This document shows, piece after piece, positions 1-64,000 of a DNA stretch of 64,000 nt. The stretch is from Winogradskyella sp. (GTDB taxonomy: Bacteria; Bacteroidota; Bacteroidia; Flavobacteriales; Flavobacteriaceae), in assembly GCA_002722255.1 (NCBI GenBank), contig PBLD01000010.1, positions 138,304 to 202,303 of the forward strand. Reading direction: 5' to 3'. The position numbers and the translations under genes were made by a program. The stretch's first letter is position 1, and each line of letters opens with the position of its first letter. A model generated the notes under the pieces. That model did no database searches. It was not told the origin of the DNA and was given only the letters and a program-made list of their open reading frames with translations.

Positions 1-65
1 GTATCATTTTTTCCTTTACCGTGTTTTGCGAAGATTTCTTCTTTTTTCTCTTTAGATAAATACAT
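1..65 (-). CDS. rpsO: 30S ribosomal protein S15, N-terminal fragment (cut by window edge)
   Basis: Reading the minus strand from the ATG at 65-63 gives MYLSKEKKEEIFAKHGKG and then runs off the window. This is the characteristic N-terminus of bacteroidotal ribosomal protein S15, which binds 16S rRNA in the central domain of the small subunit. Only about 21 codons are visible, so the call rests on that match alone. A TATATTTG box on the minus strand at 128-121 and a hairpin at 98-116 lie upstream. It is divergent from the histidine kinase gene that follows. Confidence 0.8.
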   Translation of the reverse strand, partial: MYLSKEKKEEIFAKHGKGKND

Positions 66-120
66 TCTAATATTGTTGTAAATGATTGTTATGTACTTTG
101 AAAGATTTTCTTTCAAGCGG

Positions 121-128
121 CAAATATA
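121..128 (-). promoter_or_regulatory. Putative rpsO promoter -7 box (TATATTTG)
   Basis: The minus strand reads TATATTTG, matching the flavobacterial -7 consensus TAnnTTTG. It would start transcription near position 115. No good TTG -33 element is visible. The predicted mRNA would begin with an 8-bp hairpin (TTGAAAGA/TCTTTCAA on the plus strand at 98-105 and 109-116). Confidence 0.4.
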
Positions 129-247
129 ATACTTTCTTTGTGATTTGTGGTTTTTTTTGTAACTTTTAATCTGTATAACAATGTTTTAGTAAGTCTCCCC
201 TGACTAATTAAGAGCTTATTCCTATTAATCCTGAAAACTTAGTTAGG

Positions 248-1357
248 ATGAAAGCTATTCGCTCTTCGCAAAATGTAGCCAATGCATACGATGTATTAGA
301 TCGTGTGTTTAATAATACTTATAATGGTATTGCTGTTGTTAGTATGGATGGCGATTGGCTTAAAATGAATGAAGCCGTTTCAGATATCTTCGGTTATACC
401 AAATCCGAGCTTTTTAATATGGACATCGATAATATAGTCTTTATAGAGGACTTAGGTGTACATGAGGAAAAGTTTGAAAAATTAATAAGTGGTAAAATAG
501 ATAAATACAGAGTAAAGCAACGTTTTTTTCATAAAAGTGGAGACGTTATTTGGGTGTTGATCTATGTTACTCTTGTATATTTTAAAGAGGGAAGGCCTCA
601 TATGATCTGGCAGTTCACTGATGTAACTAATCGTCAAAAAAATCAGGATAAGTTAAAAGCCATGCTTAGCGTGGCTAAGGAGCAGAATGATAGACTAACG
701 TCTTTTGCAAATATTGTAACTCATAACCTTAGGTCGCATTCTGGGAATTTGGCTTCACTAACCGACTTTTTAGAAGATGATTTTCACGGGATTACAAAAA
801 ACGAAAATTATAAATTGCTAAAGCAAGCTGTTGATAACTTACAAGAAACTGTCGCCCACCTCACTGAAGTTGCAAAAATTAGAGAAATAGAGCCTTCAAA
901 ATTGCAAAATCTTAATCTTTATGAATATGTTGAAAAGGCAATGTATAATATTATCGCAATGGCTCAGAATTCTAATGCTGTTATTTATAATCAAATAGAT
1001 GAATCTCATTATGTAAAAGCTGTTCCTGCTTATCTAGATAGTATTATTTTAAATTTTCTTACCAATGCTATTAAATATAAATCTGATTTGCGATCACCTG
1101 AGATTGAGTTATCATCCGTAATTGAAGGCGATTTCGTTGTATTTAAAATTAAAGATAACGGGTTAGGTATTGATATGGATAAATTTGGAGATAAACTTTT
1201 TCTCATGTATAAAACGTTTCATTGTAATGAGGATGCTATTGGTATTGGACTGTTTTTAACTAAAAATCATATAGAGTCTCTTGGAGGTAAGGTTTCGGTA
1301 AAGAGCGAAGTTAATGTTGGTACCGAGTTTTCAGTTTATTTTAAAAAAAGCTCTTGA
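248..1357 (+). CDS. PAS domain sensor histidine kinase, paralogue 1
   Basis: Cytoplasmic sensor kinase of 369 residues without a signal peptide or membrane segment. A PAS domain spans about residues 15-130 (GYTKSEL, then the HKSGDVIWVL region and a FTDVTNRQK exit). A dimerisation helix follows with His159 in THNLRSHSGNL, then a HATPase_c domain with N-box FLTNAIKY (about 270-277), DNGLGID (303-309) and GIGLFLTKNHIESLGG. The phosphoacceptor box lacks the proline of the usual HELRTP form. No response regulator lies nearby, so the partner is unknown. The gene at 1479 encodes a close paralogue with the same architecture, so this pair is likely a tandem duplication. Confidence 0.88.
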   Translation: MKAIRSSQNVANAYDVLDRVFNNTYNGIAVVSMDGDWLKMNEAVSDIFGYTKSELFNMDIDNIVFIEDLGVHEEKFEKLISGKIDKYRVKQRFFHKSGDVIWVLIYVTLVYFKEGRPHMIWQFTDVTNRQKNQDKLKAMLSVAKEQNDRLTSFANIVTHNLRSHSGNLASLTDFLEDDFHGITKNENYKLLKQAVDNLQETVAHLTEVAKIREIEPSKLQNLNLYEYVEKAMYNIIAMAQNSNAVIYNQIDESHYVKAVPAYLDSIILNFLTNAIKYKSDLRSPEIELSSVIEGDFVVFKIKDNGLGIDMDKFGDKLFLMYKTFHCNEDAIGIGLFLTKNHIESLGGKVSVKSEVNVGTEFSVYFKKSS

Positions 1358-1478
1358 TAATAGATAAGTTTTTGTAACTTCGTTATATATCCCCTTAAAA
1401 AAGAGTAGGTTAACAAGCGTATTGTTGTTGTTTAACACTTGCTCTGCTCCGAATATACATTAACAAATAAAGTTGCTT

Positions 1479-2576
1479 ATGCCTAAAAACTTCAAAAAGG
1501 TTGAAGATGTTCTGTATAGAAAAATTTTTAACCATGCCAAAGGGGGAATTTCTATAGTTAGCTTAAAAGGAGAATGGGTTAAGGTTAATCAAAGTTTAGT
1601 ACAACTTTTGGGGTATCCAGAAGAAGAACTTTACACGATGGCTTTTCAAGATATAACTCATAAGGATGATCTCGAAAAGGATATTAATCTTATGCACCAG
1701 TTGCTTAATGGTGAAATAGAGAACTACCAAATGGAAAAACGATATTTTCATAAGGATGGACATATCGTTTGGGTATTACTAACAGTGTCCTTAGTTAGAG
1801 ATGAAAATAATGATCCATTGTATTTTATATCTCAAATTACAGATATTTCAGATCAGAAATCGGCCTCATGGAGATTTAAATTTCTAATGAATGTTATAAA
1901 GGGACAGAATAAAACTCTAAAAGATTTTACGTATATAGCAACCCATGATATAAGAACTCATATTGGGAATTTGAGTTCTATTTCTGAGTTCTTAGAAGAT
2001 GAGTTTCCGAATTTAACAGAGAGTGAAAATTTTGAAATGCTAAAAGAGTCTATTTCAAATTTAAATGCCACAATAGAGCATCTTAGTCAGATAAAAATAG
2101 ATAAATCTATTAAAGAGCAAAATCTAGAAGTTTTGCTGTTAGATACGTATGTGACCAATGCAACCTATAATGTTAATGCAATAGCTAAGAGAGAAAATTG
2201 TACAATAATTAATAACGTTGAGAGCGGTATAAAAGTTATGGGCACAGAAGCATACTTAGATAGTATTATTCTTAATTTTTTAACCAATGCCATTAAGTAT
2301 AAATCTCTAGATCGAAATCCCATAATAGAGTTGTCTACAGAAATAAAAAACCAGTATGTGGTTTTAACAATAAAGGATAATGGCGTCGGTATAGATTTGT
2401 CTAAAAATGGTTCTAAACTCTTTACATTAAACGGAACTTTTAATAATCATCACGATAGTAGAGGCGTTGGTCTATTTATAACAAAAAATCATATTGAAAG
2501 CCTTGGCGGTAAAATTGAGGTAGAGAGTGAACTTGATAAGGGAACTAGTTTTTCATTGTATTTTCTAAGGGCATAA
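1479..2576 (+). CDS. PAS domain sensor histidine kinase, paralogue 2
   Basis: Paralogue of the kinase at 248, 365 residues from the ATG at 1479 (a TTG two codons earlier is possible but less likely). The order is the same: PAS domain (about 12-125, with GYPEEEL and HKDGHIVWVLL), phosphoacceptor His156 in THDIRTHIGNL, and HATPase_c with FLTNAIKYKS, DNGVGID and GVGLFITKNHIESLGG. The ligand sensed by the PAS domain cannot be read from sequence. The 121-bp gap to the upstream gene has no clear terminator, so co-transcription is possible. As in its twin, the H-box lacks proline and no regulator is encoded next to it. Confidence 0.87.
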   Translation: MPKNFKKVEDVLYRKIFNHAKGGISIVSLKGEWVKVNQSLVQLLGYPEEELYTMAFQDITHKDDLEKDINLMHQLLNGEIENYQMEKRYFHKDGHIVWVLLTVSLVRDENNDPLYFISQITDISDQKSASWRFKFLMNVIKGQNKTLKDFTYIATHDIRTHIGNLSSISEFLEDEFPNLTESENFEMLKESISNLNATIEHLSQIKIDKSIKEQNLEVLLLDTYVTNATYNVNAIAKRENCTIINNVESGIKVMGTEAYLDSIILNFLTNAIKYKSLDRNPIIELSTEIKNQYVVLTIKDNGVGIDLSKNGSKLFTLNGTFNNHHDSRGVGLFITKNHIESLGGKIEVESELDKGTSFSLYFLRA

Positions 2577-2649
2577 ATTTATGATAGGCGATTAAACTTT
2601 TTTTAACTGTTATAGTCTTAACAACATATTAACAATAAAAAAAGTAATC

Positions 2650-3570
2650 ATGAATTATTCAAATCACCAACTCAGCAAAGTCATTAAGAATGGAAATAGA
2701 AAAACTTTCTATATTAAACAAAAAGCAATTCTATGTCTTATTCTTTTAAGTTTAGTTTTTAGCTCATGCAGCAATAGTGATGAGGTTATAGAAACAGAAG
2801 ACGTCGCACAAGACACAACAGAAGTACAGCGTTCTGCTGAGATTGACCAAATAGATAATATTTTAGGGGATTTAGTAATAGATGCCTATGAAGAGCAAGA
2901 ATCAATAGCAGATAGAAGGGGTACTACTGCAGATAGTTCTAATGATGCATTTTATGCAAAAGATATTCCTGAGTGTGTTACAATCACTGTAGTAGCTCAA
3001 CAAAATTATAGAGAGGTAACACTAGACTTTGGTACTGAAGGTTGTATAGTAAATGAACATCTCATTCAAGGAGAAATTGTTTTTGATTATACAAGAGATA
3101 CCGAAGCACAAGAAATTATGATAAATTATAGTTTAGTAGATTTTTATTTTGATGGTAAAAATGTTATTGCAAACCGTTCTATTTTAAAAGAGCTAACTAA
3201 CAATAATGGTAACCCTCAGTTTACGCACAATTTAAGTATTACTGTTGTTTGGCCAAATGGAGTGCAAGCTTCTAGAGAGGGTACGAGGGTAAGAGAATGG
3301 ATTGAAGGATTTGATAGTGGTGTTTTTAGCGATAATGTATTTGAAATTACGGGTGATTGGACAGCGACTTTTGTTAATGGTAATACACACTCCTATGAAG
3401 TTTTAGTGCCTTTAAGAAGAGAGGTTGTTTGTGCTTATTTCGTTAGTGGCTCGTTTGATGTACAACGTACAAATTTTGGAGGTGTTTTTGATTTTGGAAA
3501 TGGTAATTGTGATAACCAAGCTACTTTTACGTTTAACAATGGTACAGAAGTACCTATAACTTTAAATTAA
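2650..3570 (+). CDS. Hypothetical lipoprotein
   Basis: Protein of 306 residues with a long basic N-region and a hydrophobic stretch ending in LVFSSC, a signal peptidase II lipobox, so it is expected to be an envelope lipoprotein. After the anchor comes a Glu/Asp-rich linker and a beta-rich body with paired cysteines (PECVTITV, TEGCIVNE, VVCAYFV, NGNCDNQ) that could form disulfides in the periplasm or on the surface. I recognise no family. It is followed by a strong bidirectional terminator shared with accD on the other strand. Confidence 0.75.
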   Translation: MNYSNHQLSKVIKNGNRKTFYIKQKAILCLILLSLVFSSCSNSDEVIETEDVAQDTTEVQRSAEIDQIDNILGDLVIDAYEEQESIADRRGTTADSSNDAFYAKDIPECVTITVVAQQNYREVTLDFGTEGCIVNEHLIQGEIVFDYTRDTEAQEIMINYSLVDFYFDGKNVIANRSILKELTNNNGNPQFTHNLSITVVWPNGVQASREGTRVREWIEGFDSGVFSDNVFEITGDWTATFVNGNTHSYEVLVPLRREVVCAYFVSGSFDVQRTNFGGVFDFGNGNCDNQATFTFNNGTEVPITLN

Positions 3571-3593
3571 CGCGGTTTCATTTAGTTGAATGG

Positions 3594-3628
3594 AAAAAAA
3601 AGGCGAGCTATTTAGCTCGCCTTTTTTT
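3594..3628. terminator. Bidirectional intrinsic terminator
   Basis: A 16-bp stem AAAAAAAGGCGAGCTA paired with TAGCTCGCCTTTTTTT has A/T tracts on both sides. It can end transcription of the lipoprotein gene on the plus strand and accD on the minus strand. The accD stop codon lies in the T tract. Confidence 0.9.
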
Positions 3629-4484
3629 ATGCCCTTAATGGCTGATTCTTTATTAAATCAATATACTGATTAACTTTTTTCTTTAAATCCTTTCTATGGG
3701 TTATAAAATCTAAGAAACCATGCTCTAACAAGAATTCTGAAGTTTGGAAGCCTTCTGGCAATTCTTGTCCTGTTGTATCTCTTACCACTCTTGGTCCTGC
3801 AAAACCGATTAAAGCACCTGGTTCAGCAATATTAATGTCACCAAGCATAGCGAATGAAGCGGTAGTACCTCCTGTTGTTGGATCTGTACATAATGATATA
3901 TAAGGTATACCAGCATCCGCAAGTTGTGCTAATTTAGCTGAGGTTTTTGCTAACTGCATTAAGGATAAAGCTGCTTCCATCATACGAGCTCCACCAGACT
4001 TACTAATAATCATAAATGGAGTCTTTTTCTTTAAAGCATAGTCTGCAGCTCTAGCGATTTTTTCACCAACGACACTTCCCATTGATCCGCCGATAAAGTT
4101 AAAATCCATGCATGCAATTACCAAATCTTCACCCATAGATTTTCCAACAGCTGTACGTACAGCGTCTTTAAGATTAGTTTTGGTTTGTGCCGTTTTTAAA
4201 CGATCTGGATATTTCTTTGTGTCAACAAACTTAAGAGGATCCTTTGAAGTTAAATCTGTATCTAACTCTTTAAACTTATTGTCATCAAAAAGAATTTCAA
4301 AATACTCTTTACTGCCGATTCTTACATGGTAGCCATCTTCTGGACTAACGTAAAAATTTTGTTCAAGTTCTTTAGTGTCAATTATTTTTCCTGTTGGGGA
4401 TTTGTACCAAAGTCCTTTGGGAGTGTCTTTCTTTTCTTCTGTTGTAGTTTGAATCCCTTTATCTTTTCTCTTAAACCAAGCCAT
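3627..4484 (-). CDS. accD: Acetyl-CoA carboxylase carboxyltransferase subunit beta
   Basis: AccD of 285 residues. With AccA it transfers the carboxyl group from carboxybiotin to acetyl-CoA, giving malonyl-CoA for fatty acid synthesis. The crotonase-fold core is clear: [33 protein letters not shown], then [18 protein letters not shown] and GFAGPRVV. The region that carries the four-cysteine zinc ribbon in E. coli AccD (about residues 26-55 here) aligns as [11 protein letters not shown] and [14 protein letters not shown], with all four cysteines absent. It lies downstream of fbaA but has its own likely promoter at 4585-4613. Confidence 0.95.
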
Positions 4485-4584
4485 ATAAATTTGATTTTTA
4501 AACCCTTTGATAAAAAATCATAGGGTAGTTTTTAATCATAGATTTAAAAAGATTTCTATAATTAATGCTATTAGTTAGTTGAAG

Positions 4585-4613
4585 CAAAATTACTACTAAT
4601 TAATTAAACTCAA
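4585..4613 (-). promoter_or_regulatory. Putative accD promoter (TTG-N18-TAATTTTG)
   Basis: On the minus strand TTG (4613-4611) is followed after 18 bases by TAATTTTG (4592-4585). Both elements and the spacing fit the flavobacterial sigma consensus TTG-N17-23-TAnnTTTG. It would give accD a leader of roughly 95 bases. Confidence 0.55.
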
Positions 4614-4649
4614 AAGTAGTTGCTTCATGTTATTGATAAAATAAACAAA

Positions 4650-4680
4650 CCTATCAAAACTAAAAATTAGCTCTGATAGG
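4650..4680 (-). terminator. Possible fbaA terminator
   Basis: CCTATCA (4650-4656) pairs with TGATAGG (4674-4680) just downstream of the fbaA stop. On the minus strand it is followed by a T-rich but interrupted tract, so it is weaker than the other terminators here. Confidence 0.45.
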
Positions 4681-4702
4681 CTTGAAAATATGCAATACGT
4701 TA

Positions 4703-5770
4703 TTATAACGTGTCTACATTATTTAAATCTTCAAATGCTTTTTTAAGACGTTCTACAAACGCTTGTTCTCCTTTTCTTAACCAAACTCTAGGGTCGTAGT
4801 ATTTTTTGTTAGGAACATCGTCTCCTTCAGGATTACCAATTTGAGTTTGTAAGTAATCGTGATTGTCTTGTACATAATCTCTAACACCACTTAAGAAAGC
4901 CCATTGCATGTCGGTGTCAATATTCATTTTTATAACTCCATATCCAATGGCTTCTCTTATTTCTTCTACTGTAGAGCCAGAACCTCCATGAAAAACAAAG
5001 TCAATATGGTTATGACCTACATTGTATTTTTCGGTTATGTATTCTTGAGAGTTTTTTAAGATCTTTGGTGTTAATTTTACATTTCCTGGTTTATAAACAC
5101 CATGAACGTTACCAAATGCAGCAGCAATAGTAAACTGATCACTAACCTTACTTAACTCTTCGTATGCGTAAGCAACTTCTTCTGGCTGCGTATATAATTT
5201 AGAAGCATCTACATCACTATTGTCTACACCATCTTCTTCACCACCTGTAATACCAAGTTCTATCTCTAGTGTCATGCCCACTTTGCTCATACGCGCTAGG
5301 TATTGTTTACAGATTTCAATATTTTCTTCTATAGGTTCTTCAGATAAATCAATCATATGAGAGCTATACAGAGGTTTTCCTGTTTCTTCAAAATGTTTTT
5401 CACTTGCATCTAATAAGCCATCAATCCAAGGCAATAATTTTTTTGCACAGTGGTCTGTATGTAAAATTACAGGAACACCATAGGCTTCAGCCATGTGGTG
5501 AACATGTTTAGCACCGGCAATTCCACCAGCAATAGCACCTTTTTGGTCTTCGTTTCCTAAACCTTTTCCTGCGTTAAATTGTGCGCCGCCATTAGAAAAC
5601 TGAATGATTACCGGAGCGTTTAGTGCTTTAGCTGTTTCTAAAACACCATTTATAGTATTAGAACCAATAACATTTACTGCTGGTAAGGCAAATCCTTTTT
5701 CTTTAGCTAATTTAAAAATTTCCTGAACTTCTCTACCTGTTGCAACGCCAGGTTTGATATTATGACTCAT
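4703..5770 (-). CDS. fbaA: Class II fructose-bisphosphate aldolase
   Basis: Metal-dependent aldolase of 355 residues that interconverts fructose-1,6-bisphosphate with glyceraldehyde-3-phosphate and dihydroxyacetone phosphate. Visible motifs are VILHTDHCAKKLLPW (metal-binding His and catalytic Asp), the glutamate-rich LEIELGITGGEEDG loop, AAAFGNVHGVYKPGN (metal His) and FVFHGGSGSTVEEI, followed by KMNIDTDMQWA. Length and motif order fit the longer FbaA-type class IIa enzymes. The start ATG is preceded by a TATTTTTG box on the minus strand. Confidence 0.95.
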   Translation of the reverse strand: MSHNIKPGVATGREVQEIFKLAKEKGFALPAVNVIGSNTINGVLETAKALNAPVIIQFSNGGAQFNAGKGLGNEDQKGAIAGGIAGAKHVHHMAEAYGVPVILHTDHCAKKLLPWIDGLLDASEKHFEETGKPLYSSHMIDLSEEPIEENIEICKQYLARMSKVGMTLEIELGITGGEEDGVDNSDVDASKLYTQPEEVAYAYEELSKVSDQFTIAAAFGNVHGVYKPGNVKLTPKILKNSQEYITEKYNVGHNHIDFVFHGGSGSTVEEIREAIGYGVIKMNIDTDMQWAFLSGVRDYVQDNHDYLQTQIGNPEGDDVPNKKYYDPRVWLRKGEQAFVERLKKAFEDLNNVDTL

Positions 5771-5795
5771 TATATTATGATTGAAAATTAGATAT

Positions 5796-5803
5796 CAAAA
5801 ATA
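5796..5803 (-). promoter_or_regulatory. Putative fbaA promoter -7 box
   Basis: The minus strand reads TATTTTTG, matching TAnnTTTG, about 25 bases upstream of the fbaA ATG. No convincing -33 TTG is seen. Confidence 0.38.
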
Positions 5804-5885
5804 CATAATTTTAGTCATTTTTTTGTGTGAATAATAAGAATAATGGCTATAAAATCTCGAAAACGATGTAGATGAATGAAGGCTT

Positions 5886-8450
5886 TTAAAAAGGATAATT
5901 TATACCAATGTTATACACGGCGTTTCTAAAATTATAATCTCTAAACCAACGATTACCTTCGCTTTGAGAAGGGTCGTAGGTCTTAAAACCAGTATCAAAT
6001 CTAAGTACAAAGAAGTTAAAGTCGTAACGAAGTCCAAAACCAGAACCTACAGCAATATCCTCGAGAGAATTAAAGTTTGTAAACGTGGCTTTATCATCTT
6101 CAACATTATCTAATACATTCCATATGTTTCCTGCATCAACAAAAAGGGCGCCTTTAAAATTGCCAAACAGACTAAAGCGCTGCTCTGCACTAAGGTGTAT
6201 TTTAAAATTAGCCTCGTTAAATTCGTTAGTAGTATTAGAACTTCCTGGCCCGAGGTTATAAGCGGTCCAGGCTCTATTATCGTTCGGTCCACCTGCAAAG
6301 AAACTTTTTGCAAATGGAATACTGTTAGAGTTACCGTAAGGAATTGCAATACCAGCATAACTACGAAATGCAAAAATGTTGTTTTTGCCTAAATCAAAAT
6401 ATTTAATGTAGTCTATCTCTGTTTTAAAATATTGAGAAAAAACGACACCAAAGACTTCATAATCTCCATTTTCATTTTTTGAGGCACCAAAAATTTCAGA
6501 AAGATTAGATAATAGATTACCAGCAAGCTCAACACGCCATCTAAAAATAGAAAAGTCGTTATCAAAAATACTAGTACGTCTATTTTTTTGATAATCAAAA
6601 CTTGTAGAAAATATAAGGTTGTTCTCGGTTAAACGTTCTTTTCGTTCTTCGATATTATTTACAGTTTCAAAATCATCATCAGCTGAGGTTAAACTTGTGT
6701 TTCCATTAAGAACATCATTAATAAACTGATCGGCTTCTGTTGGGATGCTTAAGCTGTTATCTGATGGTATATAGCCAATGTTTTGAGCGATATTATTAAG
6801 TCTGTTATAAGAGTTTGTGTATACACCAAAATAATTACTGGTATTTAGGTTTTTTACAAATTGAACATTAAAGAGCTCTAGGGTGTTTGTTACCGTTCTG
6901 GATGGTAGCCAGTTATAACTCAATAGTCCTGATAAGGTTTGTTTGTCTAACCCAATATTCTGTTGGCTGGTTGTAGATATGTTTACAGACGTGCTTGGTG
7001 ACATGTACTTAGGGATAATACTGTCGGTATTAAATGGTGTAAACAAACGAGGTATGGTAAGTCTTACGTTACCACCAAACTCATTAATATCAAAAAAACT
7101 GTCATCATCATCACTACCATCTTTTGAAGCACCAATAGCAGCAATACCACTTATTTCTAGGGTTTCTGCTCCCTTAAAAATATTTCGGATTTTTAGACCA
7201 GGTGTTACGGAAAAACCTATGGTTTGAATGTTGCTTTGAGAAACATCTACGTCTAAACTAAGGGCATATTTTTTTCTTGGTTCTAAAAATATGTTTGCGG
7301 TAAGTGTAGTGTCTTCAGAGTTTTCTACGTATTCAATACTTGGGTATCTAAACATTTGTAAGTCATTAAGATATCTTAAAGATCTGCTTCGAGCTAAATC
7401 GGTATAGATGTCACCTTTGCTTATAAAAACAGCATCGGTAAGTGCTTTGGGTCTAAATCTTAATTTATCCTTACTGTAAAGGTTATAGTTTTTGTAAACT
7501 GTGGTATCTGAAATCGCTTTATCACGATTGCTAAAATTATCATCTGTAAAAATATTAACCTCTTTTATTTTGTATATTTTAAAAGGTTCTACTCTAGAAG
7601 AGTCGTCTGATCTAATAACTCTGTTTGAAATAATAAGATCAGTATTAATTTTATGATTTGTGTCAATGGTATCTGTTTCAAATCTTATGTAATCTTGTCC
7701 AAAGTAATAGAAACCTTTATTTCTTAAGTAGGTGTTAATGCGCTCTCGTTCATCCTCATAATTTTTTTCATCGTATTGCTCGCCTTTTTTTAATAGTGTT
7801 GCTTTAACAAATCTAGGATAAAGTGAATCTATTAAGGGACTGCTGATAACTGGGGTTAACGAATCTAAAAAATATGGTTTGTTTTTGGTAACCTTATATG
7901 TTACTTGTGCCTTCTTATTACTGTCTTTTTCTACTTCAAAGGTTACCTCATTATCAAACCAACCTTTACTGAAGTAATACTTCTTTAAGTTATTTGCGGT
8001 CTTCTCTGTTTTTTCTTCGTTATAAATTGTAGGTGCTTCACCTGTACGTTTTAACCAACTGTTAAAGTTTTTTCTGGCCTCTATTTCTCTGTCAAATTGT
8101 TTCTTAGATAGTAGTTTTGTTTTCCAGCGTACTTTTGAAGAATCACTTAATACTTTTGCCTGTAAAATAGAATCTATATTTGGTCTTGCTAAATTATAAA
8201 CATGCAGCTTTAAAGGGAAACCTAATAAGCTATTCATGCCTGTGTTAGTTTTTTGAAGAATGATATTGTTAACACGTTCTTCTTTATTAATCTTATCGTC
8301 TACAATAATGGTGTTTTTTGTAATTAAATGTTCATTAGATTTTACGCGTTTAACTACATCGCAAGAATTAAAAATTGCAATAAAAACCAGCAATAAAAAA
8401 TAATGTAGTCTTTTAGAAAGTATAGATGCTATTGAAGGTAGAATTTGCAA
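5886..8450 (-). CDS. tamL: TamL-like BamA/TamA family outer-membrane assembly lipoprotein
   Basis: Omp85-type protein of 854 residues. The N-terminus has a signal sequence ending in AIFNSC, so it is predicted to be lipidated, as in the bacteroidotal TamL group. Periplasmic POTRA-like segments follow (for example NNLKKYYFSKGWFDNEVTFEV and INTYLRNKGFYYFGQDY), then a C-terminal 16-strand barrel region with FFAGGPNDNRAWTAYNLGPG and a final LRFDTGFKT and aromatic end NIGINYPF. TamL with TamB is thought to help insert or export outer-membrane proteins; tamB is not in this window. It is divergent from the rRNA methyltransferase gene with about 100 bp between start codons. Confidence 0.88.
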   Translation of the reverse strand: MQILPSIASILSKRLHYFLLLVFIAIFNSCDVVKRVKSNEHLITKNTIIVDDKINKEERVNNIILQKTNTGMNSLLGFPLKLHVYNLARPNIDSILQAKVLSDSSKVRWKTKLLSKKQFDREIEARKNFNSWLKRTGEAPTIYNEEKTEKTANNLKKYYFSKGWFDNEVTFEVEKDSNKKAQVTYKVTKNKPYFLDSLTPVISSPLIDSLYPRFVKATLLKKGEQYDEKNYEDERERINTYLRNKGFYYFGQDYIRFETDTIDTNHKINTDLIISNRVIRSDDSSRVEPFKIYKIKEVNIFTDDNFSNRDKAISDTTVYKNYNLYSKDKLRFRPKALTDAVFISKGDIYTDLARSRSLRYLNDLQMFRYPSIEYVENSEDTTLTANIFLEPRKKYALSLDVDVSQSNIQTIGFSVTPGLKIRNIFKGAETLEISGIAAIGASKDGSDDDDSFFDINEFGGNVRLTIPRLFTPFNTDSIIPKYMSPSTSVNISTTSQQNIGLDKQTLSGLLSYNWLPSRTVTNTLELFNVQFVKNLNTSNYFGVYTNSYNRLNNIAQNIGYIPSDNSLSIPTEADQFINDVLNGNTSLTSADDDFETVNNIEERKERLTENNLIFSTSFDYQKNRRTSIFDNDFSIFRWRVELAGNLLSNLSEIFGASKNENGDYEVFGVVFSQYFKTEIDYIKYFDLGKNNIFAFRSYAGIAIPYGNSNSIPFAKSFFAGGPNDNRAWTAYNLGPGSSNTTNEFNEANFKIHLSAEQRFSLFGNFKGALFVDAGNIWNVLDNVEDDKATFTNFNSLEDIAVGSGFGLRYDFNFFVLRFDTGFKTYDPSQSEGNRWFRDYNFRNAVYNIGINYPF

Positions 8451-8552
8451 GCTTTTTAATATATATTTTTTTGTTATTGGTTGCTACAAACAAAAATTAG
8501 TCCAAAAAAGGTTTACTTTGTATTTAATCTAAGCAAATGTAAAGACATTTTA

Positions 8553-9287
8553 ATGGTTACAAAGCAAGAAATAAAGTTAATTAAAAGTTTAAATCAAAAA
8601 AAATACAGACAACAGTTAGGGCTTTTTACTGTTGAAGGTATAAAAGGAATTGAAGAATTTTTAAAATCAGATTTCAAACTTCATCGTTTATATACTACAA
8701 AACAGATTTTTGATGATTCAAAAGGTGATGTTGTAGATATTTCTGAAAACGAATTAAAAAAGATAACAGCTTTAAAGAATCCTAACACAGCTCTAGCTAT
8801 TTTTGAAATTCCAAAATCAGATAAAGTAGAAGATGATAACTTAATTGTAGCTTTGGATGACGTAAGAGACCCAGGGAATTTAGGAACAATTATTAGGCTT
8901 TGTGATTGGTATGGTGTTAAGGATTTGGTTTGTAGCCAAAACACGGTTGATTGCTATAACTCTAAGGTAGTTCAGGCAACGATGGGCTCGTTAACAAGAG
9001 TTAATATTAGTTATCTTAACCTTTCTGAATTTATATCAAGTTATAAAGATGATGTTTTTGGGACCTATATGAATGGTGAAAACCTTTACAATGCAGATTT
9101 GCCAAATAAAGGAGTTATCGTTTTGGGTAATGAAGCTAATGGTATTTCAGATAAAATATCGTCTATAATAGATCGAAAAATAACCATTCCTCAATTTGGG
9201 AAAAGTAAGGATACAGAGAGTCTAAACGTTGCAAACGCAACAGCGATTGTGCTAAGCGAATTTAGAAGACGAACTATTGAAATGTAA
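8553..9287 (+). CDS. TrmH/SpoU family RNA 2'-O-methyltransferase
   Basis: SPOUT-class methyltransferase of 244 residues from the ATG at 8553; an upstream in-frame extension to 8481 looks non-coding. It likely transfers a methyl group from SAM to a ribose 2'-OH of rRNA or tRNA. Residues 1-100 form the substrate-binding domain (KYRQQLGLFTVEGIKGIEEF). The knotted SAM-binding domain carries ALDDVRDPGNLGTIIRLCDW, VIVLGNEANGIS and SLNVANATAIVLSEF. The exact target nucleotide is not predictable. Its 3' end overlaps the convergent porT gene by 14 bp. Confidence 0.9.
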   Translation: MVTKQEIKLIKSLNQKKYRQQLGLFTVEGIKGIEEFLKSDFKLHRLYTTKQIFDDSKGDVVDISENELKKITALKNPNTALAIFEIPKSDKVEDDNLIVALDDVRDPGNLGTIIRLCDWYGVKDLVCSQNTVDCYNSKVVQATMGSLTRVNISYLNLSEFISSYKDDVFGTYMNGENLYNADLPNKGVIVLGNEANGISDKISSIIDRKITIPQFGKSKDTESLNVANATAIVLSEFRRRTIEM

Positions 9288-9990
9288 AGTTTATAAAGAT
9301 ACCTCTGGTTTGCATTTTAGCAACATTACCAGTCCATGGGCTATTAGGATCGGTATCTCTAATAATTTCATCGTTTATAGCAAAAACTCCACGAATTGAA
9401 GGGGTAAATTTAAAATACAGCAGGTATAAGTCTATACCAAAACCAATCTCGTAGAAGTAAGTGTTTTTCTTCATTCTAAATTCTCCCGAACTATTGTCGT
9501 CTGGATTGTCCTGATTGCTCGAAAGGTTTAATGCTGTAGAAAAACCACCAATTAGAAAAGGTTTAAAATTGTTTATTCTTTTAGTTGAAACTTTTAAGAG
9601 TAACGGAATATGAATGTATGTAGATTTTACCTCTCTCAATAAATCAGAATCATTGTATTCAGTACCAGTAAAATAGCTTTCATTGTACATTAAGTTTCGG
9701 GTTGTAAAAAATACTCCAGGCTCTAATCTTAAGTTCATGTAATCGTTAATACGCATGTCTCCAATAAGACCTAGGTGAAATCCAAATGTATTGTCAACTA
9801 AAATATCATCAAGGTTTTCTTCATATTCAAACTTAAAATCGTACTGATTAAAACCTAAAAAGTAACCCCAAGACAAAAACTTCTGATCCAAGTTGTCAAT
9901 ATTATTAGCTACCTTCTCTTTAGTAAATAATTGTGCAGTCGCAGATTGAGCTGCTATTAAGAATGTTAAGAAAACAAAGATTTTCTTCAT
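9274..9990 (-). CDS. porT: PorT family outer-membrane beta-barrel protein, type IX secretion
   Basis: Protein of 238 residues with a signal peptide (MKKIFVFLTFLIAAQSATAQ) and an alternating hydrophobic beta-barrel pattern ending in FINFTFQ. The sequence (YFLGFNQYDFKF, LRLEPGVFFTTRNL, STYIHIPLLLKVSTKR) and its place directly downstream of ubiE match PorT/SprT, an accessory factor needed for type IX secretion and gliding in Bacteroidota. It lies 2 bp after the ubiE stop, so the two genes form an operon. An ordinary porin-family protein is the alternative. Confidence 0.83.
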   Translation of the reverse strand: MKKIFVFLTFLIAAQSATAQLFTKEKVANNIDNLDQKFLSWGYFLGFNQYDFKFEYEENLDDILVDNTFGFHLGLIGDMRINDYMNLRLEPGVFFTTRNLMYNESYFTGTEYNDSDLLREVKSTYIHIPLLLKVSTKRINNFKPFLIGGFSTALNLSSNQDNPDDNSSGEFRMKKNTYFYEIGFGIDLYLLYFKFTPSIRGVFAINDEIIRDTDPNSPWTGNVAKMQTRGIFINFTFQ

Positions 9991-9992
9991 AA

Positions 9993-10724
9993 TTATGCTT
10001 TAGATGCTGTGTATATAGTTGCCACACCCATAGTTTGTGGTTTATCTTCGACATTTATAAACCCAATTTTTCTCAAAATATTGTTTAATTCTTCACCATA
10101 AGGAAAAACAGAAGCCGATTCGCTAAGGTAATTGTAAGCTATTTTGTCTTTTGAAAATAATTTGCCGATAGTAGGTAAAATAAACTTTGAATAAATTTTG
10201 TAGCCAAACTTGTAAATTGGGTTGGTTGGCACCGAAGTTTCTAAAATAACAAAAATTCCGTTAGGCTTTAAAACTCTTAAAATTTCTGATAGTCCTTTTT
10301 CTAGATTTTCAAAATTCCTAACGCCAAATGCTACGGTTATAGCATCAAAGGTATTGTTTTCAAAAGGTAAGTTTTCAGAGTCGCCAATAACCATAGAGAT
10401 AATATTCTCTAATTTTTTAGATGCTATTTTTTTTCGGCCAACCTCTAGCATGCCATTGCTAATGTCTAAACCAATAATTTCTTTGGCATTGGTAGCGGCT
10501 AAGTTAATGGCTAAGTCACCAGTGCCTGTTGCAATATCCAAAATATTTTCAGGCTGTTTATTGCCAACGATTTTTACGACTTTGTTTCGCCATTTTACGT
10601 CAATACCAAAAGAAATCACTCGATTTAGTCCATCGTATTCGTTCGAAATGGTATCAAACATTTCGGTAACCTGCTCTTTTTTAGAAGCGTTACTATTTTT
10701 GTACGGTTTAACTTTTTCAGCCAT
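9993..10724 (-). CDS. ubiE: Demethylmenaquinone methyltransferase UbiE/MenG
   Basis: SAM-dependent methyltransferase of 243 residues that converts demethylmenaquinone to menaquinone, the quinone used by the Na+-NQR encoded at 27 kb. Motif I is [16 protein letters not shown], followed by [34 protein letters not shown] and [15 protein letters not shown], all diagnostic of UbiE. The N-terminal [19 protein letters not shown] is also typical. It leads a two-gene unit with porT. The minus strand has TATTTTTG at 10746-10739 just upstream. Confidence 0.95.
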
Positions 10725-10738
10725 TAAAAAATTTTTGG

Positions 10739-10746
10739 CAAAAATA
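10739..10746 (-). promoter_or_regulatory. Putative ubiE-porT promoter -7 box
   Basis: The minus strand reads TATTTTTG (TAnnTTTG consensus) about 15 bases upstream of the ubiE ATG. No TTG lies at the usual 17-23 base spacing. Confidence 0.35.
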
Positions 10747-10872
10747 CGTGAAATTTTTTGTTTGAATATTCACAATTCATTAATCACAAATGAAAATTTT
10801 TCAGAAATGTTAATAGTTAGTCCTCTCTTTTAAGTTTAAAGGATTGAAACACGTTAACTTGTTACTTCTTAC

Positions 10873-10880
10873 TATATTTG
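10873..10880 (+). promoter_or_regulatory. Putative trkA promoter -7 box
   Basis: TATATTTG matches TAnnTTTG and lies 26 bases before the trkA start. Upstream TTG triplets are at spacings of 11 and 26 bases, neither ideal. Confidence 0.38.
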
Positions 10881-10906
10881 TATGTTTATTTTGAATAAAA
10901 TTTTAG

Positions 10907-12256
10907 ATGAAAATAATTATCGCAGGTGCTGGAGAGGTAGGATTTCATTTGGCAAAATTATTATCCTATGAGTCGCAAGAGATCACTCTTATAGATACAA
11001 AAAAGGATAATTTAACCTATGCAGGTGAGCACCTTGATATAAAAACTATAAAAGGCGATGCTACATCAATTGCTATCTTAAGAGAAGCACGTATTGAGTC
11101 TGTAGAATTGTTTATTGCTGTAACATCTTCTGAAACTACAAATATTACGGCATGTGTATTGGCTAAGCAGTTAGGTGCTCAACGTACAATAGCAAGGATT
11201 TCTAATACTGAGTTTATAGAGCAGAAGGATGCCATTGGTTTCTCCCAATTTGGGATAGATGAGTTAATTTCTCCAGAATCATTAGCAGCTTCAGAAATTG
11301 AATTATTATTAAACCAATATGGGTTTAATGATACTTATGAGTTTGAAGGAGGTGCATTAACCATGCTTGGGTTAAGACTTTCTAGAACGGCAAAATTTGT
11401 AGGAAAGACTGTAAAAGAGGCGGCAGAGTTATATTCAGAATTACATTTTATTCCTATTGCAATTCAACGTTATGGAACACAGTATACTATTATACCTCGA
11501 GGTGATACACAATTTAAAGAAGGAGATAAGGTTGTTTTTATGACTTCTGAAGGTGGTGATGCCGAATTGTTTCAACTCTCTGGTAAAGCAAAAACAGACA
11601 TTAAGAATGTAATGATTCTTGGAGGAAGTAAAATCGGTTATAAAACAGCGAGGGATCTTTGCAAAAGCAAGTTTAATGTAAAACTTGTAGAGAGCAAAAA
11701 ACCATTGGCAGAAGATTTAGCAGATAGATTGCCAAACGCTTTAATAATCTGTGGTGATGGTAGAAATGTAGAGATTTTAGATGAAGAAAATATTAACGAC
11801 ATGGATGCTTTTATTTCTGTTACTGGTAATTCTGAAACTAATATCATGTCTTGCTTATTGGCAAAATCTAAAGGTGTTAAAAAAACAATTGCTTTAGTAG
11901 AAAACATGGACTACTATCAGTTATCGCAATCTATCGGTATAGATACGTTAATTAATAAAAAACTATTAGCGGCAAATAATATCTTTAGATATATGAGAAA
12001 AGGTGAGGTTGTTGCCATGACCAAGCTTACTAATATGAATGCTGAGTTGTTAGAATTTGTGGTAAAACCTAACTCTAAGATTACAAATAGAATAATAAAA
12101 GACTTAAATTTCCCTAGGTCTGCTATATTTGGAGGTGTAATTAGAGATGGTGAAGGTATGATTCCGTTAGGAAGCTTTAAGATTGAAGCTGGCGACAGAG
12201 TCGTTGTGTGCTGTTTACCACGATCAATCTCTGAGGTAGAAGCCTTTTTCTCGTAA
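10907..12256 (+). CDS. trkA: Trk system potassium transporter peripheral subunit TrkA
   Basis: Cytoplasmic regulatory subunit of 449 residues that gates the TrkH K+ channel by binding NAD(H) or nucleotides. It has the duplicated RCK layout: Rossmann domain 1 begins MKIIIAGAGEVGFHLAKLL, RCK_C domain 1 covers roughly 140-225, Rossmann domain 2 begins NVMILGGSKIGYKTARDL (about 234), and a second RCK_C domain ends the protein (SKITNRIIKDLNFPRSAIFGG). It precedes trkH by 7 bp, so the two are co-transcribed. Confidence 0.95.
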   Translation: MKIIIAGAGEVGFHLAKLLSYESQEITLIDTKKDNLTYAGEHLDIKTIKGDATSIAILREARIESVELFIAVTSSETTNITACVLAKQLGAQRTIARISNTEFIEQKDAIGFSQFGIDELISPESLAASEIELLLNQYGFNDTYEFEGGALTMLGLRLSRTAKFVGKTVKEAAELYSELHFIPIAIQRYGTQYTIIPRGDTQFKEGDKVVFMTSEGGDAELFQLSGKAKTDIKNVMILGGSKIGYKTARDLCKSKFNVKLVESKKPLAEDLADRLPNALIICGDGRNVEILDEENINDMDAFISVTGNSETNIMSCLLAKSKGVKKTIALVENMDYYQLSQSIGIDTLINKKLLAANNIFRYMRKGEVVAMTKLTNMNAELLEFVVKPNSKITNRIIKDLNFPRSAIFGGVIRDGEGMIPLGSFKIEAGDRVVVCCLPRSISEVEAFFS

Positions 12257-12263
12257 AAACATT

Positions 12264-13766
12264 ATGTCTAGAATACGACTTAACTATAAGATCATTTTTC
12301 ACTTTTTTGGACTGCTTTTGCTTTTCAATGGTGGCTTTATGATGCTTGCCACTCTAATCAGTCTTATATACAAAGACGGAGTAACCTTAAATCTGTTCTT
12401 AGCAAGTTTATCTACTTTGCTTTTAGGTGGTGTGGCCATGTATGGCACCAAGAATCATAGTAAAGAAATGAACAAGCGAGAAGGTTACATTGTAGTGGCC
12501 TTTGGTTGGATAGTGATGTCGCTTACTGGTACTTTACCATATATGGCAACAGAGTCTATACCAACTTTTACAGAGGCTTTTTTTGAAACTATTTCTGGTT
12601 ATACCACAACAGGTGCTAGTATTCTAAATGATATAGAGATACTGCCCGAAGGTGTTTTGTTTTGGAGAAGCATGACGCACTGGATTGGTGGTATGGGTAT
12701 AATAGTACTAGCTATTGCAATTCTTCCATTGTTAGGCGTAGGAGGTATGCAGCTTTTTGCTGCTGAAGCACCAGGTCCAGGAGGTGATAAGTTGCATCCA
12801 AGAATTACAGATACCGCAAAACGATTATGGCTAATCTATTTTGGATATACAGTAGCAGAAACAATTCTATTACAGGTTGCAGGTATGTCGTTTTTTGATG
12901 CCATTAATCATGCGCTCAGTACATTATCAACTGGTGGTTTTTCAACCAAAAATGCTAGTGTAGCCTATTGGAATGATAACCCAGCAATTCAATACATCAT
13001 TATTTTCTTTATGTTCTTAGCAGGTACCAATTTTGTATTGAGTTATTACCTTTTTAAGGGTAAGGTTTCTAAAATTATTCAAGATGATGAGTTTAAATTA
13101 TACTTTAAATTTATTGCCATCTTTACTATTATTGCTGCTTCTTTAATTTATTTTAGAGCAGATATTTCAAAATCTACAATAGCACATCCAATGGTTTTTG
13201 GTGAAGCCGAAAGCGCTATAAGACATGCCTTATTCCAAGTGTTAACGGTAATAACAACTACGGGTTTTGTTTCTGCTGATTATACCATGTGGACACCATT
13301 TTTAACAGTCTTTTTCTTTGGTTTAATGTTCTTAGGAGGTTCTGCGGGAAGTACTTCTGGTGGTGTAAAGGTGGTAAGACATTTGATTTTAATAAAAAAC
13401 GGGTTCTTGGAATTTAAGCGTTCATTGCATCCTAATGCTATTTTGCCAGTTCGCTACAATACTAAATCAATTTCTAAAGATATTGTATTTAATGTGCTGG
13501 GATTCTTTATATTGTATATGTTATCCTTTATTATCGGAGCTTTGGTTTTCTCCATGTTTCAAATGGATTTTGAATCGGCCATAGGTTTATCAGCTTCAAG
13601 TTTAGGTAACGTAGGACCTGCACTCGGTGATTTTGGACCAGTAAATAATTATGCTGCATTACCACCTTTAGGGAAATGGTGGGCTTCTTTTTTAATGCTA
13701 ATAGGTCGATTAGAATTGTTTACTGTACTCATAATAATGACACCTTTTTTCTGGCGAAATAGATAA
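12264..13766 (+). CDS. trkH: Trk potassium uptake system channel subunit TrkH
   Basis: Polytopic inner-membrane protein of 500 residues. It forms the K+ pore controlled by TrkA. Four pore-loop repeats carrying selectivity-filter glycines can be seen: ISGYTTTGASIL, LSTLSTGGFSTKN, ITTTGFVSADY and SSLGNVGPALGDFGP. Hydrophobic helices surround each. The charged GGVKVVRHLILIK segment lies between repeats three and four, as in the family. It is the second gene of the trkAH operon; no strong terminator follows. Confidence 0.95.
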   Translation: MSRIRLNYKIIFHFFGLLLLFNGGFMMLATLISLIYKDGVTLNLFLASLSTLLLGGVAMYGTKNHSKEMNKREGYIVVAFGWIVMSLTGTLPYMATESIPTFTEAFFETISGYTTTGASILNDIEILPEGVLFWRSMTHWIGGMGIIVLAIAILPLLGVGGMQLFAAEAPGPGGDKLHPRITDTAKRLWLIYFGYTVAETILLQVAGMSFFDAINHALSTLSTGGFSTKNASVAYWNDNPAIQYIIIFFMFLAGTNFVLSYYLFKGKVSKIIQDDEFKLYFKFIAIFTIIAASLIYFRADISKSTIAHPMVFGEAESAIRHALFQVLTVITTTGFVSADYTMWTPFLTVFFFGLMFLGGSAGSTSGGVKVVRHLILIKNGFLEFKRSLHPNAILPVRYNTKSISKDIVFNVLGFFILYMLSFIIGALVFSMFQMDFESAIGLSASSLGNVGPALGDFGPVNNYAALPPLGKWWASFLMLIGRLELFTVLIIMTPFFWRNR

Positions 13767-13929
13767 AAATTAAAATTTTTTTAATTTTTTTAGAATTTAC
13801 CTAGCCTATAATTTTACTGCTATTTTTTGAGTTTTATGTTCTAAAAATCAGACTGTTGTTGTAACACTGTTTGTAACATTTTTATTTGTGTTGCGTCATA
13901 TTTGCGTAACCAATTAAAAATTATCAATC

Positions 13930-14178
13930 ATGGAATTAGTATTAAATCAAGAATTAGAATCTGTACCAGAACCCATTGCGGTATCTCATTACACAACAAA
14001 CGGTTTGTTAAATTCTAATTACAAATCTGTAGTGAAGCACAACTTTAGCAAGTCTACAACAAAATCTGTTTTCGGAATTAGACAGCGTATTAAGTCTTCA
14101 CAATTAGATAAAGTAGACCACGTTGCAGCCATATTAAAATTGTCTGTATTCGCTATAGCTTTAATCGCTATTTTCTAA
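13930..14178 (+). CDS. Small hypothetical protein with C-terminal membrane anchor
   Basis: Protein of 82 residues, not recognised. The N-terminal 55 residues are polar, with a basic patch (FGIRQRIKSS), and the last 20 (AAILKLSVFAIALIAIF) form a hydrophobic helix ending at the C-terminus, so it could be a tail-anchored membrane protein with its bulk in the cytoplasm. The 163-bp gap upstream of it is AT-rich and probably holds its promoter. It precedes two further small membrane proteins, but there is no sequence similarity to them. Confidence 0.6.
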   Translation: MELVLNQELESVPEPIAVSHYTTNGLLNSNYKSVVKHNFSKSTTKSVFGIRQRIKSSQLDKVDHVAAILKLSVFAIALIAIF

Positions 14179-14297
14179 AATATTAATCTCACTTTCTGAA
14201 CTCTAAATGGCATTTAATGTCTTTTAGCATTACGATTAAAAGCGTTAAAATGACTCTTTTATGTAAATATTATTTAACCAAATTTTAAAATATAATT

Positions 14298-14576
14298 ATG
14301 ATGGGTTTTGGTGGGTCTGTACAGGCAATGATAACTACTCTTAAGAACAATGAAAAGATGCGTTCTAAGAGGAGTAATTTCAAGAGAACAATACATAGTT
14401 CTGGATATAGCAAACAAAAACCAGAGTATGATTTTCCTGAGGCTACACCACAAATACTTAATGAGATAAAAGAAAGAATACAAAGAGAACGTAAGAGACG
14501 AACTTTTAAAGTTGTTGCTTTAACAATTATCTTGTTTTTAGGATTAGCTTATTTAGTTTATGTAGAATTAAAATAA
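14298..14576 (+). CDS. Small single-pass membrane protein, tandem paralogue A
   Basis: Protein of 92 residues with a basic N-terminal part (NNEKMRSKRSNFKRT), a conserved core YDFPEATPQILNEIKER, a highly basic segment and a C-terminal transmembrane helix (VVALTIILFLGLAYLVYV). The next gene encodes a paralogue with the same core (FDFPEATPEILLKIRKK) and the same single helix. Its function is unknown. The stop codon overlaps the start of the next gene, so translation is probably coupled. The start could be the ATG at 14298 or the adjacent ATG at 14301. Confidence 0.65.
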   Translation: MMGFGGSVQAMITTLKNNEKMRSKRSNFKRTIHSSGYSKQKPEYDFPEATPQILNEIKERIQRERKRRTFKVVALTIILFLGLAYLVYVELK

Positions 14577-14845
14577 TGCTCATTATGCCTCTAGCAGAAT
14601 CAATGATAAGCTCTCTTAAGAGTAATAAAAGTGTTATGCTTGATAAGTCTAAACGCTTTAGAAAAAGGCTTTGTGGTTATAATAAAAATCGAAAAGGGAA
14701 TTTTGATTTTCCAGAAGCAACACCAGAAATACTGCTTAAAATAAGGAAGAAGTTAAAGAGAGAACAACAAATACTATGGTTAAAAATTAGTATTGTCTCC
14801 ATTATAATAATAACGCCTTTGGTTTGGATGCTATTGGCATCATAA
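14576..14845 (+). CDS. Small single-pass membrane protein, tandem paralogue B
   Basis: Protein of 89 residues, paralogue of the preceding gene. Shared features are the N-terminal MISSLKSNK stretch, the FDFPEATPEIL core, a Lys/Arg-rich linker (KIRKKLKREQQ) and a C-terminal helix (ISIVSIIIITPLVWMLLAS). The ATG at 14576 shares a base with the stop of the previous gene; an ATG at 14585 is also possible. The pair ends at a strong hairpin terminator. No function can be assigned; a small membrane-associated accessory or structural role is a guess. Confidence 0.65.
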   Translation: MLIMPLAESMISSLKSNKSVMLDKSKRFRKRLCGYNKNRKGNFDFPEATPEILLKIRKKLKREQQILWLKISIVSIIIITPLVWMLLAS

Positions 14846-14884
14846 AAAAAGCTATAATTCATCATTAAGAATTATAGCTTTTTT
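14846..14884. terminator. Bidirectional intrinsic terminator
   Basis: AAAAAGCTATAATTC (14846-14860) pairs with GAATTATAGCTTTTT (14869-14883), with A and T tracts on either side. It can stop the small membrane protein operon and the aminotransferase gene on the other strand. Confidence 0.88.
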
Positions 14885-14903
14885 AAAACGTTATTGGTAA
14901 GGT

Positions 14904-16088
14904 TTAGCTTAAAGCTTCCTTAATTCTTTTAATAGCTTCTACAATTTGTTCTTGAGAAGCTGCATAAGAAATACGTATACAGTCAGGGTTTCCAAAAGCT
15001 TCACCAGTTACTGTGGCTACAAGCGCTTCTTCTAATAAGAATAAAGACATGTCTGTTGCGTTATTTATGGTCTTTCCTTTTACGGTTTTTCCAAAATAAG
15101 CAGATACGTTAGGAAATACATAAAAAGCACCTTCAGGTTCATTGGTTTTAAAACCATCAATACCATCAAGCAGTCCTAGGATTAACTTACGACGTTCTTT
15201 AAACTCATCGATCATATACTTTATGCGTGATGGATCAGCTTCTAAAGCAGAAATGACAGCACGCTGAGCAATACAATTTGCACCACTTGTTACCTGACCT
15301 TGCATTTTGTTACAAGCTCTGGCAATCCAGTCTGGTGCACCAATATAACCGATTCTCCAACCAGTCATAGCAAAGGCTTTAGAAACACCATTTATGGTTA
15401 TCGTTCTGTCGTACATATCTTCAAACTGAGCCATGCTATGGTGTCCACCAATAAAATTAATGTGCTCATAGATTTCGTCAGAAGCTACGTATACGTTTGG
15501 ATATTTTTGTAATACATCTGCAATAGCTCTTAACTCTTCTTCACTATATACAGAACCACTTGGGTTGCAAGGCGAACTGTACCAAAGCATTTTTGTTTTT
15601 GGAGTTATAGCAGCTTCAAGTTGCTCTGCAGTCATTTTAAAGTCGTTAGAAATGTCTGTTTTTACTTCAACAGGAACACCTCCATTAAGCTTTACAATAT
15701 CAGCATAACTTACCCAATAAGGACATGGTAAAATAACTTCATCACCATCATTCAGCATTACCGAAGCAATGTTAAATAATGATTGCTTAGCACCTGTAGA
15801 GACTACTATTTGAGATCTTGAATAGTCCAGCCCATTATCGCGCTTAAATTTTGTAATAATTGCATCTTTAAGCTCTACATAGCCATCAACAGGTGTGTAG
15901 CTATTGTAGTTATCGTTAACAGCTTTTATTGCTGCCTCCTTTACAAAATCTGGTGTGTTAAAATCTGGTTCTCCCAGACTTAATCCAATAATATCTTTAC
16001 CCTCTGCTCTTAGTTCTCTGGCTTTTGCAGCCATAGCTAGGGTTGCTGAAGTCGATAGATTGTTAATTCTATCAGAAAGTTGGTTCAT
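14904..16088 (-). CDS. PLP-dependent class I aminotransferase, aspartate aminotransferase-like
   Basis: Fold-type I aminotransferase of 394 residues, probably aspartate or a broad-specificity amino acid aminotransferase. It shows SLGEPDFNTPDFV at the N-terminus, STGAKQSLFNI, PCPYWVSYADIVKLNGG, YSSPCNPSGSVYSEEEL, VASDEIYEHINF and the PLP-lysine motif NGVSKAFAMTGWRIGYIGAP, with the substrate-carboxylate arginine in CIRISYAAS near the C-terminus. The subgroup (AspC type Ib) is likely from these motifs, but the exact substrate is not certain. The desaturase gene lies 18 bp upstream, so the two may be co-transcribed. Confidence 0.9.
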   Translation of the reverse strand: MNQLSDRINNLSTSATLAMAAKARELRAEGKDIIGLSLGEPDFNTPDFVKEAAIKAVNDNYNSYTPVDGYVELKDAIITKFKRDNGLDYSRSQIVVSTGAKQSLFNIASVMLNDGDEVILPCPYWVSYADIVKLNGGVPVEVKTDISNDFKMTAEQLEAAITPKTKMLWYSSPCNPSGSVYSEEELRAIADVLQKYPNVYVASDEIYEHINFIGGHHSMAQFEDMYDRTITINGVSKAFAMTGWRIGYIGAPDWIARACNKMQGQVTSGANCIAQRAVISALEADPSRIKYMIDEFKERRKLILGLLDGIDGFKTNEPEGAFYVFPNVSAYFGKTVKGKTINNATDMSLFLLEEALVATVTGEAFGNPDCIRISYAASQEQIVEAIKRIKEALS

Positions 16089-16106
16089 GTGTTAGTTATA
16101 ATAGAA

Positions 16107-17207
16107 TTATGCTTGCATTGCTGGTCGCGTTCCCATTTCTTTCAAAAATCTAAAATGCGCAGCAATTGCTTTTCTTGTGGTTTCGTATTCTTTATAAGGT
16201 AAATTAAACTCTTTAGCAGTATCCTTTACAATTTTAGCAATTTTTCCATAGTGTATATGACTTATGTTTGGAAAAATGTGATGCTCTACCTGATGATTTA
16301 AGCCACCAGTATACCAATTTACTAACCAGTTTTTAGCTCCAAAGTTAACAGTAGTTTTAAGCTGATGAATTGCCCAAGTATTTTTCATTGTACCATCTTT
16401 TTCTGGCATTGGCATTTCAGCTTCATCCATAACATGTGCTAATTGAAAAACAACACTCAATATAAGGCCAGCAACATAGTGCATAATAAAAAAGCCAATT
16501 AAAACTTCGTACCATGCTAAATCAGTTAATAGAATCGGTAAAACAATCCACATAGCAACATAAACCAATTTAGAGATTACCAGTTTACTCCAATTAACGA
16601 TTGGATTAGGGAACTTACCATAAGATAACTTGCGCTTCATGTAGCGTTTCATTTGCTGAAAATCAGTGGTAATTGCCCAATTTATTGTTAATAAGCCATA
16701 AAGGAAAATAGAATAGTAATGTTGAAACTTGTGGTGCTTACGCCATTCAGCATGTTCTGAGAATCTAAGAATTCTTCCTGCCTCTAAGTCTTCATCATGA
16801 CCATGAATATTTGTATAAGTATGATGAAGCACATTATGCTGTACTTGCCAGTTATAAACATTTCCTGCTAAGATATAAATGCTACTTCCCATTAAACGGT
16901 TTACCCATTCTTTGTTAGAGAAAGCACCATGGTTGCCATCATGCATTACATTCATACCAACTCCTGCCATACCAATACCCATAACAACGGTTAGTAGTAA
17001 TTGAGCCCAAGTAGGAATATCTAAAGTGATAAGTAAAAAATAAGGGGTTAAAAAAATCGCAAACATAACAATGGTTTTTAGCCATAATTGCCAGTTTCCT
17101 GTTCTTTTAATGTCGTTTTCTTTAAAGTAGTTGTTAACACGTTTATTCAAAGTTCTAAAGAACTTAGCCGAGTCAACACGAGAGAATGATAAGGTTTGTT
17201 GAGCCAT
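16107..17207 (-). CDS. Membrane fatty acid desaturase
   Basis: Integral membrane di-iron desaturase of 366 residues that introduces a double bond into an acyl chain, probably as an acyl-lipid or acyl-CoA substrate, helping control membrane fluidity. All three histidine boxes are present: HDGNHGAF, HNVLHHTYTN followed by HGHDED, and HQVEHHIFPNISH. Hydrophobic helix pairs (TIVMFAIFLTPYFLLITL, LLLTVVMGIGMAGVGM) separate the boxes. The QVEHH form of box three is typical of front-end or omega-type family members; regiospecificity cannot be assigned. A TATCTTTG box lies upstream on the minus strand at 17274-17267. Confidence 0.92.
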   Translation of the reverse strand: MAQQTLSFSRVDSAKFFRTLNKRVNNYFKENDIKRTGNWQLWLKTIVMFAIFLTPYFLLITLDIPTWAQLLLTVVMGIGMAGVGMNVMHDGNHGAFSNKEWVNRLMGSSIYILAGNVYNWQVQHNVLHHTYTNIHGHDEDLEAGRILRFSEHAEWRKHHKFQHYYSIFLYGLLTINWAITTDFQQMKRYMKRKLSYGKFPNPIVNWSKLVISKLVYVAMWIVLPILLTDLAWYEVLIGFFIMHYVAGLILSVVFQLAHVMDEAEMPMPEKDGTMKNTWAIHQLKTTVNFGAKNWLVNWYTGGLNHQVEHHIFPNISHIHYGKIAKIVKDTAKEFNLPYKEYETTRKAIAAHFRFLKEMGTRPAMQA

Positions 17208-17266
17208 AAATCAATTTTTTTTCTTTTCATCTATAACGAAAAGGGATTGTATTCATTATAAGTTGA

Positions 17267-17274
17267 CAAAGATA
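17267..17274 (-). promoter_or_regulatory. Putative desaturase promoter -7 box
   Basis: The minus strand reads TATCTTTG, matching TAnnTTTG, about 60 bases upstream of the desaturase ATG. No -33 TTG is evident. Confidence 0.35.
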
Positions 17275-17332
17275 ATTAATAAATAAAATGAAGCCTTATG
17301 CTAAGGTGTTAATTTATGCACACTAAAATAGT

Positions 17333-17340
17333 TATTTTTG
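17333..17340 (+). promoter_or_regulatory. Putative rsmG promoter -7 box
   Basis: TATTTTTG matches TAnnTTTG. Because the box includes the TTG at 17338, that codon cannot be the translation start, which supports the ATG at 17356. Confidence 0.42.
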
Positions 17341-17355
17341 CACAAATTAAAATTG

Positions 17356-17982
17356 ATGGATTTAATTCTTAAGTATTTTCCTGATTTAACTGAACATCAG
17401 ATTGAACAATTCTCAGCATTAGAAGCATTATATAAAGATTGGAATTCTAAGATTAATGTGGTGTCTCGTAAGGATATAGATGAGCTGTATCTAAGGCATG
17501 TTCTGCATTCGCTTGGTATTGCTAAGGTAATTAAGTTTACAGATGGTTCCTCAATCTTAGATGTTGGTACTGGAGGTGGTTTTCCTGGTGTGCCTTTGGC
17601 TATTATGTTTCCTAATTGTCAGTTTCATTTAGTAGATAGTATTAATAAAAAATTGAAAGTTATTAACGCAGTTAGCGAAGCTCTTGGTTTAACTAATATA
17701 AGAACAACTCATAGCAGAGTAGAGGTAATTAAAGAAACCTACGATTTTATTGTTAGTAGAGCTGTAACGGCAATGCCAGAATTTACAAAATGGGTGAAGG
17801 GTAAAACTGCTAAAAAGCAACGAAATGAATTAAAAAACGGTATTCTATACTTAAAAGGAGGTGATTTAACCGAAGAGTTAAAACAATACACAACAGTTAA
17901 AGCTTATCTCTTATCAGATTATTTTGAAGAAGATTTCTTTGAAACTAAAAAAGTAATTCATTTACCGCTTAAGCATAAGTAA
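17356..17982 (+). CDS. rsmG: 16S rRNA (guanine-N7)-methyltransferase RsmG
   Basis: RsmG (GidB) of 208 residues, methylating N7 of G527 (E. coli numbering) in 16S rRNA. The SAM-binding motif SILDVGTGGGFPGVPLA, followed by FHLVDSINKKLKVI, the THSRVE motif and YDFIVSRAVTAMPEF, is diagnostic. The start is set at the ATG after the likely promoter. It stands alone, divergent from the desaturase, and is followed at once by a long inverted repeat that probably ends transcription. Confidence 0.95.
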   Translation: MDLILKYFPDLTEHQIEQFSALEALYKDWNSKINVVSRKDIDELYLRHVLHSLGIAKVIKFTDGSSILDVGTGGGFPGVPLAIMFPNCQFHLVDSINKKLKVINAVSEALGLTNIRTTHSRVEVIKETYDFIVSRAVTAMPEFTKWVKGKTAKKQRNELKNGILYLKGGDLTEELKQYTTVKAYLLSDYFEEDFFETKKVIHLPLKHK

Positions 17983-17984
17983 AT

Positions 17985-18121
17985 AAAGAGGCTGTCTAAA
18001 AAGTCAGTGTTTTGTCAATCTGAACTGGTTTCAGATTCTAAAACAAACTAAAAATCTGCTTATTAAGATTCTGAAATAAATTCAGAATGACAGATTTTTA
18101 GACTTTTTAGACAGCCTCTTT
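17985..18121. repeat. 137-bp element with perfect 21-bp terminal inverted repeats; also terminator
   Basis: The first 21 bases (AAAGAGGCTGTCTAAAAAG plus TC) and the last 21 bases (18101-18121) are perfect reverse complements, followed by a T tract. The interior holds a family A palindromic repeat (18013-18093). The whole can fold into a long hairpin between the convergent rsmG and hydrolase genes and probably terminates both. Its size and ends also resemble a small non-autonomous insertion. Confidence 0.8.
18013..18093 (+). repeat. Palindromic repeat family A, copy 1 (with internal insertion)
   Basis: It starts TGTCAATCTGAAC and ends TTCAGAATGACAG. The same sequence occurs as a compact 49-bp element in reverse orientation at 42061-42109. 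Here about 32 extra bases are inserted between two copies of AGATTCT, as after a small duplication or insertion. Confidence 0.8.
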
Positions 18122-18139
18122 TTTTATGCAACAATTAGA

Positions 18140-19831
18140 TTAATTAGCAACAAACTTAGTTGTAAAGCTAGTATTGTTTTCTGAGATTACATTCAATATG
18201 TAAAATCCAGAAGCTAGATTTACGGGAATTGTAGTTCTGCTATTTAATACTATTGAAGTATTGTAAACTACCTTACCTGAAACATCAACAATTTGTATGG
18301 ATGCATTAGATTCAGTATTTGAAAGAAGTACTAATTCATTTTTTACAGGATTGCTTTCAAGTCGAAACGAAATCACTTTATTGTCGGTACTACTTAATGG
18401 AGGGGTTAAGATTTCAGTTAATGCAAAATTAACATTGTTCTCTGTCAATTGAGTGTGAGGCTCGTTGTCGTTTGGTAAAAATGTATTATCAAAAGGTGTG
18501 ATGTTTGTTGTTCCTCTACTAGCTAAATTGATATCATGATGCCAATCTATTTCATCATCTGTAATTTCTAAAGCCAATCCACTTACAGAAGGAATAAAAC
18601 TAAATTTATCTATTTGCAAAGCGCTTACAAAATCGCCAGCAGTACCACCACCAGAGGCTATGTCTCCGGTTAAAGCTGCCAAATCAAAAAGTCCTCCTGG
18701 TGCAGAATCTACACCATCGGAATATGAAAATGATTGACTACTGGCTTCAGAGCCTTCCACTTCAAAACCAAAAATAGAGATGCCAATATCACTTACTAAA
18801 GACGTCATGTTTGCAGCTGGTGTAAGGTTTATTTCTACATTAACAGTTGCTGTAAAGCTACCAGCAGGAACATTAAAGCTATCATCAATAACAGTGTAAT
18901 TATTAGTAACTGTTGGTCCGCTGTTACCCATTGCAAAATAAGAACTACCAATACCACTTCCATTAATTATGGCTACGTTTCTTGTGTTTTCAGGAAATCC
19001 TGAAGTATTAAAACTATTGATATTACTTTCAAATTGAGTTCTAAAAGGATGAGGTTGAGGTAACGTAATTGAAGGGTCAAAATTCACAGGGCTTCCAGAT
19101 TGAAGATGTGCTTCAAAATGATCAACCAGTAATTGTCTTGCGGCCGGAGATTTTAAAAACGAATCTATAAGAGGTTGTACTTCGGCAATTGGTTGTGTGC
19201 CATTGTAAGCAAGAAAATTCAATTGGTGTTGCAAGCCAATTGGAACATTAGCGCCATGATGCGGAGAGTCAAAAGACATATATAGTCTTGTGTCTGCATC
19301 CATTACGTTAGCTTCCATATAATTTAAAGCATAGCGCGATATTAATCCACCCATACTTGGACCAATAATTACATTTTGCTCAGGGTTAGTAGCTCCAGCC
19401 TTCGATGTATTTACGATATCCAAAAGTTCTACTAATAACATAGCGTTTCGCTCTATAAAATCAGTCCCACCATCTATTGTTGCTCCATCAGCAGCTCTTA
19501 CATAAACAGGAAAGTTTAAGATAATAACATCAAAACCTTCTGCTCTTACTAAGTCTGCTAAGTTTTGTGAACCAGAGCTGCCAGTAAAATCTAATAAACT
19601 GTATAATCCAGCAATGTCTCTAGAGTCACCTGGATCAAAGCCATCTACGACAATGATTGGTTTGTCTAGCACATTATCAGAACTTAAAAACATTTGGTAC
19701 TCTCCTTCACCAGGATAATTGGTTGCTTCACCATAAGATGATAAATCTGGTGTTACACTAGATGTGAATGATATTTGGGCTAAAAGTAATGAGGGAATAA
19801 TCGAAAAGATTAAAATGTAGAATTTCTTCAT
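18140..19831 (-). CDS. Secreted alpha/beta hydrolase with type IX sorting domain
   Basis: Protein of 563 residues from the ATG at 19831, where a classical signal peptide begins (MKKFYILIFSIIPSLLLAQ); an in-frame extension to 19909 adds no signal. The body is a lipase/PGAP1-like alpha/beta hydrolase: PIIVVDGFDPGDS holds the oxyanion region, VIIGPSMGGLISRYAL the GxSxG nucleophile elbow, and MSFDSPHHGANVP follows. The last 75 residues form a Por secretion system C-terminal sorting domain (ESNPVKNELVLLS, IQIVDVSGKVVY, ASGFYILNVI). It should be exported by Sec, then secreted by the type IX system. The substrate is unknown, probably an ester or lipid. Confidence 0.87.
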   Translation of the reverse strand: MKKFYILIFSIIPSLLLAQISFTSSVTPDLSSYGEATNYPGEGEYQMFLSSDNVLDKPIIVVDGFDPGDSRDIAGLYSLLDFTGSSGSQNLADLVRAEGFDVIILNFPVYVRAADGATIDGGTDFIERNAMLLVELLDIVNTSKAGATNPEQNVIIGPSMGGLISRYALNYMEANVMDADTRLYMSFDSPHHGANVPIGLQHQLNFLAYNGTQPIAEVQPLIDSFLKSPAARQLLVDHFEAHLQSGSPVNFDPSITLPQPHPFRTQFESNINSFNTSGFPENTRNVAIINGSGIGSSYFAMGNSGPTVTNNYTVIDDSFNVPAGSFTATVNVEINLTPAANMTSLVSDIGISIFGFEVEGSEASSQSFSYSDGVDSAPGGLFDLAALTGDIASGGGTAGDFVSALQIDKFSFIPSVSGLALEITDDEIDWHHDINLASRGTTNITPFDNTFLPNDNEPHTQLTENNVNFALTEILTPPLSSTDNKVISFRLESNPVKNELVLLSNTESNASIQIVDVSGKVVYNTSIVLNSRTTIPVNLASGFYILNVISENNTSFTTKFVAN

Positions 19832-19912
19832 ATTGAGGGAGTTTTTGGTTTTAGACTCAAAAGATAGTGGTTTTAAAAAGGCAACAGTTATATTTTCTAT
19901 GAAGCGCAAAAA

Positions 19913-19945
19913 AAATCCTTAAAAGCATTATGCTTTTAAGGATTT
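19913..19945 (-). terminator. Intrinsic terminator of pruA
   Basis: AAATCCTTAAAAGCA (19913-19927) pairs perfectly with TGCTTTTAAGGATTT (19931-19945) around a 3-base loop. On the minus strand a run of T follows, so it ends the pruA transcript. Confidence 0.9.
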
Positions 19946-19967
19946 GTAATTCAGTTTGTTATACTGG

Positions 19968-21593
19968 TTATCCTAAGAAAGGGTATCTGTAATCTGTTGG
20001 AGTTACAAATGTTTCTTTTATTAATCTTGGAGACACCCAACGTAATAAGTTTTGAGCACTACCTGCTTTGTCATTTGTTCCAGAAGCTCTGGCACCACCA
20101 AATGGCTGCTGACCAACAACAGCTCCTGTAGGTTTGTCATTAATATAGAAGTTTCCGGCAGCGTTTTGTAACGCTTTTGTAGCTTCTTCAACAGCGTATC
20201 TGTCGGTAGATAGAATAGCACCAGTTAGAGCGTATTCGCTTGTTTCGTCAACAAGTTTTAAAGTTTCTGAATAAGCATCATCTTCGTATACATAGATTGT
20301 AATTACTGGGCCAAATAACTCAGTACACATTGTTGTGTATTTAGGATTTGTAGTTACAATAACTGTTGGTTCTATAAAGTAACCTTTAGATTTATCGTAA
20401 TTTCCACCAGCAATAATTTCAGCATCACTATCAGTTTTTGCTTGGTCTATATATTTAGCTAATTTATCAAATGAACCTTCATGGATTACTGCAGTGATAA
20501 AGTTGCTCATATCTTCAGGAGAACCCATTTTGAATGAAGCAAGATCTTCTAAAACATAGTTTTTAACATCTGCCCAAATACCTTTTGGAATGTATGCTCT
20601 AGATGCAGCACTACATTTTTGACCTTGGAATTCAAAAGCACCACGAGAAATAGCTGTTGCTACTTGCTTAGCATTAGCAGATTTGTGAGCTACGATGAAA
20701 TCTTTTCCGCCTGTTTCTCCAACAATTCTTGGATATGTTTTGTAATTGTGAATGTTTTCACCAATTTGTTTCCAAAGTTCTTTAAATATAAATGTAGAAC
20801 CTGTGAAGTGTAAACCAGAAAAATCCGGACTAGCTAAAACAGTATTGGTAATCATTACAGGATCTCCAAATACAACATTAATTACACCATCTGGTACACC
20901 TGCTTCTTTAAAGACATCCATAATTACTTTAGCAGAATATACTTGACTATCACTTGGTTTCCAAACTACTACATTACCCATTAATGCCATGCAAGCAGGT
21001 AAGTTACCAGCAATTGCAGTAAAGTTAAAAGGTGTTACAGCATAAGTAAAACCTTCAAGCGGACGATACTCAACACGGTTCCAAGCATCGCTGGTGCTTT
21101 CTGGTTGCTCCATGTAGATGTCAGTCATAAACTGAACGTTAAAACGTAAAAAGTCTATAAGCTCACATGCAGAATCAATCTCTGCCTGGTGGATTGTTTT
21201 AGACTGTGCAATCATAGTTGCAGCATTAATTTTTGCTCTGTAAGGACCAGCAATTAATTCTGCAGCTTTAAGAAAAATACCAGCACGTTGTTCCCAAGGT
21301 AATTGAGACCAAGTCTTACGAGCCTCTAATGCTGTAGCAATAGCTTCCTCAACATGAGATTGCTCTGCCACATGGTATTCGCCAACGATGTGTTGGTGAT
21401 CGTGAGGAGGAGACATGGTTCTGGTGTTTCCAGTTTTTATATCTTTTCCATTAATATATAAAGGGACTTCTACTTTGCTGTTAAACATAGCTTTGTAAGT
21501 TTCGGCTACAGCGTTGCGCTCTGGTGAACCTGGTGCATAAGACTTTACGGGCTCATTAACCGCTACAGGTACATTAAAGAATCCTTTTGACAT
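19968..21593 (-). CDS. pruA: L-glutamate gamma-semialdehyde dehydrogenase (1-pyrroline-5-carboxylate dehydrogenase)
   Basis: Aldehyde dehydrogenase of 541 residues from the ATG at 21593 (MSKGFFNVPVAVNEPVKSYAPGSPER). It oxidises glutamate semialdehyde to glutamate with NAD+, the second step of proline breakdown. Seen are PWEQRAGIFLKAAELI, TPFNFTAIAGNLPACMALMGN, FTGSTFIFKELW, the glutamate motif GETGGKDFIV and the catalytic cysteine in FEFQGQKCSAASRAYIP. The N-terminal signature and length match the stand-alone long P5CDH type. Proline dehydrogenase is not in the window. A TACCTTTG box lies upstream on the minus strand. Confidence 0.94.
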   Translation of the reverse strand: MSKGFFNVPVAVNEPVKSYAPGSPERNAVAETYKAMFNSKVEVPLYINGKDIKTGNTRTMSPPHDHQHIVGEYHVAEQSHVEEAIATALEARKTWSQLPWEQRAGIFLKAAELIAGPYRAKINAATMIAQSKTIHQAEIDSACELIDFLRFNVQFMTDIYMEQPESTSDAWNRVEYRPLEGFTYAVTPFNFTAIAGNLPACMALMGNVVVWKPSDSQVYSAKVIMDVFKEAGVPDGVINVVFGDPVMITNTVLASPDFSGLHFTGSTFIFKELWKQIGENIHNYKTYPRIVGETGGKDFIVAHKSANAKQVATAISRGAFEFQGQKCSAASRAYIPKGIWADVKNYVLEDLASFKMGSPEDMSNFITAVIHEGSFDKLAKYIDQAKTDSDAEIIAGGNYDKSKGYFIEPTVIVTTNPKYTTMCTELFGPVITIYVYEDDAYSETLKLVDETSEYALTGAILSTDRYAVEEATKALQNAAGNFYINDKPTGAVVGQQPFGGARASGTNDKAGSAQNLLRWVSPRLIKETFVTPTDYRYPFLG

Positions 21594-21626
21594 AATATGA
21601 TTGTTTTTGTTTAAATTTTGAAAGTG

Positions 21627-21634
21627 CAAAGGTA
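21627..21634 (-). promoter_or_regulatory. Putative pruA promoter -7 box
   Basis: The minus strand reads TACCTTTG (TAnnTTTG). It lies about 33 bases upstream of the ATG at 21593, and inside the longer in-frame extension, which argues for the shorter start. Confidence 0.4.
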
Positions 21635-21734
21635 CAATTTTTAAAGTAGAAAGTTGGTTTCAAACGTTATAGTTCTGTGAAACTTAAAAGCAGAATTTTT
21701 TGTAAGTTGCTGTCTAAATTATCAACAAAGAAGC

Positions 21735-22751
21735 ATGTTGAAAAATGATGCCTTTATTTTAACCCTTGCTTATCCTGAAACCATTGTGTCTCATGCAGAC
21801 GAATGGTATTCTAAGTATTTAAAATACCTTTCAATCGGAAATAAAAATCATGTCAGAGCTGGGCATGCAGCTATGGTTTTAATTCATAAGGAAACAGGTG
21901 TTTTAGAATATCATGATTTTGGAAGATACATTACCTCAGAACCCAATGGACGAGTAAGAGGACGAGAGACTGACTTTGAGTTACACTTTCCCATTAAAGC
22001 AAAAGTTGAAGGTGATACAATTAAAAACTTAGATGAAATTCTTGAGTTTTTAGCTGTCAACCCAAAATTGACGCATGGTGATGGTCATTTGTATGCATCG
22101 GTTTGTAATGCCGTGAATTATGAGTCAGCCCGAAATCATATTGATACCATGCAAGCTAAAGGCTTTATTAGGTACGCGGCTTTTATAAAAGAGGCTTGTA
22201 ATTGTGCTAGGTTTGTAACTGATGCATTAATAGCAGGTGTTTTAGATGTGAAAATTAAGAGACAACTACTGCGATCTAAATGGTTCACGCCAAGTACCAT
22301 TGGCAACGTTGTTATTGCAGATACCGAAGATTTTGTCTATTTGGTAAATGAAAAAGGTGTTATATCTGAATTTAAATCTACAGTTAGTAGAGAAAATAGA
22401 AGGTTGTTTTTAGATAGGCTTAAAGGCTATAATCCAAGCTTAGTTGGAACGCTAAAACCGAAACATAATGAGGTTAAGGAAGAACATGCACAATGGTTGA
22501 GTGGTATTGCTGCAGGTGCCTGGTTTGAATTACACGATTTAGGACACGATTCTGAGTTTCGTTTTAGAAGGATTTCACCTTATGGGAATATGGACTGTAA
22601 TGGCATTTACAAAGTGAATGATGATAGCTTTGATATTTCTAAGGACTATCAGTTTATTCATTACTCTAATTGTTTGTTTTTTAATGTGGAACAAGAAGGT
22701 AAAGTGTATAGATTTAATCTTCTAAAAAATTATATTTCAGATTTAGTATAA
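21735..22751 (+). CDS. Hypothetical protein, possible permuted papain-like (NlpC/P60-type) fold
   Basis: Cytoplasmic protein of 338 residues, probably the flavobacterial DUF6695 group, though that label is from memory. Two motifs suggest a circularly permuted papain-like fold as in YiiX/LRAT relatives: a histidine in VRAGHAAMVLIHKETGVLEYHDFG near residue 45 and a cysteine in IKEACNCARFVTDAL near residue 155. The C-terminal half (about 220-338) is unrelated to these motifs and rich in aromatic residues (WLSGIAAGAWFELHDL). No signal peptide is seen. It stands between pruA and apaG and is convergent with apaG, 7 bp apart. Confidence 0.65.
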   Translation: MLKNDAFILTLAYPETIVSHADEWYSKYLKYLSIGNKNHVRAGHAAMVLIHKETGVLEYHDFGRYITSEPNGRVRGRETDFELHFPIKAKVEGDTIKNLDEILEFLAVNPKLTHGDGHLYASVCNAVNYESARNHIDTMQAKGFIRYAAFIKEACNCARFVTDALIAGVLDVKIKRQLLRSKWFTPSTIGNVVIADTEDFVYLVNEKGVISEFKSTVSRENRRLFLDRLKGYNPSLVGTLKPKHNEVKEEHAQWLSGIAAGAWFELHDLGHDSEFRFRRISPYGNMDCNGIYKVNDDSFDISKDYQFIHYSNCLFFNVEQEGKVYRFNLLKNYISDLV

Positions 22752-22758
22752 TCGAAAC

Positions 22759-23145
22759 CTAATTAAGTGCAAAAGGAGCACTCAATTTAAAAGAAGGAAT
22801 ATATACTTTAAACTTACTAGCTTTTGTAAAGTTTACCATATTATAATGGCCTTGCATAGCGCCAAAAGGAGAGGTTAGCAGGCAACCAGAATTATAAGTG
22901 TGCTTTTCGCCAGGTTTAAGAACAGGTTTTTTTCCAATAACACCTTCACCTTCAATAATCTCTTCGTTATTAAGGGCGTCAAGGATTTTCCAATGGCGAG
23001 AATGTAACTGAACAGAATCTTTACTTTGGTTTTCAATAGTTACCTTATAACCAAAAGCAAAATGCACTTTATAATTTTTATAAAAAGTGCCTTCAAAATT
23101 GGTTTCGACTGAAATTTTAATACCGCTTGTAACTTGTTGTACCAT
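22759..23145 (-). CDS. apaG: ApaG domain protein
   Basis: ApaG of 128 residues, a single fibronectin-like beta-sandwich domain that fits the family length. Typical stretches are NYKVHFAFGYKVTIENQS, LHSRHWKIL, GEGVIGKKPVLKPGEKHTYNSGCLL and FGAMQGHYNMV. ApaG proteins have been linked to Co2+/Mg2+ resistance in enterobacteria, but the biochemical role is not settled. Directly upstream, 64 bp away, is the PLP decarboxylase on the same strand. Confidence 0.92.
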   Translation of the reverse strand: MVQQVTSGIKISVETNFEGTFYKNYKVHFAFGYKVTIENQSKDSVQLHSRHWKILDALNNEEIIEGEGVIGKKPVLKPGEKHTYNSGCLLTSPFGAMQGHYNMVNFTKASKFKVYIPSFKLSAPFALN

Positions 23146-23209
23146 AGATTTTTTGAGCGTTGTACTTGCTAAAATAATATAAAATTTTAATCAAGTCGTA
23201 AATTTTAAG

Positions 23210-24586
23210 TTAAGTCGTAGGTATTTTTAACATTTTTTCGTCTACATAGGCCTCTAAAGTTCTAAAAAAGGCTAAAATGTCTGCTTTTTCCAAGACACTA
23301 TTTATAGTTACCATGCGTACAAATTGTTCGTTTTTATAGGAGCCAAAACCTACCATAAGTTTAGCGTCTTCGTATAGCGCAGTACATAATTCTTTTGGGT
23401 CTATATCTTTATAGTTAAAGCAAACTGAAATAGAATCATCAAAGCTGTAAAGTTTATAATCATTATTTTGTTTGATGTAATCTCTCGCGACTTCAGCCAT
23501 TTCAAACTGCTTGTCAACAATTTTCTCTAATCCTTTGGTGCCAACGGATTTCCATAGTGTCCATATTTTAAAGGCATCATTACGTCGGCCACATTGCATA
23601 GAGGTTTTGCCTAGGTTAAAGTCATCTCCATCGGTTTGGTATAAATAATCGGCTTCGTTAGAAAATGAATGGTGCAGTTGTTCAGGATGTTTTGTGACAA
23701 TAATAGAGCAGCTTAAAGGTGTGCCAAGCATTTTGTGCGCGTTAACACTAAACGAATCGGAATGTTCAAGACCATTTATTAAATGCTTGTACTTTTTGCT
23801 AAAAATAACACTGCCACAATATGCGCCATCAACATGAAGCCAAAGGTTGTATTTTTTGCATATAGGACTTAATGTTGAAATATCGTCAAAAGCACCCAAA
23901 ACAGTTGTGCCTGCAGTAGCATTTACAAAGAAAGGTATGTGGTTGTTTTTGAGGTCTTCCTTAATTAAAGTTTCTAAATGACTGGCGAGCATCTCGCCTT
24001 TATCGTTGGTTTTAACAAGACGTACCTGCTCGCGTCCAATTCCAGTTAAGGCTGCATTTTTTGCTATGGAATAATGGGATTCAGCAGAGGTGTATACAAT
24101 CATTTTCGTGGTAAGACCTTTTGCTCTAATGGACTCGTTTTTGGCATCTCTAGCCATAATAAGTGCCATCATATTACTCATAGAGCCACCTGGTGCAAAA
24201 GTACCATCGCTATTTTCTGGATATCCTGCTAGTTCAGAGATGTTTTTCAGAACTTGTTTTTCTATGCCAACTTGTGGTCCTGCTACCTTGTAAGTGTACA
24301 TGCTGTTGTTGAGCATTACGGCTAATAAATCACCTAAAGTTGCTTTGCTGATTCTTCCACCAAAGAGTTGATTAAAAAAAGATTTTGAAGCTGTTTTGGG
24401 TGTGCTTTTTATGATGCTCTTTAGGTTGTTAATCAAAGCCTCATCAACCATACCTTCATCATCTAATGATAAGTCTAATGCATCATATAAATTAGACGTA
24501 GGAATTTGTTTGGCTACAGGTTGTTTATATTCTTCAGCCAATAACAGTTCAGCGAGTTCTATAAAAATATTGAGGTCTTTTTGCAT
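23210..24586 (-). CDS. PLP-dependent group II decarboxylase, possible cysteine sulfinate or aspartate decarboxylase
   Basis: Fold-type I decarboxylase of 458 residues in the glutamate/aspartate/cysteine-sulfinate decarboxylase superfamily. It shows PENSDGTFAPGGSMSNMMAL, AESHYSIAKNAALTGIG, ATAGTTVLGAFDDI, HVDGAYCGSVIFS and the PLP lysine in SFSVNAHKMLGTPLSCS. The substrate is not certain from sequence. The divergent neighbour, 75 bp away, is a cysteine dioxygenase, which makes cysteine sulfinate, so decarboxylation of cysteine sulfinate to hypotaurine is a reasonable hypothesis. Aspartate to beta-alanine or diaminobutyrate decarboxylation are alternatives. Confidence 0.85.
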   Translation of the reverse strand: MQKDLNIFIELAELLLAEEYKQPVAKQIPTSNLYDALDLSLDDEGMVDEALINNLKSIIKSTPKTASKSFFNQLFGGRISKATLGDLLAVMLNNSMYTYKVAGPQVGIEKQVLKNISELAGYPENSDGTFAPGGSMSNMMALIMARDAKNESIRAKGLTTKMIVYTSAESHYSIAKNAALTGIGREQVRLVKTNDKGEMLASHLETLIKEDLKNNHIPFFVNATAGTTVLGAFDDISTLSPICKKYNLWLHVDGAYCGSVIFSKKYKHLINGLEHSDSFSVNAHKMLGTPLSCSIIVTKHPEQLHHSFSNEADYLYQTDGDDFNLGKTSMQCGRRNDAFKIWTLWKSVGTKGLEKIVDKQFEMAEVARDYIKQNNDYKLYSFDDSISVCFNYKDIDPKELCTALYEDAKLMVGFGSYKNEQFVRMVTINSVLEKADILAFFRTLEAYVDEKMLKIPTT

Positions 24587-24661
24587 TAGATTGATTTCAA
24601 AATTTTGCTTAGGCTAAATTTATTCCTATTTTTCGGTATTAAAGAATTATTTCTCTAAATA

Positions 24662-25195
24662 TTGAATACACAGGAACATATTCATGTACTTATCAATGTG
24701 TTGTCGCATTCTTCTAAAGAAGATTACACAGGCCTTCTATTAAATTTTAATTTTCAGGATATAGACTTTTCTGAAATAGAAAATTGGAAAACCCATAGTT
24801 ATACTAGAAACTGTTTTTATAAGGATGAGAATTTTGAGCTGATTTTAATTTGTTGGGATAAAGGACAAAAAACGGCTATTCACAATCATAATGGTGAAGA
24901 ATGTTGGGTCTACCTATTAGAAGGTGAGTTAGAGGAAGATTTCTATGGGTTGGATGATTCTGGTCAATTAGAATATAAATCATCTCAGATTCTACGACCA
25001 AATGAAATCACTAAATCTGAAGGACATGATGGATTTCATAGATTAAGAAATAGTTCTAAAAGTAGAGCGTTAAGTCTTCATGTGTACGCGAAGCCAATAG
25101 CGCAAAGTCTTACTTTTGATGATGCTTTAGGAAAGTTGGTTGATAAAAATTTAAGATACGACACTTTTAAGAGTTTTGTGTCTATAGGGCTTTGA
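24662..25195 (+). CDS. Cysteine dioxygenase family protein
   Basis: Cupin protein of 177 residues. Cysteine dioxygenase oxidises cysteine to cysteine sulfinate with O2 and non-heme iron. The signature WDKGQKTAIHNHNGEECWVYLLEGEL supplies two iron histidines and the first cupin motif, and SEGHDGFHRLRNSS and ALSLHVYAKPI give the third histidine region and the second cupin motif. The start is a TTG at 24662, since no ATG precedes the conserved part. The length is close to the short bacterial CDO type. It is divergent from a PLP decarboxylase, and the two may share a regulatory region. Confidence 0.87.
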   Translation: MNTQEHIHVLINVLSHSSKEDYTGLLLNFNFQDIDFSEIENWKTHSYTRNCFYKDENFELILICWDKGQKTAIHNHNGEECWVYLLEGELEEDFYGLDDSGQLEYKSSQILRPNEITKSEGHDGFHRLRNSSKSRALSLHVYAKPIAQSLTFDDALGKLVDKNLRYDTFKSFVSIGL

Positions 25196-25204
25196 AGACA
25201 AAAA

Positions 25205-25684
25205 TTATAAATATAATTTAAGAAGAAAATTCATATTAGTTTTTTTAATTGTTTCATCATTTGTAATTATCAAATTGCCACTAAACTCAAAGTTAACACA
25301 ATCAAAATGGTCGCATTTTAAATCTGTATTTTCTTTAATAGAATTTTTGTCAATTTCTATGATAATATTGCCGATACAGGACTTTTCTATTTCAAAATAC
25401 TCTAGTTTCTCGAGGTCCCAGAAAAACTCAAAACTACTGACCTTTGGTTTGTCACCAATAATTTCTGAAAAGCAATTATTAATTTTATTGTCTTTGGAGA
25501 CATGTTTAATATCGATTTTTTGGTTGAAATCCCCATGAAAGAAAATATCTAAACTTTCATTAGAGCCTTCGACTGTACCCAATAAATTACCTTGATATTC
25601 ACCATTATCTTTATCGTTAGTGTAGTTTACAAGAAACACATAATTCAAAAATCCAAATGAAATTAATATTATAATATTCTTCAT
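25205..25684 (-). CDS. Hypothetical exported protein
   Basis: Protein of 159 residues, not recognised. It begins with a hydrophobic segment (NIIILISFGFLNYVFLV) that may be a signal peptide or an anchor, followed by a beta-rich, acidic domain with four cysteines (NNCFSE, KSCIGN, LKCDHFDCVNF) suggestive of periplasmic disulfides. Its start lies 1 bp after the stop of the T9SS plug gene, so they are translated from one mRNA. Whether it acts with the plug protein is unknown. Confidence 0.6.
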   Translation of the reverse strand: MKNIIILISFGFLNYVFLVNYTNDKDNGEYQGNLLGTVEGSNESLDIFFHGDFNQKIDIKHVSKDNKINNCFSEIIGDKPKVSSFEFFWDLEKLEYFEIEKSCIGNIIIEIDKNSIKENTDLKCDHFDCVNFEFSGNLIITNDETIKKTNMNFLLKLYL

Positions 25685-25685
25685 C

Positions 25686-26939
25686 CTAATTAGAAATATC
25701 TACAGAGGTGGCTTCTCCGTAACCTATTAGTTTGTCGTATCTAGCTCCTAAGTCTCTATAGTAAACCAATACTTTGTAGTTGTTTTCTGTTTGCCAATAA
25801 TCTCCACTTATGGCACCTTCGTCAAGTTCACCGGTTTCGCTGTCTACTACAACATACTTGTAATTGTAAAACCCTTGCTTTAATCTAAAATTTACTTCAT
25901 ATTCACCTTTTTCAGAATTGTATTCCATTTTGGTTAATGGTTCAATAGCAAAAGCATTAAAGTTACCATAAATATGAATGTCTTTTCCTGTTAATTCCTC
26001 TTGAATCAAAGAGAAGTGCACCATTGTATAATCGGCTTCAGTGTCAACGTCTGTTCGGTCTAATGCTGTTACTTGGAAGTTGCCATTTAAATCCGGGTTA
26101 TAGGTGTAAGGTCTGCCAGCTCTGGGTGCATTTGGGTATAAGTAGCTTTGGTAAATATCCTTTAAATCAATAAACTGTACACCGACATTAGAGGTTCTTA
26201 CGTCTTTGTTTTCAAACCATAAATATTCATTTCCTCCCCAAAAGGCTGATTCTGTGTCGTAGCGATAGATGAGTTCGTTACCAAGCGTGTATTGTGGTTT
26301 TAAATCTGATATAGATGTGTTTAGGTTGTTATTCTGAATAATAACAGTTTTAATAGTCTCAAGGGGATTGTTAAAATTTATGCTGTTTGTTGAAATTGTA
26401 AGATCAACGGATTGCTTTTCATCAATAACCTTTACATCTCTAGAGCGTTTAATGTTAACACCAACATTGACCAAGTCTTCATAGATCATAAACTTTCTGC
26501 TAAACATAAGCTCGTCATATTCGTCATAAATTGAGATCATATAGTTGCCGCTTTTTAATAATGCTCTGGTTTGAATATTGGGAATTTGCAATTTATAGTG
26601 CGAATACACTTGGTAAGTATTAAAAGAATTATAATATTCTAAAATACGTTGGTTGTCTAAGCCTCGCATATACTCAGCCTTCGCGAGTACTGAAGGAGTC
26701 CAATCAAAATTGAAGTGCTCAATAACGTAATAAAAATCTTCCTCATTGGCGTTTAGTGCATCAAATTCTAAAACTAGAGGTTCGCCTAATTTTAAAACAG
26801 GTAACTGGCCTTGTGTGGTGTTACTTTTAAAGGTAATTGTTTTAATAAAGTATGGAGGACTTACTTCTTCTGCCTGAGCAGTTAAACCTAACGGTAGTAC
26901 TAACAAAAATAAAATATAATAGAAATTCTTTGAGATCAT
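25686..26939 (-). CDS. Type IX secretion system plug protein (DUF5103)
   Basis: Protein of 417 residues with a signal peptide (ISKNFYYILFLLVLPLGLTAQ). The sequence (PYFIKTITFKSN, EDFYYVIEHFNFDWTPS, AEYMRGLDNQRI, FNTYQVYSHYKLQIPN, GNYMISIYDEYDELMFSRKFM) matches DUF5103, the family of the Plug subunit found bound to the SprA translocon in Flavobacterium. It is thought to seal the periplasmic side of the SprA pore. It ends with an early-set-like beta-sandwich domain (IHIYGNFNAFAIEPLTKM, GFYNYKYVVVD). It is divergent from the nqr operon. Confidence 0.85.
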   Translation of the reverse strand: MISKNFYYILFLLVLPLGLTAQAEEVSPPYFIKTITFKSNTTQGQLPVLKLGEPLVLEFDALNANEEDFYYVIEHFNFDWTPSVLAKAEYMRGLDNQRILEYYNSFNTYQVYSHYKLQIPNIQTRALLKSGNYMISIYDEYDELMFSRKFMIYEDLVNVGVNIKRSRDVKVIDEKQSVDLTISTNSINFNNPLETIKTVIIQNNNLNTSISDLKPQYTLGNELIYRYDTESAFWGGNEYLWFENKDVRTSNVGVQFIDLKDIYQSYLYPNAPRAGRPYTYNPDLNGNFQVTALDRTDVDTEADYTMVHFSLIQEELTGKDIHIYGNFNAFAIEPLTKMEYNSEKGEYEVNFRLKQGFYNYKYVVVDSETGELDEGAISGDYWQTENNYKVLVYYRDLGARYDKLIGYGEATSVDISN

Positions 26940-27036
26940 ATGTTGTAATGTAGAAAGGTATAAAGATAATCAAATTCTATGCCTTAATACAGAAGTCTTA
27001 TTTATAATCATTATAAATAGAAATGTTGGTGTTAAA

Positions 27037-27070
27037 TTGAAAATATATTCCTCTTTAATTCTTAAATTTG
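27037..27070 (+). promoter_or_regulatory. Putative nqr operon promoter (TTG-N23-TAAATTTG)
   Basis: TTG at 27037-27039 and TAAATTTG at 27063-27070, separated by 23 bases, fit the flavobacterial promoter consensus. It lies 32 bases before the nqrA start. Confidence 0.6.
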
Positions 27071-27102
27071 CACGGATTTTTAGATAACTAATCTTTAACT
27101 TT

Positions 27103-28452
27103 ATGTCAAAAGACATCAGAATAAAAAAAGGTTTAGATATAAAATTAGTTGGCGAAGCCGAGAAAACTATTGAGAATGCTATTGTTAGCAATTTCTATTA
27201 TATCAGACCAGAAGATTTCCACAGTATTATTCCAAAGCTTGTTGCAAAAGAGGGCACACGTGTAAAAGCAGGTGAAACTTTGTTTTACAACAAGGATAAT
27301 GAGGCAATGAAATTTGTTTCTCCAGTGTCTGGTGAAGTAACAGAAGTACAGCGTGGACCAAGACGTCGTATCGACGCAATAAAAATTACTGCAGATAAAG
27401 AGCAGACTTACTTAGATCATGGTAAGTTTGATATGTCAGCTGATGCCGACAAACTTAAAGCACATTTGTTAGCTTCAGGATGTTGGGCATTTATTAAACA
27501 ACGTCCATATGATGTAGTTGCAAATGCTGATAGCACACCAAAGGGAATTTTTATCTCTGGTTATGCGAGTGCGCCTTTAGCTGCTGACTTAGATTATACG
27601 CTTGCAGGTAAGGAGGCAGAGCTTCAGGCTGCAGTAACAGCTTTATCAAAGCTTACTGAAGGACAAGTTCATGTTTCCGTAGGAAGCAACAACTCTCCTT
27701 TAGCAGGTTTAAATGATGTTACAGTTCATAAGGTTTCTGGGCCGCATCCATCAGGTAATGTAGGTACTTTAATTAATAAAGTTGATCCAATTAACAAAGG
27801 TGAAGTAGTCTGGACAGTAAATGCGCAAGATTTAGTAATTATCGGTGAATTATTATTAACAGGAAAGTTTAATGCAGAGCGTGTAGTTGCTCTTGCAGGT
27901 TCGTCTGTTAAGAAACCAAGATATTTTAGAACAAAAATTGGTTCTGAAGTTGCTACTATGGTATACGATAATGGAGTAGATAAAGATGGTAATGACAGAA
28001 TTATCTCTGGAAATGTATTAACAGGCAAAAAAGTTGCACCAGATGGAGCTTTAGATTACTACAGTAATGTAATTACAGTAATTCCTGAAGGTGATGACTA
28101 TGAATTCTTTGGATGGAATAAACCTGTGTTTAATAAGATTTCTACATCTAGAGCCTTAACGTTCTCATGGTTAAACCCTAAGAAAAAATACGACTTAGAT
28201 ACGAATACAAACGGAGAGCATCGTGCTTTTGTGGTAACAGGAAGTTACGAAGAAGTATTTCCTTTAGATATCTATCCAATGCAGATATTAAAAGCTTGTA
28301 TGTATAGTGATTTAGATGAGATGGAAGCTTTAGGAATGTATGAGGTAGCACCAGAAGATTTTGCCTTAACAGAATTTATATGTGTGTCTAAACAACCACA
28401 TCAAAAAATAATAAGAGAAGGATTAGACTTAATGCTTAAAGAGATAGGATAA
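27103..28452 (+). CDS. nqrA: Na+-translocating NADH:quinone reductase subunit A
   Basis: NqrA of 449 residues, the large peripheral subunit of the Na+-pumping NADH dehydrogenase. The family start (SKDIRIKKGLDIKLVGEAEK) is followed by the biotin/lipoyl-like VKAGETLFYN, GEVTEVQRGPRRRIDAI, the central KVSGPHPSGNVGTLI and a C-terminal SYEEVFPLDIYPMQILKA with FICVSKQPHQKIIREGLDLM. It opens the nqrABCDEF operon; its stop shares a base with the nqrB start. Confidence 0.96.
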   Translation: MSKDIRIKKGLDIKLVGEAEKTIENAIVSNFYYIRPEDFHSIIPKLVAKEGTRVKAGETLFYNKDNEAMKFVSPVSGEVTEVQRGPRRRIDAIKITADKEQTYLDHGKFDMSADADKLKAHLLASGCWAFIKQRPYDVVANADSTPKGIFISGYASAPLAADLDYTLAGKEAELQAAVTALSKLTEGQVHVSVGSNNSPLAGLNDVTVHKVSGPHPSGNVGTLINKVDPINKGEVVWTVNAQDLVIIGELLLTGKFNAERVVALAGSSVKKPRYFRTKIGSEVATMVYDNGVDKDGNDRIISGNVLTGKKVAPDGALDYYSNVITVIPEGDDYEFFGWNKPVFNKISTSRALTFSWLNPKKKYDLDTNTNGEHRAFVVTGSYEEVFPLDIYPMQILKACMYSDLDEMEALGMYEVAPEDFALTEFICVSKQPHQKIIREGLDLMLKEIG

Positions 28453-29675
28453 TGGGTTTAAAACAAAATTTACACAATTTTAAAGAGAAGAATAAGGATA
28501 AAAAGTGGCTGCCAGGATTTAATGCACTTTTCACCTTCTTATATATGCCAAATGAAACCACACACAATGGTACTCATATAAAAGCGGCAGATGATCTTAA
28601 GCGTACGATGAATACAGTAATCATGGCTTTAGTGCCATGTTTAATTTTTGGTATGTTTAATGCAGGTTACCAGCACTATCTGACTCAGGGATTAATAGAA
28701 TCAGCAGATGGATTTTTAGGTGCATCTTTCTGGACTTGGGATAACTTTGTTATCGGTCTATGGAAAGTCTTACCACTTGTAATAGTGTCTTATGGAGTTG
28801 GTCTTGCAGTAGAATTTATATTTGCTATCATCAAAGGTCACGAGGTAGAAGAAGGTTACTTAGTAACAGGTATGCTTGTGCCATTAATTGTACCAGTAGA
28901 TATTCCATTATGGATGTTAGCTGTAGCAGTTGTTTTTGGTGTTGTAATAGGTAAAGAAGTTTTTGGTGGTACAGGGATGAATATCCTTAACCCAGCATTA
29001 ACAATAAGAGCATTTTTATTCTTTGCTTACCCAACATGGATGTCAGGTGATAAAGTGTGGATTCATGGTGCTGTAGAACGCGATCAAGCTATTGCGGCAG
29101 GACAAAATTTAGATGCTATCTCTGGTGAAACTATTTTAGGTACACTGGCTCAAAATAAAGAAGTAGGTTATAATGTGATGGATATGTTCTACGGAATTAT
29201 TCCTGGTTCTGTAGGTGAGACTTCTACATTATTAATCTTGCTAGGTGCTTTATTCTTAATCTTTACAAAGATTGGAAGCTGGAGAATAATGTTGTCTTCA
29301 GTAATTGGTGCTTTAGTAATGGGATTAATTTTTAACGGAGTTGTTAGTTCTGGTTGGATTACTGAATCTAGTAAATTCTACGGACTAATGAGTACAGAGT
29401 TCTGGCACCATCTTCTAATTGGTGGATTTGCTTTTGGTACTGTATTTATGGCTACAGATCCTGTAACAGCATCTCAAACCACAAAGGGTAAATGGATCTA
29501 TGGTTTCTTAGTAGGATTTATTTCTATAATGATCCGTGTATTTAACCCAGCTTACCCAGAAGGTGTAATGTTAGCAATATTATTAATGAACGTTTTTGCA
29601 CCAACAATTGACCATTATGTGGTTCAAGGTAATGTGAAGAAAAGAATGAAACGTGTAAAAGTAAAAACAGCATAA
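28452..29675 (+). CDS. nqrB: Na+-translocating NADH:quinone reductase subunit B
   Basis: Integral membrane subunit of 407 residues with about ten helices. It carries a covalently bound FMN on threonine and lines the ion path. The motif FATDPVTASQTTKGKWIYG contains the flavinylation threonine (SQTT context), and GGTGMNILNPALTIRAFLFF is a family hallmark. The short N-terminal cytoplasmic segment (NKDKKWLPGFNALFTFLYMP) is also typical. It overlaps nqrA by 1 bp and is 3 bp from nqrC. Confidence 0.96.
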   Translation: MGLKQNLHNFKEKNKDKKWLPGFNALFTFLYMPNETTHNGTHIKAADDLKRTMNTVIMALVPCLIFGMFNAGYQHYLTQGLIESADGFLGASFWTWDNFVIGLWKVLPLVIVSYGVGLAVEFIFAIIKGHEVEEGYLVTGMLVPLIVPVDIPLWMLAVAVVFGVVIGKEVFGGTGMNILNPALTIRAFLFFAYPTWMSGDKVWIHGAVERDQAIAAGQNLDAISGETILGTLAQNKEVGYNVMDMFYGIIPGSVGETSTLLILLGALFLIFTKIGSWRIMLSSVIGALVMGLIFNGVVSSGWITESSKFYGLMSTEFWHHLLIGGFAFGTVFMATDPVTASQTTKGKWIYGFLVGFISIMIRVFNPAYPEGVMLAILLMNVFAPTIDHYVVQGNVKKRMKRVKVKTA

Positions 29676-29678
29676 AAC

Positions 29679-30470
29679 ATGGCAGTTAATACAGAAAAAA
29701 ATTCGTACACAGTCATCTTTGCTATCGGAATGGTAGTTATAGTAGGTGTTATATTAGCAGGTTTGTTTAGTTGGACCAAGCCAATGATTACTCAAAATGA
29801 GGAAATTGAAAAGCAACAAAACATTCTTTACGCAATGGGTATTAACGAAAACGATGAGTCTAGTGCTGTTTTCGTATCTACAGAAGTTGCATCAAAAGAA
29901 TTTGCTAGCAATATAAAAGAACAAATGGTTATCACTGTAGACGCTGACGGTAAGATGTTAAAAAGCCAAACACGTGATGAATACATGGCAGAAAATAACA
30001 ACAAGGAACCATACCTTATTGATATTAAAAAACAAAAGTCTAATGCCAAGTCTGGCGAACCAAGACAGTTACCTTTATTTATAGGAGAAAAAGACGGTAA
30101 AAAAATATACGTTGCGCCTATTTATGGTAAAGGGCTTTGGGATGCTATTTGGGGCTATGTAGCAATGGATAAAGATATGGTTGTACAAGGTGCTTATTTT
30201 GATCATAAAGGTGAAACTCCTGGCTTAGGTGCAAACATTAAGCAACGTTTCTTTATGGACGATTTTTATGGTGAGCACTTATTATCTGATGCTGGCGTTT
30301 TTAAAGGAATAACAGTGGCTAAAGGTAATGCAGACCCTAAGAATGAAAATAAAACAGATAATGAGGTTGATGCTATAGCTGGTGCTACAATTACTGGTGA
30401 TGGTGTAACAGCAATGATTAAGAGTGATCTTAAATTATACGTGCCTTACTTTAAATCTTTAAAAAAGTAA
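29679..30470 (+). CDS. nqrC: Na+-translocating NADH:quinone reductase subunit C
   Basis: NqrC of 263 residues with one N-terminal helix (VIFAIGMVVIVGVILAGLFS) and a large periplasmic domain. The covalent FMN site is visible in DAIAGATITGDGVTAMI, where the threonine after GAT is the expected attachment point (attached by the flavin transferase ApbE, not in this window). GKGLWDAIWGYVA and HKGETPGLGANI are further family blocks. Third gene of the operon. Confidence 0.95.
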   Translation: MAVNTEKNSYTVIFAIGMVVIVGVILAGLFSWTKPMITQNEEIEKQQNILYAMGINENDESSAVFVSTEVASKEFASNIKEQMVITVDADGKMLKSQTRDEYMAENNNKEPYLIDIKKQKSNAKSGEPRQLPLFIGEKDGKKIYVAPIYGKGLWDAIWGYVAMDKDMVVQGAYFDHKGETPGLGANIKQRFFMDDFYGEHLLSDAGVFKGITVAKGNADPKNENKTDNEVDAIAGATITGDGVTAMIKSDLKLYVPYFKSLKK

Positions 30471-30476
30471 TAGAAC

Positions 30477-31109
30477 ATGGGAAAAGACAGTAGATTAATA
30501 TTAGACCCATTAGCAGATAATAACCCAATTACAATTCAGGTATTAGGGATTTGTTCTGCTCTGGCAATTACTGCAGAGTTAGAGGCATCAATTGTGATGT
30601 CTATCTCAGTATTATTTGTATTAGGTGTTGGTAACGTAGTTATCTCTTTAATGCGAAATATAATTCCTTCAAAAATTAGAATTATTGTACAGCTGATCGT
30701 TGTTGCTACACTTGTAATTATAGTTGACTTGGTTTTAAAAGCTTTTGCTTATGAGTTAAGTAAAACACTCTCAGTTTTTGTAGGATTAATTATTACCAAC
30801 TGTATTATTATGGGACGTTTTGAGGCTTTTGCTTTAGGTAATGGTCCATGGAGATCTTTTTTAGATGGTATAGGAAACGCATTGGGTTACGGAATCATCT
30901 TAATAATAGTTGGGTTCTTTAGAGAATTACTAGGGTCTGGTACCTTATTAGGTTTCCCTGTATTAGGTGATCCAATTGAAAAAACAGGATTATATGCTTT
31001 AGGGTATGAGAATAACGGATTTATGTTATTATCACCAATGGCTCTAATTGTAGTTGGAATTATTATTTGGGTACAACGTACAAGAAACAAAGCATTAATA
31101 GAAGATTAA
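30477..31109 (+). CDS. nqrD: Na+-translocating NADH:quinone reductase subunit D
   Basis: Six-helix inner-membrane subunit of 210 residues. It pairs with NqrE as inverted homologues around a Fe-S site near the membrane centre. Seen are NNPITIQVLGICSALAIT (conserved cysteine), ITNCIIMGRFEAFALGNGPWRSFLDG and GFFRELLGSGTLLGFPV. It is 6 bp from nqrC but 76 bp from nqrE, the only sizeable gap in the operon. Confidence 0.95.
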   Translation: MGKDSRLILDPLADNNPITIQVLGICSALAITAELEASIVMSISVLFVLGVGNVVISLMRNIIPSKIRIIVQLIVVATLVIIVDLVLKAFAYELSKTLSVFVGLIITNCIIMGRFEAFALGNGPWRSFLDGIGNALGYGIILIIVGFFRELLGSGTLLGFPVLGDPIEKTGLYALGYENNGFMLLSPMALIVVGIIIWVQRTRNKALIED

Positions 31110-31185
31110 AAATAGTAATGAGATTTTAGTAAATAGAATTTAGACTTCTCAATACTTATTCTCAAAACTCGATACTAAAAAGAAT

Positions 31186-31920
31186 ATGGAACATATAGAA
31201 TTATTTTTCAAATCAATTTTTATAGATAATATGGTATTTGCCACCTTCTTAGGAATGTGTTCATACCTTGCAGTATCTAAAAAAGTGTCAACAGCTGTCG
31301 GTCTTGGTGCCGCTGTAATATTCGTACTAGCGATTACAGTACCTTTAAACTGGTTATTAGATCAGTATATATTACAACCAGGTGCCTTGTCTTGGTTAGG
31401 TGATGAGTATGCAAGCTATGATTTAAGTTTCTTATCATTTATTATGTTTATCGCTACCATTGCAACTATGGTGCAGTTGGTAGAGATTATAGTAGAGAAA
31501 TTTTCACCTTCCTTATATAACTCATTAGGTATATTTTTACCATTAATTGCAGTAAACTGTGCGATTTTAGGAGGATCTTTATTTATGCAATCTAGAGAAA
31601 TTCCAACTTTAGGATTATCTGCAGTGTACGGAGTAGGATCTGGTATAGGATGGTTCTTAGCTATTTTGGCTATTGCTGCTATTCGTGAAAAAATTAGATA
31701 TAGTAGTGTACCACCAGCATTAAGAGGGCTAGGAATTACATTTATAATCACTGGTTTAATGGCTATTGGTTTTATGAGTTTTGGTGGAATGTTAACAGGA
31801 GGTGATGAAGAGGCTAAATCAGATGAAAAAACTGCAGCTACAGAGGTAATTAAAGAGGACGTAAAATCAGATACTGAGGTTAAGACTAACCTTGATGTAG
31901 CGGAAAACTTAAACAAGTAA
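31186..31920 (+). CDS. nqrE: Na+-translocating NADH:quinone reductase subunit E, with long C-terminal tail
   Basis: NqrE of 244 residues. The first 200 or so residues are the usual six-helix membrane domain with [17 protein letters not shown] (cysteine ligand), [15 protein letters not shown] and [21 protein letters not shown]. The usual protein ends near there; here about 40 further residues form an acidic, low-complexity tail ([18 protein letters not shown] and onward). The start follows a 76-bp spacer that contains imperfect CTCAATACT/CTCGATACT repeats. It precedes nqrF by 9 bp. Confidence 0.94.
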
Positions 31921-31929
31921 GAGATTAGT

Positions 31930-33243
31930 ATGATATTATTAGCAGCAAATACAATCGGAACTATAGTAGCAACAGTAACTGCCTTTTTATTGGTTACAAT
32001 AATCTTAGTTGCACTATTATTATTTGTAAAACAAAAATTATCACCATCTGGTCCTGTAAAGATCACAATTAATGGTGAGAAAGAATTAGAAGTGGCATCA
32101 GGAGGTACACTTTTGAGCACTTTAGGAAATCAAAAAGTATTTTTGCCGTCTGCTTGTGGTGGTGGTGGAACTTGTATACAATGTGAGTGCCATGTATTAT
32201 CGGGTGGTGGAGAAGCGCTACCAACTGAAACACCTCACTTCTCAAGAAAGGAATTGCAGCACGGAGCACGTTTAGCATGTCAGGTTAAGGTAAAGCAGGA
32301 TATGGAAATTACTATTCCTGAAGAAATTTTTGGTATTAAGAAATGGGAAGCTGTTGTTGTTAGAAATTATAATGTTGCTTCTTTTATTAAGGAATTTGTT
32401 GTCGAGATTCCTGAAGATATGAACTATAAAGCAGGTGGGTATATTCAGATTGAGATTCCACCATGTGAGATAAAATATTCAGACATAGACATCACAGCAC
32501 ATCCAGAAGAGCATGATACTCCAGATAAGTTTCAGGCAGAGTGGGATAAGTTTGGTTTATGGCCTTTAGTAATGAAAAATAACGAAACTGTTGAGCGTGC
32601 ATATTCTATGGCTTCTTACCCAGCAGAAGGAAGAGAAATTATGCTTAATGTACGTATTGCTACTCCACCATGGGATCGCTCTAAGAACCAATGGATGAAC
32701 GTAAATCCAGGTGTAGCTTCATCATATATATTTGCTCAAAAGCCAGGTGATAAGGTTGTTATTTCAGGACCTTATGGTGAGTTCTTCATTAACGAGTCTG
32801 ATAGCGAAATGCTATATGTTGGTGGTGGTGCAGGTATGGCGCCAATGCGTTCTCACTTATATCACTTATTCAAGACATTAAAAACTGGTCGTAAAGTGAC
32901 ATATTGGTACGGAGGACGTTCTAAACGTGAGTTGTTCTATTTAGAGCATTTCAGAGAGTTAGAAAGAGATTTCCCTAACTTTAAGTTTTACTTAGCTTTA
33001 TCAGAGCCTCTTGAAGAAGATAATTGGAAAGTTAAAAAAGATATTAACGATGAAGAAGGTGACGGTTTTGTAGGTTTTATTCATAACTGTGTAATAGATA
33101 ATTATCTAAGTCATCATGAAGCACCGGAAGATATAGAATTATACTTCTGTGGTCCACCTTTAATGAACCAGGCAGTTCAGAAAATGGGTGAAGATTTTGG
33201 TATCCCAGATGAGCACATTAGATTTGACGACTTTGGTGGATAA
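31930..33243 (+). CDS. nqrF: Na+-translocating NADH:quinone reductase subunit F
   Basis: NADH-oxidising subunit of 437 residues. An N-terminal helix (TVTAFLLVTIILVALLLFV) is followed by a [2Fe-2S] ferredoxin domain with cysteines in SACGGGGTCIQCECHVL and ARLACQVKV, a FAD-binding domain with RAYSMASYPAEG, and a NADH-binding domain with MLYVGGGAGMAPMRSHLYHL and ELYFCGPPLMNQAV. Electrons pass from NADH through FAD and the cluster to the membrane subunits. It ends the operon at a hairpin terminator. Confidence 0.96.
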   Translation: MILLAANTIGTIVATVTAFLLVTIILVALLLFVKQKLSPSGPVKITINGEKELEVASGGTLLSTLGNQKVFLPSACGGGGTCIQCECHVLSGGGEALPTETPHFSRKELQHGARLACQVKVKQDMEITIPEEIFGIKKWEAVVVRNYNVASFIKEFVVEIPEDMNYKAGGYIQIEIPPCEIKYSDIDITAHPEEHDTPDKFQAEWDKFGLWPLVMKNNETVERAYSMASYPAEGREIMLNVRIATPPWDRSKNQWMNVNPGVASSYIFAQKPGDKVVISGPYGEFFINESDSEMLYVGGGAGMAPMRSHLYHLFKTLKTGRKVTYWYGGRSKRELFYLEHFRELERDFPNFKFYLALSEPLEEDNWKVKKDINDEEGDGFVGFIHNCVIDNYLSHHEAPEDIELYFCGPPLMNQAVQKMGEDFGIPDEHIRFDDFGG

Positions 33244-33265
33244 TCACTAAAGCAAGTAATAATAA

Positions 33266-33305
33266 AAATCCTATTCAGAGTTAATTTTTGAATAGGATTT
33301 TTTTA
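33266..33305 (+). terminator. Intrinsic terminator of the nqr operon
   Basis: AAATCCTATTC (33266-33276) pairs with GAATAGGATTT (33290-33300), followed by a run of T. Confidence 0.88.
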
Positions 33306-33373
33306 TTGTGTTAATCTTTTTTTAATACCAGAAGGCTTTATAGGTAATAATCTTTCTTTAATAATTTACTTCG

Positions 33374-33381
33374 TATCTTTG
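33374..33381 (+). promoter_or_regulatory. Putative lipA-gap promoter -7 box
   Basis: TATCTTTG matches TAnnTTTG and lies 21 bases before the lipA ATG. The -33 region is T-rich without a clear TTG. Confidence 0.38.
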
Positions 33382-33402
33382 ACATCTAGAAAAAGAATGT
33401 GA

Positions 33403-34275
33403 ATGGAAACCAAAGTTGCTTCAAATATATTACCAGAACGTAAGCCTAAATGGCTAAGAGTTAAGCTTCCAACAGGAAAAAAATATACTGAGCTAAGGAG
33501 TCTCGTTGATAAATATCAGTTAAACACTATTTGTACATCTGGAAGTTGTCCAAATATGGGAGAATGTTGGGGAGAAGGTACTGCGACCTTTATGATTTTA
33601 GGTAATGTCTGTACACGATCTTGTGGTTTTTGTGGAGTTAAGACAGGAAGACCTGAAACCGTTGACTGGGATGAGCCAGAAAAGGTGGCACGCTCTATAA
33701 AGCTGATGCAAATAAAGCATGCTGTATTAACCAGTGTTGATAGAGACGATCTTAAAGATATGGGAAGCATCATGTGGGCAGAAACAGTAAAAGCTGTTAG
33801 GCGTATGAATCCTGAAACGACCTTAGAAACATTAATTCCAGATTTTCAGGGCGTAGAAAGGCACATCGATAGAATTATTGAAGTGGCACCAGAAGTTGTT
33901 TCTCACAATATTGAAACCGTACGTCGTTTAACAAGAGAAGTGCGTATACAAGCAAAATATGACCGCAGTATGGGTGTTTTAAAATACCTTAAACAACAAG
34001 GTCAACGTAGAACTAAATCTGGTATTATGTTAGGTTTGGGTGAAACTAGAGAAGAAGTTATTGAAACACTTCACGACCTTAGAGAAAATGATGTAGATGT
34101 AGTAACTATTGGTCAATATCTTCAACCAACAAAAAAACACCTACCAGTACAGCGTTTTATAAATCCAGATGAATTTGATGAGTATAAAGCAATAGGTTTA
34201 GAACTTGGGTTTAGACATGTTGAAAGTAGTGCACTGGTAAGGTCCTCATACAAGGCGCAGAAACACATTAATTAA
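33403..34275 (+). CDS. lipA: Lipoyl synthase
   Basis: Radical SAM enzyme of 290 residues that inserts two sulfurs into octanoyl-protein to make the lipoyl cofactor. The auxiliary cluster cysteines lie in [16 protein letters not shown], and the radical SAM CxxxCxxC is [27 protein letters not shown] and the C-terminal serine ligand region ([15 protein letters not shown]) are also as expected. The stop shares a base with the gap start, so the pair is translationally coupled. Confidence 0.96.
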
Positions 34276-35291
34276 TGATTAGAGTTACCATTAACGGTTT
34301 TGGTAGGATTGGCCGAAGAGTATTTAGGTTAGCACTTAATCATCCTAACATAGAAATTATAGCTATAAATGATTTGGCAGACGCTAAAACATTAAGCCAT
34401 CTACTTAAGTATGATAGTATACATGGTGTTCTTAATAATGAAGTGTCTTTTACAGAAAATAGTATCATAATCGATGGGTCTGCTGTACCATTATTTAACG
34501 AAAAGCATCCTAAAACAATTAACTGGAACAGCGTTCAGCCAGATATCGTAGTAGAGGCAACAGGAAAGTTTAAAACCAAATCAGAACTTCAACACCATAT
34601 TAATAACGGAGCCAAGCAAGTAATATTATCTGTTCCTCCAGTAGAAGATGATATTAAAACCATAGTTTTAGGTGTTAATGATACTAGTGTAGAGGGATCA
34701 GAATTAATTGTATCTAATGCCTCTTGTACCACAAATAATGCTGCACCAATGATAGCATTAATTAAAGAGAATTTTGGCATTAAACAAGCGTATATTACTA
34801 CAGTGCACTCATATACTACAGACCAGAGTTTGCACGATCAACCACATAGAGATTTAAGAAGAGCAAGAGCAGCAGGCCAATCTATTGTACCTACAACTAC
34901 AGGTGCTGCAAAAGCGATAACTAAAATTTTTCCAGATTTATCAAATGTTATAGGTGGTTGTGGTATAAGAGTTCCTGTTGCAAATGGGTCGCTTACAGAT
35001 ATAACTATAAATCTTGAAAGAGATACAACTATTGAAGAAGTCAACTCAATTTTCAAAAAAGCATCTCAAAATTCGCTAAAAGGTATTCTAGAATATACAG
35101 AAGATCCTATAGTTTCTATTGATATTGTAGGTAATCCGCACTCTTGTATTTTCGATTCTCAAATGACCTCAGTCATCGGAAACATGCTGAAAATAGTGGG
35201 TTGGTACGATAATGAGACAGGTTATAGCTCAAGAATTTTAGATTTAATTTGCAATTTATCGGATAAAAAAGCACTTTTGTCGAATAAATAA
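34275..35291 (+). CDS. gap: Glyceraldehyde-3-phosphate dehydrogenase
   Basis: GAPDH of 338 residues that oxidises glyceraldehyde-3-phosphate to 1,3-bisphosphoglycerate. Start motif TINGFGRIGRRVFRLAL is the NAD-binding Rossmann loop, with the acidic NDLADA favouring NAD+. The catalytic cysteine is in SNASCTTNNAAP and the C-terminal WYDNETGYSSRILDL is diagnostic. Bacteria of this group often have a second gap gene, and coupling to lipA suggests this one may not be the main glycolytic copy; that is an inference. Confidence 0.94.
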   Translation: MIRVTINGFGRIGRRVFRLALNHPNIEIIAINDLADAKTLSHLLKYDSIHGVLNNEVSFTENSIIIDGSAVPLFNEKHPKTINWNSVQPDIVVEATGKFKTKSELQHHINNGAKQVILSVPPVEDDIKTIVLGVNDTSVEGSELIVSNASCTTNNAAPMIALIKENFGIKQAYITTVHSYTTDQSLHDQPHRDLRRARAAGQSIVPTTTGAAKAITKIFPDLSNVIGGCGIRVPVANGSLTDITINLERDTTIEEVNSIFKKASQNSLKGILEYTEDPIVSIDIVGNPHSCIFDSQMTSVIGNMLKIVGWYDNETGYSSRILDLICNLSDKKALLSNK

Positions 35292-35292
35292 T

Positions 35293-35300
35293 TATATTTG
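35293..35300 (+). promoter_or_regulatory. Putative promoter -7 box of the hybrid kinase gene
   Basis: TATATTTG matches TAnnTTTG and lies 21 bases before the ATG at 35321. A TTG upstream is at about 13 bases, shorter than usual. Confidence 0.38.
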
Positions 35301-35320
35301 TTCAAATAAATAGAGCTGAA

Positions 35321-37558
35321 ATGTCCCGAATCAAATGTTACATATTTGTTTTTTTAGCATGTTTTTCTAGTCTAATCTTCTCACAGCAAGGTGTGGTAGA
35401 AGATACAGACTTATTGGCTTTACGGCTACAAGAACGTGTTAATCAGGCAAAATTAGAAAGCGATAGAGGTGACTATTACAATGCTTTAAATAATCTTGAT
35501 AAAGCTTTAGAGATTGCAAAAACAATTGATGATAAAATAAGTCAAGGAACAACACTTACAAAAATAGCCAAGGTTCGTTATCTGGTTGGAGAAACCGATA
35601 AAGCCAATATAGATCTTCAAAAAGCAATACAAATACAGCGCGAAAATAATGATTACGGTAATCTTGCTGTAAGCTACAATATACAAGGTGTTGTTTATAG
35701 TACAAACGAAAAATATCAACTTGCTCTAGATTACTATAAATCTGCTAAAAACTTATTTGAACAAGAAGATCTAGAAGAATATATTTCAGAAGTTACATTA
35801 AACGAAGCTAAAGCATATATCGCTCTTGGAAGATTTGAAGAAGCTAAGACACAATTAGAGAAGACAATAATCATAGCTAAAAAGTATGATCAGAGAAGAG
35901 TTCTTAGTAGTGCCTTAATTCAATCAGGTAAGGTTTCTAGTGCATTAGATAATGATGATTTGGCATTGTCTCAGGTAGAGGAAGGACTGTCTATCGCAAA
36001 AGCTTATAATGTTGTAGAAAATACTAACGAGGCTTATTCTACCTTAAGTGATATACACAAAAAAAGAGGTGATTATAAGAGTTCTTTAGAGAATATTACT
36101 AAACATATTAATCTTTCAGATTCTATATTAAACGTTAAGCGAGAAAACTTAGCTCCAGGAATATCTAGTCAATTTATTACTAAATATAAAGACGATCAAA
36201 ATGCTCAGTTAAAGGCACAAATGGAAGAGGTTAGTGCAGAAAGTAATTTTACCCGAATAACTACAATATTAAGTATTGCATTAATAACAATTCTTTCGCT
36301 TTTAACCTTATCGCTTTACAAAAACAACAATATAAGGTTAAAGACCAACAACATGCTCCATAAGAAGAATGATGAGCTTATTGTTGCTAAAGAAAAAGCT
36401 GAACTAGCTTCTAAGACAAAAGCTAATTTTTTATCTACTGTAACACATGAGTTGAGAACTCCACTATATGCAGTTACAGGCTTAACAAACATGTTACTAG
36501 ATGAAAACCCTAAAGAACATCAAGTACCACATTTAAAATCATTAAAATTTTCTGGAGATTATCTATTAACGTTTATTAATGATATACTTCAAATAAATAA
36601 AATTGAAGCAAATAAAGTTGAACTAGATCCCGAAGTATTCAACCTTAAAAATAAAATAGAAAATGTAATGTCTGCTTTAGGTAATTCAGCTAAAGACAAT
36701 GGCACCAAATTACATTTTGACTATGAAGATGGTTTACCAGAATCTTACAATGGTGACCAGCTAAAGATTTCCCAAATCTTAATTAACCTACTTGGAAATG
36801 CTATTAAATTCACAAAAGATGGTGACATCTGGGTAAGAGCATACAAAATTGACCAAAAGGACGATATGTATACCTTACGTTTTGAAATTGAAGATAATGG
36901 TATTGGTATTACGAAAGAAAAACAAGATCAGATGTTTGAGAGCTTCTCCCAAGGCTCTGTGCAGATTAACCGTAAGTATGGCGGAACAGGTCTAGGTTTA
37001 TCTATTGTAAAAGGACTTATCAAAATTCTTAAAGGTAACATCTATTTGAAGAGCGAACTCGGAAAAGGAACAACGTTCTTCTTTGAGATTCCTTTAGAGA
37101 AGGCTGAGACAGTTGAAACGCCAGCGGTAGAAGAAACTAAACAATCAAATAAGATGGAAGATTTGGATCTAAGTGAAGTAAAGATTTTAATTGTCGAGGA
37201 CAATAAAATCAACCAGATGATTACCAAAAAGATTCTCAACAAAATGGGACTTTATTGTGATGTTGTAGATAATGGTGAAGCTGCCGTAGAACAAGTAAAA
37301 TCAACAGATTATAATGTTGTTTTAATGGATATTCATATGCCAGGCATTAGTGGCTTAGAAGCTACTAAGATTATTAGAACTTTCAATAAAGACTTAGTCA
37401 TCTTTGCGTTAACAGCTGTAACACTAGAAGATAAAATGCACGAGTTTGGTGAAGCCGGATTTAATGATATTATCTCTAAACCGTTTAAACAAGAAGATTT
37501 TGAAGGTAAGCTATACGATGTGCTTTCAGGAAAAGAAGTAGTGTCTAGTTTCTTTTAG
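35321..37558 (+). CDS. TPR-containing hybrid sensor histidine kinase/response regulator
   Basis: Membrane sensor of 745 residues. In order: signal peptide (YIFVFLACFSSLIFSQ), periplasmic tetratricopeptide repeats (about 35-265), one transmembrane helix (about 312-333), a HisKA domain with His376 in TVTHELRTPLYAV, HATPase_c with LINLLGNAIKFTKDG, DNGIGI and GGTGLGLSIVKGL, and a C-terminal receiver domain (about 620-740) with ILIVEDNKIN and phospho-acceptor Asp670 in VLMDIHMPG. This layout is common for bacteroidotal sensors. The signal and the output partner are unknown; a His-containing phosphotransfer or DNA-binding partner must be encoded elsewhere. The 3' end overlaps lpxK by 4 bp. Confidence 0.93.
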   Translation: MSRIKCYIFVFLACFSSLIFSQQGVVEDTDLLALRLQERVNQAKLESDRGDYYNALNNLDKALEIAKTIDDKISQGTTLTKIAKVRYLVGETDKANIDLQKAIQIQRENNDYGNLAVSYNIQGVVYSTNEKYQLALDYYKSAKNLFEQEDLEEYISEVTLNEAKAYIALGRFEEAKTQLEKTIIIAKKYDQRRVLSSALIQSGKVSSALDNDDLALSQVEEGLSIAKAYNVVENTNEAYSTLSDIHKKRGDYKSSLENITKHINLSDSILNVKRENLAPGISSQFITKYKDDQNAQLKAQMEEVSAESNFTRITTILSIALITILSLLTLSLYKNNNIRLKTNNMLHKKNDELIVAKEKAELASKTKANFLSTVTHELRTPLYAVTGLTNMLLDENPKEHQVPHLKSLKFSGDYLLTFINDILQINKIEANKVELDPEVFNLKNKIENVMSALGNSAKDNGTKLHFDYEDGLPESYNGDQLKISQILINLLGNAIKFTKDGDIWVRAYKIDQKDDMYTLRFEIEDNGIGITKEKQDQMFESFSQGSVQINRKYGGTGLGLSIVKGLIKILKGNIYLKSELGKGTTFFFEIPLEKAETVETPAVEETKQSNKMEDLDLSEVKILIVEDNKINQMITKKILNKMGLYCDVVDNGEAAVEQVKSTDYNVVLMDIHMPGISGLEATKIIRTFNKDLVIFALTAVTLEDKMHEFGEAGFNDIISKPFKQEDFEGKLYDVLSGKEVVSSFF

Positions 37559-38559
37559 CCTACAAAAGATCTAATTGCACTATCAAAAACATCTTTTTTA
37601 TCCAAAGTTATTTCAATCGGAAGGTAGAATAATTTAGCTTCTAAGCTATCATTATCTACAAGCCTAACAAAATCTTTTTCAGTAGTAATAATTAATTCTT
37701 TTTTAGCTAACTCTTCAATATCGTTTATTCTAAAGCTGTAATGGTCAGGATATTCTATATGTTCAAACTTTAACCCTTTATTTTTAAGAAAGTCAACCAA
37801 AGGCTTTGCATTAGCAATACCAGTTACGAGTGTAAAATCTGGTATGGATTGTAGTGCCATTTCAGAATGTGTTGAAACAACTTTTTCAGCATAGCGAATA
37901 GAACTAAATACTAATTGTTGATGTGGTTTTACCTTTAGGTCTTTAGATATTTTGGCTTTTTCACTCTCAGAAATAGCTTCAGGACACTTTGTTACCACAA
38001 TTATATCAGCTCTCTTTGCGCCAGACCTAGGTTCTCGTAAGTTGCCAGTAGGCAAAACAATATCATTGCTATATAGATTGTAATATGCAGTGAGCAAAAT
38101 ATTAAAACCAGCCTTAACCTTTCTGTGTTGGTAAGCATCGTCCAGTAAAATAACTTCGGGTTTGTCTTCTAACTGTAGCAATTGCGAAATTCCATTTTGG
38201 CGATTACCATCAACTGCAACTTTTATATCCTTAAACTTTCTGAAAAATTGAAAAGGTTCATCACCAATAGTATCTGCTGTAGCACCTTGGTCTGCGAGTT
38301 CGTAACCTTCAGTTATACGTTTGTAGCCTCTGCTGAGCGTTGCAATAGATTTTTCATCTTTTAACAAACGAATCAAATATTCTATCATTGGTGTTTTTCC
38401 TGTGCCACCAGTACTCAGATTTCCAACACAAATAACAGGAATATCATATGATTTTGAAGACTTAATACCTTGGTCATATAACCAGTTTCTTAACCATGTT
38501 ACCATGTAATAAATTGGTACAACAGGAAACAATATGATGCGGAGAAATTTCACAAGCAC
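37555..38559 (-). CDS. lpxK: Tetraacyldisaccharide 4'-kinase
   Basis: LpxK of 334 residues, phosphorylating the lipid A precursor at the 4' position on the inner face of the inner membrane. An N-terminal hydrophobic segment (FLRIILFPVVPIYYMVTWLRNW) anchors it, and the P-loop is VGNLSTGGTGKTPMIEYLI. Other family blocks are SRGYKR, DEPFQFF, ILLDDAYQHRKV and LITTEKDFVRL. It shares its upstream region with the divergent Nif3-like gene. Confidence 0.94.
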   Translation of the reverse strand: MLVKFLRIILFPVVPIYYMVTWLRNWLYDQGIKSSKSYDIPVICVGNLSTGGTGKTPMIEYLIRLLKDEKSIATLSRGYKRITEGYELADQGATADTIGDEPFQFFRKFKDIKVAVDGNRQNGISQLLQLEDKPEVILLDDAYQHRKVKAGFNILLTAYYNLYSNDIVLPTGNLREPRSGAKRADIIVVTKCPEAISESEKAKISKDLKVKPHQQLVFSSIRYAEKVVSTHSEMALQSIPDFTLVTGIANAKPLVDFLKNKGLKFEHIEYPDHYSFRINDIEELAKKELIITTEKDFVRLVDNDSLEAKLFYLPIEITLDKKDVFDSAIRSFVG

Positions 38560-38569
38560 TAAATTATAT

Positions 38570-38577
38570 TATTTTTG
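38570..38577 (+). promoter_or_regulatory. Putative promoter -7 box of the Nif3-like gene
   Basis: TATTTTTG matches TAnnTTTG. It overlaps the TTG at 38575, which therefore is unlikely to be a start codon; the ATG at 38596 is chosen. Confidence 0.4.
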
Positions 38578-38595
38578 AAAAACAAATATACGCTT

Positions 38596-39711
38596 ATGAT
38601 AGTACAAGACGTAATAAATCATTTACACGATTTGGCACCTTTAAATTATGCCGAAGATTTTGATAATGTAGGCCTTTTGGTAGGTGATAAAAATCAAACA
38701 GTCTCAGGTGTTTTGGTAACCTTAGATACGCTTGAAGCAGTTGTAGATGAAGCTATAGAAAACAACTGTAATCTTATTGTAAGTTTTCATCCAATCATTT
38801 TTAAAGGCTTAAAAAAGTTAACAGGAAAAACCTATGTAGAGCGTGTTGTTATAAAAGCAATTCAGCATAATATTGCAATTTTTTCTATACATACAGCTTT
38901 AGATAATGCGTTTGAAGGCGTTAATTCTATAATCTGCGATCAGTTACAATTACAGAATAAAAAGATATTAATACCGCAATCTGGCACACTCAAAAAGTTA
39001 CAAACCTATGTGCCAAACGAAAATGCTGAAGCATTAAGAACAGCACTATTTAATGCTGGTGCTGGTAACATAGGTAACTATGATGCTTGCAGTTTTAATC
39101 TTGAAGGCAAAGGTACTTATAGAGGAAATGAAGAGTCGAATCCAACTCTAGGACAAAAAGGAGAGTTGCACACAGAAAATGAAACTTTAATTTCTGTAGT
39201 ATTTGCAAAACATATAGAATCAAAGGTTTTAAAGGCACTTTTTGGCGCACACCCTTATGAAGAAGTAGCTTACGAAATCACAACTTTAGATAATACTAAT
39301 CACTATATTGGTATGGGAATGATTGGTGAGTTGGCTCAAGAGATGGAAGAGTTAGACTGTTTGCAATACATAAAAGAAAGAATGAATACTGCGTGTGTTA
39401 GACATTCAGAATTACGAGGTAAACCTGTAAAAAAGATAGCAGTATTAGGCGGATCTGGAAGTTTTGCTATAGGATCAGCAAAAGCATCTGGCGCAGACCT
39501 GTTAGTGACAGCAGATCTTAAATATCACGACTTTTTTAGTGCAGAAAACAGTATTTTACTAGCAGATATTGGTCATTATGAGAGCGAACAGTTCACAAAA
39601 TCGTTTTTAGTAGACTATCTCTCGAAAAAAATTACTAATTTTGCAGCTGCCTTGCCGGCAGGCAGGGTCGTTTTATCAAAGACAAATACAAATCCGGTAA
39701 AGTATTTATAA
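38596..39711 (+). CDS. Nif3-like dinuclear metal centre hexameric protein
   Basis: YbgI/Nif3 family protein of 371 residues with the middle insert domain (about 125-230) seen in the long bacterial form. Metal-ligand motifs are VSFHPIIFKGL, SIHTALDNAFEGVN and, near the C-terminus, TADLKYHDFF and DIGHYESEQF. The family is annotated as GTP cyclohydrolase 1 type 2-like, but its function is unproven. Codons 352-358 read LPAGRV from a GC-rich palindrome (39650-39667), an apparent in-frame repeat insertion near the C-terminus. It is followed 2 bp later by the coiled-coil gene. Confidence 0.88.
   Translation: MIVQDVINHLHDLAPLNYAEDFDNVGLLVGDKNQTVSGVLVTLDTLEAVVDEAIENNCNLIVSFHPIIFKGLKKLTGKTYVERVVIKAIQHNIAIFSIHTALDNAFEGVNSIICDQLQLQNKKILIPQSGTLKKLQTYVPNENAEALRTALFNAGAGNIGNYDACSFNLEGKGTYRGNEESNPTLGQKGELHTENETLISVVFAKHIESKVLKALFGAHPYEEVAYEITTLDNTNHYIGMGMIGELAQEMEELDCLQYIKERMNTACVRHSELRGKPVKKIAVLGGSGSFAIGSAKASGADLLVTADLKYHDFFSAENSILLADIGHYESEQFTKSFLVDYLSKKITNFAAALPAGRVVLSKTNTNPVKYL
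39650..39667 (+). repeat. GC-rich palindromic repeat (family D) inside the Nif3-like gene
   Basis: CCTTGCCGGCAGGCAGGG can fold as CCTTGCC/GGCAGG. It stands out in AT-rich coding sequence and adds residues ALPAGRV just before the conserved C-terminal TNTNPVKYL. Confidence 0.55.
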
Positions 39712-39713
39712 TT

Positions 39714-40499
39714 ATGGCGAAAAAAGCTGAAGCTACTGTAGAAGAGCGTTTAAGAGCGCTTTATGATTTACAGTTAATTGACTCTAGAGTAGACGAAATA
39801 AGAAATGTTAGAGGAGAACTTCCTTTAGAAGTAAGAGATTTAGAAGATGAAGTAGAAGGGTTAAATACCAGACTAGAGAAATTAAATGATAGCCTTGCTG
39901 TTATAGATGATGAGATTAAAGGAAAGAAAAATTTAATCGAAGAAGCTAAAACTTTAATTAAGAAGTATAGCGAGCAGCAAAACAATGTTAGAAACAACAG
40001 AGAATATAACTCATTAACTAAAGAGATTGAATTTCAAGAATTAGAAATTCAATTGGCTGAAAAGCATATCAAAGAATTTAAGGCTCAAATAGAACAGAAA
40101 AAAGATGTTATTTCTGAAACTAAAGACCGTTTGAAAGATCGTAAAGAGCATCTTAAACACAAAAAAGGTGAATTAAACGAAATTTTAAAGGAAACAGAGA
40201 AGGAAGAAGAAGCGCTTATAGGTAAGTCTGAAGAGTACCAAAAGAAAATTGATGAGCGTTTGGTAAAAGCATACTTAAGAATTAGAAATAACGTAAAGAA
40301 TGGTTTAGCTGTTGTGCCAATAGAGCGTGGTGCATCAGGTGGTTCTTTCTTTACTATTCCACCACAAGTACAAGTAGAAATTGCTTCTCGTAAAAAAGTA
40401 ATTACAGACGAGCACAGTGGTCGTATTTTAGTAGATGCTGCTTTAGCAGACGAAGAAAAAGAAAAAATGGATAAGTTATTTGCTAAGCTAGCAAAGTAA
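39714..40499 (+). CDS. Coiled-coil CdsZ-like protein with degenerate zinc ribbon
   Basis: Protein of 261 residues. Residues about 10-185 form a long antiparallel coiled coil (DLEDEVEGLNTRLEKLND to TEKEEEAL). The C-terminal domain has the backbone of the C4 zinc ribbon family (DUF164/CdsZ): GLAVVPIERGASGGSFFTIPP and ITDEHSGRILVDAAL. In relatives this reads CGGCF and CEHCGRIL; here the four cysteines are replaced by Ser208, Ser211, Asp232 and Ser235. The function may be in translation or regulation, but is unsure. It is in an operon with the Nif3-like gene and ends at a terminator. Confidence 0.87.
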   Translation: MAKKAEATVEERLRALYDLQLIDSRVDEIRNVRGELPLEVRDLEDEVEGLNTRLEKLNDSLAVIDDEIKGKKNLIEEAKTLIKKYSEQQNNVRNNREYNSLTKEIEFQELEIQLAEKHIKEFKAQIEQKKDVISETKDRLKDRKEHLKHKKGELNEILKETEKEEEALIGKSEEYQKKIDERLVKAYLRIRNNVKNGLAVVPIERGASGGSFFTIPPQVQVEIASRKKVITDEHSGRILVDAALADEEKEKMDKLFAKLAK

Positions 40500-40520
40500 T
40501 TACCATTAAATACTATTCAA

Positions 40521-40553
40521 AAAAAGCCTTCACAAACTGTGAGGGCTTTTTGT
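40521..40553 (+). terminator. Intrinsic terminator after the CdsZ-like gene
   Basis: AAAAAGCCTTCAC pairs with GTGAGGGCTTTTT with one G-T wobble around a 4-5 base loop, ending in T. Confidence 0.88.
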
Positions 40554-40607
40554 TTGATAGCAATAATAACTACTTAAAGTAGTTCTATATTAATTAAACT
40601 AACAATT

Positions 40608-41168
40608 TTGAATAAGTTATATTTCATAAGTGCGTTTCTTGCTTTTGTCTTTACAAGTTGTACTGAGAAAGAAAGTGTACTACCTGAAAATCTCTATAAT
40701 CAAAAGGCTAATGAGTTTGTGGCTACATTACTAAAATATCAAGATTTTAATTGTAATTGTGTAATCGAACCCAGACATACCTTGTTGGACTATATGAAAA
40801 TAGAACGTCCAACTGGCAATATGGAAAAGGTAATTACGAAATGGACTAATATAAAATCACAAGAAGTAAAAGATAGTCTCAATACACTTTCAAAACAAGT
40901 TAATCTTAACACAACAATAATTAAAAGTGGTTATAAATTAATATCAGCGAGATTGGCAGATTCAATTGTTAGGATTAAAGATAGAGACGAAAGGATTCGG
41001 GTTATGGACTCACTTTGTCCTAAAGGATTTATGACATTATCAAAGCCCTTTTTTAATAAATCAATGGATACAGTTTTTATACAAATAGATAACATGCCAT
41101 ATTCTTGTCTTTCTACGCCTATAAGTTTTTATTATTACTTAAATAATGATTGGATTATTAACTATTAG
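40608..41168 (+). CDS. Hypothetical lipoprotein
   Basis: Protein of 186 residues starting at a TTG (40608). The signal sequence MNKLYFISAFLAFVFTSC ends in a lipobox, so it is probably anchored in the envelope. The mature part has a paired cysteine motif (FNCNCVIEPRHTLLDYM), a helical middle and two further cysteines near the C-terminus (DSLCPKGFM, PYSCLSTP). I do not recognise the family. Flanked upstream by a terminator, so it has its own promoter. Confidence 0.65.
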   Translation: MNKLYFISAFLAFVFTSCTEKESVLPENLYNQKANEFVATLLKYQDFNCNCVIEPRHTLLDYMKIERPTGNMEKVITKWTNIKSQEVKDSLNTLSKQVNLNTTIIKSGYKLISARLADSIVRIKDRDERIRVMDSLCPKGFMTLSKPFFNKSMDTVFIQIDNMPYSCLSTPISFYYYLNNDWIINY

Positions 41169-41268
41169 TCTAAAATTTTTTTGTAGACTTATTTAATAAA
41201 ACTTTAAAGGATTTCTTTTTAAGGAATTGTATTTTTATACGTCTATAGAAAAAGAAAAAAGGAAATTC

Positions 41269-41364
41269 ATGAAATACCCAGAAAAAGAATATGCAAATCA
41301 ACGAAAAATGATAAACTGGGTATTACATCTGACCTTAAAAGAACAAATAAATATTAGCAGATGA
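41269..41364 (+). CDS. Possible small ORF overlapping the msrA start
   Basis: A 31-codon ORF (begins MKYPEKEYANQRKMINW) is preceded by AAAGGAAATTC, which resembles a ribosome-binding site, and its TGA stop overlaps the msrA ATG in an ATGA arrangement typical of translational coupling. No similarity recognised. It may be a leader peptide, a gene remnant, or chance. Frame and coupling are seen; coding status is inference. Confidence 0.25.
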   Translation: MKYPEKEYANQRKMINWVLHLTLKEQINISR

Positions 41365-42032
41365 AAAAATTACTTATTATTTTAAGCATAAGTCTTTGCT
41401 TTAATTGTCATAATCAGGCGCAAACCAATCCAAAACAACAAGAAATAATTAATGCAGAACCTGTAGAGGTTCCTATGGAAGATGGTAAGGCAAAAGCCTA
41501 TTTTGCAAGTGGATGTTTTTGGTGTGTAGAAGCAATTTACGAAAGTGTAAAAGGTGTTGAAGAAGTTTACAGTGGTTTTTCTGGAGGACATACAGATGAT
41601 ATTACTTACGAGAAAAGTCATTCTGGGACAACAGGCCATGCAGAAGCTGTAGAAGTTATTTACGATCCAGAGATAGTTAGTTTTTCAAAATTAGTAGATG
41701 TCTATTTTGGTTCTCAGAATCCGACACAAGTTAATGGTCAAGGGCCAGATAAAGGTCCGCAATACCGTTCAATCATATTTTATCAAAATGATGAGCAAAA
41801 AGAGATTATAGAGAATAAGAAAGCAGCGCTTGCAAAAGAATTAGATGCGACAATCGCAGCTGAAGTTTATCCATTCTTAAAATTTTACAAGGCTTCAGAT
41901 TATCATCAGGATTTTGAAAAACGAAATCCAAATCAAAGTTATGTGAGAGCGGTTTCTATTCCTCGATTAAATCGTTTTAAAGCAAAATTTCCTGAATTAT
42001 TAAAGGATGAAGAGAAAAGCCAAAAGCACTAA
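41361..42032 (+). CDS. msrA: Peptide-methionine (S)-S-oxide reductase, exported
   Basis: MsrA of 223 residues that repairs methionine sulfoxide in proteins. The catalytic cysteine is in YFASGCFWCVEAIYE, followed by EVYSGFSGGHTDDITYE, SGTTGHAEAVEVIYDP, PQYRSIIFY and FYKASDYHQDF. An N-terminal signal (KKLLIILSISLCFNC) with a possible lipobox suggests an envelope enzyme. The 190-bp upstream gap holds a possible small ORF. The tail carries extra charged residues (LLKDEEKSQKH). Confidence 0.94.
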   Translation: MKKLLIILSISLCFNCHNQAQTNPKQQEIINAEPVEVPMEDGKAKAYFASGCFWCVEAIYESVKGVEEVYSGFSGGHTDDITYEKSHSGTTGHAEAVEVIYDPEIVSFSKLVDVYFGSQNPTQVNGQGPDKGPQYRSIIFYQNDEQKEIIENKKAALAKELDATIAAEVYPFLKFYKASDYHQDFEKRNPNQSYVRAVSIPRLNRFKAKFPELLKDEEKSQKH

Positions 42033-42060
42033 ATTAAATGCTTATTAGAAAACTTAAAAC

Positions 42061-42109
42061 CTGTCATTCTGAATTTATTTCAGAATCTGAAACGGGTTCA
42101 GATTGACAG
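42061..42109 (-). repeat. Palindromic repeat family A, copy 2
   Basis: This 49-bp element starts CTGTCATTCTGAAT and ends GGTTCAGATTGACAG. Its reverse complement matches the element at 18013-18093 except for the insertion there. It is made of two nested hairpins (TTCTGAAT/ATTTCAGAA and CTGAAACGGGTTCAG) and lies between convergent msrA and methyltransferase genes. Confidence 0.8.
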
Positions 42110-42132
42110 AACAATGTTTTTTAGTTAACTTC

Positions 42133-42933
42133 TTATTTTTTAGTAGCCTTAATCTCAAAAATCATAGGAAATAACTGATCTTTCATCTTATACATTCCAG
42201 ACTCTGCTTTAATTAAATCAGGAAACACATCATAAGGACTTTCGTCATATTCGTTAAGATAGTCTATTTGTAAATCGGCTTCAATAAGTGCATTTACGAC
42301 TTCAGAAAGTCCATGATTCCAGCCATATTCCTTACTCACCATCTTAGAAGATTGATTGGCATAAGTACCTTCATATTCTTCGTAAATTACTTCATCTTGG
42401 CTGTAATGATATTTCATTTCTGGTTGACCATTAACATAATCAAACATCCATAAGATAGGATGAAATTCAACCATATAAAAAGTACCACTAACCTTAAGGC
42501 GTTCAGCAATCATCTTGCCCCAAGGTTTTAAATCGGGTAACCATCCAATAGTACCATAACTTGTGAAAACAATATCAAACTTATCCTTTACGTATTCCGA
42601 AGTATCTAAAACATTGCAGCATACAAATTTAGCATCAAGCTTCAATTCGTTATTAAGCTTCTTGGCAAGCTTTATACCTTCATCACTCAAATCCACACCA
42701 ATACATTGCGCTCCCATGCGTTGCCAGCTTAAGGTGTCTTGACCAAAATGGCATTGCAAGTGCAAAAGTAATTTTCCTTTAACATCTCCCAAAGCTTTTA
42801 ATTCATATGGCATTAAGGAAGATTTCCCGGACTTAAATGCTTTCATGTTATACATTTCACTTTGCGCATGTATCGCTACTTTCTTATTCCATGTGTCTCT
42901 ATTAGTGTCAAAATATTTATTGGTGTCTTCCAT
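42133..42933 (-). CDS. Class I SAM-dependent methyltransferase
   Basis: Methyltransferase of 266 residues. The SAM motif is KLLLHLQCHFGQDTLSWQRMGAQ, followed by CIGVDLSDEGIKLAKKL and FDIVFTSYGTIGWLPDL. The C-terminal part (FYMVEFHPILWMFDY, YGWNHGLSEVVNALIEADL) is characteristic of a common bacterial small-molecule methyltransferase group. The substrate is unknown. Its promoter region holds a CCTTCCC/GGGAAGG palindrome. Confidence 0.85.
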   Translation of the reverse strand: MEDTNKYFDTNRDTWNKKVAIHAQSEMYNMKAFKSGKSSLMPYELKALGDVKGKLLLHLQCHFGQDTLSWQRMGAQCIGVDLSDEGIKLAKKLNNELKLDAKFVCCNVLDTSEYVKDKFDIVFTSYGTIGWLPDLKPWGKMIAERLKVSGTFYMVEFHPILWMFDYVNGQPEMKYHYSQDEVIYEEYEGTYANQSSKMVSKEYGWNHGLSEVVNALIEADLQIDYLNEYDESPYDVFPDLIKAESGMYKMKDQLFPMIFEIKATKK

Positions 42934-42950
42934 TTTTAATAACTTTTTGT

Positions 42951-42979
42951 TCCTTCCCTTTGGGAAGGTTAGGATGGGC
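42951..42979 (+). repeat. Palindromic repeat family E (CCTTCCC/GGGAAGG)
   Basis: TCCTTCCCTTTGGGAAGG followed by TTAGGATGGGC. The hairpin is 7 bp with a short loop and a GC-rich tail. It lies in the divergent promoter region between a methyltransferase and a lipoprotein gene; its TTG coincides with the predicted -33 box. Confidence 0.65.
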
Positions 42980-42989
42980 TTTAAATTTG
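42960..42989 (+). promoter_or_regulatory. Putative promoter of the 43015 lipoprotein (TTG-N19-TAAATTTG)
   Basis: TTG at 42960-42962 and TAAATTTG at 42982-42989 with a 19-base spacer match the flavobacterial consensus. The TTG lies in the loop of the family E palindrome. Confidence 0.5.
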
Positions 42990-43014
42990 TATCTAAATTA
43001 AATAACTTTTTAAT

Positions 43015-43698
43015 ATGAAGTCTTTATACATTAGTTTGGTTTGCCTATTAATTCTTTCATCATGCAAATCCGAAAAGAAAGAAACTACTATTGAGAAAGA
43101 GGTAATAGAAATGAGTATTGCTGAGAAAATTGCCAATGCTCACGGTTACGAGAGTTGGAAAGATGTTGAAAAAGTAGCTTTTACGTTTAAGGTTGATAGA
43201 GATTCAATTAAAGGAAATGGAAGAAGATGGACTTGGGAACCAAAGAAAGACATAGTAACCTATTCAATAGGTAGAGATTCAATAGTTGTAATAGAAAGGA
43301 GTAAAATCGACTCAACGAACATTAACTTAGACAAAGCTTTTATAAATGATAAATTTTGGTTTTTGGTACCATTTCAGTTAGTTTGGGATACGTCTGCAAC
43401 CATTTCTGAGCCTAAAAAAGTAGAATCACCAATTAATAAAGAACAATTAGATATGATTACAGTTACATATCCTATCGAAGGAGGTTACACACCAGGTGAT
43501 GCTTACGATATTTATTTTGATGAGAACTATTTGATTAAAGAATGGTCTTACAGGCAGGGAAATTCTCTAAAACCATCATTGTCTAATACATTTGAAAACT
43601 ATCAGGATTTTAATGGTATTAAAATAGCAACAGACCATAAAAAAGATAATGGCAATTGGAATTTAAACTTCACAGATGTTGGTATAACACTAGAATAA
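43015..43698 (+). CDS. Hypothetical lipoprotein
   Basis: Protein of 227 residues with a lipobox (LVCLLILSSC) and a Lys/Glu-rich linker. The mature domain (IANAHGYESWKDVEKVAFTF, GRRWTWEPKKDIVTYSI, TVTYPIEGGYTPGDAYDIYFDE, LIKEWSYRQG) is beta-rich and reads like an outer-membrane lipoprotein-sorting or LolA/LolB-type sheet, but I am not certain of any family. A candidate small RNA gene follows on the same strand. Confidence 0.7.
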   Translation: MKSLYISLVCLLILSSCKSEKKETTIEKEVIEMSIAEKIANAHGYESWKDVEKVAFTFKVDRDSIKGNGRRWTWEPKKDIVTYSIGRDSIVVIERSKIDSTNINLDKAFINDKFWFLVPFQLVWDTSATISEPKKVESPINKEQLDMITVTYPIEGGYTPGDAYDIYFDENYLIKEWSYRQGNSLKPSLSNTFENYQDFNGIKIATDHKKDNGNWNLNFTDVGITLE

Positions 43699-43734
43699 GT
43701 GAGTTTTAAAATTTTTGGCATTACTTTTGTAATC

Positions 43735-43843
43735 TATAATGTAAGTTTCGCGTGGGTCATTCGACTTAAAACGTATAGCTTACATTTCCCGCCTTATGGC
43801 GTCTATATATATCTAAGAGCGCTTTGTAAAAAGCGCTTTTTTT
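43735..43843 (+). ncRNA. Candidate structured small RNA with own terminator
   Basis: A gene-free stretch between convergent coding regions. A TACTTTTG box (43722-43729) could start transcription near 43735. AATGTAAG (43738-43745) pairs with CTTACATT (43779-43786), enclosing a hairpin with GGGTC/GACTT, and CGCCTTATGGCG (43790-43801) forms another hairpin. An intrinsic terminator follows: AGCGCTTT/AAAGCGCT and seven T. No ORF is evident. The identity is unknown; the Flavo-1 RNA motif is one family worth testing. It could also be only a long 3' region of the upstream lipoprotein mRNA. Confidence 0.5.
43818..43843 (+). terminator. Intrinsic terminator of the candidate small RNA
   Basis: AGCGCTTT (43818-43825) pairs with AAAGCGCT (43830-43837), followed by TTTTTT. 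The T tract touches the stop codon of the kinase gene on the other strand. Confidence 0.85.
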
Positions 43844-45215
43844 ATAGGTTGTTTAATTGAAAAATTACAGTCGTACCTTTATTAACTTCACTTTCAATTT
43901 GCAATGTACCACCTAATAGCTCTATATAAGATTTAGCAATAGATAATCCTAGTCCAGCACCATGTGCGCCAGTTTTATTTTCTAAATCTATAGTAAAAAA
44001 CGGCAGATGTACCTTATCTATGTGTATATCTGATATGCCAATACCATTATCACTTATTTTAAACTGTAAGGTTTCTTCAGCAACAGGACTACATGATATA
44101 TTTACTATGGCATTTTTAGGCGAAAATTTTATCGCATTGTCTATAATGTGGTTAAGTGCTTTATGTAGTTTATCCTGGTCTGTTCTAAAGGTTTTATTCG
44201 TCTTAAAATTTATGGTTGTGGAAAACTGAATGTCTTTTTCTTGTACTTTACCAGTAAACTCACTTTTTATCTTATCTAATAAGTCCGAAATTTTGACTTT
44301 GGAGATATCAATGGGTACATTTCCAGTTTCAAGCTGAGATATTTCTAATACATCATTAAAAACAGCTAACAACAGTTTGCTATTGTTTTCTATTATCTGA
44401 AAGTATTCGTTATTCGCTTTATCCAGTTGCAAATCAGATTTAAGTAATTGAGCACTTCCCGTAATTCCATAAAGTGGTGTTTTTATTTCATGACTCATAT
44501 TGCTTAAAAATGCAGTCTTAAGCTTGTTCGACTGCTCAGCTTCATTTTTTGCTTTAATTGTTTTATCATGCTCTTTTTTTAGCATTTGTTGCAATTCATT
44601 TTCTTTTATAAATGCTTTGTGTAACTGCTGAATTAAAAAAGAAACTGCATAAACAGTAAGCAAGCAAAAAATAATGTTATTTATAAAAACAATTATTAAA
44701 CCTTCTAGTGGACCTTCAACAAAAAACTGAATATTAATAATGTTGAAATACTTAATTAGTATTAGGGTTAAATAAAAAACAGCAGTTATGATAATAGAAT
44801 TTATACCCGATCGTGTACTGCTGTATAGTGTAATTAAAATACTTAACATGAACAGTAAAATCGTACCATTACCACCTAAACCAAGGTCATAAACAAGACC
44901 AAAGGATAAAACTAAAAATGTTGCACTGTATATTACTTTTCTGTTTTCTAAGCTTAGATTTTTATGTAAGAAACCAAAAAACAACACCAGAATTGCAATA
45001 GTATCAGCATAAAAAACAAACCATTTGTCTAGAATTATTGCTGCAATAATACTTGGGAAATACGAAATAGATCCCAAAACCATTGTTAGAGTAAAAATGG
45101 AAATAAATAGTTGATCTCTGTAATAGGACAAACGATCAGTTTCATTTTTATGGTTTTGTAAACCAAGGTATTTAACATACCATTGTCTGTAGGAAAGCCA
45201 AAGTTTTTTCAGCAT
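43842..45215 (-). CDS. Membrane sensor histidine kinase
   Basis: Sensor kinase of 457 residues. The N-terminal 200 residues hold about six or seven transmembrane helices (LFISIFTLTMVLGSISYF to FCLLTVYAVSFLI) with no large periplasmic domain. A coiled-coil linker leads to HisKA with His242 in FLSNMSHEIKTPLYGI and HATPase_c with LNHIIDNAIKFSPKN, DNGIGI, GAGLGLSIAKSYIELLGG. It detects an intramembrane or membrane-related signal by analogy. It has no receiver domain and no adjacent response regulator. The start is divergent from kynU with about 140 bp between start codons. Confidence 0.9.
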   Translation of the reverse strand: MLKKLWLSYRQWYVKYLGLQNHKNETDRLSYYRDQLFISIFTLTMVLGSISYFPSIIAAIILDKWFVFYADTIAILVLFFGFLHKNLSLENRKVIYSATFLVLSFGLVYDLGLGGNGTILLFMLSILITLYSSTRSGINSIIITAVFYLTLILIKYFNIINIQFFVEGPLEGLIIVFINNIIFCLLTVYAVSFLIQQLHKAFIKENELQQMLKKEHDKTIKAKNEAEQSNKLKTAFLSNMSHEIKTPLYGITGSAQLLKSDLQLDKANNEYFQIIENNSKLLLAVFNDVLEISQLETGNVPIDISKVKISDLLDKIKSEFTGKVQEKDIQFSTTINFKTNKTFRTDQDKLHKALNHIIDNAIKFSPKNAIVNISCSPVAEETLQFKISDNGIGISDIHIDKVHLPFFTIDLENKTGAHGAGLGLSIAKSYIELLGGTLQIESEVNKGTTVIFQLNNL

Positions 45216-45322
45216 TTTTTTTGGATTTTGATTGATGATGTATGTAGGGGTTTAAAACAAATCTACTCAAATCTAAGTGTTTATGCTTTGGTTCTGGTGA
45301 CATATTTGGATAAAATTATTCT

Positions 45323-45330
45323 TATTTTTG
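45323..45330 (+). promoter_or_regulatory. Putative kynU promoter -7 box
   Basis: TATTTTTG matches TAnnTTTG and lies 24 bases upstream of the TTG start at 45354. TTG at 45306-45308 gives a 14-base spacer, shorter than ideal. It would drive the kynurenine cluster. Confidence 0.42.
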
Positions 45331-45353
45331 TTAGCAACGCAAAAATTATCCAA

Positions 45354-46619
45354 TTGACTAACTATAAAACAGGTCTTGATTACGCAAAAACACAAGACCA
45401 AAACGATCCTTTAGCGCATTGCCGTAGCCAATTTCATATTCCAAAAGATAAAGAAGGAAATGATTGGTTGTACTTTACAGGAAACTCGCTTGGACTACAA
45501 CCAAAAAGCACACAAAAATACATTCAACAAGAATTAAACGATTGGGCAAACCTTGGTGTAGAAGGACATTTTGAAGCCAAAAACCCATGGATGCCATATC
45601 ACGAATTCTTAACCGAAAGTATGGCAAAAATCGTAGGCGCAAAACCTATTGAAGTTGTAGTAATGAACACGCTAACCACTAACCTACACTTACTTATGGT
45701 TAGTTTTTATCGACCTACAAAAACCAAATACAAAATTGTAATTGAAAGTGATGCGTTTCCGTCAGATCGATATGCTGTGCAAACTCAACTAGATTTTCAT
45801 GGTTTTGATGCTAATGAAGGTTTAATTGAATGGAAACCTCGTGAAGGTGAAGAATTACTTAACATTGAAGATTTAGAAACCATTTTAGATGAACAAGGTG
45901 ACGAGATTGCTTTGCTTCTAATTGGTGGTGTTAACTATTATACAGGTCAATACTTAGATTTAAATCGAATTGCCGAATTAGGTCACGCCAAAAACTGTAT
46001 GGTTGGTATCGATTTAGCACATGGCGCAGGAAACATTCAACCAGAATTACACAACTCAGGAGTTGATTTTGCAGCTTGGTGTACTTACAAATATTTAAAT
46101 TCCGGACCAGGTAGTTTAGGCGGACTTTTTGTGCACGAAAAACATGCGCACAATAAAGATTTAAAGCGTTTTGCAGGTTGGTGGAGTCATAATAAAGACA
46201 CACGTTTTAACATGCGTCAACCATTAGACGTTACACCTGGCGCCGAAGGTTGGCAACTTAGTAATCCTCCAATTTTATCTATGGCTGCCATAAAAGCATC
46301 TTTAGATATGTTTAATGAGGTTGGTATGGAAGCGTTACGCGAAAAATCAGAACAACTAACAGGTTATTTTGAATTTTTAATTAATGAATTAAACAACGAT
46401 AAAATAAAAATAATCACACCAACAGATCCAAAACAACGTGGTTGCCAATTATCGATTCAAGTTAAAGATGCCGATAAAAGCTTACATCACAAATTAACCG
46501 AAGCCAACATAATTACAGATTGGCGTGAACCTGATGTAATACGTTGCGCACCAGTACCGCTTTACAACAGTTTTGAAGATGTATTTAGAATGGTTGAAAA
46601 GTTGAAAGAAATTTTGTAG
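45354..46619 (+). CDS. kynU: Kynureninase
   Basis: PLP enzyme of 421 residues that cleaves kynurenine or 3-hydroxykynurenine to anthranilate or 3-hydroxyanthranilate plus alanine. Seen are FTGNSLGLQPKSTQ, EAKNPWMPYHEF, VVVMNTLTTNLHLLMVSFYRP, ESDAFPSDRYAVQTQLDFHG, GIDLAHGAGN and the PLP-lysine motif FAAWCTYKYLNSGPGSLGG. The likely start is a TTG at 45354 giving TNYKTGLDYA, the family N-terminus; a 171-base in-frame upstream extension overlaps the divergent kinase and contains the promoter. It opens the kynurenine degradation cluster. Confidence 0.94.
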   Translation: MTNYKTGLDYAKTQDQNDPLAHCRSQFHIPKDKEGNDWLYFTGNSLGLQPKSTQKYIQQELNDWANLGVEGHFEAKNPWMPYHEFLTESMAKIVGAKPIEVVVMNTLTTNLHLLMVSFYRPTKTKYKIVIESDAFPSDRYAVQTQLDFHGFDANEGLIEWKPREGEELLNIEDLETILDEQGDEIALLLIGGVNYYTGQYLDLNRIAELGHAKNCMVGIDLAHGAGNIQPELHNSGVDFAAWCTYKYLNSGPGSLGGLFVHEKHAHNKDLKRFAGWWSHNKDTRFNMRQPLDVTPGAEGWQLSNPPILSMAAIKASLDMFNEVGMEALREKSEQLTGYFEFLINELNNDKIKIITPTDPKQRGCQLSIQVKDADKSLHHKLTEANIITDWREPDVIRCAPVPLYNSFEDVFRMVEKLKEIL

Positions 46620-46970
46620 ATGAAAAATTTTTTTTCACTAATAAAGGATGAAAATATTTTACTCAAAATCAAGAAGAAATCTGAAGCAAGTTTTTGGGAA
46701 TATCAAATTTTAGGTCTGTTCTATTATCTTTTTAATTTAAGCTTTGACTATTTTATAATAACTGACAAAAAAATAGTTTATGTAATAAAAGATAAATTAA
46801 TAAAAATTGCTAAATACAGTGATTTTTCAACCTTAGAATTTAATTCTAAAAACGATATTTTTTCTTATAAAAACATTGATAATCAAGAACAAAGATTAAA
46901 TTTAAAAAGACTTAGATTATCATATGAAGAAATTCAAAAAATAAAGAAAGTATTGAATCATAATATTTAG
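46620..46970 (+). CDS. Hypothetical protein, possible PH-like domain
   Basis: Protein of 116 residues whose ATG directly follows the kynU stop. It is very AT-rich, with many Lys, Ile and Phe residues. The segment YFIITDKKIVYVIKDKLIKIAKYSDF, then FSYKNIDNQEQRLNLKRL and a final helix resembles bacterial pleckstrin-homology domains (YdbS/YokE type), though this is weak. No link to kynurenine metabolism is apparent; it may be a later insertion between kynU and kmo. Confidence 0.6.
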   Translation: MKNFFSLIKDENILLKIKKKSEASFWEYQILGLFYYLFNLSFDYFIITDKKIVYVIKDKLIKIAKYSDFSTLEFNSKNDIFSYKNIDNQEQRLNLKRLRLSYEEIQKIKKVLNHNI

Positions 46971-46996
46971 ACACTTGATTAAACAAGGATAAAATA

Positions 46997-48415
46997 ATGA
47001 AACAAAAAGAAAACATATTAATCATTGGCGCAGGTTTATGCGGTTCGCTTTTAGCACTACGTTTAGCACAACGTGGCTATAACGTTAATGTTTACGAAAG
47101 CAGACCAGATCTACGTACAACAGATATTTCTGCAGGTCGTTCTATCAACCTTGCCTTATCAGATCGCGGTTTTAAAGCCTTACGTTTAGCTAATGTTGAA
47201 GATAAAGCACGTGAGATTTGTATCCCAATGAAAGGTAGATTAATGCACGATACCAAAGGTAATACCTTTGCATCCAACTATTCTGGTCGTGATAATGAAT
47301 ACATCAACTCTATTTCAAGAGGTGATTTAAACGGAATGCTACTAACCGAAGCCGATAAATACGACAATCTAACCATTCATTTTAATACCGAATGTGAAAC
47401 GGTAGATTTAGATACCAATACCGTTCATTTTAAAAATCGTAATACAAATGAAGCTTTTAACGTCACTTCAGATGTTATTTTTGGTACTGATGGCGCAGGT
47501 TCAGAATTAAGAAAAAGCTATTTTTTACAGCGTAAATTCTTGTTTAGTTTTTCTCAAAACTTCCTTACACACGGTTATAAAGAATTAGAAATTCCTGCAG
47601 CAACAGACGGAAGTCATCAAATTAGTAAAGACTATTTACACATTTGGCCAAGAGGCGAATATATGCTTATCGCTTTACCTAATTTAGACGGAAGTTTTAC
47701 AGTGACGTTATTTTTAGGTCACGAAGAAGGCGAGTATAATTTCAAAGATTTAGATACAGAAGATAACATAAAGGCCTTTTTCCAGGCGCAATTTCCTGAT
47801 GCTTTAGCGCTAATTCCAAATATTGCTGAAGAGTTTGCAAGCAATCCCACAGGTGCGTTAGGGACTATAAAATGTTCACCTTGGCATTATAAAGGCAATA
47901 CTTTAATTTTAGGTGATGCGGCACATGCTGTTGTACCGTTTTATGGACAAGGAATGAATGCCTCTTTTGAAGATGTAGCAGTTTTAGATAACATAATCGA
48001 TAAACATGAAGGCGATTGGGAAACCATTTTTAAAACCTATCAATCGGTTAGAAAAGCAGATGCAGATGCTATTGGCGAATTAGCAGAAGAGAACTATTAC
48101 GAAATGCGCGATCATGTTGCTAATCCAATTTTCAAGAAAAAACGCCAGCTAGAAATGCAATTAGAAAAGCATTTCCCAGAGCACTATTTTTCAAAATATT
48201 CTATGGTAACATTCAATGAAAATATTGGCTATCATGAAGCTATGACTAAAGGTCGTGCACAAGACAAAGCCATTTTAAATATGATTGCAGATAACGAGAT
48301 ATCGATAACAGCAGATATGACTTATGAGCAATTAGAAAAGGCTTTACAAAAAGTACAAGAAAAAACTAACGATATTATAGATGATGACAACGTTGCAAAA
48401 ACGATGCATCACTAA
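46997..48415 (+). CDS. kmo: Kynurenine 3-monooxygenase
   Basis: FAD-dependent hydroxylase of 472 residues that converts kynurenine to 3-hydroxykynurenine with NADPH and O2. It begins with the dinucleotide fold ILIIGAGLCGSLLALRLAQRG followed by ESRPDLR, shows GRSINLALSDRGFKAL, a DGAGSELRKS fingerprint and the second FAD motif ILGDAAHAVVPFYGQGMNASFED. The C-terminus carries the helical tail of the family. A palindromic repeat begins one base after its stop codon. Confidence 0.95.
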   Translation: MKQKENILIIGAGLCGSLLALRLAQRGYNVNVYESRPDLRTTDISAGRSINLALSDRGFKALRLANVEDKAREICIPMKGRLMHDTKGNTFASNYSGRDNEYINSISRGDLNGMLLTEADKYDNLTIHFNTECETVDLDTNTVHFKNRNTNEAFNVTSDVIFGTDGAGSELRKSYFLQRKFLFSFSQNFLTHGYKELEIPAATDGSHQISKDYLHIWPRGEYMLIALPNLDGSFTVTLFLGHEEGEYNFKDLDTEDNIKAFFQAQFPDALALIPNIAEEFASNPTGALGTIKCSPWHYKGNTLILGDAAHAVVPFYGQGMNASFEDVAVLDNIIDKHEGDWETIFKTYQSVRKADADAIGELAEENYYEMRDHVANPIFKKKRQLEMQLEKHFPEHYFSKYSMVTFNENIGYHEAMTKGRAQDKAILNMIADNEISITADMTYEQLEKALQKVQEKTNDIIDDDNVAKTMHH

Positions 48416-48487
48416 ATTCCTGCGAAATCGAAGATTCACGAAATCAATGAGCTTAAATAAGAATCAATGAGTAAAGCAGGAATCTCA
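48416..48487 (+). repeat. Palindromic repeat family C, long-loop copy
   Basis: ATTCCTGC (48416-48423) and GCAGGAATCTCA (48476-48487) are the ends of the same palindrome found around the GIY-YIG gene at 49 kb, but here the loop is about 52 bases and contains two copies of AATCAATGAG. It lies directly after the kmo stop. Confidence 0.7.
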
Positions 48488-48500
48488 TAAAAAAAATAAA

Positions 48501-48530
48501 CTGTCACTTCGAGCGCAGTCGAGAAGTCTC
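48501..48530 (+). repeat. Palindromic repeat family B, copy 1
   Basis: CTGTCACTTCGAGCGCAGTC followed by GAGAAGTCTC. It folds as ACTTC-GA/TC-GAAGT with a bulge. The core CGAGCGCAGTCGAGA recurs at both ends of the second GIY-YIG cassette (50.8-51.2 kb). Confidence 0.8.
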
Positions 48531-48554
48531 AGGAAGATAAAATAATCAAAAAAT

Positions 48555-48581
48555 AGATTCTGAATCAAGTTCAGAATGACA
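48555..48581 (+). repeat. Palindromic repeat family A, short copy
   Basis: AGATTCTGAATC followed by AAGTTCAGAATGACA. It shares the TTCAGAATGACA end with the copies at 18.0 and 42.1 kb. The ATG in its end (48576) is in frame with the next gene but is unlikely to be its start. Confidence 0.7.
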
Positions 48582-48587
48582 ACCAAT

Positions 48588-49019
48588 ATGAATACAAACG
48601 CAGGAACTAAAGTAACACCAAGAGGTGCATATCCACATGTTAAAGTGGTAGGTGATTTCATTTTCGTTTCAGGAACCAGTTCAAGACGCGCAGACAATAC
48701 AATTGCTGGTGTAGAACTTATTGACGAAATGAACACCAAAAAATTAGATATCGAAATTCAAACTAGAGAAGTTTTAAAAAACATCGATAAAAATTTACAA
48801 ACCGTTGGTGCCAGCTTGAAAGACGTGGTTGATGTAACTACCTTTTTAGTAAACATGAACGATTTTGCAGGTTACAACAAAGCTTACGCCGAGTTTTTTG
48901 AAAAAGAAACTGGACCAACAAGAACAACTGTTGCTGTACACCAATTACCGCATCCTGATTTGTTGGTTGAGATTAAGGTGACTGCATTCCTGCGTAGGCA
49001 GGAATCTCAAAATAAATAA
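48588..49019 (+). CDS. RidA family protein, probable 2-aminomuconate deaminase
   Basis: RidA/YjgF-type protein of 143 residues from the ATG at 48588. The fold motifs are [53 protein letters not shown] and [21 protein letters not shown], with the conserved arginine of the active site. Within a kynurenine cluster RidA members act as 2-aminomuconate deaminase, so that role is inferred. The last residues (FLRRQESQ) are encoded by the left arm of the palindrome at 48986, which appears to have replaced or extended the native C-terminus. Confidence 0.88.
48986..49009 (+). repeat. Palindromic repeat family C, left arm of GIY-YIG cassette 1
   Basis: ATTCCTGCGTAGGCAGGAAT followed by CTCA. It is itself a hairpin (ATTCCTGC/GCAGGAAT) and is a perfect 24-bp reverse complement of 49343-49366. 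It is translated as the end of the RidA protein. In form it resembles the Neisseria dRS3 repeat. Confidence 0.85.
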
Positions 49020-49021
49020 TA

Positions 49022-49342
49022 ATGAACATTTGGTATGTCTACATAATGTCAAACAAACCTAATGGAATTATTTATATTGGAGTTACTAATAATATAGAAG
49101 AAAGAGTAAAAGAGCACAAACTTAAATTATATCCAAATTCATTTACAGCTAAATATAATTGCAATAAATTAATCTATTTTGAAGAATTAACTGAAGCTGA
49201 AGATGCCTATAATAGAGAAAAGAGAATGAAAAAATGGAAGAGAGATTGGAAAATAAAATTAATAGAAAACATGAACCCAAGTTGGATGGATTTAAGTCTA
49301 AATTGGAATTTTAACATGAATAAATTTAGGCATGAAAAATAA
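49022..49342 (+). CDS. Solitary GIY-YIG nuclease family protein (cassette 1)
   Basis: Protein of 106 residues made of one GIY-YIG domain. Catalytic-type motifs are WYVYIMSNKPNGIIYIGVTN, an arginine in NNIEERVKEHK, and the glutamate in EDAYNREKRMKKWKRDWK. It is the YhbQ/UPF0213-like size, with no DNA-binding fusion. The tail NPSWMDLSLNW is typical of the group. It starts 2 bp after the RidA stop and its stop codon overlaps the start of the dehydrogenase gene. It has no expected role in tryptophan breakdown and is bracketed by inverted palindromes, so it is probably part of a mobile unit. Confidence 0.88.
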   Translation: MNIWYVYIMSNKPNGIIYIGVTNNIEERVKEHKLKLYPNSFTAKYNCNKLIYFEELTEAEDAYNREKRMKKWKRDWKIKLIENMNPSWMDLSLNWNFNMNKFRHEK

Positions 49343-50798
49343 TGAGATTCCTGCCTACGCAGGAATAAAAAACTACATAAACGGCGAATTCATAAATCCA
49401 GAAAGCAATCAGTGGATTGACAACTACAATCCTTCAAATGGTGAAGTCTATGGGCAAATCCCAAACTCATCAAAAGAAGATGTAGAACAAGCTTTTCAAA
49501 GTGCTAAATCTGCTTTTCCTAGTTGGAGTCAAACTACTTTAGAAGAACGTAGCAGGATCCTCATTAAGATTTCAGAATTATTAGAAGCCAATCTAGACCG
49601 TTTTGCAGAAGCTGAAAGTAAGGACAACGGAAAACCTGTAAGTCTTGCCAAAATGGTAGATATACCAAGAGCAGCAAGTAATTTCAGGTTTTTTGGTAAC
49701 GCCATAACCCAATTTGCAAGCGAAAGCCATGAAAGCGTTGGTCAAAATGCGGTAAATTATACACTACGCCAACCTATTGGTGTTGTTGGATGTATTAGTC
49801 CTTGGAATTTACCTTTATATCTTTTCACTTGGAAAATAGCACCAGCAATCGCAGCTGGTAATTGCGTCGTAGCCAAACCAAGCGAAGTTACACCAATGAC
49901 AGCGTATTTATTAGGCGAAATTTGCAGCGAAGCTGGTTTACCAAAAGGTGTGTTGAATATTGTTCACGGTTTAGGCACTACGACTGGTCAAGCTATTGTA
50001 GAGCATCCAAATATCAAAGCCATTAGTTTTACTGGCGGAACAGCAACTGGCGCACATATTGCCAAAGTTGCTGCACCAATGTTTAAAAAATTGTCTTTAG
50101 AGTTAGGTGGAAAAAATCCAAATATCATATTTGCCGATTGCGATTATGATGATATGCTGAATACTACAGTACGTTCGTCGTTTGCTAATCAAGGTCAGAT
50201 TTGTTTATGTGGAAGCCGAATTTTTGTAGAAGAAACTATTTATGAGAAATTCAAAGCTGACTTTGTAGAAAAAGTAAAAAGCTTAAAAGTTGGTCATCCT
50301 TCTGAAATAGACACTAATATTGGTGCTTTAGTTTCAAAACCGCATCTTGAAAAAGTGAAAAGCTACATCAAAATTGCTAAAGAAGAAGGCGCAACCATTT
50401 TATGTGGCGGAAACGAAGTTACTGTTGAAGGCTACGAAAATGGTTACTATTTACAACCAACAGTTATTGAGGTTAAAACTGATGATTGTCGCGTAAACCA
50501 AGAAGAAATTTTCGGTCCAGTAGTTACTATTATGCCATTTAAAACTGAAGACGACGTTTTAGAGATGGCTAACAAAGTAAAATACGGATTATCAGCAACA
50601 CTTTGGACTAATAATCTAAAACGAACCATGCGAATGAGCAACCAACTACAAGCAGGTATTGTTTGGGTAAACACTTGGATGATGCGCGATTTACGTACAC
50701 CTTTTGGTGGTGTTAAAGCAAGCGGAGTTGGTCGCGAAGGTGGTTTTGAAGCTTTACGCTTTTTTACTGAAGCTAAAAATGTGTGTATAAAATATTAA
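49332..50798 (+). CDS. Aldehyde dehydrogenase, probable 2-aminomuconic semialdehyde dehydrogenase
   Basis: NAD-dependent aldehyde dehydrogenase of 488 residues. Seen are GVVGCISPWNLPLYLFTWKI, SFTGGTATGAHIA, the general-base glutamate in LSLELGGKNPN, the catalytic cysteine in FANQGQICLCGSRIFVE and EEIFGPVVTIMPF. The GQICLC form is shared with 2-aminomuconate semialdehyde dehydrogenases (ALDH8A1 group), and ACMS decarboxylase is encoded downstream, so it likely oxidises 2-aminomuconate semialdehyde to 2-aminomuconate. Residues 4-12 (NEIPAYAGI) come from the right arm of the flanking palindrome, before the native-looking KNYINGEFINP. Confidence 0.9.
   Translation: MKNNEIPAYAGIKNYINGEFINPESNQWIDNYNPSNGEVYGQIPNSSKEDVEQAFQSAKSAFPSWSQTTLEERSRILIKISELLEANLDRFAEAESKDNGKPVSLAKMVDIPRAASNFRFFGNAITQFASESHESVGQNAVNYTLRQPIGVVGCISPWNLPLYLFTWKIAPAIAAGNCVVAKPSEVTPMTAYLLGEICSEAGLPKGVLNIVHGLGTTTGQAIVEHPNIKAISFTGGTATGAHIAKVAAPMFKKLSLELGGKNPNIIFADCDYDDMLNTTVRSSFANQGQICLCGSRIFVEETIYEKFKADFVEKVKSLKVGHPSEIDTNIGALVSKPHLEKVKSYIKIAKEEGATILCGGNEVTVEGYENGYYLQPTVIEVKTDDCRVNQEEIFGPVVTIMPFKTEDDVLEMANKVKYGLSATLWTNNLKRTMRMSNQLQAGIVWVNTWMMRDLRTPFGGVKASGVGREGGFEALRFFTEAKNVCIKY
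49343..49366 (-). repeat. Palindromic repeat family C, right arm of GIY-YIG cassette 1
   Basis: TGAGATTCCTGCCTACGCAG followed by GAAT, the exact reverse complement of 48986-49009. It is translated as NEIPAYAGI at the N-terminus of the aldehyde dehydrogenase. Confidence 0.85.
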
Positions 50799-50803
50799 TT
50801 TGA

Positions 50804-50830
50804 TGTCGCCTTGAGCGCAGTCGAGAGGTT
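50804..50830 (+). repeat. Palindromic repeat family B, left arm of GIY-YIG cassette 2
   Basis: TGTCGCCTTGAGCGCAGTCG followed by AGAGGTT. It folds with CCTT/GAGG stem bases. Inverted relative to the copy at 51154-51180. Confidence 0.8.
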
Positions 50831-50834
50831 AATT

Positions 50835-51152
50835 ATGAAAACGTATTATGTTTACATATTGAAATGTTCAGATGGGTTAACATATACAGGAATAACAAAT
50901 AACATATCTAGACGATTTGAAGAACACCAAAACGGATTAAATAAAACCTGTTTTACATACAAAAGAAGACCTTTAGAATTAATATTTCAACAAGAGTTTA
51001 ACAATGTAGAACAAGCAATATATTTTGAAAAGAAAATAAAAAAATGGAGTGCAAAAAAGAAATTTGCTTTAGCTAATGGAGAGTATAATTTGTTGCAAAT
51101 TTTAGCTGAATGTAGAAATGCAACACATTCTAAATATAAACCGAACAGTTAA
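50835..51152 (+). CDS. Solitary GIY-YIG nuclease family protein (cassette 2)
   Basis: Protein of 105 residues from the ATG at 50835; the upstream in-frame TTG at 50811 lies in the repeat. One GIY-YIG domain: KTYYVYILKCSDGLTYTGIT, arginines in NNISRRFEEHQ, the glutamate in QAIYFEKKIKKWSAKKKF. The C-terminal part (LANGEYNLLQILAECRN) differs from cassette 1, so the two are related but divergent members rather than a recent duplication. It is bracketed by inverted family B palindromes. Confidence 0.88.
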   Translation: MKTYYVYILKCSDGLTYTGITNNISRRFEEHQNGLNKTCFTYKRRPLELIFQQEFNNVEQAIYFEKKIKKWSAKKKFALANGEYNLLQILAECRNATHSKYKPNS

Positions 51153-51153
51153 G

Positions 51154-51180
51154 TAGGTCTCGACTGCGCTCGACCAGACA
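51154..51180 (-). repeat. Palindromic repeat family B, right arm of GIY-YIG cassette 2
   Basis: TAGGTCTCGACTGCGCTCGA followed by CCAGACA. On the minus strand the stem bases read GGTC/GACC, changed on both sides relative to the other copies, so pairing is kept. Confidence 0.8.
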
Positions 51181-51185
51181 GAATT

Positions 51186-51968
51186 ATGAATCTAAACTTA
51201 AACAACAAATACGCGCTAGTTTGTGGCAGCACAGCAGGTATAGGTAAAGCAACTGCTTTAGCTTTAGCTGAAGAAGGTGCAAACATCACTCTAGTAGCAA
51301 GAAACGAAGACAAACTAAAAGCTGTTTTAGCAGAATTACCAAAACACAGAAATCACGATTATATCGTAGCCGATTTTTCTAATCCGATGGAATTAAAAGA
51401 AAAAGTTGAAAGCTATATTAAAAACAATCATGGATTTCATGTGTTAGTAAACAATACTGGTGGACCAGCTGGTGGACCAGTTTTTAATGCAAAAATTGAA
51501 GAATTTGAAAGCGCTTTTACACAGCATTTAAAATGTAATCATGTATTAGTACAAGCTGTTGTTCCGTTTATGAAAGCTGAAGAATATGGACGTATTATTA
51601 ATGTAATTTCAACATCTGTAAAACAGCCATTAGATGGACTCGGTGTAAGTAATACCATTCGTGGTGCTGTAGCCAACTGGAGTAAAACGCTAGCTAATGA
51701 GCTTGGACAATTTGGGATTACCGTAAATAATATATTACCTGGCGCAACTGGAACAGAACGTTTAACCGAAATCATAAAAAACAAAAGTGCTAAAACTGGC
51801 AAAACAGAAGAAGAATCTGCTAACGCCATGAAAAGTGCTGTACCAGCAAAACGTTTTGCAAAACCAGAAGAATTAGCTGCTGCGATCACCTTTTTAGCTA
51901 GTGAAAAAGCGAGTTACATTAACGGAATTAACCTTCCGGTTGATGGTGGTAGAACAAAAAGTTTATAA
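51186..51968 (+). CDS. SDR family oxidoreductase with atypical active site
   Basis: Short-chain dehydrogenase/reductase-like protein of 260 residues. The Rossmann start ALVCGSTAGIGKATALALAEEG and LVNNTGGPAGGPV are visible, and the C-terminal FLASEKASYINGINLPVDGG is typical. The catalytic YxxxK is missing: the segment STSVKQPLDGLGVSNTIRGAV has Asn and Arg where Tyr and Lys are expected. This matches the BKR-like SDR subgroup known for a degenerate tetrad. Its position suggests a role in the kynurenine pathway, perhaps reducing or stabilising an intermediate, but the reaction is unknown. Confidence 0.88.
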   Translation: MNLNLNNKYALVCGSTAGIGKATALALAEEGANITLVARNEDKLKAVLAELPKHRNHDYIVADFSNPMELKEKVESYIKNNHGFHVLVNNTGGPAGGPVFNAKIEEFESAFTQHLKCNHVLVQAVVPFMKAEEYGRIINVISTSVKQPLDGLGVSNTIRGAVANWSKTLANELGQFGITVNNILPGATGTERLTEIIKNKSAKTGKTEEESANAMKSAVPAKRFAKPEELAAAITFLASEKASYINGINLPVDGGRTKSL

Positions 51969-52018
51969 GCCTAATATTTCAAAAATATTATTCTTAATTT
52001 TATTGAATTGATGAATCT

Positions 52019-52141
52019 GCGTTAAGGATTGAAGCGACATCCTTTTTTACGTCAGTTTGAGTGTTTTGCGAAGCATGAGCAAAATGTATCGAAAACAAGT
52101 AAAAAAGATATAGCGTAAAGCCTGACCCGATAGGGTAACGC
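52019..52141 (+). repeat. Nested palindromic repeats between SDR and haaO
   Basis: Outer element: GCGTTA (52019-52024) pairs with TAACGC (52136-52141), with AGGAT/ATCCT (52025-52042) and CCCGATAGGG (52126-52135) hairpins inside. Between its halves (52051-52100) sits a second element with TTTTGC/GCAAAA (52064-52084). The 188-bp gap between SDR and haaO genes consists mostly of this and has no ORF. Confidence 0.6.
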
Positions 52142-52156
52142 CCAAAATAGTATACA

Positions 52157-52648
52157 ATGAGCAAATTATTTCCGCCTATTAATTTTAAAGCATGGATTGA
52201 AGAAAATCGTCATTTACTAAAGCCACCAGTTGGTAATAAAGTGGTTTGGAAAGATGCAGATGTTATTGTTATGGTTGTTGGTGGACCAAACGACAGACAA
52301 GATTATCACTATAACGAAACTCCAGAATTTTTCTATCAAATAGAAGGTGATATGGTCTTAAAAGTGATTGAAGATGGTGAGCCCAAAGATATTAATATAA
52401 GAGAGGGCGAAATTTTTGTCTTGCCACCAAAAGTACCACACTCACCACAACGAAGCGCAAACACTGTTGGTTTGGTTATAGAATATCCAAGACCAGAAGG
52501 TGTAAAGGATAAACTGCAATGGTACTCTGATGAGGATACAAGTTTGATTTATGAAGAAGAGTTTATGCTGGACAATATAGAAACTGATATGCCTGCTATT
52601 TTTGACCGTTATAACGATATGGTTAAAAAAGGTGCTTTTAAAAAATAA
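52157..52648 (+). CDS. haaO: 3-hydroxyanthranilate 3,4-dioxygenase
   Basis: Cupin dioxygenase of 163 residues that opens the ring of 3-hydroxyanthranilate to 2-amino-3-carboxymuconate semialdehyde. Iron ligands His51, Glu57 and His95 and substrate residues Arg47, Arg99 and Glu109 are all in place ([40 protein letters not shown]). Typical bacterial enzymes have a C-terminal rubredoxin-like iron site with two CxxC pairs; here the region reads [16 protein letters not shown] and the protein has no cysteine at all, as in eukaryotic enzymes. Its upstream gap is full of repeats. Confidence 0.93.
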
Positions 52649-52713
52649 ATCAGAAAATATCTAACCACTACAACACAATTACCAAAATTAAATTTTGGTA
52701 AGATTCAAAGCAC

Positions 52714-53799
52714 ATGAGTAAACACAAACTAAGAATTAACGGTCATTCTCATCTTCTTCCTTATCCTGAAGAAATTCCTGAATTTATGAAAGATAAAGGG
52801 ATTTTCTGGGTAGATAAAGATCGAAAATTTATGCTTCAAAAAGATTGGAACAGACCAATTACAGATTCTAGTTTTTTCTTAAATGAAAAGTTAGCATGGA
52901 TGGAGCACTTTAAAATTGACCATGCTGTTGTTCTGAATTTATCTCAACTTTATGGTAATGGTTTAAGGTTGGAAGAAATGAAACAAGCGTTACGATTTCA
53001 GAATGATTTTAATGCACGTATTCAGCACGATCATCCGAGTAAATTTACAACGGGTTTTGTGGTACATCCTGGTTTTGTAAGAGGTGCTTGTTGGGAAATA
53101 GAGCGTTGTGTAGAGGTTTTAGGAATGCGCTTGTTATGTCTGCCAACACATTATATGGACACTATTGGAACTTGGCGTTGTATTTTTGATGAAGAAAACG
53201 AACCTATTTTTGAGCTTGCCGATAAATATAACTTGGCTGTTGAAATTCACCCTTACGATGGTGAAAAATTTATTAAACTAGAAAATACGTCATGGCGTTT
53301 TCACTTAATTTGGATGTTGGCACAATGTGCAGATGCATACCATTTTTTAACCTTAAATGGTTATTATGAAAAGTATCCTAATATGCGGATTTGTTTTGCT
53401 CATGGTGGACAGTTAGCACAGATTAATCTTGGTCGTCGTATTCAAGGGTTTGATGGAAGACCAGATTTGTTTGAAGGTAAAAAGCATCCTCGTAAAGCGG
53501 TAGGTCATAAAAATATTTTCTTTGATACTTTAGTGCACGACACAGGTTCTTTAGAGTTACTAATAAAGAATCAAGGTTCAAATCAAGTTATTATGGGACT
53601 AGATGACCCTTATCCTCTTGGCGAAATGGAAAGTGCACAACAGTCTTCATATCCTGGTAAAATTTTAGATTTAGCAATGGATCGAAAAATCATAAATGAA
53701 ACCGAACGTGATGCTATTTGGGAAGACAATGTTATTAAATGGTTGTGTGGTGACGATGAAAAGGCAAAACAAGATTTAGTTGCCAGAATTACTTCCTAA
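52714..53799 (+). CDS. 2-amino-3-carboxymuconate-6-semialdehyde decarboxylase
   Basis: Amidohydrolase-fold decarboxylase of 361 residues. It acts on the product of HaaO and gives 2-aminomuconate semialdehyde, the substrate of the dehydrogenase encoded upstream. The metal HxH is near the N-terminus (RINGHSHLLPYPEEIP), then TGFVVHPGFVRGACWEIERC, VEIHPYDGEKF, ICFAHGGQLAQINLGRRI and the Asp motif IMGLDDPYPLG. It closes the pathway genes of the kynurenine cluster. Confidence 0.92.
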   Translation: MSKHKLRINGHSHLLPYPEEIPEFMKDKGIFWVDKDRKFMLQKDWNRPITDSSFFLNEKLAWMEHFKIDHAVVLNLSQLYGNGLRLEEMKQALRFQNDFNARIQHDHPSKFTTGFVVHPGFVRGACWEIERCVEVLGMRLLCLPTHYMDTIGTWRCIFDEENEPIFELADKYNLAVEIHPYDGEKFIKLENTSWRFHLIWMLAQCADAYHFLTLNGYYEKYPNMRICFAHGGQLAQINLGRRIQGFDGRPDLFEGKKHPRKAVGHKNIFFDTLVHDTGSLELLIKNQGSNQVIMGLDDPYPLGEMESAQQSSYPGKILDLAMDRKIINETERDAIWEDNVIKWLCGDDEKAKQDLVARITS

Positions 53800-53855
53800 T
53801 ATTTTCATCTTCATTTTTTTGTCTATATTTAGAATCTAATCAAACAATCAATATC

Positions 53856-54086
53856 ATGAAAAAAGTAGGCTCTTATATGGCAATTATAGGTATAGGTTTA
53901 ATTGTTTTACCTTTTATAGGTTTAACAATTAGATTTACTGATTGGATATATGAATGGGGAGAAGGTGTGGCTTGGGCTATAAAAATAGGTTTAGTAGTTA
54001 TAGGTGCTGCATTATTCTTTTTAGGTAAGCCAGAGGCTGGAGAGGTAGAATTAGAACTTCCTGAAGAGCCAGAAAAAGCTGAATAA
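53856..54086 (+). CDS. Small two-helix membrane protein
   Basis: Protein of 76 residues with two hydrophobic helices (YMAIIGIGLIVLPFIGLTI and AIKIGLVVIGAALFFLG) joined by a short polar loop (RFTDWIYEWGEG), and an acidic tail (EVELELPEEPEKAE). No known family. It lies between the kynurenine cluster and an O-methyltransferase gene, all on the same strand. Confidence 0.62.
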   Translation: MKKVGSYMAIIGIGLIVLPFIGLTIRFTDWIYEWGEGVAWAIKIGLVVIGAALFFLGKPEAGEVELELPEEPEKAE

Positions 54087-54115
54087 ATTAATATTTATTT
54101 TAAAATTATTTTGAT

Positions 54116-54757
54116 ATGTATTTTTTGCCAGAGGCATTAGACAATTATGTTGTGGAACATTCTGAGCAAGAGCCAGAGTTATTACAACAGTTAACACGAG
54201 AAACATATCAAAAAGTATTGCAACCAATCATGCTTAGTGGTCCTTACCAAGGTAGAGTACTGAGTATGATTTCTAAGTTGGTAAATCCTAAATCTATTTT
54301 GGAGTTAGGAACCTTTACAGGTTATGCGACATTGTGTTTAGCCGAAGGTTTACAAAAAAACGGAATTATTCACACCGTTGATATTAATGAGGAGCTTCAC
54401 GATTTTCAAAGAAAATATTTTGATAAATCTGGATTCGGTGAACAAATAAATCAATATACAGGTAATGCATTAGATATCATACCTGAATTAGATGTAATGT
54501 TTGATTTAGTGTTTATTGATGCTGATAAGCCTAATTATAGTAATTACTTTCATCTCATCATAGATAAGTTAAATCCAGGTGGTATTATTCTTTCAGATAA
54601 CGTATTGTGGCATGGAAAAGTAGTTGAACCTTTAAATGATAAAGATGTGTCTACAAAAGCCGTTTTGGATTATAATACGCTTTTGAAAGAAGACAATCGG
54701 ATTGAAACAGTAATGTTGCCTATACGAGATGGACTTACTATTTCTAGAAGAAAATAA
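54116..54757 (+). CDS. O-methyltransferase (caffeoyl-CoA OMT/YrrM type)
   Basis: SAM-dependent O-methyltransferase of 213 residues. Motif I is ILELGTFTGYATLCLAEGL, then HTVDINEELHDF and the metal-binding FDLVFIDADKPNYSNYF with LNPGGIILSDNVLWHGKVV. This matches the class I O-methyltransferases that act on catechol-like substrates with Mg2+. The substrate is unknown. It ends at a hairpin shared with the subtilase gene. Confidence 0.9.
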   Translation: MYFLPEALDNYVVEHSEQEPELLQQLTRETYQKVLQPIMLSGPYQGRVLSMISKLVNPKSILELGTFTGYATLCLAEGLQKNGIIHTVDINEELHDFQRKYFDKSGFGEQINQYTGNALDIIPELDVMFDLVFIDADKPNYSNYFHLIIDKLNPGGIILSDNVLWHGKVVEPLNDKDVSTKAVLDYNTLLKEDNRIETVMLPIRDGLTISRRK

Positions 54758-54760
54758 AAA

Positions 54761-54792
54761 AAAGAGCTTTGTGAATTAACGCAAAGCTCTTT
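54761..54792. terminator. Bidirectional intrinsic terminator
   Basis: AAAGAGCTTTG (54761-54771) pairs with CAAAGCTCTTT (54782-54792). It lies between the convergent O-methyltransferase and subtilase genes. Confidence 0.88.
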
Positions 54793-54812
54793 GTTGTTTT
54801 GATTGGTTATTG

Positions 54813-56315
54813 TTATTGTACAGCTTGTAAAGCATCGATATTTCCGTAGCCAAAGCTACCGTTTTTATTAGGATAGAATTCAGCTGATTGTTTTAATCTA
54901 TTTAAAACCTGAGTTCTAGACCAACTAGGATATTTAGACCAAATTAAAGCGGCTATGCCAGCAGTTGTAGCTGTTGCAACAGAAGATCCTCCTGTATAAC
55001 GTCTTTGATCTGTGTTAAATCCTAATACTGGTGGTGCTTTACTTGTATTGTTGTCTCCTTCCATAATAATTGTAAAATCAATTTTACTACCACTATGACA
55101 TGTATCACATCTTTCATAGCTTGAGCCATCATTAACTCCAGTTACAGCAACAGTTTCGCTCATTGTTGCAGGAAAAATGACTCCAAAACCATTGGTAAAA
55201 CTTGTTGAGGTTCCACCAGCAGCAAAGATTAATTTTCCTTTACTGTAAGCATATTTCACAGCATCTTTGATGTTTCCTATTGACCAAACGTAACCAATGG
55301 ACATAGAGATGATTTTTACATCACTTCTATTCCCTAATTGAGTTAAAGCAGCAGAAACACCTTTACGCTCATGATAATCGTTTAATAAAACATCTTCTGT
55401 TGCTCTGTAAGCTACAAGGTTTGCATTGTAAGCTACACCAACTGGCATGCCATCATTGTTTCTAGGTGCAGCCATAGTAGATCCCATTGCTGTACCATGT
55501 CCGCATTTGTCATGTGGACCATCATAGTTGCTGCTCCACCACCATGCAGAATCAATAAAAGTTCCATATTTCTGAACAAATCTACCTGTAGAAGCACCAT
55601 CATTAAATCCTGATGAGTTTAATAAATATTGCGATGCAGAAACACCAGTATCTATAAGACCAATTGTAACACCAGAACCAGTACTGTGATTCCAAGCCTG
55701 AGGAATATTGTGCTCGTTAAAATGCCAAGACACTTGTGCATTGTTCGGACTAATTGTAGTGTAATGAGCTGAATTTATACTGTCAGGATTTTTGTCACAA
55801 CCTGAGCTACTTTTGGCAGTAAAGGTTGAATATTGATTATAACCATTAGGTTCTAGATAGCGAACAAAATCGCTCTTTCTTAGTTCAATAATGGTTTCAA
55901 TTTTTGTAACTTCTACGTCAAATACAGTAATGATTTCGTGTTCTATTAGTTTTAATTTTCTTTCGTCAAAATCTTCATTTTCAAGAACAATGTCTATCAG
56001 CGCGTTTTTTTTAGATTCTAAAACAGGATCTTCAGTTTCACTGAAACTTTGATCCGGATTTCCATATCCTACAGTTAGTACATTTTGTCCATGAACAACA
56101 GCGCTCCACAAAAAGTGTTCATCAACGGCATTCCAGTCAAAATCACCTGTATTTTCTATAGTTTCGGAAATTCGTGAATTAATTTGCTCAATGGTAAGTG
56201 GGTCTTTAGGAAATTGAACAGCTCCTAATTGGCTTTCAATGTTTGGTTCATCTTTAGAGCATGATACCAACACCATTACTACTAAAAGTAATAGTTTGAA
56301 AAAGTTTTTTTTCAT
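54813..56315 (-). CDS. S8 family serine peptidase, lipoprotein
   Basis: Subtilisin-like peptidase of 500 residues with a lipobox (LLLLVVMVLVSC), so it is likely anchored in the envelope. The N-terminal 170 residues look like a propeptide. The catalytic triad is visible: Asp in IGLIDTGVS, His in CGHGTAMGSTMAAPR and Ser in YTGGSSVATATTAGIAALI. The oxyanion-hole position reads FAAGGTSTS, with glycine where Asn is usual. A CDTC pair sits before the catalytic serine. No sorting domain is seen. It is downstream of tatA on the same strand. Confidence 0.9.
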   Translation of the reverse strand: MKKNFFKLLLLVVMVLVSCSKDEPNIESQLGAVQFPKDPLTIEQINSRISETIENTGDFDWNAVDEHFLWSAVVHGQNVLTVGYGNPDQSFSETEDPVLESKKNALIDIVLENEDFDERKLKLIEHEIITVFDVEVTKIETIIELRKSDFVRYLEPNGYNQYSTFTAKSSSGCDKNPDSINSAHYTTISPNNAQVSWHFNEHNIPQAWNHSTGSGVTIGLIDTGVSASQYLLNSSGFNDGASTGRFVQKYGTFIDSAWWWSSNYDGPHDKCGHGTAMGSTMAAPRNNDGMPVGVAYNANLVAYRATEDVLLNDYHERKGVSAALTQLGNRSDVKIISMSIGYVWSIGNIKDAVKYAYSKGKLIFAAGGTSTSFTNGFGVIFPATMSETVAVTGVNDGSSYERCDTCHSGSKIDFTIIMEGDNNTSKAPPVLGFNTDQRRYTGGSSVATATTAGIAALIWSKYPSWSRTQVLNRLKQSAEFYPNKNGSFGYGNIDALQAVQ

Positions 56316-56431
56316 TTAATATGATTTAGATGGTTCGTGATTGTCTAAGTATATTAAATTATTCTATAAAAATTACATTAAAAATTAAGGATATGTTATA
56401 AAAACCATATAAATATAGTGAATATCTTATT

Positions 56432-56722
56432 TTACATGTTTCGTTTTACTGAACCTGTAAAGTTTTCGAGATCGTCTTTAACTTTATTAATTTCTTGCTG
56501 AATTTCTTTTGTAGTATCAGAATCTACGATGTTACTTTCTTTAGCACTTTTAGTAACCTCGTGCTTTATGTCGTTGGTAGCATCTCTTAAGGTTCGCATA
56601 CCTTTTCCTAGTCCTCTAGCAATTTCTGGTAGCTTATCAGCACCAAAAACTAATACTAGGATAAACAGTATAAAGACAATTTCGGTTCCACCGATAAATA
56701 ATAATGTTGCTAATTGTATCAC
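56432..56722 (-). CDS. tatA: Sec-independent protein translocase TatA/TatB
   Basis: Protein of 96 residues with the TatA layout: one N-terminal helix (ATLLFIGGTEIVFILFILVLVF), then a hinge and amphipathic helix starting FGADKLPEIARGLGKGMRTL, and a polar tail. It forms or regulates the twin-arginine export pore. The short length favours TatA over TatB. tatC is not in this window. Confidence 0.92.
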   Translation of the reverse strand: MIQLATLLFIGGTEIVFILFILVLVFGADKLPEIARGLGKGMRTLRDATNDIKHEVTKSAKESNIVDSDTTKEIQQEINKVKDDLENFTGSVKRNM

Positions 56723-56751
56723 AGTGCAAATATATAGTGACTTTATGTAAT

Positions 56752-56781
56752 AAAAAAAGCCGACTCGTTAAAGTCGGCTTT
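56752..56781 (-). terminator. Intrinsic terminator of the M1 peptidase gene
   Basis: AAAGCCGACT (56756-56765) pairs with AGTCGGCTTT (56772-56781); on the minus strand T residues follow. It separates the M1 peptidase operon from tatA. Confidence 0.88.
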
Positions 56782-56800
56782 AATTTTAAAAAAATTTTTC

Positions 56801-59101
56801 TTAATCTTTTATTTTGTTCTTAAACTTATCGAAATCACTTTCTTTAGTTTCTCTTGGCCAAGAGTTGTTAGAAGTGTCGATATCTGCAGTTTCTAAGTCT
56901 GGATCTACAGTAATTGCAACAATTTCTTTGTCTGTTGCAATTGCTCTGCTTACTTCCTTATCATTAAATCTCCAGATTTGAGCAGGATACGTGATTTTTT
57001 CTTTAGAACCGTCTGAATATTCATATTCTACAATTAATGGCATTACTAATCCGCCTGGCTTGTCAAAGGTTACTTCATAAAAATACTTAGGTGATTTCTT
57101 CATATTCTTTTGTTGCTCTGGCGTGAAGTTGTCCATTATATATTCCTTTACGGTAGGTAAATCTTCCATAGACTTACCATTTTTTAAGGCTTCATCATAA
57201 CCTTCGTCACCTTCTTCAATAAAGTAAACTAAGGCATTAGGATCCATGTTGTAGCGTTCTGCTAATTGTCTTCCGTTTTCATTAGGATTATTAGTAACCG
57301 CAAACTTCTTTACTTCTTTAATACCAATATCAGTATAGTCTGTTGTGTAAAACCAACCTCTCCAGAACCAGTCTAAATCTACAGCAGATGCATCTTCCAT
57401 TGTTCTGAAGAAATCCTCTGGTGTAGGATGTTTAAACATCCAACGTCTGGCATATTCTCTAAATGAATAATCGAATAACTCGCGTCCCATAACTGTTTCA
57501 CGAAGAATATTTAAACCCGTTGCTGGTTTACTATAGGCATTACTTCCAAATTGATAGGTGTTTAAACCTTTGGTCATAATAGGTGCAATAAAATCTTGAT
57601 CGCCTCCCATATATCTTACGATATTTTTAGCAGGACCTCTACGAGAAGGATATTTGTCGTGACCAGGAGAAAGTGCAGTTGGGTACCACTCACCAAAATC
57701 TTGTTCTGCTACATACTGAACAAAGGTATTTAGACCTTCATCCATCCATGTCCATTGACGCTCATCACTATTTACAATCATAGGAAAGAAGTTGTGGCCA
57801 ACCTCATGTATAATAACGCTAATCATTCCGTATTTAGTTCTGTCTGAATAGTTGCCATTCTCGTCTGGTCTTCCGTAATTCCAACAAATCATAGGATATT
57901 CCATTCCTTGTCTTTGGGCATGAACAGAAATAGCTTTATGATACGGATAATCAAATGTCATACGAGAGTAAGATTTTAACGTGCTTGCTACAGCTTTTGT
58001 AGACCATTCTTCCCAAAGCGGATTACCTTCTTTAGAGTACATAGAAACAGCCATAACATCTTTGTCTCCAATTTTTACGGCCATCATATCATATATATAC
58101 TTTCTAGACGTCGCAAAACCAAAATCTCTAACCATTTGTGCAGAAAGCTTCCATGTCTTTTTCTTTGTGCTTTTTGTCTTTTCATTTTTACGAGCTTCGT
58201 CTTCAGTTACAATCAATATAGGTTTGTCGTAAGATTTTTTAGCTTGGTTGTAACGCTTCATCATTTCTTTAGTGAACACTTCTTCTCTGTTGGTTAAATA
58301 ACCTGTTCCGTCTAAGATATGATCTGCTGGTACTGTAATGTTAACATCAAAGTTACCGAATGGTAATGCAAACTCATCTCTTCCCCAAAACTGAGAGTTT
58401 TGCCATCCTTCAACATCGTTATACACTGCCATACGAGGATAAAATTGTGCAATAACGTAAGATCTGTTATCATTTTCTTCAAAATACTCATAACCAGAGC
58501 GTCCACCGTCTTTTATGTGGTCGTTAATGTTGTACCACCACTTTATTTTGAAAGAAAACTTATCTCCAGTTTTCATTGGTTTCGGTAATTCTATTCGCAT
58601 CATAGTACGATTTATGCTATGAGGTAAATCTTTACCATTAAGATCCTTAACGTGTTCAATATTAAAACCACCATCAAAACGCTCTTTTAAATATGTTCCT
58701 GTAGCTCTCGAAGCTGAAGTTGCAGGACCAATACCAGAACTACTTATTAAAGGTGTTTTGGAGTCTTTAGCTCTCATGTTTTGGTCTAATTGTACCCAAA
58801 GATAGGTGAGCTCGTCTGGCGAATTATTGGTATAAGTAATAGTTTCGTCACCGTATAATTTAGCATTAACATCATCTATTTCTATATCCATTTTGTAGTC
58901 CGCTTGTTGTTGGTAGTAAGCAGGACCAGGTGCTCCAGAACCAGTTCTAAACATGTTTGGAGTTGCAAATTCATCATATAATTGTTTGAATTTGTTTTGG
59001 TTAGTGTGACCGGGTTTGCGCTCTGGCTTTATGTCTTCTTGTGCAAAAGCACCAGCAGAAACAAAAAGTAAAGCACCAAAGAAGTACTTGAAAATTTTCA
59101 T
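56801..59101 (-). CDS. M1 family metallopeptidase (gluzincin)
   Basis: Zinc aminopeptidase-like protein of 766 residues with a signal peptide (IFKYFFGALLFVSAGAFAQ), so periplasmic. The N-terminal beta domain is followed by AQRQGMEYPMICWNYG (a variant of the GAMEN exopeptidase motif) and the zinc site VIIHEVGHNFFPM with the third ligand Glu in WTWMDEGLNTFVQY. The C-terminal part includes an aspartate/lysine-rich region. It is the last gene of a four-gene operon (61335 to 56801) with two CarboxypepD-like proteins and a DUF6702-like protein. Confidence 0.92.
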   Translation of the reverse strand: MKIFKYFFGALLFVSAGAFAQEDIKPERKPGHTNQNKFKQLYDEFATPNMFRTGSGAPGPAYYQQQADYKMDIEIDDVNAKLYGDETITYTNNSPDELTYLWVQLDQNMRAKDSKTPLISSSGIGPATSASRATGTYLKERFDGGFNIEHVKDLNGKDLPHSINRTMMRIELPKPMKTGDKFSFKIKWWYNINDHIKDGGRSGYEYFEENDNRSYVIAQFYPRMAVYNDVEGWQNSQFWGRDEFALPFGNFDVNITVPADHILDGTGYLTNREEVFTKEMMKRYNQAKKSYDKPILIVTEDEARKNEKTKSTKKKTWKLSAQMVRDFGFATSRKYIYDMMAVKIGDKDVMAVSMYSKEGNPLWEEWSTKAVASTLKSYSRMTFDYPYHKAISVHAQRQGMEYPMICWNYGRPDENGNYSDRTKYGMISVIIHEVGHNFFPMIVNSDERQWTWMDEGLNTFVQYVAEQDFGEWYPTALSPGHDKYPSRRGPAKNIVRYMGGDQDFIAPIMTKGLNTYQFGSNAYSKPATGLNILRETVMGRELFDYSFREYARRWMFKHPTPEDFFRTMEDASAVDLDWFWRGWFYTTDYTDIGIKEVKKFAVTNNPNENGRQLAERYNMDPNALVYFIEEGDEGYDEALKNGKSMEDLPTVKEYIMDNFTPEQQKNMKKSPKYFYEVTFDKPGGLVMPLIVEYEYSDGSKEKITYPAQIWRFNDKEVSRAIATDKEIVAITVDPDLETADIDTSNNSWPRETKESDFDKFKNKIKD

Positions 59102-59165
59102 TGCAATTAGTGTTATTTAAAAAGGATTCCCAAAATAGAGAAATTAAGGCGTTTTAACAGAATTT

Positions 59166-59672
59166 TTAGTTAAAGTTTAACATGCATTCATCATTCTCTG
59201 GAATGAGTAAGAAACTCTTGTTTCTATCATTTAACTTTAATCTTACGATGTTCTGTTGTTCTGGAAGAATATCAAAAAGTAGGCGATTTACAACTTTAAT
59301 TGATTTTATGTCTTTTATATTCTCTATTTCGAGGTAGCAGTAGGTAATATCTTCTTTGTACTCTTTACCTATGAAATTAAATTTATAGGCTTTTCCATTG
59401 ATTGAAATTTTGAGTTTGTCTTCAAGATAACGTTTCATGTATACATCAACTAATTCTGGTTCATCATCTTGTGCAAGTGTAATGGTTTCATCGTAACGCT
59501 CACGGATTAGCCTCTCAAAATCATCTATAAAAACCTGACTTATGATTTGAACAGATTGTTGCTCTTTAGCATGCTCAATGTTAGTAACGCTAACGTAATA
59601 TTCGTGTTTGGTGTTGCTAGAAGTTAGTATTAAACCAACTGATAGGATAAAAATTAGGAATATTGATTTCAT
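59166..59672 (-). CDS. DUF6702-like exported protein
   Basis: Protein of 168 residues with a signal peptide (SIFLIFILSVGLILTSS). The segment HEYYVSVTNIEHAKEQQSVQIISQVFIDDFE and the C-terminal NRLLFDILPEQQNIVRLKLNDRNKSFLL match what I recall of DUF6702, usually found next to an M1 peptidase in flavobacteria. Its function is unknown; a role in export or folding with the peptidase is only suggested by context. Confidence 0.78.
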   Translation of the reverse strand: MKSIFLIFILSVGLILTSSNTKHEYYVSVTNIEHAKEQQSVQIISQVFIDDFERLIRERYDETITLAQDDEPELVDVYMKRYLEDKLKISINGKAYKFNFIGKEYKEDITYCYLEIENIKDIKSIKVVNRLLFDILPEQQNIVRLKLNDRNKSFLLIPENDECMLNFN

Positions 59673-59720
59673 ACATTATGTCTAATAGTTCTTTTCTAAA
59701 AACCAAAAAGTATTCCAAAG

Positions 59721-60533
59721 TTAATCATTATTAGAACTATTAAGATTTTTTCGGTATGCTTTAAGTTTTTGCTGTAAAAATTCTAGTAGTTTAATATCAT
59801 TGTCTTCTTTGCATAAGCTGAGGAAGTTTTCATCTTCTTGAGAGAACAAAAAATACTCGTTTCTTAGGTTTTTGGTGAGTGTGTCGTTTTCAAATAGAAT
59901 TGATTCGTAATCAATTCTGAGTCTATTAATACATTTGTCTCTGTCATCTAACTCAACAACATCTTTTAGCTTTTTGGTTCTGCCACTTATTTTATTGAGT
60001 ATTTTATGTAAATTAAGAACAACACCTCCTCCAAAAGGTCCGCCCATTATAGAGCCTGTTGGTCCACCATCTGCATCGTGTAGTTTTTTTTCGTTTTGAG
60101 TAAGTGGTAGTTTGGTGTTGCCTGGTATGCCAAGGTCATAGAAGTTGATTTCGGTTTTGGCATCTGAGTTTTCTAAATCAGATTGTAAACTTCCGGTAAG
60201 TATTTTGCCTACAATAACTTTATCGAGTTCGCTAACTTTTTCATCTAATTTAATTTCAATAGAATTAGAATCTTCGTGTTCTTTTGAAACAATAATTTCT
60301 TTGTTATTGTAAATTAGACTGGAAATGAACAATGTATCAGTGGCTTTAGCTTCAATACTAAATAAGCCTTTATCATCAGATACAGTATATTTTGATGCTG
60401 TTTTATTTAGGATGTGAATACCTTCTACATCATCGTTGGCAATTAATTTGCCTTTGATTTCTTGCCTTTGGGCTTGCAACAAAAATGATAAAAGAAGTGT
60501 TACAAGACTAAATAAGAGTTTAGTCTTTTTCAC
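59721..60533 (-). CDS. Carboxypeptidase-like regulatory domain protein 1
   Basis: Exported protein of 270 residues. After a signal peptide (LLFSLVTLLLSFLLQAQ) comes a CarboxypepD_reg-like beta-sandwich (IKGKLIANDDVEGIHILN, YTVSDDKGLFSIEAKATDTLFISSL). The second half has a Gly/Pro-rich stretch (GGPTGSIMGGPFGGG) and a helical C-terminus. The upstream gene encodes a paralogue and overlaps it by 14 bp, so they are coupled. These domains in Bacteroidota are common at the N-terminus of TonB receptors, but here no barrel follows. Confidence 0.82.
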   Translation of the reverse strand: MKKTKLLFSLVTLLLSFLLQAQRQEIKGKLIANDDVEGIHILNKTASKYTVSDDKGLFSIEAKATDTLFISSLIYNNKEIIVSKEHEDSNSIEIKLDEKVSELDKVIVGKILTGSLQSDLENSDAKTEINFYDLGIPGNTKLPLTQNEKKLHDADGGPTGSIMGGPFGGGVVLNLHKILNKISGRTKKLKDVVELDDRDKCINRLRIDYESILFENDTLTKNLRNEYFLFSQEDENFLSLCKEDNDIKLLEFLQQKLKAYRKNLNSSNND

Positions 60534-61335
60534 TTTTATTTTTAAGGAAAGCTTTGCTTAGTTGTGTAATTCGCTCTAAAAACTGCATTTCTCTGTCTTC
60601 AGCAAGAAGGTCTTCATCAATACCTTTATCTTCAATGTAGTCTATAAAGGCGTCTACTTGTTCTAATGGAATATTAAAATTAGTGTGAATATAGTTAACA
60701 CTATATTTATCTAACGCCTCTTTAAAAGGGGTTTTGTTAATTGCTTTTTCGGCATTTGTTTTGTCTTCCTTTTCAATATCTACGACCTGACTTACAATAA
60801 ATCCTGCTAGATTTACAATGTTGAGCATATTACCTACTCTTGGATTGTTTTCATTAAATGCTAAATTTTCTGCTTTAGTCTTATAATCTGCAGAGAACTC
60901 AAAATCCTCGATATGGTCTAAACCGAGATACACATAGTCTAAACTTACATTATAAGTTCTTACGTTTTCTAAGTCTGTATTAAGGTTTCCTGTTAAACCA
61001 AAGGGTAGAATGACGACTTCATCTAGTTTATTGACTTCTTCAACAAGTATAACTGTTAATTTTTTTGATTTAATAATGTCTTCAGTTATAGTGACTTTAA
61101 AATCTTTAAATTGAATAGCACTAAATTCAAGAATATCATTTACTGCTACCATTGCTGTAAATTCTCCATTCTCATCTGTAATAGTGCCTTTATTGGTTGT
61201 TGTATTAAATACAGTTACTCCTTCTTTATCTTCAGACGGTACCGATATTTTTCCATTTACTGAGACTCTCTCGATATCCTGACTGTAAATTGAAATGGTT
61301 AAAAAGCAGCTTATTATAAATAGTATGTGTTTCAT
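60520..61335 (-). CDS. Carboxypeptidase-like regulatory domain protein 2
   Basis: Exported protein of 271 residues, paralogue of the next gene. Signal peptide (ILFIISCFLTISIYSQ), then a CarboxypepD_reg-like domain (VNGKISVPSEDKEGVTVFNTTTNK, GTITDENGEFTAMVAVNDILEFSAIQF, LDEVVILPFGLTGNLNTDL). The C-terminal half is helical and charged. It is the first gene of the operon leading to the M1 peptidase. The role is unknown; a partner or assembly function with the peptidase is possible. Confidence 0.82.
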   Translation of the reverse strand: MKHILFIISCFLTISIYSQDIERVSVNGKISVPSEDKEGVTVFNTTTNKGTITDENGEFTAMVAVNDILEFSAIQFKDFKVTITEDIIKSKKLTVILVEEVNKLDEVVILPFGLTGNLNTDLENVRTYNVSLDYVYLGLDHIEDFEFSADYKTKAENLAFNENNPRVGNMLNIVNLAGFIVSQVVDIEKEDKTNAEKAINKTPFKEALDKYSVNYIHTNFNIPLEQVDAFIDYIEDKGIDEDLLAEDREMQFLERITQLSKAFLKNKSEKD

Positions 61336-61450
61336 GTTGGTATTATTGTCATATAAAGTTCGTGCTTATTCATCAATTTTCATAAAAAAAGCTTAATAAA
61401 TCTTTGTTAAAGTGCGAAGAAACTCTTTTAGTTAATAAAACTTTAAATTA

Positions 61451-61458
61451 TAAATTTG
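61451..61458 (+). promoter_or_regulatory. Putative pepE promoter -7 box
   Basis: TAAATTTG matches TAnnTTTG but lies only 5 bases upstream of the ATG, so the transcript would be nearly leaderless. No -33 TTG at normal spacing. Confidence 0.35.
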
Positions 61459-61462
61459 CAGT

Positions 61463-62170
61463 ATGAAATCAATTATTATAGCTAGTACATCAACCGTTCA
61501 CGGAAGTGGTTCTTTAGAGTATCTTTTAGATGAATTAAAAGTTCATTTTAAATCTGCAGACGAAATTTTATTCATACCATATGCCAGACCAGGTGGTATA
61601 TCGCATGATGAGTATACAGCTAAAGTGGCTGAGCCTTTTAAAAAAATAGGTAAGACTGTGAGAGGGATTCATGCTTTTGATGACCCTAAAAAAGCTATTT
61701 TAGAAGCTAAAGGTATTTTTACAGGAGGTGGAAATACATTTGTTTTAGTAAATCAGTTGTATAAAAAAGATGTGTTATCTTCAATAAAAGAGGCTGTAAA
61801 TAATGGAACGCCATATTTAGGAACAAGTGCTGGAAGTAATATTTGTGGCCTAACAATGAATACCACTAACGATATGCCTATTGTGTATCCACCAAGTTTT
61901 AAAACTTTAGGTTTGGTGCCGTTTAATATAAACCCACATTATTTAGATCCGAATCCAAATAGTACGCATATGGGTGAAACCCGAGAAACCAGAATTAAAG
62001 AGTTTCATGCGTTTAATACGCAACCTGTTATTGGTTTAAGAGAAGGGAGTTGGATAGAAGTGAATGGAGAAAACGTAACTTTAAAAGGTAATTTAGAAGC
62101 CAGAATTTTTGAGTACGGCAAGGCGCCTTACGAAATACCAACCAACTCTGATTTAAAATTTTTAATGTAG
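61463..62170 (+). CDS. pepE: Dipeptidase E
   Basis: PepE of 235 residues, a cytoplasmic S51 peptidase that hydrolyses Asp-X dipeptides. The nucleophile serine is in YLGTSAGSNICGLTMNTTNDMP, and the other family blocks GIFTGGGNTFVLVNQLY and FNINPHYLDPN (with the His) are present, along with the glutamate in GLREGSWIEV. Divergent from the M1 operon. Convergent with the GNAT gene, 1 bp apart. Confidence 0.93.
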   Translation: MKSIIIASTSTVHGSGSLEYLLDELKVHFKSADEILFIPYARPGGISHDEYTAKVAEPFKKIGKTVRGIHAFDDPKKAILEAKGIFTGGGNTFVLVNQLYKKDVLSSIKEAVNNGTPYLGTSAGSNICGLTMNTTNDMPIVYPPSFKTLGLVPFNINPHYLDPNPNSTHMGETRETRIKEFHAFNTQPVIGLREGSWIEVNGENVTLKGNLEARIFEYGKAPYEIPTNSDLKFLM

Positions 62171-62171
62171 G

Positions 62172-62597
62172 TTATATTTTTTTTAGAAAGTGGTAGCCCA
62201 AAATTTTGAAGCCTTCATTATAGTAGAATTTATGAGAAGGGTGATTTTGAACATAGGTGTTTAGCTCTAGAGATTCATAGCCTTTTGCTTTGCAATACTC
62301 TTGAATCCAATTCATAAATGATTTGCCCAATCCTTTATTTCTGTGTTGAGGTTTTATGTAAACATGGTCTATTTCTACAGATTTGCCCGAATAATGCCTT
62401 GTACAATACCATAAACCAGTAATACCTACTATTTCATTCTTCAGAGTTATGATAGCACATTCATAATTTTGATTTTTTATTTCGTTAAATCGAGACGATA
62501 AAACGGATGCTTCTATTTTACCTTCGTTTAGTTCAAAAACTAATGGTACTATAGACTCTAGCTGAGAGTTAGGTAGAATTTTAAAATCGTAGTTCAT
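62172..62597 (-). CDS. GNAT family N-acetyltransferase
   Basis: Acetyltransferase of 141 residues from the ATG at 62597; an in-frame extension to 62651 looks non-coding. It has the acetyl-CoA-binding motif HVYIKPQHRNKGLGKSFMNWIQEY (Q/RxxGxG/A form) and the later strand SLELNTYVQNHPSHKFYYNEGFKILGYHF. The substrate is unknown. Confidence 0.88.
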   Translation of the reverse strand: MNYDFKILPNSQLESIVPLVFELNEGKIEASVLSSRFNEIKNQNYECAIITLKNEIVGITGLWYCTRHYSGKSVEIDHVYIKPQHRNKGLGKSFMNWIQEYCKAKGYESLELNTYVQNHPSHKFYYNEGFKILGYHFLKKI

Positions 62598-62713
62598 TTT
62601 AATAGTTAAAGGCTGTAAAATTAATGTTTTTAGAAATTTGAAACTACACAAGATGACTTTTCAATAAATTATGTGTCAAACTTTTGTAAATTTATCATAC
62701 TAAGACAATCAAT

Positions 62714-63481
62714 ATGAGAAGAGGTAATTTTAAAGTTAGAATTTTTATATTCATAGCAATAGCAGCATTTGCCTACCTAAGAAAGTGTAGTCAAGAAGAA
62801 ATTAATCCATACACAGGAAAAAAACAAGCTATTTCATTGTCTCCACAAGAAGAGATTGCTATTGGTTTACAAAGTGCGCCTGGTATGGCCCAGCAGCATG
62901 GTGGGTTGCATCCAAATAACCAATATCAAGCGCTGGTTGATAATGTTGGTAACAAACTTGTAAATAATAGTGTTGCAAAAGATACACCATATCAGTACGA
63001 GTTTCATTTACTGGCAGATGAAAATACAATAAACGCATTTGCGTTACCAGGTGGTCAAATTTTTATTACCTATGCTTTATTTTCAAAATTAGAAAACCAA
63101 GATCAGCTGGCAGGAGTTTTAGGTCATGAAATAGGTCATGTATTAGGAAAACATTCAAACGAAAGAATTACAAATTCTAAATATTGGCAGACTTTAATTA
63201 TGGGCAGTTCTGTTATTGATGCTGGTGGTATTGCGCAACAATATGGGCAAGGCCAACTCTTAAAAAATGGAAGAGGAGATGAGTTAGAGAGTGATGAGTT
63301 AGGAGTGAAATTTATGATGGATTCAGGCTACAATCCTGAAGAGATGATAGGAGTAATGGAAATACTTAAAGCTGCGGCTGGTCCTAATCGTGTTCCAGAA
63401 TTTCAAAGTACACATCCCGATCCAGAAAATCGAATTGAAAAAATTAGAGAAGCTATAAGAAAATATAAAAAAGCGTCTTAA
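62714..63481 (+). CDS. M48 family metallopeptidase
   Basis: Zinc peptidase of 255 residues with an N-terminal hydrophobic anchor (KVRIFIFIAIAAFAYL), so envelope-bound. The zinc site is VLGHEIGHVLGKHSNER with the third ligand Glu in DELESDELGVKFMMDSGY. The C-terminal HPDPENRIEKIREAI is typical of Oma1/BepA-like members. It may act in envelope protein quality control by analogy. It is followed by a strong hairpin. Confidence 0.92.
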   Translation: MRRGNFKVRIFIFIAIAAFAYLRKCSQEEINPYTGKKQAISLSPQEEIAIGLQSAPGMAQQHGGLHPNNQYQALVDNVGNKLVNNSVAKDTPYQYEFHLLADENTINAFALPGGQIFITYALFSKLENQDQLAGVLGHEIGHVLGKHSNERITNSKYWQTLIMGSSVIDAGGIAQQYGQGQLLKNGRGDELESDELGVKFMMDSGYNPEEMIGVMEILKAAAGPNRVPEFQSTHPDPENRIEKIREAIRKYKKAS

Positions 63482-63498
63482 CATGTAAGACGCTTTTT
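63467..63498. terminator. Bidirectional intrinsic terminator
   Basis: AAAAAAGCGTCTTA (63467-63480) pairs with TAAGACGCTTTTT (63486-63498). The left arm is the end of the M48 peptidase coding sequence. Confidence 0.88.
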
Positions 63499-63524
63499 CA
63501 ATTAACTAACTCAAATAATTGTCT

Positions 63525-63920
63525 TTAATTAGACACTTTCTTTTTAAAGCGTTTCAAAAACTGTGCCGCTTCCTTAGCTTTAGATTGTTCTGCATGGTTT
63601 AATGCAGTGTAACCTAAGTCGCAAGATTTGTGCACATCAGCTCCAGCTTTTAATAATATTTTAATTAATTCTACACGATTATATTTTGCTGCGTAGTGAA
63701 TAGGGCTCATACCATTAGATTTGGCATTAACATCAGCACCTTGTTCTATTAAGGATTTTGCAAGCTCCACGTCTCCTGTGGCTACTGCTTTGCAAAGTGG
63801 ACTTACTTCAAAAGTTTTTACAGTTACTTCACTTGTTGAAGTTAAAAGATCGTTTGATGCATTTAAATTTGTGATTGAAAAGCCCAATGCTAAGGCTAAA
63901 ACTACTGCTGTTTTTTTCAT
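63525..63920 (-). CDS. Exported ankyrin repeat protein
   Basis: Protein of 131 residues with a signal peptide (KKTAVVLALALGFSITNLNASN). Two to three ankyrin repeats follow: GDVELAKSLIEQGADVNAKS, NGMSPIHYAAKYNRVELIKILLKAGADVH and GYTALNHAEQSKAKEAAQFL. It probably binds another envelope protein. Nothing further is seen in the last 80 bases of the window. Confidence 0.88.
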   Translation of the reverse strand: MKKTAVVLALALGFSITNLNASNDLLTSTSEVTVKTFEVSPLCKAVATGDVELAKSLIEQGADVNAKSNGMSPIHYAAKYNRVELIKILLKAGADVHKSCDLGYTALNHAEQSKAKEAAQFLKRFKKKVSN

Positions 63921-64000
63921 GATGAAAGATTTAAAAATTAATTGATTTGTTTTTTGATTATACTAAAGAGACGACATTAATTCTATAATGTTACACTTTG

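Follow-up and report, generated by a model that had tools for sequence, protein, structure and literature searches.

REPs of bacterial genomes are mostly either GTAG-tagged and served by RAYT enzymes, or CGTC-tagged, and the latter "apparently lack a dedicated transposase", as worded in PMC3733652. According to the same text, CGTC repeats have a stem of 8–9 bp that nearly always starts with AT, a loop of 4–5 nt and a short, mostly CCA tail, and they form inverted dimers; transposase genes were found near only a few of them and were regarded by the authors as fortuitous neighbours. The 2013 census includes Azospirillum lipoferum, Sinorhizobium meliloti, Novosphingobium aromaticivorans, Bradyrhizobium and Neisseria (PMC3733652). 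When three articles citing that census (PMC12306157, PMC5896051 and PMC6006769) were subjected to a term search, GIY-YIG and GIY were absent from their searchable text; six terms looked for in PMC1564403 gave no hit either. PMC9465073 contains the terms RAYT, REP and GIY-YIG in its searchable text. Among the papers listed from open-licence PMC, none joins GIY-YIG genes to REPs in its title or in the opening of its abstract.

Here, we analysed a window, the whole stretch of 64,000 nucleotides from a Winogradskyella genome, in which short GIY-YIG nuclease genes are enclosed by palindromes (Table 1). We consider it probable that such a cassette is a REPtron-like element, in which an intact-looking GIY-YIG nuclease is the dedicated enzyme of its own enclosing REP, the latter being of the CGTC type or near it.

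Table 1. Coordinates of the two cassettes, their neighbouring genes and the solo palindromes (positions of the window)
Feature	Position	Strand	Description
First-type palindrome, interrupted	48416-48488	+	Arms 48416-48423 and 48476-48483, 52 nt between; tail TCTCA
Second-type solo palindrome	48503-48531	+	GTCA-CTTCGAGCGCAGTCGAGAAG-TCTCA
Third-type solo palindrome	48557-48580	-	GTC-ATTCTGAACTTGATTCAGAAT
ridA	48576-49019	+	Ribonuc_L-PSP (Pfam); last 11 codons derived from cassette 1 end
Cassette 1 left end	48986-49009	+	ATTCCTGC-GTAG-GCAGGAAT, gene-facing CTCA tail; overlaps end of ridA frame
Cassette 1 GIY-YIG nuclease gene, W4 clade	49022-49342	+	106 aa; PF01541, E 6e-17 (Pfam)
Cassette 1 right end	49343-49366	-	Left end inverted; within ALDH frame
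Aldehyde dehydrogenase gene (ALDH)	49332-50798	+	Aldedh (Pfam); first codons KNNEIPAYAGI derived from cassette 1
Cassette 2 left palindrome	50805-50829	+	GTC head, GAGCGCAGTCGAG core
Cassette 2 GIY-YIG gene, W2 clade	50835-51152	+	105 aa; Pfam
Cassette 2 right palindrome	51156-51179	-	Inverted, GTC head outward

The GIY-YIG gene of cassette 1 sits between ridA and ALDH, and the C-terminus of RidA and the N-terminus of ALDH are now encoded by the cassette palindromes. An earlier note on this DNA had reported perfect 24-bp inverted palindromic ends around the gene, which we confirmed: the 24-nt arms are 100% complementary, lie 333 nt apart and are each an 8-4-8 palindrome, and none of 500 base shuffles of 48901–49500 reached a repeat of 24 nt (shuffle maximum, 19). 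The lone long-loop copy that it had placed at 48416 likewise has the same arms. The gene is not solitary, as had been claimed, because a second cassette lies 1.8 kb away, beyond ALDH. Its palindrome is of a different type from that of cassette 1, its protein is 32% identical to the cassette 1 protein, and its palindrome stem is short or bulged, so that the 8–9 bp AT-stem of CGTC REPs does not fit it. As regards a TIR transposon, only the GIY-YIG gene lies between the cassette 1 ends, and there is no target-site duplication at ridA–ALDH.

Copies of these palindromes are also dispersed outside the cassettes. The ATTCCTGC palindrome has 28 perfect copies in the 3.2-Mb genome, compared to 0 for a reversed control pattern, and the exact second-type core TCGAGCGCAGTCGAGA has five copies in the genome, two of them inside the window. 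The second- and third-type solo copies (48503–48580) adjoin the interrupted first-type copy. Among the matches listed, the tails of close second-type pairs face each other in 23 of 25; one inverted orientation predominates, as in the dimers of CGTC REPs, and it is that of cassette ends, as expected if the dimers were cassettes without the gene. The genome holds two further W4-clade copies; a recent transposition burst in it was rejected because their identity to the window copy is only 67% and 70%.

To compare the enclosure of GIY-YIG genes with that of other genes, we used a genus sample and a set of named loci. PF01541 matches were present in all 60 congeneric genomes, with up to 26 per genome among the matches listed, and 116 distinct short GIY-YIG genes from among these matches, with the regions around them, formed the genus sample. 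An inverted repeat with a score of at least 14 between the 150-bp flanks was found for 38 of the 116; the corresponding counts were 2 of 79 for neighbouring genes, 15 of 580 for random pairings and 0 of 580 for shuffles. With 37 loci added, the count was 48 of 152 genes (52 genomes). The named set consisted of 80 named loci, the best of at least 353 relatives, from which 11 were dropped and 69 with an intact gene and full flanks were retained. A palindrome with at most one mismatch lay within 100 bp on both sides of 44/69 intact named loci versus 17/263 control genes, and inverted repeats scoring at least 14 occurred in 28/69 versus 6/263, while the hairpin score alone on both sides was a weak discriminator (20/69 versus 15/263). 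Enclosure by matched palindromes is far commoner for short GIY-YIG genes than for control genes. Under a strict test, which overlooks short or bulged stems such as those of cassette 2, no palindrome was seen on either side of 67 of 151 congeneric short GIY-YIG genes.

The arrangement of the palindromes was also regular. The upstream 8-4-8 palindrome ended 15–16 nt before the start codon (ATG) in 36 of the 62 named loci that have one, and the tail was CTC in 44/62 and CCA in 4/62. Where orientation could be discerned, tails pointed inward in a ratio of 37:5 on the left and 45:2 on the right in the named set, and of 20:4 and 34:4, respectively, in the genus. Inverted, repeat-specific palindromes around an enzyme gene are a feature of the REPtron. 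Two other candidates were rejected: the tandem GIY-YIG arrays of G048 and G010 are not amplified cassettes, as they belong to a different clade and are without these palindromes, and a CRISPR-like array in G067 consists of REP dimers.

Within a genome, the palindromes differ from one GIY-YIG gene to the next and match at the two ends of each, which is cognate pairing. Across 25 genomes of the genus that each have two or more distinct GIY-YIG genes, a gene's own ends matched with a score of at least 14 in 27 of 90 cases, and the ends of different genes of the same genome did so in 9 of 348 (Fisher 2e-13). For two Bradyrhizobium genomes, matrices of three cassettes each (the remaining GIY-YIG genes of those genomes were left out) gave diagonals of 47/40/37 and 42/49/31, compared to 7–10 off the diagonal. 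There were 16 GIY-YIG matches in three Bradyrhizobium genomes; among the 13 short ones, which were inspected, no frame was found in two and no shared ends in two. Within the genus, neighbours in the protein tree often share a palindrome type by eye, and distant proteins carry others. Together with the enclosure seen in the genus and beyond, this pairing upholds the parallel with REP palindromes and their RAYT that the earlier note had drawn.

At the level of whole genomes, W2 and W4 membership was judged from among the matches listed. Counts of TCGAGCGCAGTCGAGA were higher with the W2 clade (p 0.015 with an identity cut of 50%, 4e-4 with 55% and 7e-6 with 60%; 60 genomes, kinship ignored), including after removal of the cassettes' own copies at the 60% cut (p 4.5e-5, kinship ignored), and counts of ATTCCTGC were not raised with W2 in the 60 genomes (p 0.32, 0.17 and 0.10 at the same cuts). 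The ATTCCTGC counts were modestly higher with the W4 clade (p 0.012, corrected 0.016, kinship ignored), and many genomes with the ATTCCTGC palindrome are without this clade. W4 also correlated with the TCGAGCGCAGTCGAGA palindrome (p 0.028; 0.18 when W2 genomes were left out). A clean double dissociation of two clades and two palindromes was absent on raw counts and partial on corrected and conditional ones.

We then compared sites with and without a cassette. Among the 30 best RidA matches from 60 genomes, a GIY-YIG gene at ridA was present only in the window genome. The clean junction for which the earlier note had suggested comparing relatives was not seen: at ridA–ALDH there was no target-site duplication, and the ends of both genes were lost. 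Cassette 1 took the place of the final codons of ridA and the beginning of ALDH, and 18 bp of the locus's own spacer are left, compared to 41 bp at the shortest site without a cassette. In G010, a palindrome lies at the corresponding point of ridA, and in 5 of the 30 genomes no ALDH was found downstream of ridA. At the dut site, 30 congeners showed intact cassettes, remnants and empty spacers of 27–39 bp.

A Bradyrhizobium site was followed in 50 genomes, selected partly by state, 33 with and 17 without the GIY-YIG gene. The spacer held at least two REP units (palindromes or dimers, by pattern) in 29 of the 33, and G159, G126, G117 and G125 had one REP unit plus a degenerate second recognised by eye. 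In the cassette-free genomes G144 and G162, a single palindrome remains that has a GTC-type head on either end, as though the two cassette ends had fused; in G172, also cassette-free, the left palindrome is joined to the adjacent dimer, and the remaining genomes without the gene have other repeats. On a flank tree (572 columns, midpoint root), cassette presence was patchy, which reads best as repeated loss of the cassette and may also result from repeated gain or recombination of the flanks.

The same spacer gathers several unrelated repeat types, also where the GIY-YIG gene is absent, and the 79 named loci with both neighbours fall into 24 contexts, one of which is common to 30. Both observations would suit an explanation by hitchhiking or a hotspot, in which REPs settle in intergenic regions at large, a small, long-resident GIY-YIG gene sits in REP-rich spacers and another enzyme moves the REPs. 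This explanation seems unlikely to us, since the palindromes on the two sides of a gene agree and those of different GIY-YIG genes in one genome do not, the upstream palindrome keeps its distance from the ATG in the named loci, and control genes of the same loci mostly lack enclosure. The context shared by 30 of the 79 loci and the low identity of the other copies in the window genome do count against free spread of the cassettes, the earlier note having inferred that the nuclease spreads itself. Vertical inheritance or decay is the likely state of many copies, and the context analysis suggests slow mobility superimposed on mostly vertical descent, which has also been said of RAYTs. As to vehicles, a phage origin was rejected, as none of 50,697 phage records matched the window protein at E 1e-5, and so was spread by plasmids: 35 and 33 plasmid matches with two queries were all below 60% identity, and several were chromosome-sized.

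Palindromes around GIY-YIG genes were also surveyed in other genera, covering 14 of 35 matching plasmid-collection records. Matched palindromes with a GTC head, an AT stem and a CCA tail surround the gene in Azospirillum lipoferum 4B, where the cassette is inserted between sufB and sufC, and in Shinella, Rhizobium CIAT894 and Neorhizobium. In Novosphingobium aromaticivorans and Sphingobium, matched palindromes with GTC heads enclose the gene, and Bradyrhizobium cassette ends have a GTC-type head; the stems of these three do not start with AT. An unpaired head of the CGTC/TGTC type was seen at ends in Bradyrhizobium, Azospirillum, Novosphingobium, Rhizobium CIAT894 and window cassette 2, and a CCA tail at several alphaproteobacterial ends. 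More distant palindromes lay on both sides in Sinorhizobium meliloti, Neisseria gonorrhoeae (heads inward) and Aeromonas caviae, and in the plasmid-collection records examined, none flanked the GIY-YIG genes of Photobacterium, Rhizobium tumorigenes and Planktothrix. The Spirosoma record gave no clear-cut picture, and one Sinorhizobium record yielded no reading frame for the gene.

Judged by the written feature list of PMC3733652, the palindromes of Azospirillum, rhizobia and Neisseria appear to fit CGTC-tagged REPs. In the window, ATTCCTGC-4-GCAGGAAT has the 8–9 bp stem starting with AT and the 4–5 nt loop of CGTC REPs, the GTC head is absent at both cassette 1 ends, and the tail is CTC, versus their mostly CCA tail. 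By these written features, the window palindromes would belong to CGTC-tagged REPs or lie near them, and in that sense are not private to this cassette.

The nuclease looks catalytically intact from its sequence. The GIY-YIG catalytic residues are present, and Y7, Y18, G20, R28, H32 and E66 are kept in 204–209 of 209 relatives. Pfam gave only the GIY-YIG and T5orf172 models, with no match to a HUH tyrosine transposase. The structure model (pLDDT 90) comprises the catalytic fold, a helix (H74-84) and a low-confidence tail, and no separate C-terminal DNA-binding domain is seen in it. The nearest structures were UPF0213 protein 1zg2 and SLX1, followed by I-TevI and UvrC (Z 5–7, moderate); the nearest PDB entries by sequence were 1zg2 and 1ywl, and in Foldseek no PDB entry reached E 0.001 (best, 1zg2, 4e-3). 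At the Bradyrhizobium site, the median dN/dS was 0.10 (92 pairs with dS 0.05–1.5; 23 sequences), with dS near saturation, as its median was 1.17; codon comparison shows purifying selection on the gene at this one site.

Purifying selection, apparent vertical retention, a predicted SLX1-like fold and a constant spacing between palindrome and start codon would also be expected of a domesticated nuclease, used by the host in resolving or restricting REP cruciforms as SLX1 or SbcCD might do, with flanking palindromes that regulate the nuclease gene. We regard domestication as improbable given the patchy presence and frequent decay of the cassettes, the ridA cassette in 1 of 30 genomes and the different enzymes for different palindromes.

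For the REPtron-like element that we favour, we propose that the enzyme, which has the branched-DNA nuclease SLX1 among its closest relatives of solved structure, recognises its own palindrome, probably as a hairpin or cruciform, and that it would cut there. To our knowledge, GIY-YIG enzymes make no covalent strand-transfer (tyrosine) intermediate, and host repair would therefore finish the job. Annealing or copying between palindromes could, in a homing-like manner, bring further palindromes, dimers and occasionally a complete cassette to new sites; if both ends of the same cassette annealed with each other, the gene could be deleted and a fused solo palindrome left. A single-strand transposon of the IS200/IS605 style, whose hairpin-ended strand would be excised and inserted by the GIY-YIG enzyme, would account for the hairpin ends, the head and tail motifs and the deletion products, and is very unlikely given the GIY-YIG chemistry known to us.

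These results suggest that the partners so far missing from a widespread class of bacterial repeats are short GIY-YIG enzymes. CGTC-tagged REPs make up one of the two large superfamilies of REPs, and a candidate enzyme can now be named for them. We lean, with some reserve, towards the broader view that elements with a hairpin-cutting GIY-YIG nuclease as their only enzyme and REP palindromes as their ends form a prokaryotic mobile class, absent from the papers searched, and that the CGTC REPs of several phyla, dRS3 of Neisseria among them, derive from it. If so, the REP-plus-enzyme life form would have arisen on two unrelated nuclease folds, the second an independent invention, and some of the operon-embedded genes annotated as "GIY-YIG nuclease family protein", such as those at ridA–ALDH here and sufB–sufC in Azospirillum, would be explained.

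Among known systems, the REPtron (a RAYT with GTAG-tagged REPs or REPINs) likewise has one small enzyme gene within inverted short palindromes. Its enzymes, too, are specific to their repeats, and its palindromes also occur dispersed as solo copies and as inverted dimers. Its enzyme is a HUH tyrosine transposase and its head is GTAG or GTGG, whereas the enzyme here is a GIY-YIG nuclease and the heads are GTC(A) or none. UPF0213, SLX1 and UvrC have the same GIY-YIG fold, but they are cellular proteins. Free-standing GIY-YIG homing endonuclease genes, such as the Seg group of phage T4, are also solitary and patchy, with the repair-dependent spread that we propose here. Unlike them, the present gene is enclosed by palindromes, its target is probably multi-site, and its protein has about 106 aa and no separate DNA-binding domain seen. 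CGTC-tagged REPs, which include dRS3 of Neisseria and RPE-6/RPE-4 of Rickettsia, resemble the ends in Azospirillum, Rhizobium CIAT894, Shinella, Neorhizobium and Neisseria in the GTC head, the 8–9 bp AT-starting stem, the 4–5 nt loop and the CCA or similar tail, by their written features; the stems of Novosphingobium, Sphingobium and Bradyrhizobium and the first type of the window, with a CTC tail and without a GTC head, differ from them. In PMC3733652, CGTC-tagged REPs are described without a dedicated transposase, whereas the elements here carry a GIY-YIG gene.

In the Bradyrhizobium cassette L329 (a cassette being a short GIY-YIG nuclease gene between inverted palindromes), approximately 1.4 kb of extra DNA, which is probably an IS, lay near the right end, and the spacer was 1891 bp compared to about 470 bp. 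The Shinella cassette L279 was flanked on either side by an entire palindrome dimer, forming an inverted repeat of approximately 139 bp (score 72). Within the window, the 52 nt separating the arms of the first-type palindrome at 48416-48488 contained a near-direct repeat (AATCAATGAG), and the third-type inverted pair starting at 42063 showed an overlap of a few bases.

Palindromes and GIY-YIG genes in the window and in other loci
Locus	Positions	Feature	Details
Window	18014-18091	Inverted pair, third type (TCTGAA..TTCAGA)	GTC-tagged, heads outward
Window	42063-42107	Inverted pair, third type (TCTGAA..TTCAGA)	GTC-tagged, heads outward
Window	48416-48488	First-type palindrome	Arms 52 nt apart
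L251	976-2590	Alternating-palindrome array	Embedded GIY-YIG gene
L253	793-3375	Tandem array, seven similar units	381-bp period, one GIY-YIG gene per unit
L254	573-3007	Tandem array, six similar units	427-bp period, one GIY-YIG gene per unit

The GIY-YIG genes of both tandem arrays belonged to another clade than those of the window cassettes; judged by eye, the L254 array seems to include a tRNA-like stretch. In Planktothrix (L280), a GIY-YIG gene was flanked by an MmeI-type enzyme gene and the DISARM gene drmA, and no palindromes were found around it. The palindrome heads pointed inward around the L251 gene, whereas the cassettes are arranged tail-in.
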